A stretch of DNA of 46,603 nt, taken from positions 1 to 46,603 of the forward strand of contig PLYL01000016.1 of assembly GCA_003151795.1 (NCBI GenBank), written 5' to 3'. Of this stretch, positions 1 through 46,603 are shown piece after piece. The notes under the pieces were generated by a model. It did not search any database. It was not told the DNA's origin and saw only the letters and a program-made list of their open reading frames with translations. This DNA comes from Candidatus Yanofskyibacteriota bacterium. GTDB lineage: Bacteria > Patescibacteriota > Minisyncoccia > 2-02-FULL-40-12 > GWA2-44-9. How positions within the stretch are numbered: the stretch's first letter is position 1; each line of letters starts with the position of its first letter. The translations under genes were made by a program, and so were the position numbers.

Positions 1-80
1 TTACCGATGTATCTCATCTTCTGCAGTGACAGTGTCACCACTCATGTCACCAAAAATGTCACCACTATAATAGCCTAAAA

Positions 81-100
81 CCTGCCTGCCGGCAGGCAGG
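81..100. repeat. 20-bp perfect palindrome CCTGCCTGCCGGCAGGCAGG, copy 1
   Basis: Read directly; identical copy near 776-795. Confidence 0.85.
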
Positions 101-109
101 TATAGCTTT

Positions 110-481
110 TTAATCGATATTTTTATAGTGCCTGATTTTAGCCACGCCCCGCTCTTTGACGAATGACACCGAAACGACATCCATCTGCCAGGGCTGGTCG
201 GCGGGATAGTGGTAATCCGAGAGATAAGTCCGGGCGATGCGCGCCATGCGATGGCGCTTGTCGGCGTTGACCCGAAGTTCGGGCTCAAAACCGGGAATGT
301 CTTTTTTGCTGGCTTTAACTTCGACGAAAATAACTATTTCCTCTTTTTCGGCAATGACATCGATTTCACCCCAGGGCTTGCGGTAGTTGTGGCCCAGAAT
401 TTTATATTTTTTGGACTTTAAATATTCCGTCGCATAATGCTCGGCAAAAAATCCCAATTCGCTTGTTCCGTGACTGGTCAT
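110..481 (-). CDS. YraN/UPF0102 family endonuclease-like protein
   Basis: Protein GELGFFAEHYATEYLKSKKYKILGHNYRKPWGEIDVIAEKEEIVIFVEVKA-like pattern typical of UPF0102 (GEIDxI...VFVEVK). Confidence 0.85.
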   Translation of the reverse strand: MTSHGTSELGFFAEHYATEYLKSKKYKILGHNYRKPWGEIDVIAEKEEIVIFVEVKASKKDIPGFEPELRVNADKRHRMARIARTYLSDYHYPADQPWQMDVVSVSFVKERGVAKIRHYKNID

Positions 482-620
482 CCAGGTAGTAGAAATCCGA
501 CATCCGCCTCAGATTGTATCCGAAGGCAATGAATATCGAAATAATAATATTAAAAACAATAAACTATATATTACTAATATACGGCGGTTGATACAATCCG
601 GTCGGATTTTCACTACCTGG
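482..620. repeat. MITE-like inverted-repeat element (arms ccaggtagtagaaatccgac / gtcggattttcactacctgg)
   Basis: 20-nt arms, 18/20 complementary, A/T-rich interior, intergenic. Confidence 0.6.
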
Positions 621-775
621 CCATTGTGGATAGACGGGATTGCCACCATCGGTCAATTATGATACCTTCGGTGTACGTTCTCGCAGGAGGATTTTTCCGT
701 CTCTAGGCCTATTTTAGCCCCAATCTAATTAAGACTACTCCCGCAAAAATAGTTCGCCGAGTTCAATCAGCTCTT

Positions 776-795
776 CCTGCCTGCCGGCAGGCAGG
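776..795. repeat. 20-bp perfect palindrome CCTGCCTGCCGGCAGGCAGG, copy 2
   Basis: Read directly; identical to 81-100 copy. Confidence 0.85.
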
Positions 796-931
796 TCGGC
801 TTTTTTGGTCTCGTTTTGAGCATGTTTTTAAGTCAGAAAGAGTCGGCCTCACAGCCACTCTGGGAATCGTTTTAATACTCATAATCATTAAAGGGCCCGG
901 TGTTGGCCAACCAGGAATCGTCGGCAATGTT

Positions 932-1816
932 GTGCGGCATTATACCGAAGAAACGTCAGCTTCTATCATCCCGGTTGCGACAAACCTTCAGCTGGCCGAT
1001 ATCAGCAGTCTTATGGGAACCGCCGGCTCGATCCCCATTCAACAAGACCAAGGAGGAGATTCGAGGCAGGGTACCCAGCCAAGCACCTACACAATCCAGG
1101 ACAAGGACAGTACTATCCAAGCCATTGATTCGGTCTCAACGGATTATCTTGACAGCTTTAAAGCCGATCAGGTCGTCCAATATACCGTTCAGTCAGGCGA
1201 CAGTATCGGTTCCATCGCCTCCGATTTCGGGGTCAGCGTCAACACTGTCATTTGGGCTAATAATCTAAAGAATCCAGACATCCTTAGTCTTGGCGAGGTG
1301 CTCAAAATCCCCCCGGTAACGGGTATCATCCACACCGTTCAAAATGGGGACACGGTTGCATCGATTGCCAAGAAATATAAAGCTGATTCTGGCAAAATCC
1401 TGTCTTTCAATGACTTAACGGATAATCAAGCTCTGCAAACTGGAAATGAGCTGATGGTGCCTAATGGGGAACTGTCCGGCCCTATCCCTTCCGTTAAATT
1501 AGCCAATAAAGGCTCTAGGGGTTCTGGAATTTATGTATCAGTCGGAGATGGCCAATGCGTGCCATTTGTGCAGGCCCACGGATTTTCCAATTTGCACGGA
1601 AATGCGTATCAATGGGCTGAATATATCAATTCCAAAGCCCCTGTAATCGGCGGAGTGGCAGTACTCAAGGGTGGGCGATATGGCCATGTCGCCTTAATTA
1701 CCGCGATTAAGCCTGACAGTGTCCAAGTGGTGGAACAAAACTATTACGGTGCTTACATTATAGACCACCGTGAAATTTCCTTAAACGATAGATCTATCGT
1801 CGGGTTCATTCAGTAG
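932..1816 (+). CDS. Peptidoglycan hydrolase-like protein: two LysM domains plus C-terminal CHAP-like domain
   Basis: YTVQSGDSIGSIASDFGVSVNTVIWANNL and HTVQNGDTVASIAKKYK LysM repeats; C-terminal GQCVPFVQ...GHVALI. True start may be upstream. Confidence 0.8.
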   Translation: MRHYTEETSASIIPVATNLQLADISSLMGTAGSIPIQQDQGGDSRQGTQPSTYTIQDKDSTIQAIDSVSTDYLDSFKADQVVQYTVQSGDSIGSIASDFGVSVNTVIWANNLKNPDILSLGEVLKIPPVTGIIHTVQNGDTVASIAKKYKADSGKILSFNDLTDNQALQTGNELMVPNGELSGPIPSVKLANKGSRGSGIYVSVGDGQCVPFVQAHGFSNLHGNAYQWAEYINSKAPVIGGVAVLKGGRYGHVALITAIKPDSVQVVEQNYYGAYIIDHREISLNDRSIVGFIQ

Positions 1817-1874
1817 GAAGACAAACTCTGCTCTTCGGGCCAAATCTTCAGTTTCGAATGAAACTACCGAGACT

Positions 1875-3413
1875 TTAATTACCTTCGCCCATTAACTTTT
1901 CATTAATTTTTAAGCTGATTGCCTCCGCGACATGATTGGGTTTAATAAGGTCTGATTGTTCTAAATCGGCAATGGTCCGCCCGAGCTTCTTAATTTTGTG
2001 ATAGGCCCGCAGAGATAGCGACTTGGTCGCGACCGCGTTCTGGAGAAGTTTTTCCGCTTCCGGCTCTAACACGCACCACTTATCGATATTTCGGTAGGAA
2101 ATCTCGGCATTAGTGAATATCTTTGAATTTTTAAATCTCGCCAGCTGGATCGCCCGGGCCGTGGTTACTTTTCCCCTGATTTCATTAAACTTTTTGACGG
2201 GCATTGGTTCCTGGGCGGTGGCGGCGGTTTCCCTCGGAACGTTGATTTGGATATCAATCCGATCCAAGAGGGGACCGGAGATTTTCTTTTTGTAACGAAT
2301 GACGTTCATGGGCGAACAAATACAGTTGGCTTTTGGTTCGCCGTAATTACCGCAGGGACAAGGATTCATGGCTCCAACCAGCGTGAATTTGGCGGGCAAT
2401 CGGATTGATCCAGCGGCTCGGGAAACTGTGATTAGACCTTCTTCGAGCGGTTCGCGCAGGCTTTCCAAAACATGGCGGGGAAATTCGGGTAATTCATCGA
2501 GAAACAAGATTCCGCGATGAGCCAGGCTAATCTCGCCGGGTTTAGGATTAGCCCCGCCCCCAACCATCGCTGGCGCGGAAGTAGTATGGTGCGGACTGCG
2601 AAACGGCCGGTCCGCCATGAGCGATGAGCCATTGACCAGGCCCATTGAGCTGTAGATGCGGGTTACTTCGATGGCTTCCGGAAATGAAAGATTAGGCATT
2701 AAATCTACCAAAGCCTTGGCCAGTAGAGTTTTCCCGGAACCGGGCGGACCGCTCATGAGAATGTTGTGCCCGCCGGCCGCCGCCACCGTGAGCGCCCGTT
2801 TGGCCGTTTCCTGGCCTTTAATGAGGCGGAATGCTTCACCATCGTCTTCGGAAACAACAGCCGTGGAAGCTTTGTATTTGGTCGGCTTTAAAGGTTTCAT
2901 GCCGCTAAGATGGTCGATCAGCTCGGTGATACTGCCGACGCCAAAAACATTCAGCCCTTCGATAACTGAAGCCTCGCCGGCATTGGCAATGGGTACGATA
3001 ATTTCTTTAAAACCTAGATTTTTAGCCAATATCGAGGCCGAGAGAACGCCATTGACCGGCTTGATGGCTCCGTTCAAAGACAATTCGCCCAAGAATATTT
3101 TATCGCCGGTATCAAATTTTACTTGTTCGGTTTCCAAGAGATACCCAACCGCGATGGGGAGGTCGTAGGCGGGACCTTCTTTGCGGATATCGGCCGGCGC
3201 GAGATTGATGATAATCTTCTTGTGTTTCGCGCTGGGCGGAATAAGGGCATTCGAGCGAATAGCCGAGGCGATTCTTTCTTTAGACTCTTGGACGGCCTTA
3301 TCCGGCAGGCCGACAATATTAAAAGCGTGCAAACCGGGGGTTGAATCAACTTCAACTTCAATTAATTGCGCGTCGATACCGCTGATTGAAGCCGAGAAGA
3401 GGCGAACAGACAT
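1875..3413 (-). CDS. comM: YifB/ComM family Mg-chelatase-like AAA ATPase
   Basis: Full-length; GPPGSGKTLLAKAL Walker A, FRSPHHTTSAPAMVGGG, GILFLDELPEF. Confidence 0.95.
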   Translation of the reverse strand: MSVRLFSASISGIDAQLIEVEVDSTPGLHAFNIVGLPDKAVQESKERIASAIRSNALIPPSAKHKKIIINLAPADIRKEGPAYDLPIAVGYLLETEQVKFDTGDKIFLGELSLNGAIKPVNGVLSASILAKNLGFKEIIVPIANAGEASVIEGLNVFGVGSITELIDHLSGMKPLKPTKYKASTAVVSEDDGEAFRLIKGQETAKRALTVAAAGGHNILMSGPPGSGKTLLAKALVDLMPNLSFPEAIEVTRIYSSMGLVNGSSLMADRPFRSPHHTTSAPAMVGGGANPKPGEISLAHRGILFLDELPEFPRHVLESLREPLEEGLITVSRAAGSIRLPAKFTLVGAMNPCPCGNYGEPKANCICSPMNVIRYKKKISGPLLDRIDIQINVPRETAATAQEPMPVKKFNEIRGKVTTARAIQLARFKNSKIFTNAEISYRNIDKWCVLEPEAEKLLQNAVATKSLSLRAYHKIKKLGRTIADLEQSDLIKPNHVAEAISLKINEKLMGEGN

Positions 3414-3425
3414 GATAATTATTTA

Positions 3426-3782
3426 TTACTCGGCATGAGCCACGCAATAGGGCGTCGCGGGAAGAGCTTCGAGGCGATGGGCGGGGATTTCTACGCCGCA
3501 CTTCTCACAAACGCCGTAGCGGCCCGTTTTGAGCTTCTCTTGAGCTTTTAAAATCGCCTCGAGATGATGTTTAAGCTCCTGTTCAAGGGCCGTGTTGGTT
3601 TCGGTGAGGGTGGCCTCCCGAGCAATGTCATCTTCGCGGACATCGCCCTCATAGTCGGCTGGCTTGGGCTGGAATCCGCCCGAGGCCGGATCTTTAATCG
3701 CTACTTCACCCAGCTCTTTGCGAATCAGAGCTTCTTCTTCTGATAATAAGCGGGTTAGTTTTTCTAGATCTTGGGGGGTCAT
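3426..3782 (-). CDS. DksA/TraR family zinc-finger protein
   Basis: RYGVCEKCGVEIPAHRLEALPATPYCVAHA C4 zinc finger. Confidence 0.87.
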   Translation of the reverse strand: MTPQDLEKLTRLLSEEEALIRKELGEVAIKDPASGGFQPKPADYEGDVREDDIAREATLTETNTALEQELKHHLEAILKAQEKLKTGRYGVCEKCGVEIPAHRLEALPATPYCVAHAE

Positions 3783-3821
3783 ATAAAGTTCATAGTATTC
3801 CTATATATAAAAAATGCAAAC

Positions 3822-3897
3822 CCAGTAATACTACCGCGACAAGTTATTCGTAGAAACGAATGACCAAGCTGTAAGCAAGTCGCGGAAGATATACTGG
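3822..3897. repeat. Imperfect inverted-repeat element (ccagtaatactaccgcgac / gtcgcggaagatatactgg)
   Basis: 15/19 complementary arms, internal attcg...cgaat hairpin. Confidence 0.45.
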
Positions 3898-4073
3898 GCA
3901 AATAAATGAGGAACAAAAGAAGGCGCAGATAGTCGCTTTTAAGATATAATTGCGAGTGTGACACTGCGCCTTCGAAACCAAGTTTGCCAGCAGTCCATAA
4001 TTGTTATCAAACCGCTAGCCGATATAAAAGAACGATACTGCAACTTGCCCTTACTCATCCAGTATAGGGCCAT

Positions 4074-4212
4074 GGTGACAGTGGTGTCAATGTTGATAAG
4101 TGTCACCATGATGTCACCATGTCACCACATCAATATATTGGCTCTATATAACTACTTTCAGTGGTGACAGGAGGTGACACGGTGTATGTCACCACGTCAC
4201 CAAAATGTCACC
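4074..4212. repeat. Iteron-like cluster of TGTCACC / GGTGACA heptamers
   Basis: TGTCACC at 4101, 4112, 4120, 4187, 4206; CGTCACC at 4195; GGTGACA at 4074, 4163, 4173. Confidence 0.7.
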
Positions 4213-4230
4213 TAACAACAGGTTGTCCAC

Positions 4231-4260
4231 AATGACACCCGCATAATGCGGGTGTCATTT
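4231..4260. terminator. Hairpin aatgacacccgcat/atgcgggtgtcatt (putative bidirectional terminator)
   Basis: Perfect inverted repeat followed by T/A-rich tract. Confidence 0.6.
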
Positions 4261-4285
4261 AATAAAATAGATTTTGGCGGGCTAA

Positions 4286-5677
4286 TTATAAGTTGCCTGG
4301 GACCAAGAAAGTATCAATCGTGGCAAACATGGCTTCCCGAGAACCGGCAATGACCAGATATGTTTTACTGTTGTACTGTACGAGGGCATAGTCGATGGAA
4401 TGATCAGGATAAGGGAAGTTCTTAAATCTCACCGATACGCCCCTGTAGTTAGTCGCCAGGAATGAGCTGGTATTTTTAGCCGGCGCGATTGCCATGACGC
4501 CCGATAAATTCGCGCTCATCGTCGGTTCCCAGCCTTGAAGAATACTGGCGGAGGAACTGGCTACTTCACTGACCATCACCAGCCGAGAGCCCGGAGCGAC
4601 ATTAGTGACCGGCCGGCCTTTAGTATCAAAAGATTCTTTTTGGCCATATAGCAGGAACTTGTAATTCTGGCCGAGTGCCGTTTGGAGAGCGGGCGGATAC
4701 GCTACTATAAAACGATTGAGAAAACCGGAAATTGTCAGGATCTGGGCGCTGGCCGAAGCCCCGCCACTTGCGACATCGATTACTGTCAAAGTTCCTTGAG
4801 TTATATTGGGCTGGGCACTGATAGCGTTGCTGAACGCGACAGTTGGGTCGCCCGATGAGGGAAGCACAATCGCCCCGCCATGGGTCGTGAATATTGTCGA
4901 TAAGACGTCGGGATTGGGCGTGGCCGTTGGGCGAGGAGTGAAGGTCGCCACCGGAGATTCCACGGCGACTGGGCTCGAACCTTGAATCATAAAGTACCAA
5001 TAGAGTACCCCGAGGAGCACCACCGCGACGGCAATCCCGGCAAAAAGAAGATTCCTTGAACCGGCCGGCTTGGCCTCGGCGGGCGGAACATAGAACTGAT
5101 TTTTCTGGTCTAGCTTCGTTTCGGGCGTTTTGGCGGCTGAAGGCATCGAGGGCATTATCGGGCGAGGAATCGGCGCGGATGTTGGAACCTTTGGCGCTTG
5201 CTGGTTTGGAGAGGATGGCAATGGGGCGGATTTAACAGCGGAAGGCAAGCTGGTCGTGGACATTGGCTTCGATGGGGCCGGTACCGGAGCCGCGGGCACC
5301 GCCGGCTTAGCCGGCACGGGAGTATTGTCGATTTTCCTAGGAATATTAACGCCTTGGGGCTGTTGGCCGGCTTTTAGCTTAGCCAAATCATCGCTCATCG
5401 TCCGGATAGATGATTGATATTCCTTGGGCACGGACAGAATAACTGGAGAAACCGGCGGGACTGGGGTTGGGGTTGATGTTATTGGCGGCGGAGTCGCGGG
5501 CCGAGGCGGCAGGCTCGGAGCCGAAGACATTGGCGCCGATTGCGACATCGGCTTGGGTGCTGGATTTACAGGTGACGGAGAAGCCGGACTTGGCGCGGAA
5601 CCTTGCGGACGGCTTAATTCTTTGACCAAATCATCGATGTTAGTTTGAGGAGCTGACGAATTTGGGCTATCGGCCAT
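4286..5677 (-). CDS. Hypothetical proline-rich membrane protein, cytoplasmic P/S-rich N-terminus and one TM helix
   Basis: Long ORF; repetitive P/S/A N-terminus, TM LLFAGIAVAVVLLGVLYWYFMI. Confidence 0.75.
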   Translation of the reverse strand: MADSPNSSAPQTNIDDLVKELSRPQGSAPSPASPSPVNPAPKPMSQSAPMSSAPSLPPRPATPPPITSTPTPVPPVSPVILSVPKEYQSSIRTMSDDLAKLKAGQQPQGVNIPRKIDNTPVPAKPAVPAAPVPAPSKPMSTTSLPSAVKSAPLPSSPNQQAPKVPTSAPIPRPIMPSMPSAAKTPETKLDQKNQFYVPPAEAKPAGSRNLLFAGIAVAVVLLGVLYWYFMIQGSSPVAVESPVATFTPRPTATPNPDVLSTIFTTHGGAIVLPSSGDPTVAFSNAISAQPNITQGTLTVIDVASGGASASAQILTISGFLNRFIVAYPPALQTALGQNYKFLLYGQKESFDTKGRPVTNVAPGSRLVMVSEVASSSASILQGWEPTMSANLSGVMAIAPAKNTSSFLATNYRGVSVRFKNFPYPDHSIDYALVQYNSKTYLVIAGSREAMFATIDTFLVPGNL

Positions 5678-5736
5678 AAATAAGAGATTAGATTATTAAT
5701 TTAAGTCTATCACAAGTGCAAATTATTTTATGCACA

Positions 5737-5776
5737 GAAATTAAAGAACCGCCTTCTGATGCGGTTCTTTAATTTC
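5737..5776. terminator. Strong hairpin gaaattaaagaaccgc/gcggttctttaatttc downstream of pnp
   Basis: 16-bp perfect stem, 8-nt loop. Confidence 0.75.
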
Positions 5777-5792
5777 TTATAGACCGAACTGA

Positions 5793-7925
5793 CTAGTCTC
5801 TCGGCGGCTTCATCGTCAAATTCAAACGGCCCTGGTCGTCGATTTTTTTCACCCAGACATGAACTTTTTGGCCGTCTTTGACTTTGTCGCCGGGATGATT
5901 GACCCGCTCGTTGGCCATTTCGGAGACGTGGACCAAACCATCGATGCCAGGGAGAATTTCGACGAAGGCGCCGAAGTCCATAATCTTGACGACCGTACCG
6001 TCGAATTCGTCGCCCGGTTCGGGTTCATAGGTAATTTGTTTGATGAGCTTGAGAGCTTTCTCCATGCCTTCGGCCGTAGCGGAAGTGACAAAGACCGAAC
6101 CGTCGTCTTCGATATCGATCTCGGCGCCGGTCTGCTCGATGATGCCGTTGATGTTCTTGCCGCCCGGACCGATTAAGGCGCCAATCTTGGCGGGATTAAT
6201 TTTGACGGTCTGGATGCGCGGGGCATGCGGGGAGAGGTCAGCCCGATGCGTGGCAATCGCAGTCGTGAGGACTTTGAGAATTTCGAGGCGGGCTTTCAAG
6301 GCTTGGACCAAAGTCTCTTCAACAATCTGGGGCGTGATGCCGTCAATCTTTACGTCCATCTGCATCCCCGTCACGCCCGTGGCGGTGCCGGCCACTTTCA
6401 AATCCATGTCGCCATGGTGGTCTTCGGGGCCTTGAATATCCGTCAGGATTTTATATTTTTCGCCTTTGGCATCAATCATGAGACCCATGGCGATACCGGC
6501 GGCCGGGGCCTTAATCGGTACGCCGCCGTCCATGAGAGCCAGAGTTGAACCGCAGACCGAGGCCATCGAGGACGAACCGTTCGAGGACAGAATTTCGGAT
6601 ACCAAACGGATGGTGTACGGGAAATCAGCCCGGTCGGGAATAATCGGTTCCAGGGAACGTTCGGCCAGATAGCCATGGCCGATGTCGCGCCGGCTGGGAC
6701 TGCCGATGCGCTTGACCTCGCCGACGCTGTACGGCGGGAAGCCGTAGTGGTGCATGAACCGCTTCTTAGTCAAATCAATTTCCATCGACTCAAACCATTG
6801 TTCCATCCCCGGCGCGCCAAGGGTGAGAATTGATAACGCTTGAGTCGTCCCGCGATTAAACAAGCCGGAGCCATGCGTGCGAGGCAGTATCGAAGTATCG
6901 GCGGAGAGGGGACGCAACTGGTCCATGGCGCGGCCGTCTGGGCGTTTGCCTTCGTTGAGAATGTTTTTGTGCACGGCGTGGTCGATTTCATCTTCAAAGA
7001 TAATGCCGGCTTCGTCGAGTTTTTTCTTTAACTCCGCGTCGTTATCATGAGCAGACAGATCCTTGAATTCTTCTTTGAGGTAGGCCATCAATTCTTCTTT
7101 GACTTGGCCTAGACCTTCATAGAAAGCCGTTTTTTCTTTGCCTGGAGCGTAGAGTGCAAGCATTAGCTTGGGGCCGGAAAAGTTCTTAACCATGGCCGAC
7201 AACGTCTCGTCGTGGGTGAAGATTTCCAATTCTTTTTTCTTCTTACCTACTTCGTCCGCGATTTTGATTTGAAAATCAATCAAGCCTTTGAGGGCTTCAA
7301 AGCCTGTCTTGATAGCATTGGCCATATCGGCTTCGGACACGATCTTAGCGCCGGCTTCAATCATGTTGATTTTGGTGACGGTACCGGCCACGACAATATC
7401 AAAGTCGCTCGTGGCTCGTTCTTTGTAGGTTGGGTTCAGCACCAACTTTCCTTCCACTCGGCCAATGCGAATTCCGGCCACGGGGCCGGCCCAAGGAATA
7501 TCGGAGATCATCAGCGCCAGCGACGCGCCGAATAAAGCCGGGATGTCCGAATCATTCACGCCGTCGAACGACAATACCGTGGCGATGACTTGGATTTCGT
7601 TGCGGATTTTATTGTTGAAACGAGGCCGAATCGAACGGTCAATCAATCGGCCCGTGAGAATCGCATCTTCGGTCGGACGGCCTTCGCGCTTAATCCATTT
7701 AGAGCCTTTAATTTTTCCCGCGGCGTAGTACTTTTCTTCATACTCAACTTGCAACGGCATGTAGTCCGTAGCCTTGGTGTGAGCCGACATGGTGGCATTA
7801 ACCATGACCGTGGTTTCGCCGTACTGAACGCTGACTGTGCCATTAGCCTGACCGCCGAAACGGCCAATTTCCACCATGAGCGGTTTGCCCGCAAACTCGG
7901 TATTATATTTTTTAACTTCTGCCAT
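5793..7925 (-). CDS. pnp: Polyribonucleotide nucleotidyltransferase
   Basis: Full-length PNPase with KH (IGPGGKNINGIIEQTGAEIDIEDDG) and S1 domains; start chosen at MAEVKKYNTEF, ORF extends to 7964. Confidence 0.96.
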   Translation of the reverse strand: MAEVKKYNTEFAGKPLMVEIGRFGGQANGTVSVQYGETTVMVNATMSAHTKATDYMPLQVEYEEKYYAAGKIKGSKWIKREGRPTEDAILTGRLIDRSIRPRFNNKIRNEIQVIATVLSFDGVNDSDIPALFGASLALMISDIPWAGPVAGIRIGRVEGKLVLNPTYKERATSDFDIVVAGTVTKINMIEAGAKIVSEADMANAIKTGFEALKGLIDFQIKIADEVGKKKKELEIFTHDETLSAMVKNFSGPKLMLALYAPGKEKTAFYEGLGQVKEELMAYLKEEFKDLSAHDNDAELKKKLDEAGIIFEDEIDHAVHKNILNEGKRPDGRAMDQLRPLSADTSILPRTHGSGLFNRGTTQALSILTLGAPGMEQWFESMEIDLTKKRFMHHYGFPPYSVGEVKRIGSPSRRDIGHGYLAERSLEPIIPDRADFPYTIRLVSEILSSNGSSSMASVCGSTLALMDGGVPIKAPAAGIAMGLMIDAKGEKYKILTDIQGPEDHHGDMDLKVAGTATGVTGMQMDVKIDGITPQIVEETLVQALKARLEILKVLTTAIATHRADLSPHAPRIQTVKINPAKIGALIGPGGKNINGIIEQTGAEIDIEDDGSVFVTSATAEGMEKALKLIKQITYEPEPGDEFDGTVVKIMDFGAFVEILPGIDGLVHVSEMANERVNHPGDKVKDGQKVHVWVKKIDDQGRLNLTMKPPRD

Positions 7926-8062
7926 CCCGCACATAACGAGCATATGGCTTGGCTGTCTCGACACTCATCGTCTAGGACAATAGAGTGCGCCATAAAAACC
8001 CGCCTATTAATTATTGAGTTAATCGCCCGCCATTCAGAGACTAATGCTCGTTATGTGCGGGA
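7925..8062. repeat. CCCGCACATAAC-family inverted-repeat element, copy a
   Basis: Perfect 19-bp arms tcccgcacataacgagcat / atgctcgttatgtgcggga; abuts the pnp start codon. Confidence 0.85.
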
Positions 8063-8248
8063 CCGACAAAGAGAGAAGAAGCAATACTGGCCGCAGACCT
8101 CGACTATCGAGAACTATGGCCAAAATTGAGCCCCATTCGTTTTGCTTTGCGCTTCCTTGTGGGTTGTTAATTAACTTGCAGTGACTATACCATTCATGGC
8201 CTTTAAAAACAATGAGCGCCCGCGAGAGTTGCGCTCATCGCGGGCGAG

Positions 8249-8779
8249 TTAGTTCGGAAAGAACCGCAGAGATTTGCCCTCTGAATTTCCCGGAAGCGCG
8301 GGCCGAAGCCGTGCATAGTAAACGACGGTCGTGCCACGGTCGTCTACTGTCTTCGTCCAACGACTTTTGCCTGCTTCTTCCTGAAACTTATTAAAGGCGA
8401 GAATCGCCCGAGCCCGCCCTTCTTCGACCGCTTCGTACTTAGCGGCTTGCGAATCATTAGTCACCGGGTCTATTCCGAGCCCCAGCATAATGTTCGCCAT
8501 CTTCTCGGAATCTGAAGTCCGTCTCGGCGTTTCCAGTTCGAGTTCAAAACCATGTTCAAACACCCGGCAAGCAAGCTGGTACTGCTCTTCACTCATGCTG
8601 CCAGAACGCCCGCGCCTCACGATCGTTTCACCGAAGTCCCGAACGAGCCCTCTCACCATCCTGGTGAGCACATCTCTGTCTACCGGTGCTCCGGTGCCAA
8701 TGCTAAGTTCCAGCACTTCGGCTCGGGAACTTGCATCGCCTTCTGTAATCCTTACCGTCAATTTAACTGGTGCTGGCAT
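8249..8779 (-). CDS. Hypothetical protein
   Basis: ORF with coherent composition; start taken at MPAPVK because the longer ORF start overlaps an upstream hairpin. Confidence 0.55.
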   Translation of the reverse strand: MPAPVKLTVRITEGDASSRAEVLELSIGTGAPVDRDVLTRMVRGLVRDFGETIVRRGRSGSMSEEQYQLACRVFEHGFELELETPRRTSDSEKMANIMLGLGIDPVTNDSQAAKYEAVEEGRARAILAFNKFQEEAGKSRWTKTVDDRGTTVVYYARLRPALPGNSEGKSLRFFPN

Positions 8780-8797
8780 AGGCCACCTCTGCAAAGA

Positions 8798-8821
8798 CAA
8801 TACCGCCTTCCGGCGGTATTG
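8798..8821 (-). terminator. Hairpin caataccgcc/ggcggtattg downstream of the NYN gene
   Basis: 10-bp perfect stem. Confidence 0.6.
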
Positions 8822-8841
8822 TCAAATTTTATTCCTAAAAA

Positions 8842-9354
8842 TTACTTTAACAACACCTTGTCCTTAACTTCTTCCAAATCGAGGTAGTTGTTGGTGGCTT
8901 CGATGAGACGGCCGGAGGTGGAGCGGCCGAAACCGGCGACTTCGACGATGGTGCCGTTGAATTTAAGGTAATCGACGAGGGGCTCATAATCACCGTCACC
9001 GGAGACGATGACGATAACGTCGACAAGCTTGGCAAGAGTGATGGCATCAATGGCGATAGCGACGTCCCAGTCGCCCTTTTTCATGCCGCCAGGGAAGACT
9101 TGGAGATCTTTTGATTTTAATTCGTAGCCGGCTTTTTCGAGCGCAGAAAAGAAAGCTTTTTCTTCTTCGGTGTCAGATTTGACAACATAGGCGATGGCGC
9201 GGACCAATTCGCGGTTCGCGGTCGTGAGTTTGAGAAGTTCGCCGAAATTAACGCGGGCTTTATATAAATTCTTAGCCGAGTGGTACATATTCGAAACATC
9301 GACCAAAATACCAACCCGATGATTCTTCCTTTGAGGAACTGTGAGTTTGTTCAT
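8842..9354 (-). CDS. NYN domain (LabA/DUF88-like) protein, PIN-like nuclease fold
   Basis: VGILVDVSNMYHSAKNLY...KGDWDVAIAIDAITLA...VIVSGDGDYEPLVDYLK. Confidence 0.9.
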   Translation of the reverse strand: MNKLTVPQRKNHRVGILVDVSNMYHSAKNLYKARVNFGELLKLTTANRELVRAIAYVVKSDTEEEKAFFSALEKAGYELKSKDLQVFPGGMKKGDWDVAIAIDAITLAKLVDVIVIVSGDGDYEPLVDYLKFNGTIVEVAGFGRSTSGRLIEATNNYLDLEEVKDKVLLK

Positions 9355-9526
9355 ATATAACTTGCTGACCGCTCTGCTCGGCCTTCTGGCCTTTAAGCAG
9401 GCTCTTGACCATCTTCTTCGTTAAAAGCTCCGCTTGCTCTTCGTCATATGTCTATATGACTTCATTGCAATGCTCGCTTTTGCCTCGAATCTGGTCAAGT
9501 CAGCGGCGTTCTATTAAAATCTGAAA

Positions 9527-9790
9527 TTATAAACCTAATTTTTTGGTCAAGCTGGCGTGCCGTTTTGGATTGTCGCGTTTCAAGAAATCCATCAATCGTT
9601 TGCGCTTGGCCACCATTTTCAAGAGACCCAGGCGGGAGCTATTGTCTTTGCCGTGCTTTTTTAAATGCTTGGCAAGCATTTCGATTTCTTTGGTAAACAA
9701 AGCCACCTGGGCTTCAGCCGAGCCGGTGTCTTTGTCATGAATCCGGACTTGTTCTAAAACTTTCGATTTTTGCTGGGTAGTTAAGGCCAT
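9527..9790 (-). CDS. rpsO: 30S ribosomal protein S15
   Basis: DTGSAEAQVALFTKEIEMLAKHLKKHGKDNSSRLGLLKMVAKRKRLMDFLKR. Confidence 0.97.
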   Translation of the reverse strand: MALTTQQKSKVLEQVRIHDKDTGSAEAQVALFTKEIEMLAKHLKKHGKDNSSRLGLLKMVAKRKRLMDFLKRDNPKRHASLTKKLGL

Positions 9791-9893
9791 GGGAATAGGG
9801 GTATGTATTAAGTATTATGGAAAATAAAACTAAATGTATTCTATCACGGATTTTGATTGCTTACAATAGCTTATATTTTGCGACGTAAAGATG

Positions 9894-9899
9894 TATAAT
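9894..9899 (+). promoter_or_regulatory. Putative -10 box TATAAT for the tyrosine recombinase gene
   Basis: tgtataatg about 9 nt before the ATG. Confidence 0.4.
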
Positions 9900-9907
9900 G
9901 ACCGTAT

Positions 9908-10852
9908 ATGGCTGATTTGAAAACTCTTAAAATACAATATCTGGAATACTTAGAGATCGAGAAGAATCGGTCGCCTAAGACACTGGAAAACTATGGACGA
10001 TATTTGGATAGGTTTTTGAACTTTGCCAAAGTGAAAAACGCGGAAGACTTGGATGATGAGCGCATCCGCCAATATCGTCTGCATTTGAATCGCCTGAATA
10101 GAGGAGATGGCCCCTCCTTCGCCAAGGCTTCGGCGGGCGAGCGACCCTTGATGAAAGTTACCCAGAATTACCATGTCATTGCATTGCGGAATTTTTTAAA
10201 GTATCTCGCCAAGCGGGGAGTGCAAAGCGTCTCGGCAGAAAAGATTGAATTGGGCCGAGCCGAGGACCGGCATGTGACTTTTCTTGAACATAGCGAGTTA
10301 GACAGATTATTAAATGCGCCGGAAGGGGACAAGTTGGACGCTCTGCGGGACCGAGCGATGTTGCGGATGCTTTTCTCCACGGGTATGCGCGTCTCCGAAC
10401 TCTGCTCAATGGACCGTAACAAGATTGACGTAAAGCGAGGCGAGCTGTCAGTGCTCGGTAAAGGTCGGAAGATTCGCTTGGTCTTTCTGTCCGAGGACGC
10501 TAAAGATTACATCGCTCAATACCTCGCCAAAAGAACCGACGTCGATGAGGCTTTGTTCATCCGCATTCCCAAATCTGGCAAGTTTGGCAAAGATTCAGAC
10601 CTGCGTCTCACGCCCCGCTCGGTTCAGCGCATCGTCCAAAAATATGCCATCAAAGCCGGCATCATGGGCAAACACGTTTCGCCCCACACTTTGCGTCACA
10701 GCTATGCCACTGATTTATTAAGAAATGGCGCCGACATCCGCTCCGTCCAAGCCATGCTCGGCCATTCTTCGGTTACGACTACCCAAATCTACACCCACGT
10801 CACCGACACCCAGTTGCGGGAGATTCATAAAAAATTTCACGATAAAAAATAA
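9908..10852 (+). CDS. Tyrosine recombinase XerC/XerD family
   Basis: R..HTLRHSYATDLLRNGADIRSVQAMLGHSSVTTTQIYTHV catalytic block. Confidence 0.95.
   Translation: MADLKTLKIQYLEYLEIEKNRSPKTLENYGRYLDRFLNFAKVKNAEDLDDERIRQYRLHLNRLNRGDGPSFAKASAGERPLMKVTQNYHVIALRNFLKYLAKRGVQSVSAEKIELGRAEDRHVTFLEHSELDRLLNAPEGDKLDALRDRAMLRMLFSTGMRVSELCSMDRNKIDVKRGELSVLGKGRKIRLVFLSEDAKDYIAQYLAKRTDVDEALFIRIPKSGKFGKDSDLRLTPRSVQRIVQKYAIKAGIMGKHVSPHTLRHSYATDLLRNGADIRSVQAMLGHSSVTTTQIYTHVTDTQLREIHKKFHDKK
10111..10143. repeat. Palindromic-type element inserted in frame in the xer gene (peptide PSFAKASAGERP)
   Basis: cctccttcgccaaggcttcggcgggcgag; interrupts a conserved N-terminal region. Confidence 0.5.
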
Positions 10853-10862
10853 AATCTAAAAA

Positions 10863-10878
10863 TCCTCCGACTGGAGGA
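10863..10878 (+). terminator. Short hairpin tcctccgactggagga after the xer gene
   Basis: 6-bp GC-rich stem. Confidence 0.45.
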
Positions 10879-10919
10879 CTTCTAAACTAACACCAAACAC
10901 GCGCTAAGTTATCAACCTT

Positions 10920-11171
10920 CTATTCGGCTTCGACTTTGAGAACAATCGCTCCTTCGCGAACTTTGCCGGTGGCCTGCAGGCCGACGACGTCGCCCTTCTT
11001 GGCTTGCTTAACTTCTTCGTGATCCACCTGCATCGAGCTGACGGTTTGCTCAAAATCCGAGCCGTGGCCCTCGAATTTGATTTTGTCGCCCACTTTAAGA
11101 CCGGCGGCTAATTCAACGATAGCCACCCCGAGCTTGTCGTAATAATGGGTCACTTTTCCGACCGGTTTCAT
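10920..11171 (-). CDS. Small EF-Tu domain-2-like protein
   Basis: VGKVTHYYDKLGVAIVELAAGLKVGDKIKFEGHGSDFEQTVSSMQ. Confidence 0.75.
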   Translation of the reverse strand: MKPVGKVTHYYDKLGVAIVELAAGLKVGDKIKFEGHGSDFEQTVSSMQVDHEEVKQAKKGDVVGLQATGKVREGAIVLKVEAE

Positions 11172-11227
11172 ATAGCCCAATTATATAAAATGGGACTGCG
11201 CAATGCAAGGCCCCGTTTATGTAAAGA

Positions 11228-11806
11228 TTATTTGTATTTCGGATGCTGTTCTTTTTTGCCAGCACGATGGGATTCGTCACGGGCGAGGGCGAAGAATAAA
11301 CTGGAGAGGCGGTTGAGATAGGGGACAATATTGCCGTCAATTTTCAATTCCCAATTTTTCTCCCTGCGGGAGATCTCCCGCAGGGAGACAATTTTCAAAA
11401 CAGACCGCTCAACTTTGCGGGAACGGGCGCGGAGCATGTCGAGCCATGCCGAATTGCGGGTCGAACCGGAAATAACAAAGCCCTTCGGAGATTTTAATTT
11501 ATTTTCGATGGTATCGATGATTTGTTCGGACCAGACGATTTTTGCCGGCAAGAAAACAGGCGGTTTTCGTTTTTCTTTCAGCATAACATAGGCAACATTG
11601 GCCTGTATGATAAAAAGGTCTTCCTGCACTTGATGGAGAATCTTTTCCAAACGCAAGGAAATACGGTCAGCTTTGAGAACACCAATCATGCTATTCAATT
11701 CATCGAGCTCGCCCAGAGTTTCGGTAAACGGATTGGTCTTCTTAATCTTCTTCTTACCAATAATACTGCTCCCCGAATCACCTTTGCGGGTATAGAAAAT
11801 TGTCAT
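11228..11806 (-). CDS. PduO-type cob(I)alamin adenosyltransferase-like protein
   Basis: MTIFYTRKGDSGSS...LGELDELNSMIGVL...PKGFVISGSTRNSAWLDMLRARSRKVER...YLNRLSSLFFALAR. Confidence 0.85.
   Translation of the reverse strand: MTIFYTRKGDSGSSIIGKKKIKKTNPFTETLGELDELNSMIGVLKADRISLRLEKILHQVQEDLFIIQANVAYVMLKEKRKPPVFLPAKIVWSEQIIDTIENKLKSPKGFVISGSTRNSAWLDMLRARSRKVERSVLKIVSLREISRREKNWELKIDGNIVPYLNRLSSLFFALARDESHRAGKKEQHPKYK
11359..11388. repeat. Family-A palindromic element copy 1 (tctccctgcgggagatctcccgcagggaga)
   Basis: 30-bp perfect palindrome inside the adenosyltransferase CDS, in frame (peptide SLREISRRE). Confidence 0.85.
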
Positions 11807-11810
11807 AGTG

Positions 11811-11891
11811 CCCGAGGTGGGACTCGAACCCACATGCCTTTCGGCACACGATTTTAAGTCGTGCGTGTAAACCATTCCACCACTCGGGCAT
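11811..11891 (-). tRNA. tRNA-Leu (anticodon TAA)
   Basis: gcccgag...ctcgggc acceptor; ggttcgagtcc T loop; loop cttaaaa. Confidence 0.92.
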
Positions 11892-11908
11892 TGATTTATC
11901 AAGAGGAG

Positions 11909-11996
11909 GTGCAGGAGGGAATCGAACCCTCGCATAATCGTTTTGTCATGGCTTCGCCAGATCTCGCGAAGCGAGACAGACCGCTATTCCACCTCT
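11909..11996 (-). pseudogene. tRNA-Cys-like remnant with intact T-arm, degenerate 5' half and a palindromic insert in the anticodon loop
   Basis: gagggttcgattccctc T-arm and ctgcacc acceptor strand; insert gtc...gac between TCTG and CAAAA. Confidence 0.6.
11945..11977. repeat. Family-A-related palindromic element, degenerate copy inside the tRNA-like remnant
   Basis: gtcatggcttcgccagatctcgcgaagcgagac. Confidence 0.6.
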
Positions 11997-11997
11997 G

Positions 11998-12069
11998 AGG
12001 CGCGAGTGGGAGTCGAACCCACGCATAGCGGTTTTGCAGACCGCCGTGTTACCGTTTCACCATCGCGCC
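11998..12069 (-). tRNA. tRNA-Cys (anticodon GCA)
   Basis: ggcgcga...tcgcgcc acceptor; gcggt ctGCAaa accgc. Confidence 0.93.
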
Positions 12070-12306
12070 ATACTTCTTCTTTAAAATCTCTTTTTGTTGT
12101 CCTGTTTTTAGGAACATCTCTAATCGTACTGCCTCACCACGCGAATCGCAATCTCTACTCTCCATCAGTTTCCAAGGTCTGTATGGCTTAGTAGATCTCA
12201 CTTTGCCTGCATTATGAAGAGCGAAACGTCTTTCCAAATTTTCTGTGCTACCGACATACAAATCTCCATTTTTCTTACTGCGAAGGATATAAACAAAATA
12301 GTTCAT
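12049..12306 (-). CDS. GIY-YIG nuclease family protein
   Basis: MNYFVYILRSKKNGDLYVGSTENLERRFALHNAGKV; 3' end overlaps the tRNA-Cys 5' end by 21 nt. Confidence 0.9.
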   Translation of the reverse strand: MNYFVYILRSKKNGDLYVGSTENLERRFALHNAGKVRSTKPYRPWKLMESRDCDSRGEAVRLEMFLKTGQQKEILKKKYGAMVKR

Positions 12307-12316
12307 ATATTTCTTT

Positions 12317-12350
12317 TGTCTCCCTGCGGGAGATCCCCCGAAGGGGGACA
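12317..12350. repeat. Family-A palindromic element copy 2
   Basis: tgtctccctgcgggagatcccccgaagggggaca. Confidence 0.8.
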
Positions 12351-12381
12351 GACCGTAGCGTTACCACTTCGCCACTGCACC
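12349..12381 (-). pseudogene. 5' half of a tRNA (tRNA-Cys-like), truncated at a palindromic element
   Basis: GGTGCAGTGGCGAAGTGGTAACGCTACGGTCTG: acceptor 5' strand, D-arm and anticodon 5' stem; no 3' half follows. GGTGCAG is perfectly complementary to CTGCACC in the 11909-11996 remnant. Confidence 0.65.
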
Positions 12382-12382
12382 C

Positions 12383-13942
12383 TTACAACGTGCGGGCGAT
12401 ACTTTCTTCCTGGTATATTTCCAGAATATCGCCGACTTCGATATCAATCGCGGACTTCGAATCAATGATATCAATCCGCATGCCGGTTTCCAAGCCTTCG
12501 GCCACTTCGGGCACGTCTTGTTTGGCTTGCTGAACCTGGCCGACCTTGGCCAGCATGAGGCTCTTGCCATCGCGCTGAACATCGCACAACGCGCCCCGGA
12601 CTAATTTGCCGGACAAGACCCGGCCGCCGACGACTTGGTTGCGAGAATCTTTTTTGAATAAAGCCAGAATCTTAACTTTGCCGAGCACTTCCCGCCGCAC
12701 TTCAGCCGTCAATAAACCGGCCATTTCTTTGCGGATATGCTCAATCAGTTCATAGATGACATCGAACGTAGCGATGCTGACGTGTTCTTTTTCGGCCAAC
12801 TTGCGAGCCGAAGTTTCAACGGGCACGCGAAAACCAATCACCGAACCGCCCCCGCCAATCGCCGACCGGACATCAGAATCAGACACCGCGCCGATATCAT
12901 AGCTCAACACCGTGTACATAACTTCCTCGGATTTGATGTGCTTGAGGGCCATCTCGATGGCTTCCAGAGAACTGGAAACGTCGGTCTTAATCACCAACTT
13001 TAAATATTTCTTGGCCGGGTCAATCTGGGTATGGCTGGTTTTAAGAAAAGAAAAGAGGGGAGTCAGATCCACGTTTGAGGCCGCCAAGACTTGGGCTGAA
13101 TCTTTATCTAGCGCGGTCGTGAATTCTCGACCGATCTCGGGCGTATTCGTCCAGCCCGTAATTAAAACCGGTTGCGACGGTCCGGCCGTATCGAGCCGAT
13201 TGCCGGTAAAATCTTCCATCGATTTGACCTTGCCGACCACGGCTCCGGCGACAATCCAATCGCCGACGGACAAAATACCCTTGCGAATCAGGGCCGTCGC
13301 GACGTAACCGCGGCGCTTATCCAAATTGGATTCAATAATCACGCCCATCGCCGGCAAAGACAGGTCTTCTTTGAGATCCTCTAGCTCGGCCACTAGTAAA
13401 ACCATATCTAGCAATTCATTGATGCCGGTCTTTTGTTTGGCCGATATTTCGACGACGGGCACGGTGCCGCCCCAGTCTTCGACCAGAACTTCTTCGCCGG
13501 CCAAATCTTGTTTCACTTTTTGGACATTCGCGCCCGGCTTGTCAATTTTACTAATCGCGACCACAAAAGGAATCTTTTCTTCTTTGATAATTTTAATGGC
13601 TTCTTGCGTTTGGGGTTTGACGCCTTCGTCGGCCGCCACGACCAAAATCGCCACATCGGCGACTTTGGCCCCGCGCGACCGAATCGCGCTGAAAGCTTCG
13701 TGGCCGGGCGTATCGAGAAACGTAATCATCTTGTCTCCCTTCGGGAGATCTCCCGAAGGGAGACCCACGACGGCTTGGTAAGCCCCAATGTGTTGGGTAA
13801 TCCCTCCCGACTCTCCACTGGCGATATTGGCTTTGCGAATCACGTCCAACAAACTCGTCTTGCCATGGTCGACATGCCCAAGCACCACCACAATCGGCGG
13901 TCGATGTTCAGTATTGCTCGTTGTTGGCTTGATATCTGGCAT
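12383..13942 (-). CDS. infB: Translation initiation factor IF-2, short form
   Basis: [19 protein letters not shown]...[21 protein letters not shown]. Confidence 0.96.
13733..13764. repeat. Family-A palindromic element copy 3, in frame inside infB
   Basis: gtctcccttcgggagatctcccgaagggagac, 32-bp perfect palindrome encoding LPSGDLPKG. Confidence 0.9.
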
Positions 13943-14033
13943 TTAAGTGCCGTAATTTTACCATTCCAAACCCCTAAAGTCAAAGAAAAAGATTGAAATA
14001 AGGCCACTGAAATGCTATTATATGGTATCGTTT

Positions 14034-14122
14034 GGAGACGTGTCAGAGTGGTCTAATGTGCCTCTTTGCTAAAGAGGTGTTCGGGTTAAACCGAACCGGT
14101 GGTTCGAATCCACCCGTCTCCG
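14034..14122 (+). tRNA. tRNA-Ser (anticodon GCT)
   Basis: ggagacg...cgtctcc; cctct ttGCTaa agagg; long variable arm. Confidence 0.94.
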
Positions 14123-14231
14123 CATTGACAACCTATTATCGGTGTGTTCCCGTATACTCGCGAGAGTAGCGAGACCCGAGTACCCGATAGTATTGGTTGA
14201 AACAAAAAGAGCGATGCACCGCTCTTTTTGT
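14123..14231 (+). ncRNA. Candidate structured RNA downstream of tRNA-Ser, copy 1, ending in a terminator-like hairpin
   Basis: Strong similarity (about 80% by eye) to the region after the second tRNA-Ser; shared stems ctcgc/gcgag and tatcgg/ccgata; agagcg...cgctctttttg. Confidence 0.45.
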
Positions 14232-14233
14232 TT

Positions 14234-15574
14234 TTAGGCTTCCTCAATCAGAGTAATTTTCTTGTCTTTGTAATTCAGCCTGCTTCGAAGATTCGCTAGC
14301 AACTCGCGCTTGTCTGATACACTGCCTTCCTTGAGAAGATACTTGGCATACTGGCGGATATTGACGTCATCTTCTTCAACTAGCGCTTTGCCGCTTCGGC
14401 CATTTACTATTTTCTGAAGCTTATTGAATCGTCGTATCTCATCTTCTAGCTTGGTTCGCATACCCAGCTCATTAATATTCACTTGGTCTATTATTTTGAG
14501 AAGCTCATCAATCAATTCTTCTTCTCGGATATATTTATTCTTGCAGTTCCGATCTCTGGCTCGGCTACAGCCGTAGTAGATGTAGTGCGCTGACGTGCCG
14601 TCTTTCAAGACCTTCCATTTCTCCTCAGCGGATATGCCGGATTGGCAATAGCCACAGGTAAACAGCTTCGTGAATGAGAACTCTTTATTCTCTCGCTGAA
14701 TATTATCCCGATTGAGTTGAGCTTGGACTTTCTCAAAAAGCTCTTGGTCAATAATTGGCTGATGCTTGCCCTGATACCAGTTACCACTTGCGCGAGGCCG
14801 TTCAAAGACCCCGTAGTAGAATGGACTCTGCAATGTCCGGTACACGCCGCTTAATGTCAGCGGCTTATTTCCTCTGGTATAGAAGTTCAGCTCGAATCGG
14901 AGCCAATTGTATACTTTCCGGCCAGAAAAGTTTTCGTACGCCACTTTCTCAAACATCTTTTTGATAGTCGGTGCACGCAGGGGATCGACGATGACTTGGC
15001 ACTTCTTGTCCATCAGCCCCTGACTCAGATAGCCCAGCGGAGCTCTTCCAGCCCAGAGACCCATCTCGCATCGGGTACGAAGACCTCGTTTCACGTTCAC
15101 GCCTCGGTTATCATTCTCCAGTTTGGCTTGGCTCCCTAAAATCATGAGAAGGAATTTCTCGCTCGGGCTATTGGTAAATCTTTGGCCATACGTCCGGATC
15201 TCTATAAGGAGCTTGGCATCCATGAGGTCAACGATTTTGCCTAAGTCTCCGGCGTTCCTACTAATGCGATCGGGTGCCCATGTCAGAATGCCGTTGTACT
15301 TGCCTTGGCGTATCTCATCCACAATCTCATTGAAGATGGGACGCTGGCCAGTCTCTTTGGCTGAATGGGACTCGCGCTTCATACCTACGATCTCAAGGCC
15401 CTCCTTTTCTGCCAAAAGTAGCATCTCCTTAATCTGACTATCAATGGAGAGGATCTGGCGTTCCTCTGATTCCGTGCTTTTCCTCGCATATAGCACATAC
15501 TTGATCTTCTCCGGCGCAACCGCTATGGGGGCTGGGAAGGCCCCTGAAAGCCCTTGTTTTGGTATGTTGTTCAT
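14234..15574 (-). CDS. Large serine recombinase (resolvase N-terminus, Recombinase domain, zinc beta-ribbon)
   Basis: YVLYARKSTESEERQILSIDSQIKEM...LTWAPDRISRNAGDLGKIVDLMD...FTCGYCQSGISAEEK. Confidence 0.93.
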   Translation of the reverse strand: MNNIPKQGLSGAFPAPIAVAPEKIKYVLYARKSTESEERQILSIDSQIKEMLLLAEKEGLEIVGMKRESHSAKETGQRPIFNEIVDEIRQGKYNGILTWAPDRISRNAGDLGKIVDLMDAKLLIEIRTYGQRFTNSPSEKFLLMILGSQAKLENDNRGVNVKRGLRTRCEMGLWAGRAPLGYLSQGLMDKKCQVIVDPLRAPTIKKMFEKVAYENFSGRKVYNWLRFELNFYTRGNKPLTLSGVYRTLQSPFYYGVFERPRASGNWYQGKHQPIIDQELFEKVQAQLNRDNIQRENKEFSFTKLFTCGYCQSGISAEEKWKVLKDGTSAHYIYYGCSRARDRNCKNKYIREEELIDELLKIIDQVNINELGMRTKLEDEIRRFNKLQKIVNGRSGKALVEEDDVNIRQYAKYLLKEGSVSDKRELLANLRSRLNYKDKKITLIEEA

Positions 15575-15689
15575 ATACCAATGAATGACGCACTGGTGGG
15601 AGGAGTCCAGAGCGTCCCGAGTGCTTGGAGTTGATAAGTAAAGCCCAGAATTAAGCTATAATATTGTTAGAATATAATTAATAAAATCT

Positions 15690-16118
15690 ATGGACACACC
15701 AATACCAGAAAATCAAAATGTAACGGTCACTCCAGTACCGATACCTCCCAATGTCACACCGGCACCAATGTCTCCACCCTCGCAACCAATTCCAACTCCT
15801 AATCAGCCGCTTAGTCATTCCAGTAACACAGGTACGGCGATTCTCGCATACCTCGGTATTTTAATCATCGTGCCATTTCTGACTGATGCCAAAAATGATC
15901 CGTTCGTGAAATTTCACATCAAGCAAGGCTTAGCTTTAATTATCTCGGAACTTGTTGGTTCGTTTATATTTGTCATTCCGATTTTGGGCTGGATCGTCGG
16001 AGCATTTCTCGGGTTATTCAATCTAATTATGATTATCACTGGTATTATTAATGCCGCCACTGGCAAACAAAAAGAATTGCCCATCCTCGGTCAATTCGCT
16101 CGTAATTTTAATTTCTAA
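15690..16118 (+). CDS. DUF4870-like membrane protein
   Basis: Proline-rich N-terminus then AILAYLGILIIVPFLTDAKNDPFVKFHIKQGLALII. Confidence 0.75.
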   Translation: MDTPIPENQNVTVTPVPIPPNVTPAPMSPPSQPIPTPNQPLSHSSNTGTAILAYLGILIIVPFLTDAKNDPFVKFHIKQGLALIISELVGSFIFVIPILGWIVGAFLGLFNLIMIITGIINAATGKQKELPILGQFARNFNF

Positions 16119-16121
16119 CTC

Positions 16122-16577
16122 ATGATTCTTGCTGACAGCGCTGATCCAGAACTTCTTCGACGCTTAGGTTATCATGCCCATTGGTACGATAACTTTTTGC
16201 TAGGCCTTTTGGTTTTCTTTGGTGTTAATTTCTTAATTAACTCGCTCATAATTTTTTTCATCATACCCAAAAACCGATTGAAAAATTTATTGATACCAAG
16301 CTCCTTAGTGAGAATAGCGATTGTTAGTGCCCTAGGCCTTGGTTCTGATTTGTTCGGAGGTTTTGTCGGGCAAACGATTCAAGGATACGGTAATGGATTG
16401 GATCTAATGCTGGCGGGATTAATAATCTTTGTGCTAGTTGGCCTAAGCTACTATTTGATTTATTCAAAAGTAATTTCTAGAGATACTAGAAGACGAATCC
16501 GTGATTCTATAATTTTTTCTCTAATTAGTAACCCTATTTGGATATCCTCATTTATTCTCATTATGGCGCGATCATGA
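16122..16577 (+). CDS. Hypothetical membrane protein
   Basis: ORF with 4 predicted hydrophobic segments, tight spacing to neighbours. Confidence 0.6.
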   Translation: MILADSADPELLRRLGYHAHWYDNFLLGLLVFFGVNFLINSLIIFFIIPKNRLKNLLIPSSLVRIAIVSALGLGSDLFGGFVGQTIQGYGNGLDLMLAGLIIFVLVGLSYYLIYSKVISRDTRRRIRDSIIFSLISNPIWISSFILIMARS

Positions 16578-16620
16578 TTTAGACCTCCAAAAATACATCA
16601 CTCAATCCCGCGCGACAGGA

Positions 16621-17148
16621 ATGACCGACGACCAGATCCGAGAAAATTTAGTTGGGCAGGGGTGGGGGGAGAAAGATGTCATGTCAGTATTAACCCCAAA
16701 CATGGCAACGGCTACTCAAAACACAATACTGAAAAAGACTTTCATCATCTTGATTCCAGTCCTTTGGATTATTGCCCTTTTTCTTCCGGCGTATATATTT
16801 CCTCCATCAGCGTATGATTCAAAGCAAGCAACCTATTTCGGCTATGATTGTCTTCTGTGGGGATGGGCCGGTGGAGGTATAGCTTTTATCGCTTGGATAA
16901 GCAACCTTCCTTGGCTCATATCTTATATTTTGTTAGCATCAAAGAAATCAGCGCGAAAAAAGTCTATAGTTTTTGCCGGTATTGCTTTTGCCCTCTCGCT
17001 TAGTGCTCTCACTACAACCGAACTCCTGCGCGACGAAGCAGGACATACTGGACAGGTTAACGCCTCAATTGGCGCTTATGTCTGGATCTTGTCTATGCTT
17101 ACCCTGCTTATTGGCAACATCATTTTGTATAAAATAAAATCTAACTAA
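16621..17148 (+). CDS. Hypothetical membrane protein with N-terminal DDQIRENLVGQGWGEKDV helical motif (5' end possibly frameshifted)
   Basis: Motif shared with the next gene (DAQIRQTLVQQGWAQVDL). Confidence 0.65.
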   Translation: MTDDQIRENLVGQGWGEKDVMSVLTPNMATATQNTILKKTFIILIPVLWIIALFLPAYIFPPSAYDSKQATYFGYDCLLWGWAGGGIAFIAWISNLPWLISYILLASKKSARKKSIVFAGIAFALSLSALTTTELLRDEAGHTGQVNASIGAYVWILSMLTLLIGNIILYKIKSN

Positions 17149-17160
17149 AAAACAACCAAC

Positions 17161-17766
17161 ATGATGACACTGGAAGTACAACAATATATCAATCAACAAA
17201 AGTCAGCGGGAGTAGCGGATGCGCAAATTCGCCAAACTTTGGTCCAACAAGGTTGGGCGCAGGTTGATTTAGATCAGGCGTTTGGTGTAATTTCCACAGG
17301 ACCAGTTGTACCTCAAGCACCACTTACTACAAATTCTCCAACAGGAACAACCGGGCATAAGTGGTTGAAAATTATTGGAGTTGTTGTTCTCGTATTCGTG
17401 ATTCTGATTGCAATAATTGTTTTCTTTGCGCTATCCGCCACCTCTGCTCCCACCAATGCGGCTCGGACATTTGTCCAGGACATGGCCAACAATCAACCCG
17501 ACCAAGCTTATAGCTTAACTTCGCAGGCTTTCCATCAGCAGAATTCGCCCAACATATTAAGTGGCTTACTGACTCAATATCCTGACATCACGAAAATTTC
17601 AGATATCACGCTCAATAATCGAACCGTTACAAACAATACTGCTGAAATATCTGGTACGGTTACGACTTCAACCGGAACCTATCCAGTGGACGTAAAGCTC
17701 ATTAATGAATCGGGTGGCTGGAAGGTCTATTCATTCCACATTACATTCAGCCAAATTAAAAATTAA
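17161..17766 (+). CDS. Hypothetical protein: N-terminal helical motif, TM, extracellular DUF4878-like domain
   Basis: VQQYINQQKSAGVADAQIRQTLVQQGW; TM; ARTFVQDMANNQPDQAYSLTSQAF. Confidence 0.7.
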   Translation: MMTLEVQQYINQQKSAGVADAQIRQTLVQQGWAQVDLDQAFGVISTGPVVPQAPLTTNSPTGTTGHKWLKIIGVVVLVFVILIAIIVFFALSATSAPTNAARTFVQDMANNQPDQAYSLTSQAFHQQNSPNILSGLLTQYPDITKISDITLNNRTVTNNTAEISGTVTTSTGTYPVDVKLINESGGWKVYSFHITFSQIKN

Positions 17767-17786
17767 AGTATATCGGTAGTCATAAC

Positions 17787-19664
17787 ATGAAACAAGTATT
17801 TATTTTAATAGGCACTGGCCTTCTTATGTTTTCTACATTATTTAGTTTTCAATCAAAAGCCGCTTCACCTCCAACAATACAAACCCCAAAAACCTGCGGC
17901 GAATATCTTGATTCCTATAGTGCAATGGAATCTTTGATACCAAATCTAACCAATCCTAATAACAACAAGGATTTGGGTAGCTTCCCTCAGCCACAAATTG
18001 TTAAAACTCAGGGCGATACATATTTTCCGGCAGATAAAATCCAGTCCATATGGGGAGAAAACATTACGGCAACCTCCTATTTTGATAAAGCTATAGATGC
18101 TCAAGTTAAAGCAGCAACACAACGGATAGCGGAGCAAGGTCAAAAATTGCAAAATCTTTTACCGCCTGAATTACGCTCCATGGTAACTCCTGCACCATTA
18201 TCGCCTACAGCCGACAATCATCTGGGAGAGGTCAACTGGGCGACGTGCACTATTCATTTTTCTTCACCCACTGATTTTATCTTTGCCGGCTACTCAGAAT
18301 TAAGTACCCAAGCTCCTAGTTACAATAAAGATGCCATCACTCAAGAAATTATTCAAAAATCTCCTGGGACTACCATTAACAATGTTGAAGCATCCAATAA
18401 AATAGGCGACAGCTATTATTATATAGATGCATCATTCTCGGCTGGTAAAACCAGCATCCATTATTTTGCCGTTTCCGCGACCAAAAGTAAATTTACTGGT
18501 TCAGTAATGTTTTATGACCAAGCCAAACGATCAAAAGCCGAAGATATTCTAAGATTAATTCTTGATGGGACAAATGGAAATAACTCAGCGACTCCAATGG
18601 CACCAACTCCGATTCAATCAACAATTCCGCAAGATCAAAAAGTGCCGATTATTGATTCCGTGAGCACCAGCCCCACCAATGCCGCGCTGTCAGCGGGCAA
18701 GGAATTTTTCCATGATCAAATCGGCATTGTTACGTTTGTTGACAACAATCTAGTCCTAGTCATTAAGGGCAAGAATCTTACCGGCGCATCCCTTAAAACT
18801 GATAACATCGGCCTTAATAGTAACTCGGGTATAGAATTCAAGGGCATTCAAGTCAGCGCCGATGGAACTATGGTAGCTGCCCAGACAACCATTAAACCAA
18901 CGGCCAAAGAAGGGGCTACCCAACTTACACTTACAAATTCTGCTGGTAAATCAACAACCACTAAAATTGAGATACTGATTACAGGTACGCAATACCTTCA
19001 ACGTAAATTTGCCGACAACAGTAATGTAAAATTTTTCGGCGATTGGCCGGACTACATGCCCTACCAAAGAGTGTTGGATCTGGAAAAATATGTGCAGATG
19101 GGGCTTCAGGCAATTAATAAAAATACCTATAACAAGCTAGGTATAATGACTCAAATCTACGAAATGAATTCCTGGAATAATTTTCAGATGGCAAAATATT
19201 GTCCGCTTTCATTCAAAGTTATTGGATGCGCAAGCCCGACTAGCCGTGTTATTTATGTCTCGGAATATACGCCTCCTCCGGGCAGTGATCAAACTGTGGA
19301 TGCCACTATTCTTCACGAATCCGCCCACAAACTCCATTTTTATTACGAAGGCAATTATGCTCCGGTGCCATCAACAACCAACGGTTTTGATGGAGAATGG
19401 AAAGCTGTATTGGGTAATTTGGGATCATGTAGTTATCTTCCGCTACTCAATGACAATAGTTGGTCTGATAAGAGTAGGAAACCGTCCCACTGCGGTTTTG
19501 AGTGGTCATATGGCGCATATCAGATACCATCAAAGTTTTATGAAGACGTAGCCACCTCAACCGAAACAGACAGACTAAATCCGGCAAAACTCAAGCAGAA
19601 TGAAGCATTAGGAGACCCTCGTTATGCTAAGAAAGTTAACCTTTTAGACAAATATGGATTTTAA
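17787..19664 (+). CDS. Secreted protein with IPT/TIG-like region and putative HExxH zinc metallopeptidase domain
   Basis: N-terminal signal; TILHESAHKLHFYYEG (HExxH); VSTSPTNAALSAGKE... Ig-like region. Confidence 0.7.
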   Translation: MKQVFILIGTGLLMFSTLFSFQSKAASPPTIQTPKTCGEYLDSYSAMESLIPNLTNPNNNKDLGSFPQPQIVKTQGDTYFPADKIQSIWGENITATSYFDKAIDAQVKAATQRIAEQGQKLQNLLPPELRSMVTPAPLSPTADNHLGEVNWATCTIHFSSPTDFIFAGYSELSTQAPSYNKDAITQEIIQKSPGTTINNVEASNKIGDSYYYIDASFSAGKTSIHYFAVSATKSKFTGSVMFYDQAKRSKAEDILRLILDGTNGNNSATPMAPTPIQSTIPQDQKVPIIDSVSTSPTNAALSAGKEFFHDQIGIVTFVDNNLVLVIKGKNLTGASLKTDNIGLNSNSGIEFKGIQVSADGTMVAAQTTIKPTAKEGATQLTLTNSAGKSTTTKIEILITGTQYLQRKFADNSNVKFFGDWPDYMPYQRVLDLEKYVQMGLQAINKNTYNKLGIMTQIYEMNSWNNFQMAKYCPLSFKVIGCASPTSRVIYVSEYTPPPGSDQTVDATILHESAHKLHFYYEGNYAPVPSTTNGFDGEWKAVLGNLGSCSYLPLLNDNSWSDKSRKPSHCGFEWSYGAYQIPSKFYEDVATSTETDRLNPAKLKQNEALGDPRYAKKVNLLDKYGF

Positions 19665-20313
19665 ACGTATCGCACAATTTATCGTCATCGCTTTGATCGT
19701 CTTTCCGATTTTTGCTTTTGCAAGTTCACAGGATTATTTATTGGTTACATTTGACTACAACTACACGACCCATGTTTTCAGTAATATCTCCGCCGATCAG
19801 CGGGTAATTGATCCTCTAAGTGTGGCTGGTCAGGATGTTGGGGACTACACCATGACTCTTGAGGACTCACAGGGAGTTTTAAGCCAAGCCAAGTTTTTCA
19901 TTCCTGATCCGACAACAGTAGCAACAGAAAGTTTGGGCAATGATACTGATGGTTATGGCTCACCGAAAAACTATTCCGCAACTGTTGAATTAGCTCTTAG
20001 TAGATCTGTCCAGGCGAGCGACGGAACTATAACCATAAGTCATAATGGCCAGGTCTTACTAAGCCAGAAGTTGTCAGACACCCCGATCGCTATTTTAAAA
20101 TCAAGTAGCAATAGCGTCATTATGCCAGCAACTGAGCCATCATTTCCGCCGTATCCGCCGATGCCCCAAAGTAATTCTTTCGTTCACACACTACTGCTAT
20201 GGTCTCCGCTCCCATTACTACTGATTATCTTGATTGCGACCTGGTGGTTTCTTAAAAAGAGATCAACTAATATAGACGCAGCACCTCCCGCAAATACACC
20301 GCCAATTGTTTGA
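19654..20313 (+). CDS. Hypothetical surface protein, signal peptide plus C-terminal TM anchor
   Basis: N-terminal hydrophobic segment, C-terminal LLLWSPLPLLLIILIATWWFLKKRS. Confidence 0.65.
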   Translation: MDFKRIAQFIVIALIVFPIFAFASSQDYLLVTFDYNYTTHVFSNISADQRVIDPLSVAGQDVGDYTMTLEDSQGVLSQAKFFIPDPTTVATESLGNDTDGYGSPKNYSATVELALSRSVQASDGTITISHNGQVLLSQKLSDTPIAILKSSSNSVIMPATEPSFPPYPPMPQSNSFVHTLLLWSPLPLLLIILIATWWFLKKRSTNIDAAPPANTPPIV

Positions 20314-20365
20314 TGTTGATAAACTTAATATCTTTAATTTTATTATTGGTTTAAAATAAGCGTAT

Positions 20366-21544
20366 ATGAAAACTACTCGCTTCATTATTGTTTTGGTTGT
20401 AGGAATCCTTGTGGCAGGAGCATCACTGGCGGCGACGGGAAGCTTTACTTTATTATCACCGGCAGGTGGAGAACAATGGGTCATCGGAACCACTCATACT
20501 ATTGATTTCCAAGAGAACCAAGGCAGTCTTATGCTTAATAGTACTGATACTATTGGAATATATCTTGAGGGAGTGCCAACTAAATGTGTTTCAGGTTTAC
20601 CATGCCCCATCAAGCTTGGATCAATATTGTATCATCCTCCCTTCACGTGGACAGTAGGGAAAGATGCCAATGGTCGTAATATTCCTGCTGGTCAATATGT
20701 CATTCGGATTGTATATCCTTCGGATGAAACTGATCCCTCGCAGGCAGGGGGAATATATGGAACCTCAACTGAATATAGCTCGATCCATGCCGAAGGCACG
20801 AGTAATACCTTCCAAATCGTTCCCGTCCCGACCGCTACACCAAGACCGACAGCGGTTCCGGGAGCAACCAAGACACCAACACCAATTCCGACAGCCACCA
20901 AAAAACCAGTCGTAACAACAATCGCCACCGCTTGCACCGATGGCGCGACGATAACAAGTTCTGATTTACCGGCAACCATATCGCTTGCTCCCGGAGCAAC
21001 TCAAGTATTCCATACAAATGTTACCAATAATGGAAACACGAATTGGTATGATGGTACTTATTATCAATTAATCAATAATGCCCCACAGAATCTTTTATCA
21101 CCACCTAATGGTCATTTACCCAATGCGGTCTCGGCAAATGGAACGGTAGCATGGAGCTTTGCGATTACCGCCCCACAGACTCCTGGTTCATATCCTATAA
21201 ATCTCCAGATGGTCCATACCAGTGGAGGACAGTACATTAAATCTACTGGAGCTAAGTGCGCCGCCCCTACAAGCGACACACCCTTTGGCCAGGTTCTAGC
21301 AACAACTATCCAAGTGATAGCACCGAGTTCTACACCAAGCCCGTCCACTACACCTATTCCACCAACGACTACATCTAACTGGTTTATGGATAACCTGATG
21401 CTTCTCGGAGTGGGAGCTGTTATACTCATTGCTCTTATTCTTGGGGCTTGGTGGCTTATAAAGCGCAATGCGGGTAGCTCGATGATGCCCCCTCCTTCGG
21501 CTTTACCGCCAACTCCACCCACAACTCCGCCAATCACTCCATAG
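20366..21544 (+). CDS. Surface protein, signal peptide, NBR1-Ig-like domain, P/T linkers, C-terminal TM anchor
   Basis: LAPGATQVFHTNVTNNGNTNWYDGTYYQLI...GVGAVILIALILGAWWLIKR. Confidence 0.7.
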   Translation: MKTTRFIIVLVVGILVAGASLAATGSFTLLSPAGGEQWVIGTTHTIDFQENQGSLMLNSTDTIGIYLEGVPTKCVSGLPCPIKLGSILYHPPFTWTVGKDANGRNIPAGQYVIRIVYPSDETDPSQAGGIYGTSTEYSSIHAEGTSNTFQIVPVPTATPRPTAVPGATKTPTPIPTATKKPVVTTIATACTDGATITSSDLPATISLAPGATQVFHTNVTNNGNTNWYDGTYYQLINNAPQNLLSPPNGHLPNAVSANGTVAWSFAITAPQTPGSYPINLQMVHTSGGQYIKSTGAKCAAPTSDTPFGQVLATTIQVIAPSSTPSPSTTPIPPTTTSNWFMDNLMLLGVGAVILIALILGAWWLIKRNAGSSMMPPPSALPPTPPTTPPITP

Positions 21545-21914
21545 TTTATACCTCTCAAATTCTAAAAATCTGACACCACGTCGCCCTTTTTATACTGTCC
21601 GATCCGTCAGATTCTGAATGAGAATGAGACAGTCCAAAATGCCCTTATGGTGTCTCATTTGTCTCATTCGTTAAAATATCCTAGGTATTTGATAGATTTA
21701 CAAAAGCCAAGTTTTGCAAATGAGACACAGTAAGGTTACAGTCCAATGTCCTATTTCTGTGTCACTTTTGTCACTTTTTAGAATATAGGTTGGTTAAAGG
21801 ATAGCTAAAATTTTGGCATTTTTTGGGTTTTTGATCTATAACCAGTGACACTCAAATATCACGTTTCTGTGTCACTTTTGTAACTGTCACTTTTTTGACC
21901 TAGACCCACATACC

Positions 21915-23462
21915 TCAAAATAGCCTCTGTTCACGCTCCCAAGAAACCCTTATACTGCCTTGTAAGTGGTGGTACTTAACCCGAGTGGCCCGCCAAATGG
22001 GAAAATGCAAGTTTGCAGAAGCCACCTCGCGGTGGCAAAGCCGCCGCTCGGCAAGGATTTGAAAGGGCTTTTTTGGCGAAAAGGAAAAGGATTTATCAAT
22101 CAAAATATGGTTCGAGCCGATTTGTTTTAGAAATGTTGTCATTTCTCCTTTATCCCCAGAGGAAAGCAGTTTCTCCGCTTGATTTAAGGATTTAACCCAG
22201 GCACGAGCCGGTTCGAGCCAAGACACGCCCTTGTCCTCAATTTCGTGGATTCTCTCTTTCATCCCGATTCTCTGGTCAATCATTTTTTGTTTTTGCGCGA
22301 GATATTCTTCTTCTGTAATTACCTCGTCAAGATAAGCAGAAAGCAATTTGTCTAACCTTGTTTCAATATCGGTTAAATCGTTTTTCATACCACCAACCAA
22401 AGCCAAACTATCCTCTTTTGCTTTCTGCTCGTCCTTGTCTAATTCACGTAAAACTTTCTCGGTGTCTTGGCTCGTCAAAGAAACTTTTTGAAGAAAACTT
22501 TTCACTTGTTCAGTAAGTATTTCCTCGCGGACATATTTTTGTGAACACATTTCGCGTTTCTTGGTGCAGCGATAATAGTTATGACCTTTTTGCACTTCGG
22601 CGGTAATCATACATTTACATTCTCCACAAGTTAGTAGTCCGCGAAATGGAAAAGTGTTTTCTGCTTTTCTCGTTTTGATATGTCCACGATCTTTCATCAC
22701 TTCCTGACATTTATCAAAAAGTTTCTTTGAGATTAACAGCTCGTGCGAACCTTGATACGTCTCGCCATTGAATTCGAAAATTCCATAGTAAAAAGTGCTT
22801 TTCAGTATTCGCTGGACACAGGAAACTGCCAGAACATTGCCTTTGTAGCTCCGCAGTCCGAGGTCTTTCCAAATCTTGGCTATCTGTTTCAGGGTATATT
22901 TACCAGTTGAGTAAATCTCAAAACCTTTTCGAACTAGCGGAGCTTTTTCAGTATCAACATCAACATCTCGTGTCTTGTGATTGTTTACATATCCAAGTGG
23001 GGCAAAGCTCGGCCAGATTCCTTTACGAAGTTTCGCCCTATGTCCACGCTTGATATTTTCACTCAAATTATCGACATAATATTTGCTTTGCCCAAAGGCA
23101 ATGTTCAACATGAACTTTCCTTGCGGCGTGTTTTCAAACCAGTGAGTTGGAAATTTAAGGTCTTTTATCTTTCCTGTGTCCAGCAGATAGATAATTTGTC
23201 CTCCATCTATGGAATTTCTGGCGAGACGATCTGGATTCCAAGAGAGTATTCCGTCTGCTTTTCCATTCTCTAAAAATGACAACATTTCGGCGAATTTCAT
23301 TCGACCAGGTTCTTTGGCAGTTTGGGCCTCGCACAGCGAGGCAACAATTTCAAGTTTTTCTTTGGCGGCAAATTCTCGCAATTCAGAAACCTGGGACTCA
23401 ATGCTTCTAACCTGTCGCTCCTCACTTTCTGTCGATTTCCTAGCATAAATTATGTATTTCAT
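21915..23462 (-). CDS. Large serine recombinase, second copy
   Basis: MKYIIYARKSTESEERQVRSIESQVSEL...LSWNPDRLARNSIDGGQIIYLLD...LTCGECKCMITAE; ORF open to 23603 but start placed at the conserved MKYIIYARKS. Confidence 0.92.
   Translation of the reverse strand: MKYIIYARKSTESEERQVRSIESQVSELREFAAKEKLEIVASLCEAQTAKEPGRMKFAEMLSFLENGKADGILSWNPDRLARNSIDGGQIIYLLDTGKIKDLKFPTHWFENTPQGKFMLNIAFGQSKYYVDNLSENIKRGHRAKLRKGIWPSFAPLGYVNNHKTRDVDVDTEKAPLVRKGFEIYSTGKYTLKQIAKIWKDLGLRSYKGNVLAVSCVQRILKSTFYYGIFEFNGETYQGSHELLISKKLFDKCQEVMKDRGHIKTRKAENTFPFRGLLTCGECKCMITAEVQKGHNYYRCTKKREMCSQKYVREEILTEQVKSFLQKVSLTSQDTEKVLRELDKDEQKAKEDSLALVGGMKNDLTDIETRLDKLLSAYLDEVITEEEYLAQKQKMIDQRIGMKERIHEIEDKGVSWLEPARAWVKSLNQAEKLLSSGDKGEMTTFLKQIGSNHILIDKSFSFSPKKPFQILAERRLCHREVASANLHFPIWRATRVKYHHLQGSIRVSWEREQRLF
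21927..21997. repeat. att-like direct repeat 1 (core cccaagaaacccttatactgccttgta)
   Basis: 27-bp identical core plus flanking matches with 26408-26478; overlaps the 3' end of the recombinase gene. Confidence 0.75.
21990..22100. repeat. 111-bp perfect inverted repeat, left arm (encodes C-terminus of recombinase 2)
   Basis: Reverse complement of 23508-23618. Confidence 0.85.
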
Positions 23463-23507
23463 AGTTTTGTAGTTAAAAAATTGATAAAAAAATTTCTTTT
23501 GCCCTTC

Positions 23508-23618
23508 ATTGATAAATCCTTTTCCTTTTCGCCAAAAAAGCCCTTTCAAATCCTTGCCGAGCGGCGGCTTTGCCACCGCGAGGTGGCTTCTGCAAACTTG
23601 CATTTTCCCATTTGGCGG
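23508..23618. repeat. 111-bp perfect inverted repeat, right arm (upstream of recombinase 2 start)
   Basis: Reverse complement of 21990-22100. Confidence 0.85.
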
Positions 23619-23718
23619 TGTATTCTTGAAATAGCTCGAACGGAATTCTGTCCTCGCCCGCCTGCGGCGGGCTCGGGTCGGGAGTGCATGAAATCTGGCC
23701 GGTTCCGAATCGAGAATT
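23613..23718. repeat. 106-bp inverted repeat, left arm
   Basis: Reverse complement of 24535-24640. Confidence 0.85.
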
Positions 23719-23823
23719 CCAAACTGCCAAAGAACCTGAAAACAAATCGGCTCGAACCATATTTTGTAAGGGCAAAAGAAATTTTTTCATAATCAATTTT
23801 TTATTAATTAATTTATAAAACGT

Positions 23824-24483
23824 ATGAACCAACAAAAAGGTTTTGCGAATATAATTTTGGTCGTAGTAATTGTCATACTCGTTGGTGCGGTTGGGTATTT
23901 TGCATTTGTTAAAAAGTCTGAACCTGTTGCTCAGCAACCAACGCCAACTCCTGGTCAAACAAAAACTCCTGTATCCCCGACACCTACTCCTACACCTATA
24001 ACTTCTACGACTCAAAATTATAAAGGTACTGGGTTTAGCGTGAGCTATCCAAAAAGTTGGGTTATTCAAAATCATGGCTGTTCTGATATGGGAGGAACTG
24101 ACTGTACTAATTTAGCTCCTACTGCCGCCATAGCTTATTACAAGCAGAAATACGGTGATGATTCCTTATCTCTAGCGGGATTTAGCGCACACAAGACAAA
24201 TCAAACTCCAAGAGAGTGGCTCGGCACGATTATTGGCGGTGGAACATTTGCAGAAGATAAACAGATTACAATCAACGGATATTCTGCCGCATTTGTAAAA
24301 TCTGTTGCGCCTAATGCGTACACCGACTATTACTATGCTGTCGCGAATAAAGGTACGGTGATTTATTTTGTCTTCAGAAGTTATAGCGAGAGTCATCCTT
24401 ACGGCCAGCCAGTCCAAATAGATGATTACTCACAATATCTATCCGATTTTCAGTCTATTGTGAACTCTATTAAATTCAATTAG
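23824..24483 (+). CDS. Secreted/membrane-anchored hypothetical protein with P/T linker and PsbP-like region
   Basis: N-terminal TM, PTPTPGQTKTPVSPTPTPTP, YKGTGFSVSYPKSWVIQNHG. Confidence 0.7.
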   Translation: MNQQKGFANIILVVVIVILVGAVGYFAFVKKSEPVAQQPTPTPGQTKTPVSPTPTPTPITSTTQNYKGTGFSVSYPKSWVIQNHGCSDMGGTDCTNLAPTAAIAYYKQKYGDDSLSLAGFSAHKTNQTPREWLGTIIGGGTFAEDKQITINGYSAAFVKSVAPNAYTDYYYAVANKGTVIYFVFRSYSESHPYGQPVQIDDYSQYLSDFQSIVNSIKFN

Positions 24484-24500
24484 TCCGATTAGGGATTAAA

Positions 24501-24540
24501 AGAATTTGCCGCCAAAGAAAAACTTGAAATTGTTAATTCT
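24501..24540 (+). pseudogene. Fragment of a serine recombinase gene (EFAAKEKLEIV)
   Basis: agaatttgccgccaaagaaaaacttgaaattgtt matches the EFAAKEKLEIV segment of recombinase 2. Confidence 0.6.
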
Positions 24541-24640
24541 CGATTCGGAACCGGCCAGATTTCATGCACTCCCGACCCGAGCCCGCCGCAGGCGGGCGAG
24601 GACAGAATTCCGTTCGAGCTATTTCAAGAATACACCGCCA
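24535..24640. repeat. 106-bp inverted repeat, right arm
   Basis: Reverse complement of 23613-23718. Confidence 0.85.
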
Positions 24641-24658
24641 GTAATAACATCTATAAAC

Positions 24659-25051
24659 ATGGGAGAGATTATCAAGGGAAAATTCGGCGGGAAGGATAAA
24701 GAGAAAGCTCCGAAAAAGGAGCCCGAGCATCAGTCACCCCGGGGTTCGGTTGACATCGATTCACTCCTTGGGAAGTTCGCCAAAGAAATGGTAAGCTCCG
24801 GAATTGAAGTATCCTTGGAAATAAAAATGATGGCCAAGGCTATGGAGATTGAGAGTTACCTAAAGAAACTCGATCTTCCTACAATATCAAATGAAGTTTC
24901 TGCCACAGCTGAACAGCACTGGAAAGGGTTTACCAATGGAGAAGACTTACTAGCCGCGGCTGAAGCTACGACAGAGACGGAATGGAAACATTCTCCAAGG
25001 ACATATTTGGAATTAGCGAAACGACTCAAAAACTTTAGGAGAGATGGCTGA
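24659..25051 (+). CDS. Hypothetical protein; 3' end overlaps tRNA-Ser
   Basis: MGEIIKGKFGGKDKEKAPKKEPEHQSPRG...; start placed at the internal ATG because upstream is repeat-derived. Confidence 0.5.
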   Translation: MGEIIKGKFGGKDKEKAPKKEPEHQSPRGSVDIDSLLGKFAKEMVSSGIEVSLEIKMMAKAMEIESYLKKLDLPTISNEVSATAEQHWKGFTNGEDLLAAAEATTETEWKHSPRTYLELAKRLKNFRRDG

Positions 25052-25124
25052 GTGGTTGAAAGCAGCGGTTTACTAAACCGCCAAGCTCGCAAGAGCTTCG
25101 TGGGTTCGAATCCCACTCTCTCCG
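25038..25124 (+). tRNA. tRNA-Ser with anticodon ACT
   Basis: ggagaga...tctctcc acceptor; gcggt ttACTaa accgc; class II variable arm. Confidence 0.85.
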
Positions 25125-25233
25125 TATTGACAACCTGTTATCGGCGTGTTACCATATACTCGCGGTAGTGGCGAGAATTGACTGCCGATAGTACTGGTTG
25201 AAACAGAAAGAGCGATGTATCGCTCTTTCTGTT
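25125..25233 (+). ncRNA. Candidate structured RNA downstream of tRNA-Ser, copy 2
   Basis: Paralogous to 14123-14231, with changes that keep the stems. Confidence 0.45.
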
Positions 25234-25276
25234 TTCTAGGCTCCGCTCTGTGTGGAAGTAATTCAGCTGGAGTTGC

Positions 25277-26305
25277 TTATTCTTTGGCAACTCTATTTAC
25301 CATAAATTGAACGGCTTCATTCATGTTTATAGGTTGAATTTTAATATTTGGATGTCTAATTTTAAAGACTCGGAATATCTCATCAGCAAAACCTTGACCT
25401 ATTGATGGAACCTTATCAAAATCAAGCGTAACTGAGCTAAATTTATCTAAACCAGATAATATTCTCCTCGCCTGAGAACGCGAAACATGAACACCCTCGC
25501 CAGAAGTGTACAATCTTACCTTTATTTCTGTTTTGCTAAATCCGAAATCTACATCAGTAAAGTGCTTAAAAACGGAGCTGAGATGTCTTGAAGAGTTCAC
25601 GTCGATAGTTAATTTAACTTTGGTACCACGTTTCAATGCGGGTGGCTTTTGGAAGAAAATTTCGTGAGTTTTATTGTTTACTACTAGTAAATATCCAAAA
25701 CTTTCTAGTGTAAAAACATCACCAACTTTTGAGGTAAAAAATATTCCTTCACCAGAATGAAATTTAGAGGCAGTGGTAGTTTTTCCTTTGAGCAAATCTT
25801 GCATCGCTTCAATTTCTGTTTTTAATTTCTTTTTTTTCATAACATTACGAAACACGCCTATGCCAAAATCATTAACAATGAAAATAAGTTTCCTATTTTG
25901 CATGGATATGTCCACTTCTACGTTTTGTGATTTTGAGTGTTCTATGGCATTATTCAACATCTCAGAAAAACCAAAGTTCAAAATCGCCTTCACATTTTCA
26001 GGAAGTTGTTTGAGTGGGGGATACTGATTTAATATTTGATCATAAACTTCATGTTCATGTAGGTTTTTATTTTTAAGCCGTTTAAATATTTGCGATGGGA
26101 AAAGACCGGCTTCCTTGTAAAGTTCCGGTAAAATGTAATACGCGCTATTAGTAGATCCGACCTTTAATAGTTTATTCTCGTGGATTAAAGCGCGAATCAA
26201 GAAAGAGGCATATTGTCTAGATACGCCAAACTTTGCCACTATGTCTTGGCTCTTGATTTTTTTCTTTATTTTCGCTAACTTTAAGATATCTTCTTTAGAG
26301 AGCAT
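25277..26305 (-). CDS. HTH + histidine-kinase-like ATPase + STAS-like (DUF4325) regulator
   Basis: VSRQYASFLIRAL HTH; FGFSEMLNNAIEHSKSQ (N box), FIVNDFGIGVF, HSGEGIFFTSKV; C-terminal VTLDFDKVPSIGQGFADEIFRVF. Confidence 0.82.
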   Translation of the reverse strand: MLSKEDILKLAKIKKKIKSQDIVAKFGVSRQYASFLIRALIHENKLLKVGSTNSAYYILPELYKEAGLFPSQIFKRLKNKNLHEHEVYDQILNQYPPLKQLPENVKAILNFGFSEMLNNAIEHSKSQNVEVDISMQNRKLIFIVNDFGIGVFRNVMKKKKLKTEIEAMQDLLKGKTTTASKFHSGEGIFFTSKVGDVFTLESFGYLLVVNNKTHEIFFQKPPALKRGTKVKLTIDVNSSRHLSSVFKHFTDVDFGFSKTEIKVRLYTSGEGVHVSRSQARRILSGLDKFSSVTLDFDKVPSIGQGFADEIFRVFKIRHPNIKIQPINMNEAVQFMVNRVAKE

Positions 26306-26407
26306 AGTCCTTTATATAAGCTACTTTATTGGTATATTAGTCTATAGTTTATTGATTGTCAAGTGACTTACCAACAATTGTAAAGTGATTGTAAAGCGAT
26401 TAATTTC

Positions 26408-26478
26408 CTGTTCAGACCCCCAAGAAACCCTTATACTGCCTTGTATTGGTGAGCACTTAACCCACTATCACCGCCAAA
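26408..26478. repeat. att-like direct repeat 2
   Basis: See 21927-21997. Confidence 0.75.
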
Positions 26479-26562
26479 ATTAAAACGACCCTGACCGCTT
26501 GTTTTAATCCCCACAACAGAACATACTCAATTAAGAATTGCGCTAATTAAAACCGTAAATAT

Positions 26563-27462
26563 ATGGACAAACAAAACCCTCTGCCGTCGGCTTCTAACTT
26601 ATTTGGACAGTCAGTAAAATGGTACGTCTCGCATTTTCCGATAATTTTTGGGGTAACGATTATTCCTATCATATTAAGTATTGTTGGGATTTATATAAAT
26701 ACCGCCTCCGCTTCGCCATCCTTAGTCGCAGGTGTTGCAGCTTTTATATTTTTCTTTATCACTGTTATCGCAGGATTTCTATCAGAACTAGGCCTCCTTG
26801 CGGTTGTTGCAGGTGGGAGTTCAAGCGTTGGGAATGCATATCGGAAGGGCCTCCCGTTATTTTGGCCATTTATCTGGGTTAGTTTTCTGGTCGGTCTCAC
26901 CGCCTTGGGAGGTTTCGTATTGCTCATTATCCCAGGTATAATAATTGGAATTTTTCTAGGCCAATCAATATACGTTCTCTTTACAGAGGATAGAAGGGGA
27001 ATATCGGCCCTAGTTAAAAGCTGGCACTATGTAAAAGGAAGAGCTGGTTCGGTATTCTGGAGATCATTATTTTTGGGCATTATTGTATTATTAATATCAC
27101 TGGGTATTAGTTTCTTAGTTGGAGGTTCTGCATTATTGTCGCAGATTAAAAATATATCGCATCCCACTGCCATACAACCGGCAGTTTCGAAACTAAGTCA
27201 GATTATTAATACCGCCATAAACCAAATCATCCTAATTCCATTGGGCATCATTTATGGATACCTGCTTTTCAGCGCATTAAGGGCAACAAAAACCGAGCCA
27301 TTAGACGAAGACCGTGAGCACAAACTTAAAAAGAAGATAATCATCTTTATGATTATCGGCATCATCGGGTTTATATTAATTCCTGTACTATTAGTGGCTT
27401 GGCTCTGGGCCGTGCCCCATGGACCTTCTCTTGTGCCTACTACCCTCAATTCTCTACGATAG
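26563..27462 (+). CDS. Polytopic membrane protein, hypothetical
   Basis: Multiple hydrophobic segments, LLIIPGIIIGIFLGQSIYVLFTEDRRGISALVKSW. Confidence 0.7.
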   Translation: MDKQNPLPSASNLFGQSVKWYVSHFPIIFGVTIIPIILSIVGIYINTASASPSLVAGVAAFIFFFITVIAGFLSELGLLAVVAGGSSSVGNAYRKGLPLFWPFIWVSFLVGLTALGGFVLLIIPGIIIGIFLGQSIYVLFTEDRRGISALVKSWHYVKGRAGSVFWRSLFLGIIVLLISLGISFLVGGSALLSQIKNISHPTAIQPAVSKLSQIINTAINQIILIPLGIIYGYLLFSALRATKTEPLDEDREHKLKKKIIIFMIIGIIGFILIPVLLVAWLWAVPHGPSLVPTTLNSLR

Positions 27463-27505
27463 GAATTCCTGCCAATAGATTCTAACATCGTCCACTACCC
27501 TCCGC

Positions 27506-27820
27506 ATGTTACTAATCGTCTTCAAAATTCTTGCGGGAATTATCATCGGATATATCTTTTGGAAATCGTTTTCGGGGAGGCATGAAGGGGAGCGACTGGA
27601 ACGCTCTATAAGGCCCGTCATATTCGGCTACTGCGTCCACATCCATCATTGGATATGGTGCACAATTTTGCTGATTGGCTTAACGACTGGCGGTACGACA
27701 AGCTATTTCTCCGTCGGTCTCCTCATCGGCTCAATCATCCAAGGCCTCGCATACCGCGACCGCTTCGTCATCGTCTACAAACCTGAAGACTTCGAAAAGA
27801 TTTACGCCAAATTTAAATAA
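27506..27820 (+). CDS. Small hypothetical membrane protein
   Basis: ORF with TM segments and coherent His/Trp-rich motif CVHIHHWIW. Confidence 0.6.
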   Translation: MLLIVFKILAGIIIGYIFWKSFSGRHEGERLERSIRPVIFGYCVHIHHWIWCTILLIGLTTGGTTSYFSVGLLIGSIIQGLAYRDRFVIVYKPEDFEKIYAKFK

Positions 27821-27822
27821 TT

Positions 27823-28530
27823 TTAACCTCTTGCCATCGCCAGTCCCATTACATGCACCGCGCCCGAGTCTTTCAGGATACGGGCGCATTCGTTGAGGGT
27901 GGCGCCAGTGGTGCAGACGTCGTCGACGAGAATTATGGAACGGCCACGGAATAGTTCGGAATTCACGCAGGCAAAAAGACCGCGAACATTAGAGAGACGT
28001 TCGGGGCGATCTTCGAGTTTAGCTTGCGGAGTGCCGTGAGCGGTCCGAATTAAGCCCGTACCGACCTCGAGACGATAATGGCGGGCGATTGATTGAGCGA
28101 GAAGTTCGGCCTGATTAAATCCGCGCCAATATTCTCGAGTTTTATAGAGCGGGACCGCGACCAGGAGGGGATTGCCTTGGACCATCGAGAAATAGTCGCG
28201 CTTGGCGAGATGGTCGAGGTATTTGAATGAGAGACGGCTCAATGGGTCAGCAAGATCGGGCAAAAAACGATATTTGAACAGCCTGATAAGCGAGGCGATG
28301 GTATGATTTTTAAAATCGCTGACCACAAGGAGCTGGTCGAGGACGTACTGGTCGCGACAGAAGGTACAGGTTTTGCCCAATGGCGTCGGACGATGACAAC
28401 CCACGCATTCGTTTTGTTTTTTGATGGGCAGAGCGTTAAAGCAGGGCTGGCACAGATATTTTTTATCCAAATATTTACCGCAACCGATGCACCGATAGGG
28501 GAAGATTAAATCGACAAACCAATTAAACAT
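27823..28530 (-). CDS. comF: ComF family phosphoribosyltransferase-like protein
   Basis: CIGCGKYLDKKYLCQPC zinc finger; SIILVDDVCTTGATLNEC PRTase motif. Confidence 0.92.
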   Translation of the reverse strand: MFNWFVDLIFPYRCIGCGKYLDKKYLCQPCFNALPIKKQNECVGCHRPTPLGKTCTFCRDQYVLDQLLVVSDFKNHTIASLIRLFKYRFLPDLADPLSRLSFKYLDHLAKRDYFSMVQGNPLLVAVPLYKTREYWRGFNQAELLAQSIARHYRLEVGTGLIRTAHGTPQAKLEDRPERLSNVRGLFACVNSELFRGRSIILVDDVCTTGATLNECARILKDSGAVHVMGLAMARG

Positions 28531-28538
28531 AGAGTGGA

Positions 28539-28605
28539 CCCCGCACATAACAAGCTGTAGCCGCTTTGCGGCTTCAGTCTCAAGTTCAGCTTGTTATGTG
28601 CGGGG
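28539..28605. repeat. CCCGCACATAAC-family inverted-repeat element, copy b
   Basis: Perfect 19-bp arms ccccgcacataacaagctg / cagcttgttatgtgcgggg; TGGA directly flanks both ends. Confidence 0.85.
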
Positions 28606-28655
28606 TGGATATTGACAGATGGTTATTATGCTACAATGAAATCAACTATCTCCTC

Positions 28656-29705
28656 ATGTTCAATCTTTTCGGATCAAAAAGCAAACTCGGCATTGATATC
28701 GGCACCGCCTCGATTAAAGTCGTCGAACTTGAGAACAATAATAATCGCTTCGCCCTTAAAAACTACGGCCTCTTTGAGATGAAGAGCGACAAGAATGTGC
28801 CCACCGGCGAACAGAGCATTCTCAAACTCCCTGACAGCGAAATTATTTGGGGCATTAAAGAAGTCCTCGCTAAATCCAAAATTACGGGCCGGGACGTGAT
28901 TGCTTCAATTCCGGCCTTCTCCACCTTCGCCACCGTCATCTCAATGCCGTATCTGTCCGAAGACGAACTGGCTAAGGCAATTCCGTTTGAAGCCCGCAAG
29001 TACGTCCCGATTCCGCTCGAAGAAGTCGTCCTGGATTGGTCGATCATCGGCGTGACGGGCGAAGGGGCCCGGCCGACGGTCGAAATTTTCCTGGCCGCCG
29101 TGCCCAAAGACGAGACCGTCCGCTATCAAAATATCATGGCCGGCGCGGGCCTGAATCTCAAAGCCCTCGAATTGGAAAACTCCGCCCTCATCCGCGCTCT
29201 GCTCGGCAATGACTTGGCCCCGACGGCGATTATCAATATCGGCGGACGAAGCACGTCCATCGTCATCGTCAGCAAAGGCTACGAACGCCTGTCGCACAAT
29301 TACGAAGTCGGCGGATTTGAAATCACCAAAAGTATTTCCCGTTCTCTAAATATCAGTCTCGACAAGGCCGACGAACTCAAAAAGCGCCTCGGCATGAAGC
29401 CGACCGACGAAAACATCATCAATGAAGCTATGAGCTCGCTGATTGACATGATGGCCTTTGAAACCAAGAAGACCATGAGCTCCTTCGAGAATGCCCGGGG
29501 CGAGAAAGTGGCCCGGGTCTTACTGGTCGGCGGGATGGTCAATATGCCTAATTTTCTCAACTATTTTAAACAGAAATTGGGCCAAGAAGTCTTCGCCGGC
29601 AACGCCTTCGCCCGCATCGTCTATCCGGCCGGCCTCGCCCCCGCCATCGGAGAGTTAGCCAGCACCTTTGCCGTGGCAGCCGGTTTGGCCATGCGAGATA
29701 TCTAG
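28656..29705 (+). CDS. pilM: Type IV pilus assembly protein PilM
   Basis: MFNLFGSKSKLGIDIGTASIKVVELE; actin-like ATPase motifs. Confidence 0.95.
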   Translation: MFNLFGSKSKLGIDIGTASIKVVELENNNNRFALKNYGLFEMKSDKNVPTGEQSILKLPDSEIIWGIKEVLAKSKITGRDVIASIPAFSTFATVISMPYLSEDELAKAIPFEARKYVPIPLEEVVLDWSIIGVTGEGARPTVEIFLAAVPKDETVRYQNIMAGAGLNLKALELENSALIRALLGNDLAPTAIINIGGRSTSIVIVSKGYERLSHNYEVGGFEITKSISRSLNISLDKADELKKRLGMKPTDENIINEAMSSLIDMMAFETKKTMSSFENARGEKVARVLLVGGMVNMPNFLNYFKQKLGQEVFAGNAFARIVYPAGLAPAIGELASTFAVAAGLAMRDI

Positions 29706-29812
29706 GGGGCAGCCCGACAGTGGCAGATAGCATACATGTCATGTTGATATATAGAAGACACGAAAGTCGAATAGTGAGCTATAATGAAAGGTGGCGGAAT
29801 TATTTATAAATA

Positions 29813-30370
29813 ATGGCGGACAAAGGCGGACTACAATTGCTTCCGGAGAACAGAAAGCGGATTGACGTTAAGATTCCGGGGGAAAACAGGCTCATCCAGC
29901 TCGGCGCGGGTCTTATTGTTTTGGTGCTCGTCATCGCCGGGGGATTGTGGCTGTACAGCAATAGCCTCGCCAATCAAATCGCCAGCGATGACCAACAGCT
30001 CGCGGCCCTGGAAGCCCAGCGCGATAAAACAGCCGAACAGAATTTAATTACCCTGTCCAAGCAAGTCGGCATCACCAGCCAGATTCTCAAAAATCACATC
30101 TATTGGTCCATCGGCCTTTCTAAAATCGAATCCGCGCTCCAGAACAACATCCAGTTCAAATCCCTCTCGGCCGTCTTGAGCGAAGATAGCCTCCATATCC
30201 GCGCCTTGAGCGACAATTACACCACGATTGCCAAACAGCTGGCCGCTTTTGTCGCTGATGATTCAATTACAGACGTGACCCTGGACGGCGTCAGCTCGCT
30301 TACTTCCGGCAAGCTTGATTTCAACGCCAGCGTTAAATTCGACCCGGCGAAATTTTTAATGAACCAATGA
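29813..30370 (+). CDS. pilN: PilN-like protein
   Basis: Position after pilM, single N-terminal TM, coiled coil. Confidence 0.8.
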   Translation: MADKGGLQLLPENRKRIDVKIPGENRLIQLGAGLIVLVLVIAGGLWLYSNSLANQIASDDQQLAALEAQRDKTAEQNLITLSKQVGITSQILKNHIYWSIGLSKIESALQNNIQFKSLSAVLSEDSLHIRALSDNYTTIAKQLAAFVADDSITDVTLDGVSSLTSGKLDFNASVKFDPAKFLMNQ

Positions 30371-30894
30371 CCCTATCCCGCCCTTACATCGGAGCCTCCC
30401 TCATCGCCCTCGCCGGAATCCTTTTCTGGGTCTTGCTGATGCCGGTTTATGACAACGTCATGGCCCAGCGCGATGCCATCGCCCAAAGGGCCGATCTTCT
30501 TCAGAACCGAAGCGATATTATCGCCAGCATTAAGACTATGGCCCAGGCATACGCGGCCAGAGCCACGGATATCGCGCGCTTTTCGTCCATCGTGCCGGCC
30601 CAAAAAAGCGACCCGGAAATAATCTCTTCGCTCCAAGCCCTCGCCACCCAGAACGGCCTCCAGCTTACGACCATTGCTTTGAGCGGGGACGTGAACCAAG
30701 ACACCAATCCGTACCAAGAACAATCCATCGACCTCGGCCTGACCGGCAATTATCCGTCGTTCAAATCTTTTTTAATCGCCCTTGAAAGAAACATCCGCCT
30801 CATTGATATTATCTCAATTGACGCCAGCCCCACATCCGATAATTCGCCGATTATCAGTTTCCGGATTAAAGGCAATGCTTATTATCTAAAATGA
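30367..30894 (+). CDS. pilO: PilO-like protein
   Basis: Position, N-terminal TM, LGLTGNYPSFKSFLIALERNIRLIDI. Confidence 0.8.
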   Translation: MTLSRPYIGASLIALAGILFWVLLMPVYDNVMAQRDAIAQRADLLQNRSDIIASIKTMAQAYAARATDIARFSSIVPAQKSDPEIISSLQALATQNGLQLTTIALSGDVNQDTNPYQEQSIDLGLTGNYPSFKSFLIALERNIRLIDIISIDASPTSDNSPIISFRIKGNAYYLK

Positions 30895-31172
30895 CCTCCC
30901 CATCCTCTTCCAAACTGCTTTATATCGTGCTCATCATCGCCATCGGCTTGGTCGGCGGCTATGTCGCATACAGCCAGTGGCTCAAGCCGGCCGAAACCTT
31001 GATTCCGGCGCCGGCCATCAGCAACCAGGACAGTCTGGCGGCATTTAAAAATCTAAAAATAGATTTTAGCGTTTTAGACAATTCCGCCTACAAGAGCCTC
31101 ATCACTTCCGGCGAATCGCCGGTCAACCCCGGCATCACCGGCAAGAAAGATTTATTCGCGCCGACACCATAA
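30891..31172 (+). CDS. Small pilus-operon membrane protein (positional PilP-like)
   Basis: N-terminal TM and C-terminal KKDLFAPTP; overlaps the pilO stop. Confidence 0.65.
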   Translation: MTSPSSSKLLYIVLIIAIGLVGGYVAYSQWLKPAETLIPAPAISNQDSLAAFKNLKIDFSVLDNSAYKSLITSGESPVNPGITGKKDLFAPTP

Positions 31173-31175
31173 TGC

Positions 31176-32930
31176 ATGCCCCAACTCATACCCACGACAC
31201 TATTTCAGGAACTCCTGCGAGCCAAGATCATTACGCCTGAACAGGGCGTAAATATAGAGGACATCGCCAAGAAAGAGGGGAAGGATTTAGGCCAGATTTT
31301 GATTGCGCAAGGAATTATTTCCGATGACGACCTCGCGGAGCTCAAGTCCAAGCTCTACCGGCTGCCGGTCATGCATCTCGCGGAAATCGAGCTTAGCCAC
31401 GAGGCCCTCAAAGAAGTCGGGGAGGATGTGGTTAATTTTTACAAAGTCACGCCTTTCGGCAAAGAAAATTCCATATTGAGAATCGGCATTCTTAATCCGG
31501 AAGACGTCGAGGCTTTGGAAGCGCTTAAATTTGTCGCGGCGGACAAAGGCCTCACCCTCGAGAAATACGTCATTACCTACAAAGACTTCGACGCGATTGT
31601 CCGGAACTACCGGACCCTTTCGGGCGAAGTCGGCAAGGCCCTGGAATCGCTCAATGAAGAGTTCGGCAAAAAAGTAACCGCCGCGCCCGGCCAAAGCTTG
31701 GAAGAAATCACCGCCGAAGCGCCGGTGACCAAGATTGTCGCGGTTATCATCCGCCACGCCGTCGACTCCCGGGCTTCGGATATCCACATTGAGCCCTTCG
31801 AAGACCGGGTCCGAGTCCGGTTCCGCGTCGACGGCGTTCTCGTGACCGCCCTCACGCTGCCTAAAAACCTGGACTCGGCCGTAGTCACGCGCATCAAAAT
31901 TCTTTCGGACTTGAAAATAGACGAAACCCGCTTGGCCCAAGATGGCCGATTCTCGACGCGCCTCAACGACCGCAAAATCGACTTCCGCGTTTCGACCTTT
32001 CCCACCAAGAACGGCGAAAAAATCGTGATGCGGATTTTGGACCCGCTGTCGGGTTCAATTGATTTGCCCGATTTAGGCCTCGACGGCCGATCTTTGGAAG
32101 TCGTGGTCCGGGCGATGGCCAAACCCTTTGGCTCAATCCTGATTACCGGGCCGACCGGGTCCGGCAAATCCACCACCCTCGCCGGCATGCTCAAGCGCAT
32201 CAACACCGACGATGTGAATATCGTCACGCTCGAAGATCCGATTGAATATTACGTTGACGGCGTGAACCAATCCCAAATTCACGAAGAAATCGGCTACACC
32301 TTCGCCTCGGGCTTGCGCCATATCCTGCGGCAAGACCCCGATATCATCATGGTCGGGGAGATTCGAGACAAAGAAACCGCGTCCCTGGCGACGCAAGCCG
32401 CCTTGACCGGCCATATCGTGCTTTCCACTCTGCACACCAATGATGCCGTGGGCGTCGTGCCGCGCCTGATTGACATGGGCGTCGAGAAATACCTGATTCC
32501 TTCGACTTTAAATGTCGCGGCCGCCCAGCGTTTGCTCCGCCGCTTATGCGCCACTTGCAAGCTGCCGGTCAAAGCCAACGCGGCCGAAACGGCCATCATC
32601 GAAAACGCCTTGAAAGATATGCCGGCTTCCTATCAGAAAGAATTACTGTCCAAAGACGGTTACAATATTTTCAAACCCAACCTCGAAAATCCGTGCAAAG
32701 AATGCGGAGGCAAGGCCTTCAAGGGCCGGCTGGGTATTTTTGAAATGCTGGAGATGACGCCGGAATTTGAAAAAATAATTCTGGGCAATATTTCCGAAAC
32801 GGACATGCGCGCCGAGGCGAAGCGCCAAGAAATGATTACCATGTTCCAGGACGGAATTTTAAAAGTATTGAAAGGCGTCGTCTCCTTGGAGGAATTATTG
32901 GAAGTCGCCCAAGCGGGGGAGAGTGCGTAG
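31176..32930 (+). CDS. pilB: Type IV pilus assembly ATPase PilB (GspE/PulE family)
   Basis: ITGPTGSGKSTTLAGML, HEEIGYTFASGLRHILRQDPDIIMVGEIRD. Confidence 0.96.
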   Translation: MPQLIPTTLFQELLRAKIITPEQGVNIEDIAKKEGKDLGQILIAQGIISDDDLAELKSKLYRLPVMHLAEIELSHEALKEVGEDVVNFYKVTPFGKENSILRIGILNPEDVEALEALKFVAADKGLTLEKYVITYKDFDAIVRNYRTLSGEVGKALESLNEEFGKKVTAAPGQSLEEITAEAPVTKIVAVIIRHAVDSRASDIHIEPFEDRVRVRFRVDGVLVTALTLPKNLDSAVVTRIKILSDLKIDETRLAQDGRFSTRLNDRKIDFRVSTFPTKNGEKIVMRILDPLSGSIDLPDLGLDGRSLEVVVRAMAKPFGSILITGPTGSGKSTTLAGMLKRINTDDVNIVTLEDPIEYYVDGVNQSQIHEEIGYTFASGLRHILRQDPDIIMVGEIRDKETASLATQAALTGHIVLSTLHTNDAVGVVPRLIDMGVEKYLIPSTLNVAAAQRLLRRLCATCKLPVKANAAETAIIENALKDMPASYQKELLSKDGYNIFKPNLENPCKECGGKAFKGRLGIFEMLEMTPEFEKIILGNISETDMRAEAKRQEMITMFQDGILKVLKGVVSLEELLEVAQAGESA

Positions 32931-32999
32931 CGTGGGACAACTTTTTCAAAAAAGTTTTCCCAACGATTCAAAAAATATAAGGAATTACTGAACTATCAT

Positions 33000-34073
33000 A
33001 TGGAAAACCCGCAAAAATATCTTGAAGAGTTACTGACCGCGGCCGGCCAGAATGGCGCCTCGGATTTGCATCTCTCGCCTTCAGCTTATCCCACCCTCCG
33101 CGTCGACAGCCGGCTGGTCCCGCTCGTGAACCACGAAATTATGAGCACGGAGACGTTAAAAGACCTCGTTTCCGCCCTGCTCGGCCCGGAACGCCTGGCG
33201 CGTTTCCTCTTGGAAAAAGAAATCGACTTTTCGTTTGAACTCGGCGGGAACCGCTACCGCGTCAATGCCTACCAATCTCGGGGCTCTTACGCGGCCACAT
33301 TACGGCTCATTGCCAGCCAAATCAAGACCTTGGCCGAACTGGGCCTGCCCCCAATCCTGAATATTTTTACCAAACTTTCCCAAGGCTTTGTCCTAGTCGT
33401 CGGACCCAATGGACAAGGCAAGTCCACGACGATGGCCAGCCTGATCAATATTATCAACAAAGAACGGGGCGAGAAGATTATTACCATTGAAGATCCTATC
33501 GAATATATCTTCACGCCGGAAAAGAGCGTTATTGACCAGCGGGAAGTTTACCAGGACACGCTTTCGTTCGATAAAGCGATCCGTTCCTCCATCCGAGAAA
33601 ACGTTAATGTCTTGATGATTGGGGATATGCGGGACTACGAAACCATGAGCGCGGCCGCCACGGCCGCCGAGACCGGCCACTTGGTCTTCGCCAGCCTCCA
33701 CACCAACAGCGCTTCCCAGACGATCGAGCGCATCATCGACGGTTTCCCGCCCAGCCAACAATCCCAAATCCGCAACCAGCTCGCCTCCACTATTTCCGGC
33801 GTCGTTTCCCAGCGCCTCGTGCCTCGAATTCAAGGCGGACTCGTCCCGGCGGTGGAAGTGATGATTGCCACCTCGGCCGTCCGCGCCCTGATTCGAGACA
33901 ATAAGCCCCGCCAGCTCGATCAGACCATTGAGACTAGCCAGAATATTGGTATGATATCAATGGATAAGTCGTTAGCCGATTTGGTCAGGAAAAAAGAAAT
34001 CAGCCTCGAACGCGCGGAATTCTACTCCATCAATCCGGAAAATCTGCGCAACTACAGCAATGGAATCCCGTAG
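33000..34073 (+). CDS. pilT: Type IV pilus twitching ATPase PilT
   Basis: VVGPNGQGKSTTMASLINII, IEDPIEY, HLVFASLHTNSASQTIERIIDGFP. Confidence 0.95.
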   Translation: MENPQKYLEELLTAAGQNGASDLHLSPSAYPTLRVDSRLVPLVNHEIMSTETLKDLVSALLGPERLARFLLEKEIDFSFELGGNRYRVNAYQSRGSYAATLRLIASQIKTLAELGLPPILNIFTKLSQGFVLVVGPNGQGKSTTMASLINIINKERGEKIITIEDPIEYIFTPEKSVIDQREVYQDTLSFDKAIRSSIRENVNVLMIGDMRDYETMSAAATAAETGHLVFASLHTNSASQTIERIIDGFPPSQQSQIRNQLASTISGVVSQRLVPRIQGGLVPAVEVMIATSAVRALIRDNKPRQLDQTIETSQNIGMISMDKSLADLVRKKEISLERAEFYSINPENLRNYSNGIP

Positions 34074-34174
34074 GAAGTCGCCCTTACGGGTTTGAAAGTC
34101 AAACGTTTAATTAAGTATCGTAGTGTCGGGTTCACACCAGAGTGTTTGACCGGCTTCTACGACTTCTGACGGGA
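34066..34174. repeat. Inverted-repeat element bridging the pilT stop and pilC start (tcccgtaggaagtcg / cgacttctgacggga)
   Basis: 13/15 complementary arms plus internal gtcaaac/gtttgac pair. Confidence 0.55.
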
Positions 34175-35382
34175 TGGAATATAAATATCAAGCCAAAAAT
34201 AACGCCGGCCAGATTGTGGAGGGGATTATCGACGCGCCCTCCCAAGACAGCGCCATTTCGATTCTCCACAACAAACAGCTCGTGGTCCTGTCGCTGATTC
34301 TCTTTAAGAAGGACGTGTTTTCTAAAGACTTGAACCAGGTCCTTTCCCGGACGACCAATAAAGATATCGTTGTCTTCACGCGCCAGCTTTCCACCCTCAT
34401 TGAAGCCGATATGCCCCTGGCCGAGGGCCTGCGCACCCTGGCCCAGCAGACCGAGAAACCGGGGTTGAAAAAAATAGTCATGGACGTCGCCAGCGCCGTC
34501 GAAGGCGGATCATCGCTATCCGTGGCCATGGCCGCTCACCCGAAAGTATTTACGGCTTTCTATATTAAGCTGGTTCAGGCGGGAGAAATTACAGGCAAGC
34601 TTGAGAGCTCACTCTCTTATCTGGCCGACTACCTCGAACACAGCCAGAGCATTAATTCAAAAATCACGGGCGCCTTGATTTATCCGGCCTTCGTCGTTTC
34701 GGCCATGATTATTGTCGGGTTGATTATGGGCATCTACGTCCTGCCCCAATTGCTTTCCGTCTTCAAAGACTGGGGCGTCGATTTGCCATTAAGCACCCGG
34801 ATTCTTATGGCCGGCACGGCATTCCTAAATGACTATATCTTCTATATTTTGGCAATTTTGGTCATTGCCGGGTTTTTACTGACCCGATTCCTCCGCAGTC
34901 CGCAAGGAAAAGTTTGGCGGGATAATCTCCTGGTCAATATGCCGGGGCTGGGCAGCGTGGTCCGAAACCTCTATTTGGCCCGCATGGCGGAGAGTCTTTC
35001 CACGCTTATTAAGTCGGGCATCTCAATTCTCGATGCGATCCACATCACTTCAGAATTGGTGGGCAATGAAAATTATCGGAAAATTATGCTCGACGCCGAA
35101 GAAAACGTCCGGAGCGGCGGCAGTATCTCCGAAATTCTTAGCCAGCACAAAGAAATGCCGCCCATGTTCAGTTCAATGGTCGCCATCGGCGAGCGGACCG
35201 GCAAGCTCGACTATATGCTCGAGTACGTTTCTAAATTCTACAAATCCGAATCGGACACGGCCATCGGCAGTATCACCCAGCTGATTGAACCGATCTTGGT
35301 GCTTGTTCTCGGCTTGGCCGTCGCTATCCTGGTGGCCAGTATTCTTCTGCCAATCTACAGCCTCGTCGGATCGGCCGGCTAA
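34174..35382 (+). CDS. pilC: Type IV pilus inner membrane protein PilC
   Basis: FTRQLSTLIEADMPLAEGLRTLAQQ...GERTGKLDYMLEYVSKFY. Confidence 0.96.
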   Translation: MEYKYQAKNNAGQIVEGIIDAPSQDSAISILHNKQLVVLSLILFKKDVFSKDLNQVLSRTTNKDIVVFTRQLSTLIEADMPLAEGLRTLAQQTEKPGLKKIVMDVASAVEGGSSLSVAMAAHPKVFTAFYIKLVQAGEITGKLESSLSYLADYLEHSQSINSKITGALIYPAFVVSAMIIVGLIMGIYVLPQLLSVFKDWGVDLPLSTRILMAGTAFLNDYIFYILAILVIAGFLLTRFLRSPQGKVWRDNLLVNMPGLGSVVRNLYLARMAESLSTLIKSGISILDAIHITSELVGNENYRKIMLDAEENVRSGGSISEILSQHKEMPPMFSSMVAIGERTGKLDYMLEYVSKFYKSESDTAIGSITQLIEPILVLVLGLAVAILVASILLPIYSLVGSAG

Positions 35383-35517
35383 TCCCGCACATAACGGGTG
35401 CCTGCAATAGCGTTGCGACGCTTTCCGTGATTAAAAACATTCATCATACTGCAAGGTTTTTATTACTTAGTCATGCAATACTATTGCTTGAGTAACTAGC
35501 ACCCGTTATGTGCGGGA
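35383..35517. repeat. CCCGCACATAAC-family inverted-repeat element, copy c
   Basis: Perfect 19-bp arms tcccgcacataacgggtgc / gcacccgttatgtgcggga; begins directly after the pilC stop. Confidence 0.85.
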
Positions 35518-35532
35518 TGTTGATATCTCTGA

Positions 35533-35560
35533 TTGCGCTCTTTGAAACGTGGCCTATAAT
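35533..35560 (+). promoter_or_regulatory. Putative sigma70-like promoter for pilin gene (TTGCGC-16-TATAAT)
   Basis: ttgcgctctttgaaacgtggcctataat. Confidence 0.5.
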
Positions 35561-35588
35561 GAAGTTATTAAATTAATAAATCTCTTTC

Positions 35589-36095
35589 GTGCCTATTAAA
35601 AAATCGTTCCGGCTCTCTCGAGGCTTCACTTTAGTCGAATTGCTGGTGGTCATCGCCATCATCGGCGTCTTGGCCACTTTATTGCTCTTGCAGCTTGGCG
35701 TGGCCCGCCAGCGCGCCCGCGATGCCAAGCGCATTGCCGACGTCAATCAAGTCCGCACCGCCGTCGAGCTCTACTTCGACGACAATGGCCAATATCCGCA
35801 AGTGGCCACCTATGCCGGACTCGCTTCGCTCCTCGCGCCGAAATACTTAGTCCTCCTGCCGCTTGACGCGCTCAATCTTAGCCCGTTCGTCTACAATTAC
35901 GCTTACAACGGCAACACGAAATATCAGATTTCGGCGACCCTGGAGCAGTGGGCTCAAGCCTTGAACTCCGACGCCGACATCAATTCCACCGCCGGCGGTT
36001 GGACCGGCCAGACGGTAGACGGTTCCAAAGATTCCAAAACCGACTGCGCGACTCCTTCCACGACCGCTTGTATCTACGACCAGGGCCAGAACTAA
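35589..36095 (+). CDS. Type IV pilin / pseudopilin (major pilin-like)
   Basis: RGFTLVELLVVIAIIGVLATLLLLQLGVARQRARDAKRIADVNQVRTAVELYFDDNGQYP. Confidence 0.93.
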   Translation: MPIKKSFRLSRGFTLVELLVVIAIIGVLATLLLLQLGVARQRARDAKRIADVNQVRTAVELYFDDNGQYPQVATYAGLASLLAPKYLVLLPLDALNLSPFVYNYAYNGNTKYQISATLEQWAQALNSDADINSTAGGWTGQTVDGSKDSKTDCATPSTTACIYDQGQN

Positions 36096-36104
36096 CTCTC
36101 GTCC

Positions 36105-36133
36105 AAATCACCCCGCCCTGGCGGGGTGATTTT
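36105..36133 (+). terminator. Hairpin aaatcaccccgcc-ctg-gcggggtgatttt
   Basis: GC-rich stem and T run after the pilin gene. Confidence 0.75.
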
Positions 36134-36150
36134 GTGTTATGATTTAGTTA

Positions 36151-36903
36151 ATGACACCGGCCATTATTCTCGCCGTCATCGGCGGACTTATTTACGGAAG
36201 CTTTCTCAACGTTCTGTTGTGGCGGCTGCCGGAAGGAGAGGGGGTTAACGGCCGGTCGCGCTGCCGGTCCTGCCATCATACACTGGCATGGTATGATCTT
36301 ATTCCGATTGTAAGTTTTATCGCCCTTCAGGGAAAATGCCGATATTGCCGCGAACGCATTCATCTTCGCTATCCTTTGGTCGAACTGGCGGCGGCGGCGG
36401 TTCTCGGAATCTTCTTTGCCGTCCGAATACCGTCCCTGAACATCGAGACTATCATCGACATTTTCGGCCTCTTGATATTAGTAAGCTTATTTTTCTTCGA
36501 TCTTTTCTATTTTATCCTGCCGGACGCCATCATATTCCCCGCTATCGGCGTATACGCCGTCTATGACCTTGCCAAACTCGCGCATCCGCTCCCGTATTTC
36601 CTGACCGCATTACTTGCGGCGAGTTTTTTTGCTATACTTTACACAATCTCCGGCGGGAAAAAGCTCGGCTTCGGCGACGTCAAGCTGGCCATCCTGCTGG
36701 GGCTGATATTCGGTTATCCGCTCGGGTTTGTAACCGTGGTCTTAGGCATCTGGCTGGCCGCGCTCGTCGCCCTGGGCCTCCTGCTCACGGGCCGGGCCAA
36801 GCGGACAGACGCCATTCCGCTGGGTTCTTTTTTAGCCATTGCCGCCATCGTCTCGATTATTTTTTATCATGAAACATTTCCTTTCATTTCCCTGTTCCGC
36901 TAA
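36151..36903 (+). CDS. pilD: Prepilin peptidase (A24 family)
   Basis: GSFLNVLLWRLPEGE, CRSCHHTLAWYDLIPIVSFIALQGKCRYCRERI, KLGFGDVKLAILLGLIFGYP. Confidence 0.95.
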   Translation: MTPAIILAVIGGLIYGSFLNVLLWRLPEGEGVNGRSRCRSCHHTLAWYDLIPIVSFIALQGKCRYCRERIHLRYPLVELAAAAVLGIFFAVRIPSLNIETIIDIFGLLILVSLFFFDLFYFILPDAIIFPAIGVYAVYDLAKLAHPLPYFLTALLAASFFAILYTISGGKKLGFGDVKLAILLGLIFGYPLGFVTVVLGIWLAALVALGLLLTGRAKRTDAIPLGSFLAIAAIVSIIFYHETFPFISLFR

Positions 36904-37447
36904 AAAAAGCCTGGTCCGGCAAGCCGGATTCACCCTCGTGGAGATGGCGGTGGTCGCCGGGATTATCGGGTTTTTAAGCACCGCGCTCATTATTGATTTT
37001 TCCCGGACGCGAATCGATGTCGACCAAAGCGCCAGCCTGGTCATGGCCACCGTCCGCGAAGCCCAGACCAGAGCCGTTTCCAGTACGGTCTACGGCGGTT
37101 ATAATCCCTGCGGTTACGGCGTTCACTATGTTTCACCCACCCAGCTCGCGATTTATATCGGCCCGGACGCCTCGACGGTAGATTGCCCGAGTATCGCCAA
37201 CAAAAACTATCAGCCCGGCCAAGACGTGCTTCTCGCCCACCAGTCATTCAGCGATCCCAAAATCCAATTCATCAGCCCTTTTAACGATATCTTCTTCCTG
37301 CCGCCGGATCCAAAAACATATTTGAATAACGATGCTTCGCTCAACCAATCGCCAATCGGCATCCAAATCGGCGCGATTGGCGGGACGTGTCCCGCAAATT
37401 GCCGGACCATATTTGTCTATCCGTCCGGCAAAATCGAATCCCAATGA
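36869..37447 (+). CDS. Pseudopilin (GspH/FimT-like)
   Basis: QAGFTLVEMAVVAGIIGFLSTALIIDFSRTR. Confidence 0.85.
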   Translation: MKHFLSFPCSAKKSLVRQAGFTLVEMAVVAGIIGFLSTALIIDFSRTRIDVDQSASLVMATVREAQTRAVSSTVYGGYNPCGYGVHYVSPTQLAIYIGPDASTVDCPSIANKNYQPGQDVLLAHQSFSDPKIQFISPFNDIFFLPPDPKTYLNNDASLNQSPIGIQIGAIGGTCPANCRTIFVYPSGKIESQ

Positions 37448-37926
37448 CGCATAATAATTTTCAAAAAGGTTTCACTTTGGTCGAAACGCTCGTCACGCTC
37501 GTGATTCTGACCGTCGCCCTCATTCCAATTCTCAATCTCTCTAGCGGCGCTTCAAGAGTCAGCTCGGACATTCAGAACAATCTCGTCGCGGCCGGCCTGG
37601 CCCAAGAGGGCGTCGAGGTCATCCACGCCATCCGCGACACGAACTGGTTTAACAATCAGGCTTTCGACTCGGGTTTGAGCGACGGCGTCTATCAGGTCGA
37701 ATGGAATTCCACAACGTTACTTTCGCTCGATAGCAATCCCGTGCTGAACTTAAACAACGGCCGCTACACCTACTCGGGCGGGACCCCGACCAAATTCACC
37801 CGAACCGTCACCATCACCAAAATTAACACGGGGGAATTGCGAGTCGTCAGCCAAGTTACGTGGCTGGGCCGGGCCAATGACGCCAAATCAATCTCGGCTG
37901 AAGACCATTTATTTAACTGGAAATAA
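37444..37926 (+). CDS. Pseudopilin (PilV-like)
   Basis: QKGFTLVETLVTLVILTVALIPILNL. Confidence 0.85.
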   Translation: MTHNNFQKGFTLVETLVTLVILTVALIPILNLSSGASRVSSDIQNNLVAAGLAQEGVEVIHAIRDTNWFNNQAFDSGLSDGVYQVEWNSTTLLSLDSNPVLNLNNGRYTYSGGTPTKFTRTVTITKINTGELRVVSQVTWLGRANDAKSISAEDHLFNWK

Positions 37927-37931
37927 TATTG

Positions 37932-38516
37932 ATGAAATTCCAAATTACAAAATCCAAATTACAAAAAGGACTTGCCCGCCTGAATTTTTGGAACAAAAAA
38001 TCTGGCGGGTTTACGATCGTCGAAGTTCTCGTGTCGGCGCTTGTTTTCTCAATAATCGCCATCGTGGTCAGCGGGCTGTTCGTCCAAATCCTGGACCTAG
38101 AGCAACGGTCATTCGCGTCCCAAAAGATTCAAGAAAACGGTCTCTTTATCATGGAACTCATGTCCCGCGAGATTCGAGTGAGCCAAATAGTAGACACTGA
38201 TCAAACACCGCAGGGGGATTCAATAAATTGTACTCTGACTTCGCTGACGATTCGCCACCCCGTTAATGGCACTATCACGTATACCCTCGCTAATGGCGTG
38301 CTCCAGCGAATCGCCGACGGAATCACAACGGATTTGAGCTCATCCGGCGTAGCATTTTCCCGTTTGAATTTTTGTCTTATGGGTTCCGGCCCGACCGACC
38401 ACCAGCAGGCCCGAGTGGCGATTCTGGCGTCAATCCAGAATAAAACCGGCAAAGAAATTTTAACCACCAGCTTAGAGACAACGGTCTCATCCCGCGATGT
38501 TCAAACCGAATTTTAA
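37932..38516 (+). CDS. Pseudopilin (PilW-like)
   Basis: SGGFTIVEVLVSALVFSIIAIVVSGLF. Confidence 0.85.
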   Translation: MKFQITKSKLQKGLARLNFWNKKSGGFTIVEVLVSALVFSIIAIVVSGLFVQILDLEQRSFASQKIQENGLFIMELMSREIRVSQIVDTDQTPQGDSINCTLTSLTIRHPVNGTITYTLANGVLQRIADGITTDLSSSGVAFSRLNFCLMGSGPTDHQQARVAILASIQNKTGKEILTTSLETTVSSRDVQTEF

Positions 38517-38928
38517 AAATAATCAGCGAGGTTCCGCCCCTCACATGAAGAACCGTGGCCACTTAGTGGCCTGGTCTGCATGCGGCTCTTCATGTGAGGG
38601 GTCCGTAATTATATTTACGCTTTTGATATTGGGGAGTATGCTGGCCATAACCTTGGCCCTGGCAGGTATTTACTTGCCCAAACTGCGGGCGGTCGGGGAT
38701 GCCGGCGCCGGTTCCGTCGGCGCCATCTACGCCGCCGATAGCGCTTTGGAGTGGTGCATTTATACCAATCGCGCGAATCCGGCGCTCCCCCCGCCGGTTA
38801 TGGCTAATGGCGCGACCTATAAAATCTTGCCTGCCAATGCCGCCGATTGCACGGCCTTGCCCCTCAATAACCAAGTCGTCGGCACCTATCGCAATGTCAG
38901 CCGTTCCCTGCAGGTAACCACGCCTTGA
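38497..38928 (+). CDS. PilX-like pilin-associated protein carrying an in-frame palindromic insertion in its leader
   Basis: NNQRGS[APHMKNRGHLVAWSACGSSCEGS]VIIFTLLILGSMLAITLALAGIYLPKLRAV. Confidence 0.75.
   Translation: MFKPNFKNNQRGSAPHMKNRGHLVAWSACGSSCEGSVIIFTLLILGSMLAITLALAGIYLPKLRAVGDAGAGSVGAIYAADSALEWCIYTNRANPALPPPVMANGATYKILPANAADCTALPLNNQVVGTYRNVSRSLQVTTP
38537..38601. repeat. CCCCTCAC-family inverted-repeat element inserted in the pilX-like CDS, TCCG target duplication
   Basis: Arms cccctcacatgaaga / tcttcatgtgagggg; TCCG at 38533-38536 and 38602-38605. Confidence 0.88.
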
Positions 38929-38957
38929 AATAAGGAACAATGAACAAGGACCACTGA

Positions 38958-41009
<2,052 letters not shown>

Positions 41010-41017
41010 CACTCTTC

Positions 41018-41051
41018 GACTTATAATTTAGCGTACGCCAAATTATAAGTC
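41018..41051. terminator. Near-perfect 34-bp palindrome between convergent ligA and RT
   Basis: gacttataattt-agcgtacgcc-aaattataagtc. Confidence 0.7.
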
Positions 41052-42032
41052 ATCCATGATTTTATTTTGTAGCTTCTTTGTATTGCCATGACTCAATAAG
41101 CCAAGATATGATTGCTTCACGGCCCCGTTTCCTTGTTTGGCTTTTAAATTCCTTATCATTCGTCTTTTTGTCGTCGTTCTCAAGACTCGATGATTAGGAA
41201 AATGAACCCAGCCCAGAAAATCAACGCCGGAAAATATGGTCCTAACAGAAACCTTGTCAGGATGTAGCTCCAGTTTCAAGCGTTCAGAAAGGAAAGTTTT
41301 AATCTCGGATAAAATTTCTCCAAGCCGAGCTTTGTCTTTCTCTAAAATGACAAAATCATCAGCATATCTAATATAGTATCTCGCTTTTAGGCGATGTTTC
41401 ACAAATTGATCGAACTCATTTAAATATATATTCACCAGAAGTTGAGAGGTTAGGTTTCCTAGAGGCAGACCGATTCCTTCACGAACAGAGAAACTTTGAA
41501 GTATCAGTCTGAACAAATGAATTATATTTTGATCCTCAATATATTTCTCGAGAATAGACAAAAGAATCCCGTGATCAATGGAAGCAAAGAATTTTCGAAT
41601 ATCGCATTTCAAAACCCAGACCGTTTCTTTCCGGTTATTTGATAGCTGCCACACAAATCTTTTAAGTTTCCTAATCGCTTTGTGTGTCGCTTTGTCATAA
41701 CGGCACGAATATGAATCGGGTATAAATGTCCGATCAAAAAACGGATAGAGTTGCCGATATATGGCGCGATGGAGCAATCTGTCTCGAACGCTTGCCTTAT
41801 GGATATTCCTCGGCTTCGGGTCGGAGATATTAAATGCCTCATATCCTCGATGCCGATATGTCCGAGCGACAAGATCATTATGAAGAGAAATAATATTGCT
41901 CATCAAATTCCTCTCAAACTCCTGCACGTCTTTTCGTTGATGCTTCCCAACTATAAATTCTCTCCATGCGCCAAGGAGATTTTCTAAAGATATGATACTA
42001 TCGTAGGTATGAGTGAATCTAATTCGAGCCAT
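41043..42032 (-). CDS. DGR-type reverse transcriptase
   Basis: GLPLGNLTSQLLVNIYLNEFD (DGR-type [L/I]GxxxSQ motif), YYIRYADDFVIL, SGVDFLGWVHFP; adjacent TR/VR pair. Confidence 0.94.
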   Translation of the reverse strand: MARIRFTHTYDSIISLENLLGAWREFIVGKHQRKDVQEFERNLMSNIISLHNDLVARTYRHRGYEAFNISDPKPRNIHKASVRDRLLHRAIYRQLYPFFDRTFIPDSYSCRYDKATHKAIRKLKRFVWQLSNNRKETVWVLKCDIRKFFASIDHGILLSILEKYIEDQNIIHLFRLILQSFSVREGIGLPLGNLTSQLLVNIYLNEFDQFVKHRLKARYYIRYADDFVILEKDKARLGEILSEIKTFLSERLKLELHPDKVSVRTIFSGVDFLGWVHFPNHRVLRTTTKRRMIRNLKAKQGNGAVKQSYLGLLSHGNTKKLQNKIMDDL

Positions 42033-42043
42033 AATCCTTTAAG

Positions 42044-42052
42044 CCCCCCCCC
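42044..42052. repeat. Homopolymeric C9 (G9 on the RT coding strand) just upstream of the RT start
   Basis: aagccccccccccaggctt-type run read as c at 42044-42052. Confidence 0.8.
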
Positions 42053-42430
42053 AGGCTTCTGCCACTTCTGCAGAAAGTTAAGAGTGTTTATCTCATCTGG
42101 TTTCAATATTACCAAACTCTCCCGCGAGGACATAAATACACGCTCGGCCAGCAGATAGATATTCTGTGGATAGAAATTATAAAATCAATTTCAAGTGCGG
42201 CGTTTTTGCCCCGAACAGAAAAGCTTCCTTTCATACGGCTTGCGATACAACGAGTAGATACCTTAAAAATACTTTTGATGGTTCTGTGGGAAGCAAAATC
42301 GCTTCAAGACAAAAGATATGGACTTCTCTCGATGGAAATTGAAACTATCGGCAAAATGCTCGGCGGCTGGTATGGACAAGTCACAAAACAAAACTCCCTC
42401 GGAGTGCCGAAGGAGAAATGAAGATAGTTT

Positions 42431-42555
42431 CGAGCAGAGCCGCGGGATTGTTGTCGTTCCAATCGTTGTCGAGCCAGTTGTAGTTCCGGTGCCACGCACC
42501 GTCGTTGAAGTACAGGTAGCGGACGTACAGGTTGTCGGTCTTCGGATTGCGGTTG
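42431..42555 (-). repeat. DGR template repeat (TR)
   Basis: 125 bp, aligns ungapped (offset 484) to 42915-43039; AAY-rich on the coding strand. Confidence 0.93.
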
Positions 42556-42824
42556 CGTAGAGCGCGCCATCCAAGTCTTCACCGCCCATTGAAGGCCCGT
42601 GCCGATCTCTGGGCTGTATTTCATGCCGTATCTAAAATACGTTAGCACGCTCTACCAAGTATCTTTATTTTTTAAAGTTTCTGCATACGTCACGCTATCT
42701 CGGTCCGACAAGGACAGAAATATTCTGAACGCATGGATACTGGCTTCGGCATCTGGAGACTTTCGTCCCCAGCATATTCGCCTAACGCCGTTTTTATTAT
42801 ACAAAATTTTTTAAAATAGAAATA

Positions 42825-42864
42825 GCCCTGATAGGATTCGCTTGGGGGCAAATCCTATCAGGGC
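42825..42864 (-). other. 14-bp-stem hairpin 51 nt downstream of the VR (candidate DGR target-recognition hairpin or terminator)
   Basis: gccctgataggatt / aatcctatcagggc, 12-nt loop. Confidence 0.7.
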
Positions 42865-42906
42865 AGAGGTTCAGAGGGCCAGGACTTAGCGCCCTAGAAC
42901 CCAGCG

Positions 42907-43578
42907 CTAACTTGCGAGCAGAGCCGCGGGAGAGTTGTCGTCCCAATCGATGTCGAGCCAGTAGTAGAACCGGTGCCACGCACCGTCGTTGAAGTACAGG
43001 CAGCGGACGTATAGGCTGTCGGTCTCCGGATTGCGGTAGATCGTCCCCCAGAAGAAGATGTAGCGAACGTTGCCCTTGTCGTCGCGCTTCCAGTCCTCCG
43101 GGATGAGATGCTGGTTCTCGTAAAGGGCATCGAGAATGTTCGCGTTGAGCACCACCTTCTTGGTGACCTCGTCACGCAACTCGTAGCCCTTGATTGTCTT
43201 GCCATTCAGCTGGCGCTGGGACAGGTAGAGCTCAACTTTGCGCCCACCGACGTACAAGCCGTCGGCACGCTTCTCGACCCCGAACCAGCCGTGGCCCTCG
43301 TGTCTCTCGACCCGCGCGCCATCGAACGGTAGCTTGGGCGAGAAGTCGAGGTTGACCGAGATGGTCGTATCGTTGATCTTGCGCCAGAGGGGCTCGGGGA
43401 CGGGCGGGACGATTGTGGCCTCCGTGATCAGCTTTGCCACCAGCTCGTCGACGAGACGATTCTTGGTGTCTTCTGACAGGCCTAGGACGGCTTCCTCGTT
43501 GCCTTTGATGCCGGTCGTCAGGCGCGTCGTTATTGTCGTGACGAGCCCGAACGCCGAACCAATTTGTGATTTCGCCAT
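42907..43578 (-). CDS. DGR variable protein (target of diversification)
   Basis: C-terminus IYRNPETDSLYVRCLYFNDGAWHRFYYWLDIDWDDNSPAALLAS encoded by the VR. Confidence 0.92.
   Translation of the reverse strand: MAKSQIGSAFGLVTTITTRLTTGIKGNEEAVLGLSEDTKNRLVDELVAKLITEATIVPPVPEPLWRKINDTTISVNLDFSPKLPFDGARVERHEGHGWFGVEKRADGLYVGGRKVELYLSQRQLNGKTIKGYELRDEVTKKVVLNANILDALYENQHLIPEDWKRDDKGNVRYIFFWGTIYRNPETDSLYVRCLYFNDGAWHRFYYWLDIDWDDNSPAALLAS
42915..43039 (-). repeat. DGR variable repeat (VR)
   Basis: 12 mismatches to TR, 11 at TR adenines (coding strand). Confidence 0.93.
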
Positions 43579-43743
43579 TGTCGTTGCTCCCTAGCATTGG
43601 CTGCCCCTCATCCCGCGGAATTGCGAGACCCCAGGCTTACCAATTACCGAATACTCAAAGTGCTATCTTACGTTTCAATTATACTCCCATTTTGGTTAAA
43701 AGTCAATAGTGGCAAAGGAGCTGATTTATGATAATTTTTAAGG

Positions 43744-44049
43744 ATGTTATCTGATACCGAAGTCGAATATATCGCCAAGCTCGCGAGGATTACCATCAAT
43801 GACGCCGAGAAGGAAAAGCTGAAAAAAGATTTGTCGGCGATTTTGGATTACATCGAAAAACTCAACAAAGCCGATACGTCTTCGGTGGAACCGCTCTATC
43901 AAACCACGGGATTAGTAAATGCCACCCGTATAGATGAGCCGCGCGGAGAGTTCCCGATGAACGATAAGTTGGAGGGATTGCTTATCGGCCAAGCCCCGGC
44001 CCGCAAAGAGCGATTCGTGAAAGTTAAATCAATACTGAACAAGAAGTAA
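43744..44049 (+). CDS. gatC: Asp/Glu-tRNA(Asn/Gln) amidotransferase subunit C
   Basis: VEYIAKLARITINDAEKEKLKKDLSAILDYIEKLN. Confidence 0.95.
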   Translation: MLSDTEVEYIAKLARITINDAEKEKLKKDLSAILDYIEKLNKADTSSVEPLYQTTGLVNATRIDEPRGEFPMNDKLEGLLIGQAPARKERFVKVKSILNKK

Positions 44050-44071
44050 GAATTACGAGTTAAGAATTAAG

Positions 44072-45511
44072 ATGCTAGAAAAAAACCATACAATCAAATC
44101 GGCCAGAGAAGCCCTGAAGAGGAGAGATTTTTCCGTTGAGGAATTGTTTAACCATTATCACCAAAGAATCGTCGAGAAGAATAAAGACCTTAACGCTTAT
44201 CTGACTGTTTTTGAAAATTGTCTCCCTACGGGAGATCTCCCAAAGGGAGAGAAATTGAAAACTGAAAATTCGAAATCACCGCTCTGGGGGATTCCGGTGG
44301 CAATCAAGGACAATATGCTTATCGAAGGGACACGCACTACGGCCGGCTCCAAAATACTGGAAAATTACATCTCCGCCTACGACGCCACGGTGATTAAAAA
44401 ACTCCGCTCGGCGGGAGCGGTATTTCTCGGCAAGACCAACCTCGACGAATTCGCCATGGGCAGTTCCACCGAAAACTCGGCCTATGGCCCGACTAAAAAT
44501 CCATTGGATACTTCGCGCATCCCCGGCGGTTCGTCGGGCGGTTCCGCGGCGGCCGTGGCTGGAGATTTGGCTGTTTTTGCTCTTGGTTCGGATACTGGCG
44601 GTTCGATTCGCCAACCAGCTTCCATGTGCGGAATTGTGGGTCTTAAGCCGACTTATGGGCGCGTCTCTCGGCATGGGCTCATCGCAATGGCTTCTTCATT
44701 TGATCAAATCGGGCCACTCACGAAAACCGTTGAAGATTCGGCGATTGTTTTGAATGTGCTCTGCGGCCATGACATCTTTGATTCCACAACCGTTAATAAC
44801 GCAGTGCCAGATTTTACCGCCGCGCTCAATGATTCCATCAAAGGTTTAACTATCGGCGTGCCTAAAGAATTTTTCGGTACAGGTTTATCGCCAGAAGTTG
44901 AAGAACGTATCAAAACCACTATCACAAAACTCAAAGACCTTGGCTGTAAAATCAAAGAAATATCTCTTCCAAATTTTGAATACGCTCTGGCCGCATACTA
45001 TGTCGCCGTGCCCAGCGAAATTTCCGCCAACCTCGCCCGCTTCGACGGTGTCCGCTACGGCTATTCGGCCAAAGACGGAGAGAATCTCATCGATACCTAT
45101 TTCAAATCCCGCACTGAAGGACTTGGAGCCGAACCCAAGCGCCGAATCATGCTCGGCGCCTACGCTTTGTCATCCGGCTACTACGACGCCTATTATTTAA
45201 AAGCTCAAAAAGTCCGCGCCTTGATTAAAAAAGATTTTGATGAGGCATTCAAAGACGTAGACGTCATCGTCGGCCCGACGGCGCCCAACACCGCCTTCAA
45301 GATAGGGGAGAAAGCGTCCGACCCGCTGGCGTTATACTTGGAAGACGTCTACACTGTGCCGGTTAATCTGGCTGGTTTGCCCGCTATTTCAATTCCGTGC
45401 GGATTGGGAACAGAAAGCAAGATGCCCGTCGGGTTTCAAATCATTGCTAAGCCGTTCGACGAAGCCACCTTGCTCCGCGTCGCGCACCAGCTCGAACAAG
45501 CGCTAAAATAG
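44072..45511 (+). CDS. gatA: Asp/Glu-tRNA(Asn/Gln) amidotransferase subunit A
   Basis: GSSGGSAAAVAGDLAVFALGSDTGGSIRQPASMCGIVGLKPTYG. Confidence 0.97.
   Translation: MLEKNHTIKSAREALKRRDFSVEELFNHYHQRIVEKNKDLNAYLTVFENCLPTGDLPKGEKLKTENSKSPLWGIPVAIKDNMLIEGTRTTAGSKILENYISAYDATVIKKLRSAGAVFLGKTNLDEFAMGSSTENSAYGPTKNPLDTSRIPGGSSGGSAAAVAGDLAVFALGSDTGGSIRQPASMCGIVGLKPTYGRVSRHGLIAMASSFDQIGPLTKTVEDSAIVLNVLCGHDIFDSTTVNNAVPDFTAALNDSIKGLTIGVPKEFFGTGLSPEVEERIKTTITKLKDLGCKIKEISLPNFEYALAAYYVAVPSEISANLARFDGVRYGYSAKDGENLIDTYFKSRTEGLGAEPKRRIMLGAYALSSGYYDAYYLKAQKVRALIKKDFDEAFKDVDVIVGPTAPNTAFKIGEKASDPLALYLEDVYTVPVNLAGLPAISIPCGLGTESKMPVGFQIIAKPFDEATLLRVAHQLEQALK
44221..44250. repeat. Family-A palindromic element copy 4, in frame inside gatA
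   Basis: tctccctacgggagatctcccaaagggaga encoding LPTGDLPKG. Confidence 0.85.
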
Positions 45512-45512
45512 T

Positions 45513-46091
45513 ATGCACCAAATATATAATCAATTTATCATCGCGTTCTACCAATGGACTTCGTTCCAAGTCGGCAGTTTTAATTTGGCCGATATGGGCG
45601 CCAATTTTCAAAGTGCCTTCTTAGACTCTTCCTTTGCCTACACTCTTCAAATTATTTCCGCGCTGATAACGATTGTCTTGGGCGCCGCGGCCGCCTACTT
45701 GGTAATCAAGCGAAAAGAGTTTGATAAAATACTGGCCGGACAAGAAGCGGTGCCAGTGGAAATTGCCGGAGTCGGCCCGATTCAAGAACAATGGAACGAC
45801 ATCATGCGCCACATTGATTCCGTCCATGAAGGCGAGTGGAAATTCGCGGTGATTGAAGCCGATACGATTGTTGATGGCGTCTTAAAAAATTACTTCGTCG
45901 GCGATACAATGGGGGAGCGTCTGTTAAATATCGACAAAACCAAGCTTCTCGCCATTGATGACCTCTGGGAGGCCCACAAAATCCGCAATCGTTTGGCCCA
46001 TGACCCGAACTATTTCCTCCGCCACGCCGAAGCCCTCCGCGCCGTCAAACTTTTTAAATCCGTCCTCAAAGAACTCGGGGCGATAGCATAA
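45513..46091 (+). CDS. Hypothetical membrane protein with C-terminal soluble domain
   Basis: TM TLQIISALITIVLGAAAAYLVI then WEAHKIRNRLAHDPNYFL (HEPN-like RxxxxH-like). Confidence 0.7.
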   Translation: MHQIYNQFIIAFYQWTSFQVGSFNLADMGANFQSAFLDSSFAYTLQIISALITIVLGAAAAYLVIKRKEFDKILAGQEAVPVEIAGVGPIQEQWNDIMRHIDSVHEGEWKFAVIEADTIVDGVLKNYFVGDTMGERLLNIDKTKLLAIDDLWEAHKIRNRLAHDPNYFLRHAEALRAVKLFKSVLKELGAIA

Positions 46092-46092
46092 T

Positions 46093-46137
46093 AAAACGCC
46101 AGCTGTTGTACCGGGTAGGGCAACATGCTGGCGTTTT
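46093..46137 (+). terminator. Hairpin aaaacgccagc/gctggcgtttt
   Basis: 11-bp stem with T run. Confidence 0.65.
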
Positions 46138-46186
46138 CCGGAATAAATTCCGGGGAAGGCGTGCGACGTGTACGCATGCGTGACTC

Positions 46187-46432
46187 CTATGGTTTGTTGT
46201 CGGTTTGTTCCGCTTCGGGGAAGGCATCGAGGAGCTCGACTTCCCATTCTAGGAGTTGATTGGCATACATCCCATACTCAAGAGCGAATTCTCTCATGCT
46301 CTTGATGAGTTCAGACGCCCCGCGCACAGCTTGAGCATCTACGGGACTCATCCTGAGCAATCGATTCTTGCCCTCTCGGAACCTGACCATGTCCGAGACC
46401 GGATTTACCGACCCCTTGGCTGTTGCACGCAT
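46187..46432 (-). CDS. Small hypothetical protein
   Basis: ORF MRATAKGSVNPVSDMVRFREGKNRLLRMSPVDAQAV..., upstream SD-like aggagtgg. Confidence 0.5.
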   Translation of the reverse strand: MRATAKGSVNPVSDMVRFREGKNRLLRMSPVDAQAVRGASELIKSMREFALEYGMYANQLLEWEVELLDAFPEAEQTDNKP

Positions 46433-46503
46433 ACCGCTACCACTCCTTTCGTTTGGATACGAGGAACTGACTGGATTTTATCGAGAGTTTAACATTTCGT
46501 CAA

Positions 46504-46563
46504 CCCCTCACTTGAAAACTAACGTCAGTAAATACCGAGGATAATTAGTTTTAAAGTGAGGGG
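46504..46563. repeat. CCCCTCAC-family inverted-repeat element, second copy
   Basis: Arms cccctcacttgaaaactaa / ttagttttaaagtgagggg, 18/19 complementary. Confidence 0.8.
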
Positions 46564-46603
46564 TGAAAAGGAGCCTTTGTGGTGTCATTATATCATTTGC
46601 TCG

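Follow-up and report, generated by a model that had tools for sequence, protein, structure and literature searches.

Among described diversity-generating retroelements (DGRs), that of the Bordetella phage BPP-1 (mtd, avd, TR, brt) carries all its genes on one strand, with an accessory ORF between the target gene and the template repeat (TR). When its accessory protein, Avd, is inactivated, retrohoming in E. coli falls to about 1e-9, and a structured priming spacer lies 3′ of its TR (PMC12875486). The same 2026 study calls the natural regulation of DGRs an open frontier. DGRs from CPR bacteria are placed in DGR clade 2 in the survey of Roux et al. 2021 (PMC8144416), the text of which does not contain the words “avd,” “accessory,” or “frameshift”; with these Patescibacteria/CPR elements, the locus described here shares its taxon, a cellular location, and a target without recognisable domains. 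In the literature that we searched, there was no report of an antisense avd with a frame-shifting repeat or of a DGR switch of this type: DGRs and phase variation, in the papers inspected that name both, were mentioned separately, and nothing was found for slipped-strand or for CPR combined with avd. The first survey of CPR DGRs, by Paul et al. (2017), lay outside this search, and so an earlier description is not excluded. With that reservation, a slippage switch as a means of DGR control is apparently unreported.

Phase-variable contingency loci carry a non-triplet repeat, either poly-C/G or another short unit, in or close to the 5′ end of an ORF, are found in mixed frames between genomes, and can swap one repeat type for another; those known switch surface structures, restriction, or methylation, the last through modification methylases (phasevarions). 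The locus that we describe shares the non-triplet repeat at the ORF start, the mixed frames, and the swaps of repeat type, whereas the gene that would be switched here is part of a targeted hypermutator.

Anatomy of the retroelement

The window, a stretch of 46,603 nucleotides (contig PLYL01000016.1 of assembly GCA_003151795.1, from a Candidatus Yanofskyibacteriota bacterium), holds a genuine patescibacterial DGR, and we regard this identification as settled. Our analysis recovered the same gap-free, 125-nt minus-strand alignment of TR (42431–42555) with the variable repeat (VR; 42915–43039) that the first-pass annotation had proposed, and confirmed its count of 11 out of 12 mismatches at TR adenines (A to T, six; A to G, four; A to C, one), the exception being a silent G to A. 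With 33 adenines among the 125 TR positions, the binomial probability of at least 11 of the 12 falling on A is 3.9e-6. The similarity between the repeats has sharp edges at both ends, and a search of the whole genome, a very small one of 766 kb, found just these two copies, which indicates a single VR. When the same search was applied to related loci, TR adenines were the site of 1597 of the 1718 mismatches in 96 loci; note that a share of 60% or more on A was a condition of that search.

The reverse transcriptase (RT) gene (41043–42032, minus strand; 329 aa) encodes the motifs LGNLTSQ and YADD and matches Pfam RVT_1 (5.2e-25). Its assignment to the DGR type, made at first from the LGNLTSQ motif, is supported: its closest solved structure is 8ub7 (E 1.5e-46), with group II RTs far behind at 1e-23, and its nearest relatives have DGR anatomy. 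8ub7 is the RT of the BPP-1 DGR, since the BPP-1 brt translation matches the chain over residues 1–328 (E 4.5e-230). This typing rests on solved-structure relatives and on the anatomy of the nearest relatives, rather than on a phylogeny that includes retrons and group II introns. A near-perfect 17-bp palindrome (41018–41051) lies directly 3′ of the RT gene. The nearest RT relatives in GTDB are Patescibacteria, chiefly Yanofskybacteria and other Parcubacteria, and we read the element as a cellular DGR of a patescibacterium. Its flanks are occupied by ORFs at 39018–41009 on one side and 43744–45511 on the other, which we take to be ligA and gatC/gatA, respectively, placing the cassette on the chromosome.

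The target gene (42907–43578, minus strand) codes for a protein of 223 aa with the VR at its C-terminus, and in nearly all related loci, the VR lies no more than about 12 aa from the C-terminus of the target. The protein has no Pfam or NCBIfam match. Its AlphaFold2 model, a confident one with a mean pLDDT of 89.8, finds no fold match at E ≤ 0.001 in the PDB or in the viral BFVD; a C-type lectin fold for the target is thus not supported at this threshold, and the scaffold is possibly other than the usual C-type lectin. The adenine-directed differences between TR and VR, a BPP-1-like RT, the placement of the VR at the target's 3′ end, and an Avd homolog (see below) together establish the identity of the element; all of these are shared with BPP-1, as is a stem-loop after the VR, here with a stem of 17 bp (42825–42864, minus strand), which may serve as a terminator, as a retrohoming-assisting element of the BPP-1 type, or as both. 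That the element carries out mutagenic retrohoming is inferred from this anatomy.

The template side of the element appears to be organized differently from that of BPP-1. A TATAAT box on the minus strand (42796–42801), without a consensus −35, is the proposed −10 element of a promoter for the TR RNA, and a TA-rich box is conserved at this position across a 92-locus leader alignment. Just past the box begins a leader of about 235 nt (42556–42791, minus strand), lying between VR and TR, for which an alignment of 43 loci (A1) supports a structured RNA: the model comprises 53 pairs, compatible with 95.7% of cells. Changes on both sides are seen in 46 of the pairs, and this covariation is reached by none of 500 shuffles and is destroyed by sliding. 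None of the comparisons of the leader with Rfam exceeded threshold, and 17 loci were without a gathering hit in the leader; membership in a curated Rfam family is accordingly not supported. Weak full-length matches to the candidate RNAs RT-16 (42552–42686, E 0.13) and RT-9 (in L053, E 0.48), both named for reverse transcriptases and both containing the hairpin G(R)YUACGGYUU also found in the leader, suggest a kinship that remains provisional, as every match is below the gathering score. On the other side, 15 nt after TR, stands a terminator-like hairpin with a T tract (42394–42415, minus strand), where we propose that the TR RNA ends; its presence sets the element apart from BPP-1. Such a hairpin occurs within 75 nt of TR in 65 of the 96 loci, whereas shuffled sequences gave 4 and control windows 9 of 288. 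The structured RNA of the window is therefore 5′ of TR, in contrast to the 3′ spacer of BPP-1, and the leader together with the hairpin suggests a TR RNA architecture unlike that of the phage element.

An antisense avd and its C tract

The accessory gene of the window lies between TR and RT, on the strand opposite to both. Its body (42053–42421, plus strand; stop codon 42419–42421) matches NCBIfam NF033474 (E 1.8e-15) and bAvd (E 6.4e-9). The scores of this copy, 57 bits and 36.7, fall under the respective curated cut-offs of 80 and 40; homologs that exceed the curated cut-off do occur in the phylum. The body frame contains no ATG, GTG, or TTG before 42206, which is well within the domain. Directly upstream of the body is a run of nine cytosines (C9; 42044–42052, plus strand), absent from BPP-1; read on the minus strand, the tract precedes the RT start codon by 12 nt. 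It is the only C/G run of at least 8 in the window, and the entire genome holds only three of at least 9, of which two are located at its DGRs, one at each, and the third is within a Gly-rich repeat ORF.

By inference from relatives, we propose that avd starts at the ATG at 42009–42011, with N-terminal codons running to the tract (42009–42043), so that the whole gene would span 42009–42421. This stretch is antisense to the 5′ end of RT, and RT codon conservation alone could therefore preserve the ATG. The frame from this ATG enters C9 shifted by one base relative to the avd body, and the addition of one C restores it: ten cytosines yield a single ORF, MSESNSSHNPLSPPPRLLPLLQKV... The description of the cassette as complete calls for a qualification, since avd had gone unnoticed, is on the opposite strand, and is out of frame as assembled, which means that the window copy of the DGR may be switched off at present.

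Besides the broken-frame avd on the plus strand, the C9 tract, the leader RNA, and the hairpin after TR, a second and divergent DGR in the same genome had escaped the first reading (G000:C7:44441-45737; L119, L025). Its RT is 51% identical, and it has its own TR/VR pair, an antisense avd, and a C10 tract, and is also out of frame.

Repeats and reading frames across Patescibacteria

The arrangement in the window is shared by most of its relatives. Out of 131 different avd genes from Patescibacteria, 127 lie opposite to RT, three are on the same strand, and one has no RT on its contig. A non-triplet simple repeat is present at the avd start in 93 of the 127 opposite-strand loci, as poly-C (7–14) in 87, (CA)n in three, and (CAAT)7, (AGGAC)7, and a heptamer in one each. 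The repeat units are thus 1, 2, 4, 5, or 7 nt long and never 3 or 6, so that each of them shifts the reading frame. The tract precedes the RT start codon by 11–20 nt in most loci, and usually by about 13 nt. The same scan found repeats in 11 of 375 avd-body control windows and 8 of 496 RT control windows, with C/G runs in one and none, respectively. In 20 Mb of sequence from 28 same-family genomes, 20 of the 58 C/G runs of at least 9 lie within 120 nt of an RT start, against an expectation of 0.013; a further run at this spot, in L164, is beyond the 20.

The outgroups, drawn from beyond the phylum, differ. All 83 non-patescibacterial viral loci with an identified avd carry it on the same strand as RT, none of these 83 has a repeat at the avd start, and any repeat in RT is limited to 2 of 116, both A8. 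In seven annotated plasmid DGRs (Proteobacteria, Cyanobacteria, and Chlorobi), avd or a four-helix-bundle protein likewise shares the strand of RT. These outgroups, the control windows, and the genome-wide C/G run counts rule out chance as the source of the repeats. Sister loci exchange repeat types (C9 in L035, (CAAT)7 in L048, and a heptamer in L045), and the repeat states require at least 23 changes on the RT tree. A special function of poly-C itself is weakened by its replacement with five other repeat types. Two IMG/VR contigs classed as viral also have antisense avd genes with C tracts (C11 in L243 and C8 in L245), and represent either patescibacterial phages or misclassified host DNA.

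The set of loci was picked by similarity to the window RT, with an Avd score in addition for 30 loci, and its percentages therefore hold for the set and not for all Patescibacteria. One genome per species was used, without reads, and single tract lengths could be assembly errors; such errors cannot, however, create the repeat pattern. Ns or contig ends fall at the tract in L012, L014, L022, L023, L026, L044, L051, and L164 (G012:C16), as expected of a stretch that is of mixed length or hard to sequence. In L004, the tract at the avd start is now C9 followed by G9 (G010:C22:45656-45673). The (TTAA)3 of L098, being upstream of its ATG, was not scored as a switch. In L093, two TR/avd modules about 6 kb apart match one VR (4021–4143, 4477–4599, and 10399–10521).

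If any upstream ATG is allowed, the avd body is in frame in 23 of 88 loci, a proportion that fits one third (p 0.17), and all three phases occur, with counts for phases 0/1/2 of 22/33/33, 19/35/34, or 18/32/38 depending on the ATG chosen. In all 29 cases with the ATG motif, the sequence is open to the tract in its own frame, compared with 11 and 4 in the other two frames, although part of this openness may stem from the antisense RT codons. An alternative avd start 3′ of the tract can be set aside, as an ATG, GTG, or TTG between the tract and the domain is found in just 1 of 88 loci; in some loci, TTG or GTG codons do occur within the first few residues of the domain. Closely related copies differ in state: L047, in frame with C13, and L050, out of frame with C9, share 87% avd DNA identity, and L035 (C9, out) and L048 ((CAAT)7, in frame) share 88%. 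In 53 out-of-frame loci, avd bodies are intact and VRs diversified, which indicates that the off states are not old and are short-lived. Counted as mismatches per TR adenine, VR divergence does not differ between in-frame and out-of-frame loci (0.55 and 0.58; p 0.71), so that frame state does not predict past use, and VR divergence is a record of past use and not of current activity. The claim that the repeat pair of the window had been recently used is, for this reason, not demonstrated.

A second site of frame-shifting repeats was observed within RT itself. Some RTs of the same family look split, and in L167 and L168 (L030), the split is exactly at a (GA)n directly before the GNLTSQ motif. 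A scan of all RTs found (GA)8–19 just before GNLTSQ in nine loci of the set; these nine and L167 comprise three in frame and seven out. The two repeat sites are mutually exclusive in the set (avd only, 93; RT only, 9; both, 0; neither, 25; Fisher 3e-6), and two of the 25 of the 127 pairs with neither have Ns at the site. This exclusion could partly follow phylogeny; on the RT tree, GA and non-GA loci stand as neighbors. One locus without an avd repeat, L027, has (GGAT)11 near the RT 3′ end, roughly 1140 nt from the beginning of the RT ORF stretch, a possible third switch position. Of the hallmarks of phase-variable loci, a frame-shifting repeat with a unit that is not a multiple of three is thus met by the C9 of the window and by 93 of 127 relatives, and the presence of in-frame and out-of-frame alleles among related genomes is met for both the avd and the RT repeats.

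Proposed slipped-strand control of the DGR and its alternatives

We consider it likely that these loci are DGRs whose mutagenic retrohoming is under on/off control by slipped-strand mispairing, in the manner of a phase-variable contingency locus. Under such a model, a discrete TR RNA, consisting of the structured leader, TR, and the terminator-like hairpin and started from the TATAAT box, would be copied by RT with the assistance of Avd; copying errors would fall opposite adenines, and the cDNA would then replace the VR in the target gene. We assume here that Avd is needed for retrohoming in the patescibacterial clade as it is in BPP-1. The avd gene would be read from the opposite strand through C9, which sits between the start codon and the conserved domain, and the gain or loss of a repeat unit would put avd in or out of frame, so that daughter lineages inherit the DGR as on or off. 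The assembled window, with C9, would be off, and ten or seven cytosines would be on. In other Patescibacteria, (CA)n, (CAAT)n, (AGGAC)n, or the heptamer in avd, or (GA)n in RT, would play the same role. With avd (or RT) in frame in a minority of cells, only those cells would diversify the target. Slippage within populations and its effect on DGR activity are inferences from the comparison of genomes.

Runs of 9–14 cytosines are long enough for RNA polymerase slippage. One could therefore ask whether transcriptional slippage or ribosomal frameshifting on the C run supplies a constant low level of in-frame Avd without any switch, all the more since roughly three in four loci are out of frame. 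A programmed shift would, however, keep a single phase, and all three occur; as a sole explanation, a constant programmed frameshift is ruled out by the mixed phases. The di-, tetra-, and pentanucleotide units, the heptamer, and the (GA)n of RT are, moreover, not known substrates for programmed slippage. We hold this alternative to be unlikely, though slippage of RNA polymerase or the ribosome could coexist with slippage of DNA. The closeness of the tract to the RT start raises another possibility, as any change in tract length also alters the 5′ spacing of RT: the repeat could act on the RT side, as a poly-G in its promoter or 5′ UTR or in a longer TR-RT transcript, with the effect on the avd frame being secondary. 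The substitution of poly-C by CA, CAAT, AGGAC, and heptamer repeats and the absence of 3- and 6-nt units favor frame switching over a role in spacing or of a G tract, the (GA)n of RT lies within coding sequence, and a terminator-like hairpin separates TR from RT. We give this explanation even less credence.

Homopolymers are error-prone in sequencing, and several assemblies have Ns or end at the tract, so that we also considered that no switch exists, the DGR being an ordinary one whose avd is a pseudogene or whose homopolymer lengths are misassembled. Yet the tract recurs in dozens of independent assemblies and taxa, the avd bodies of out-of-frame loci have remained intact, repeats from dinucleotides to heptamers do not present the usual miscounting problem, and C/G runs of at least 9 are otherwise rare in these genomes. 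This seems to us the most doubtful of the alternatives. Slipped-strand switching of avd or RT remains the explanation that we prefer. As a broader interpretation, held with slightly less assurance, patescibacterial DGRs are probably heritable stochastic hypermutators in which selection has repeatedly installed frame-shifting repeats in avd or RT, such that a clonal minority has diversification on and the rest keep the current receptor.

If this is true, Patescibacteria, in which DGRs are common, would regulate them by a mutation-based switch acting on the mutator itself. Being antisense and often broken in frame, avd would be easy to miss in these genomes. The model would be testable at once, since tract lengths can be counted in existing deep metagenomes. 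A contingency locus would in this case command a targeted hypermutation system, joining two classical mechanisms of diversity in one element.
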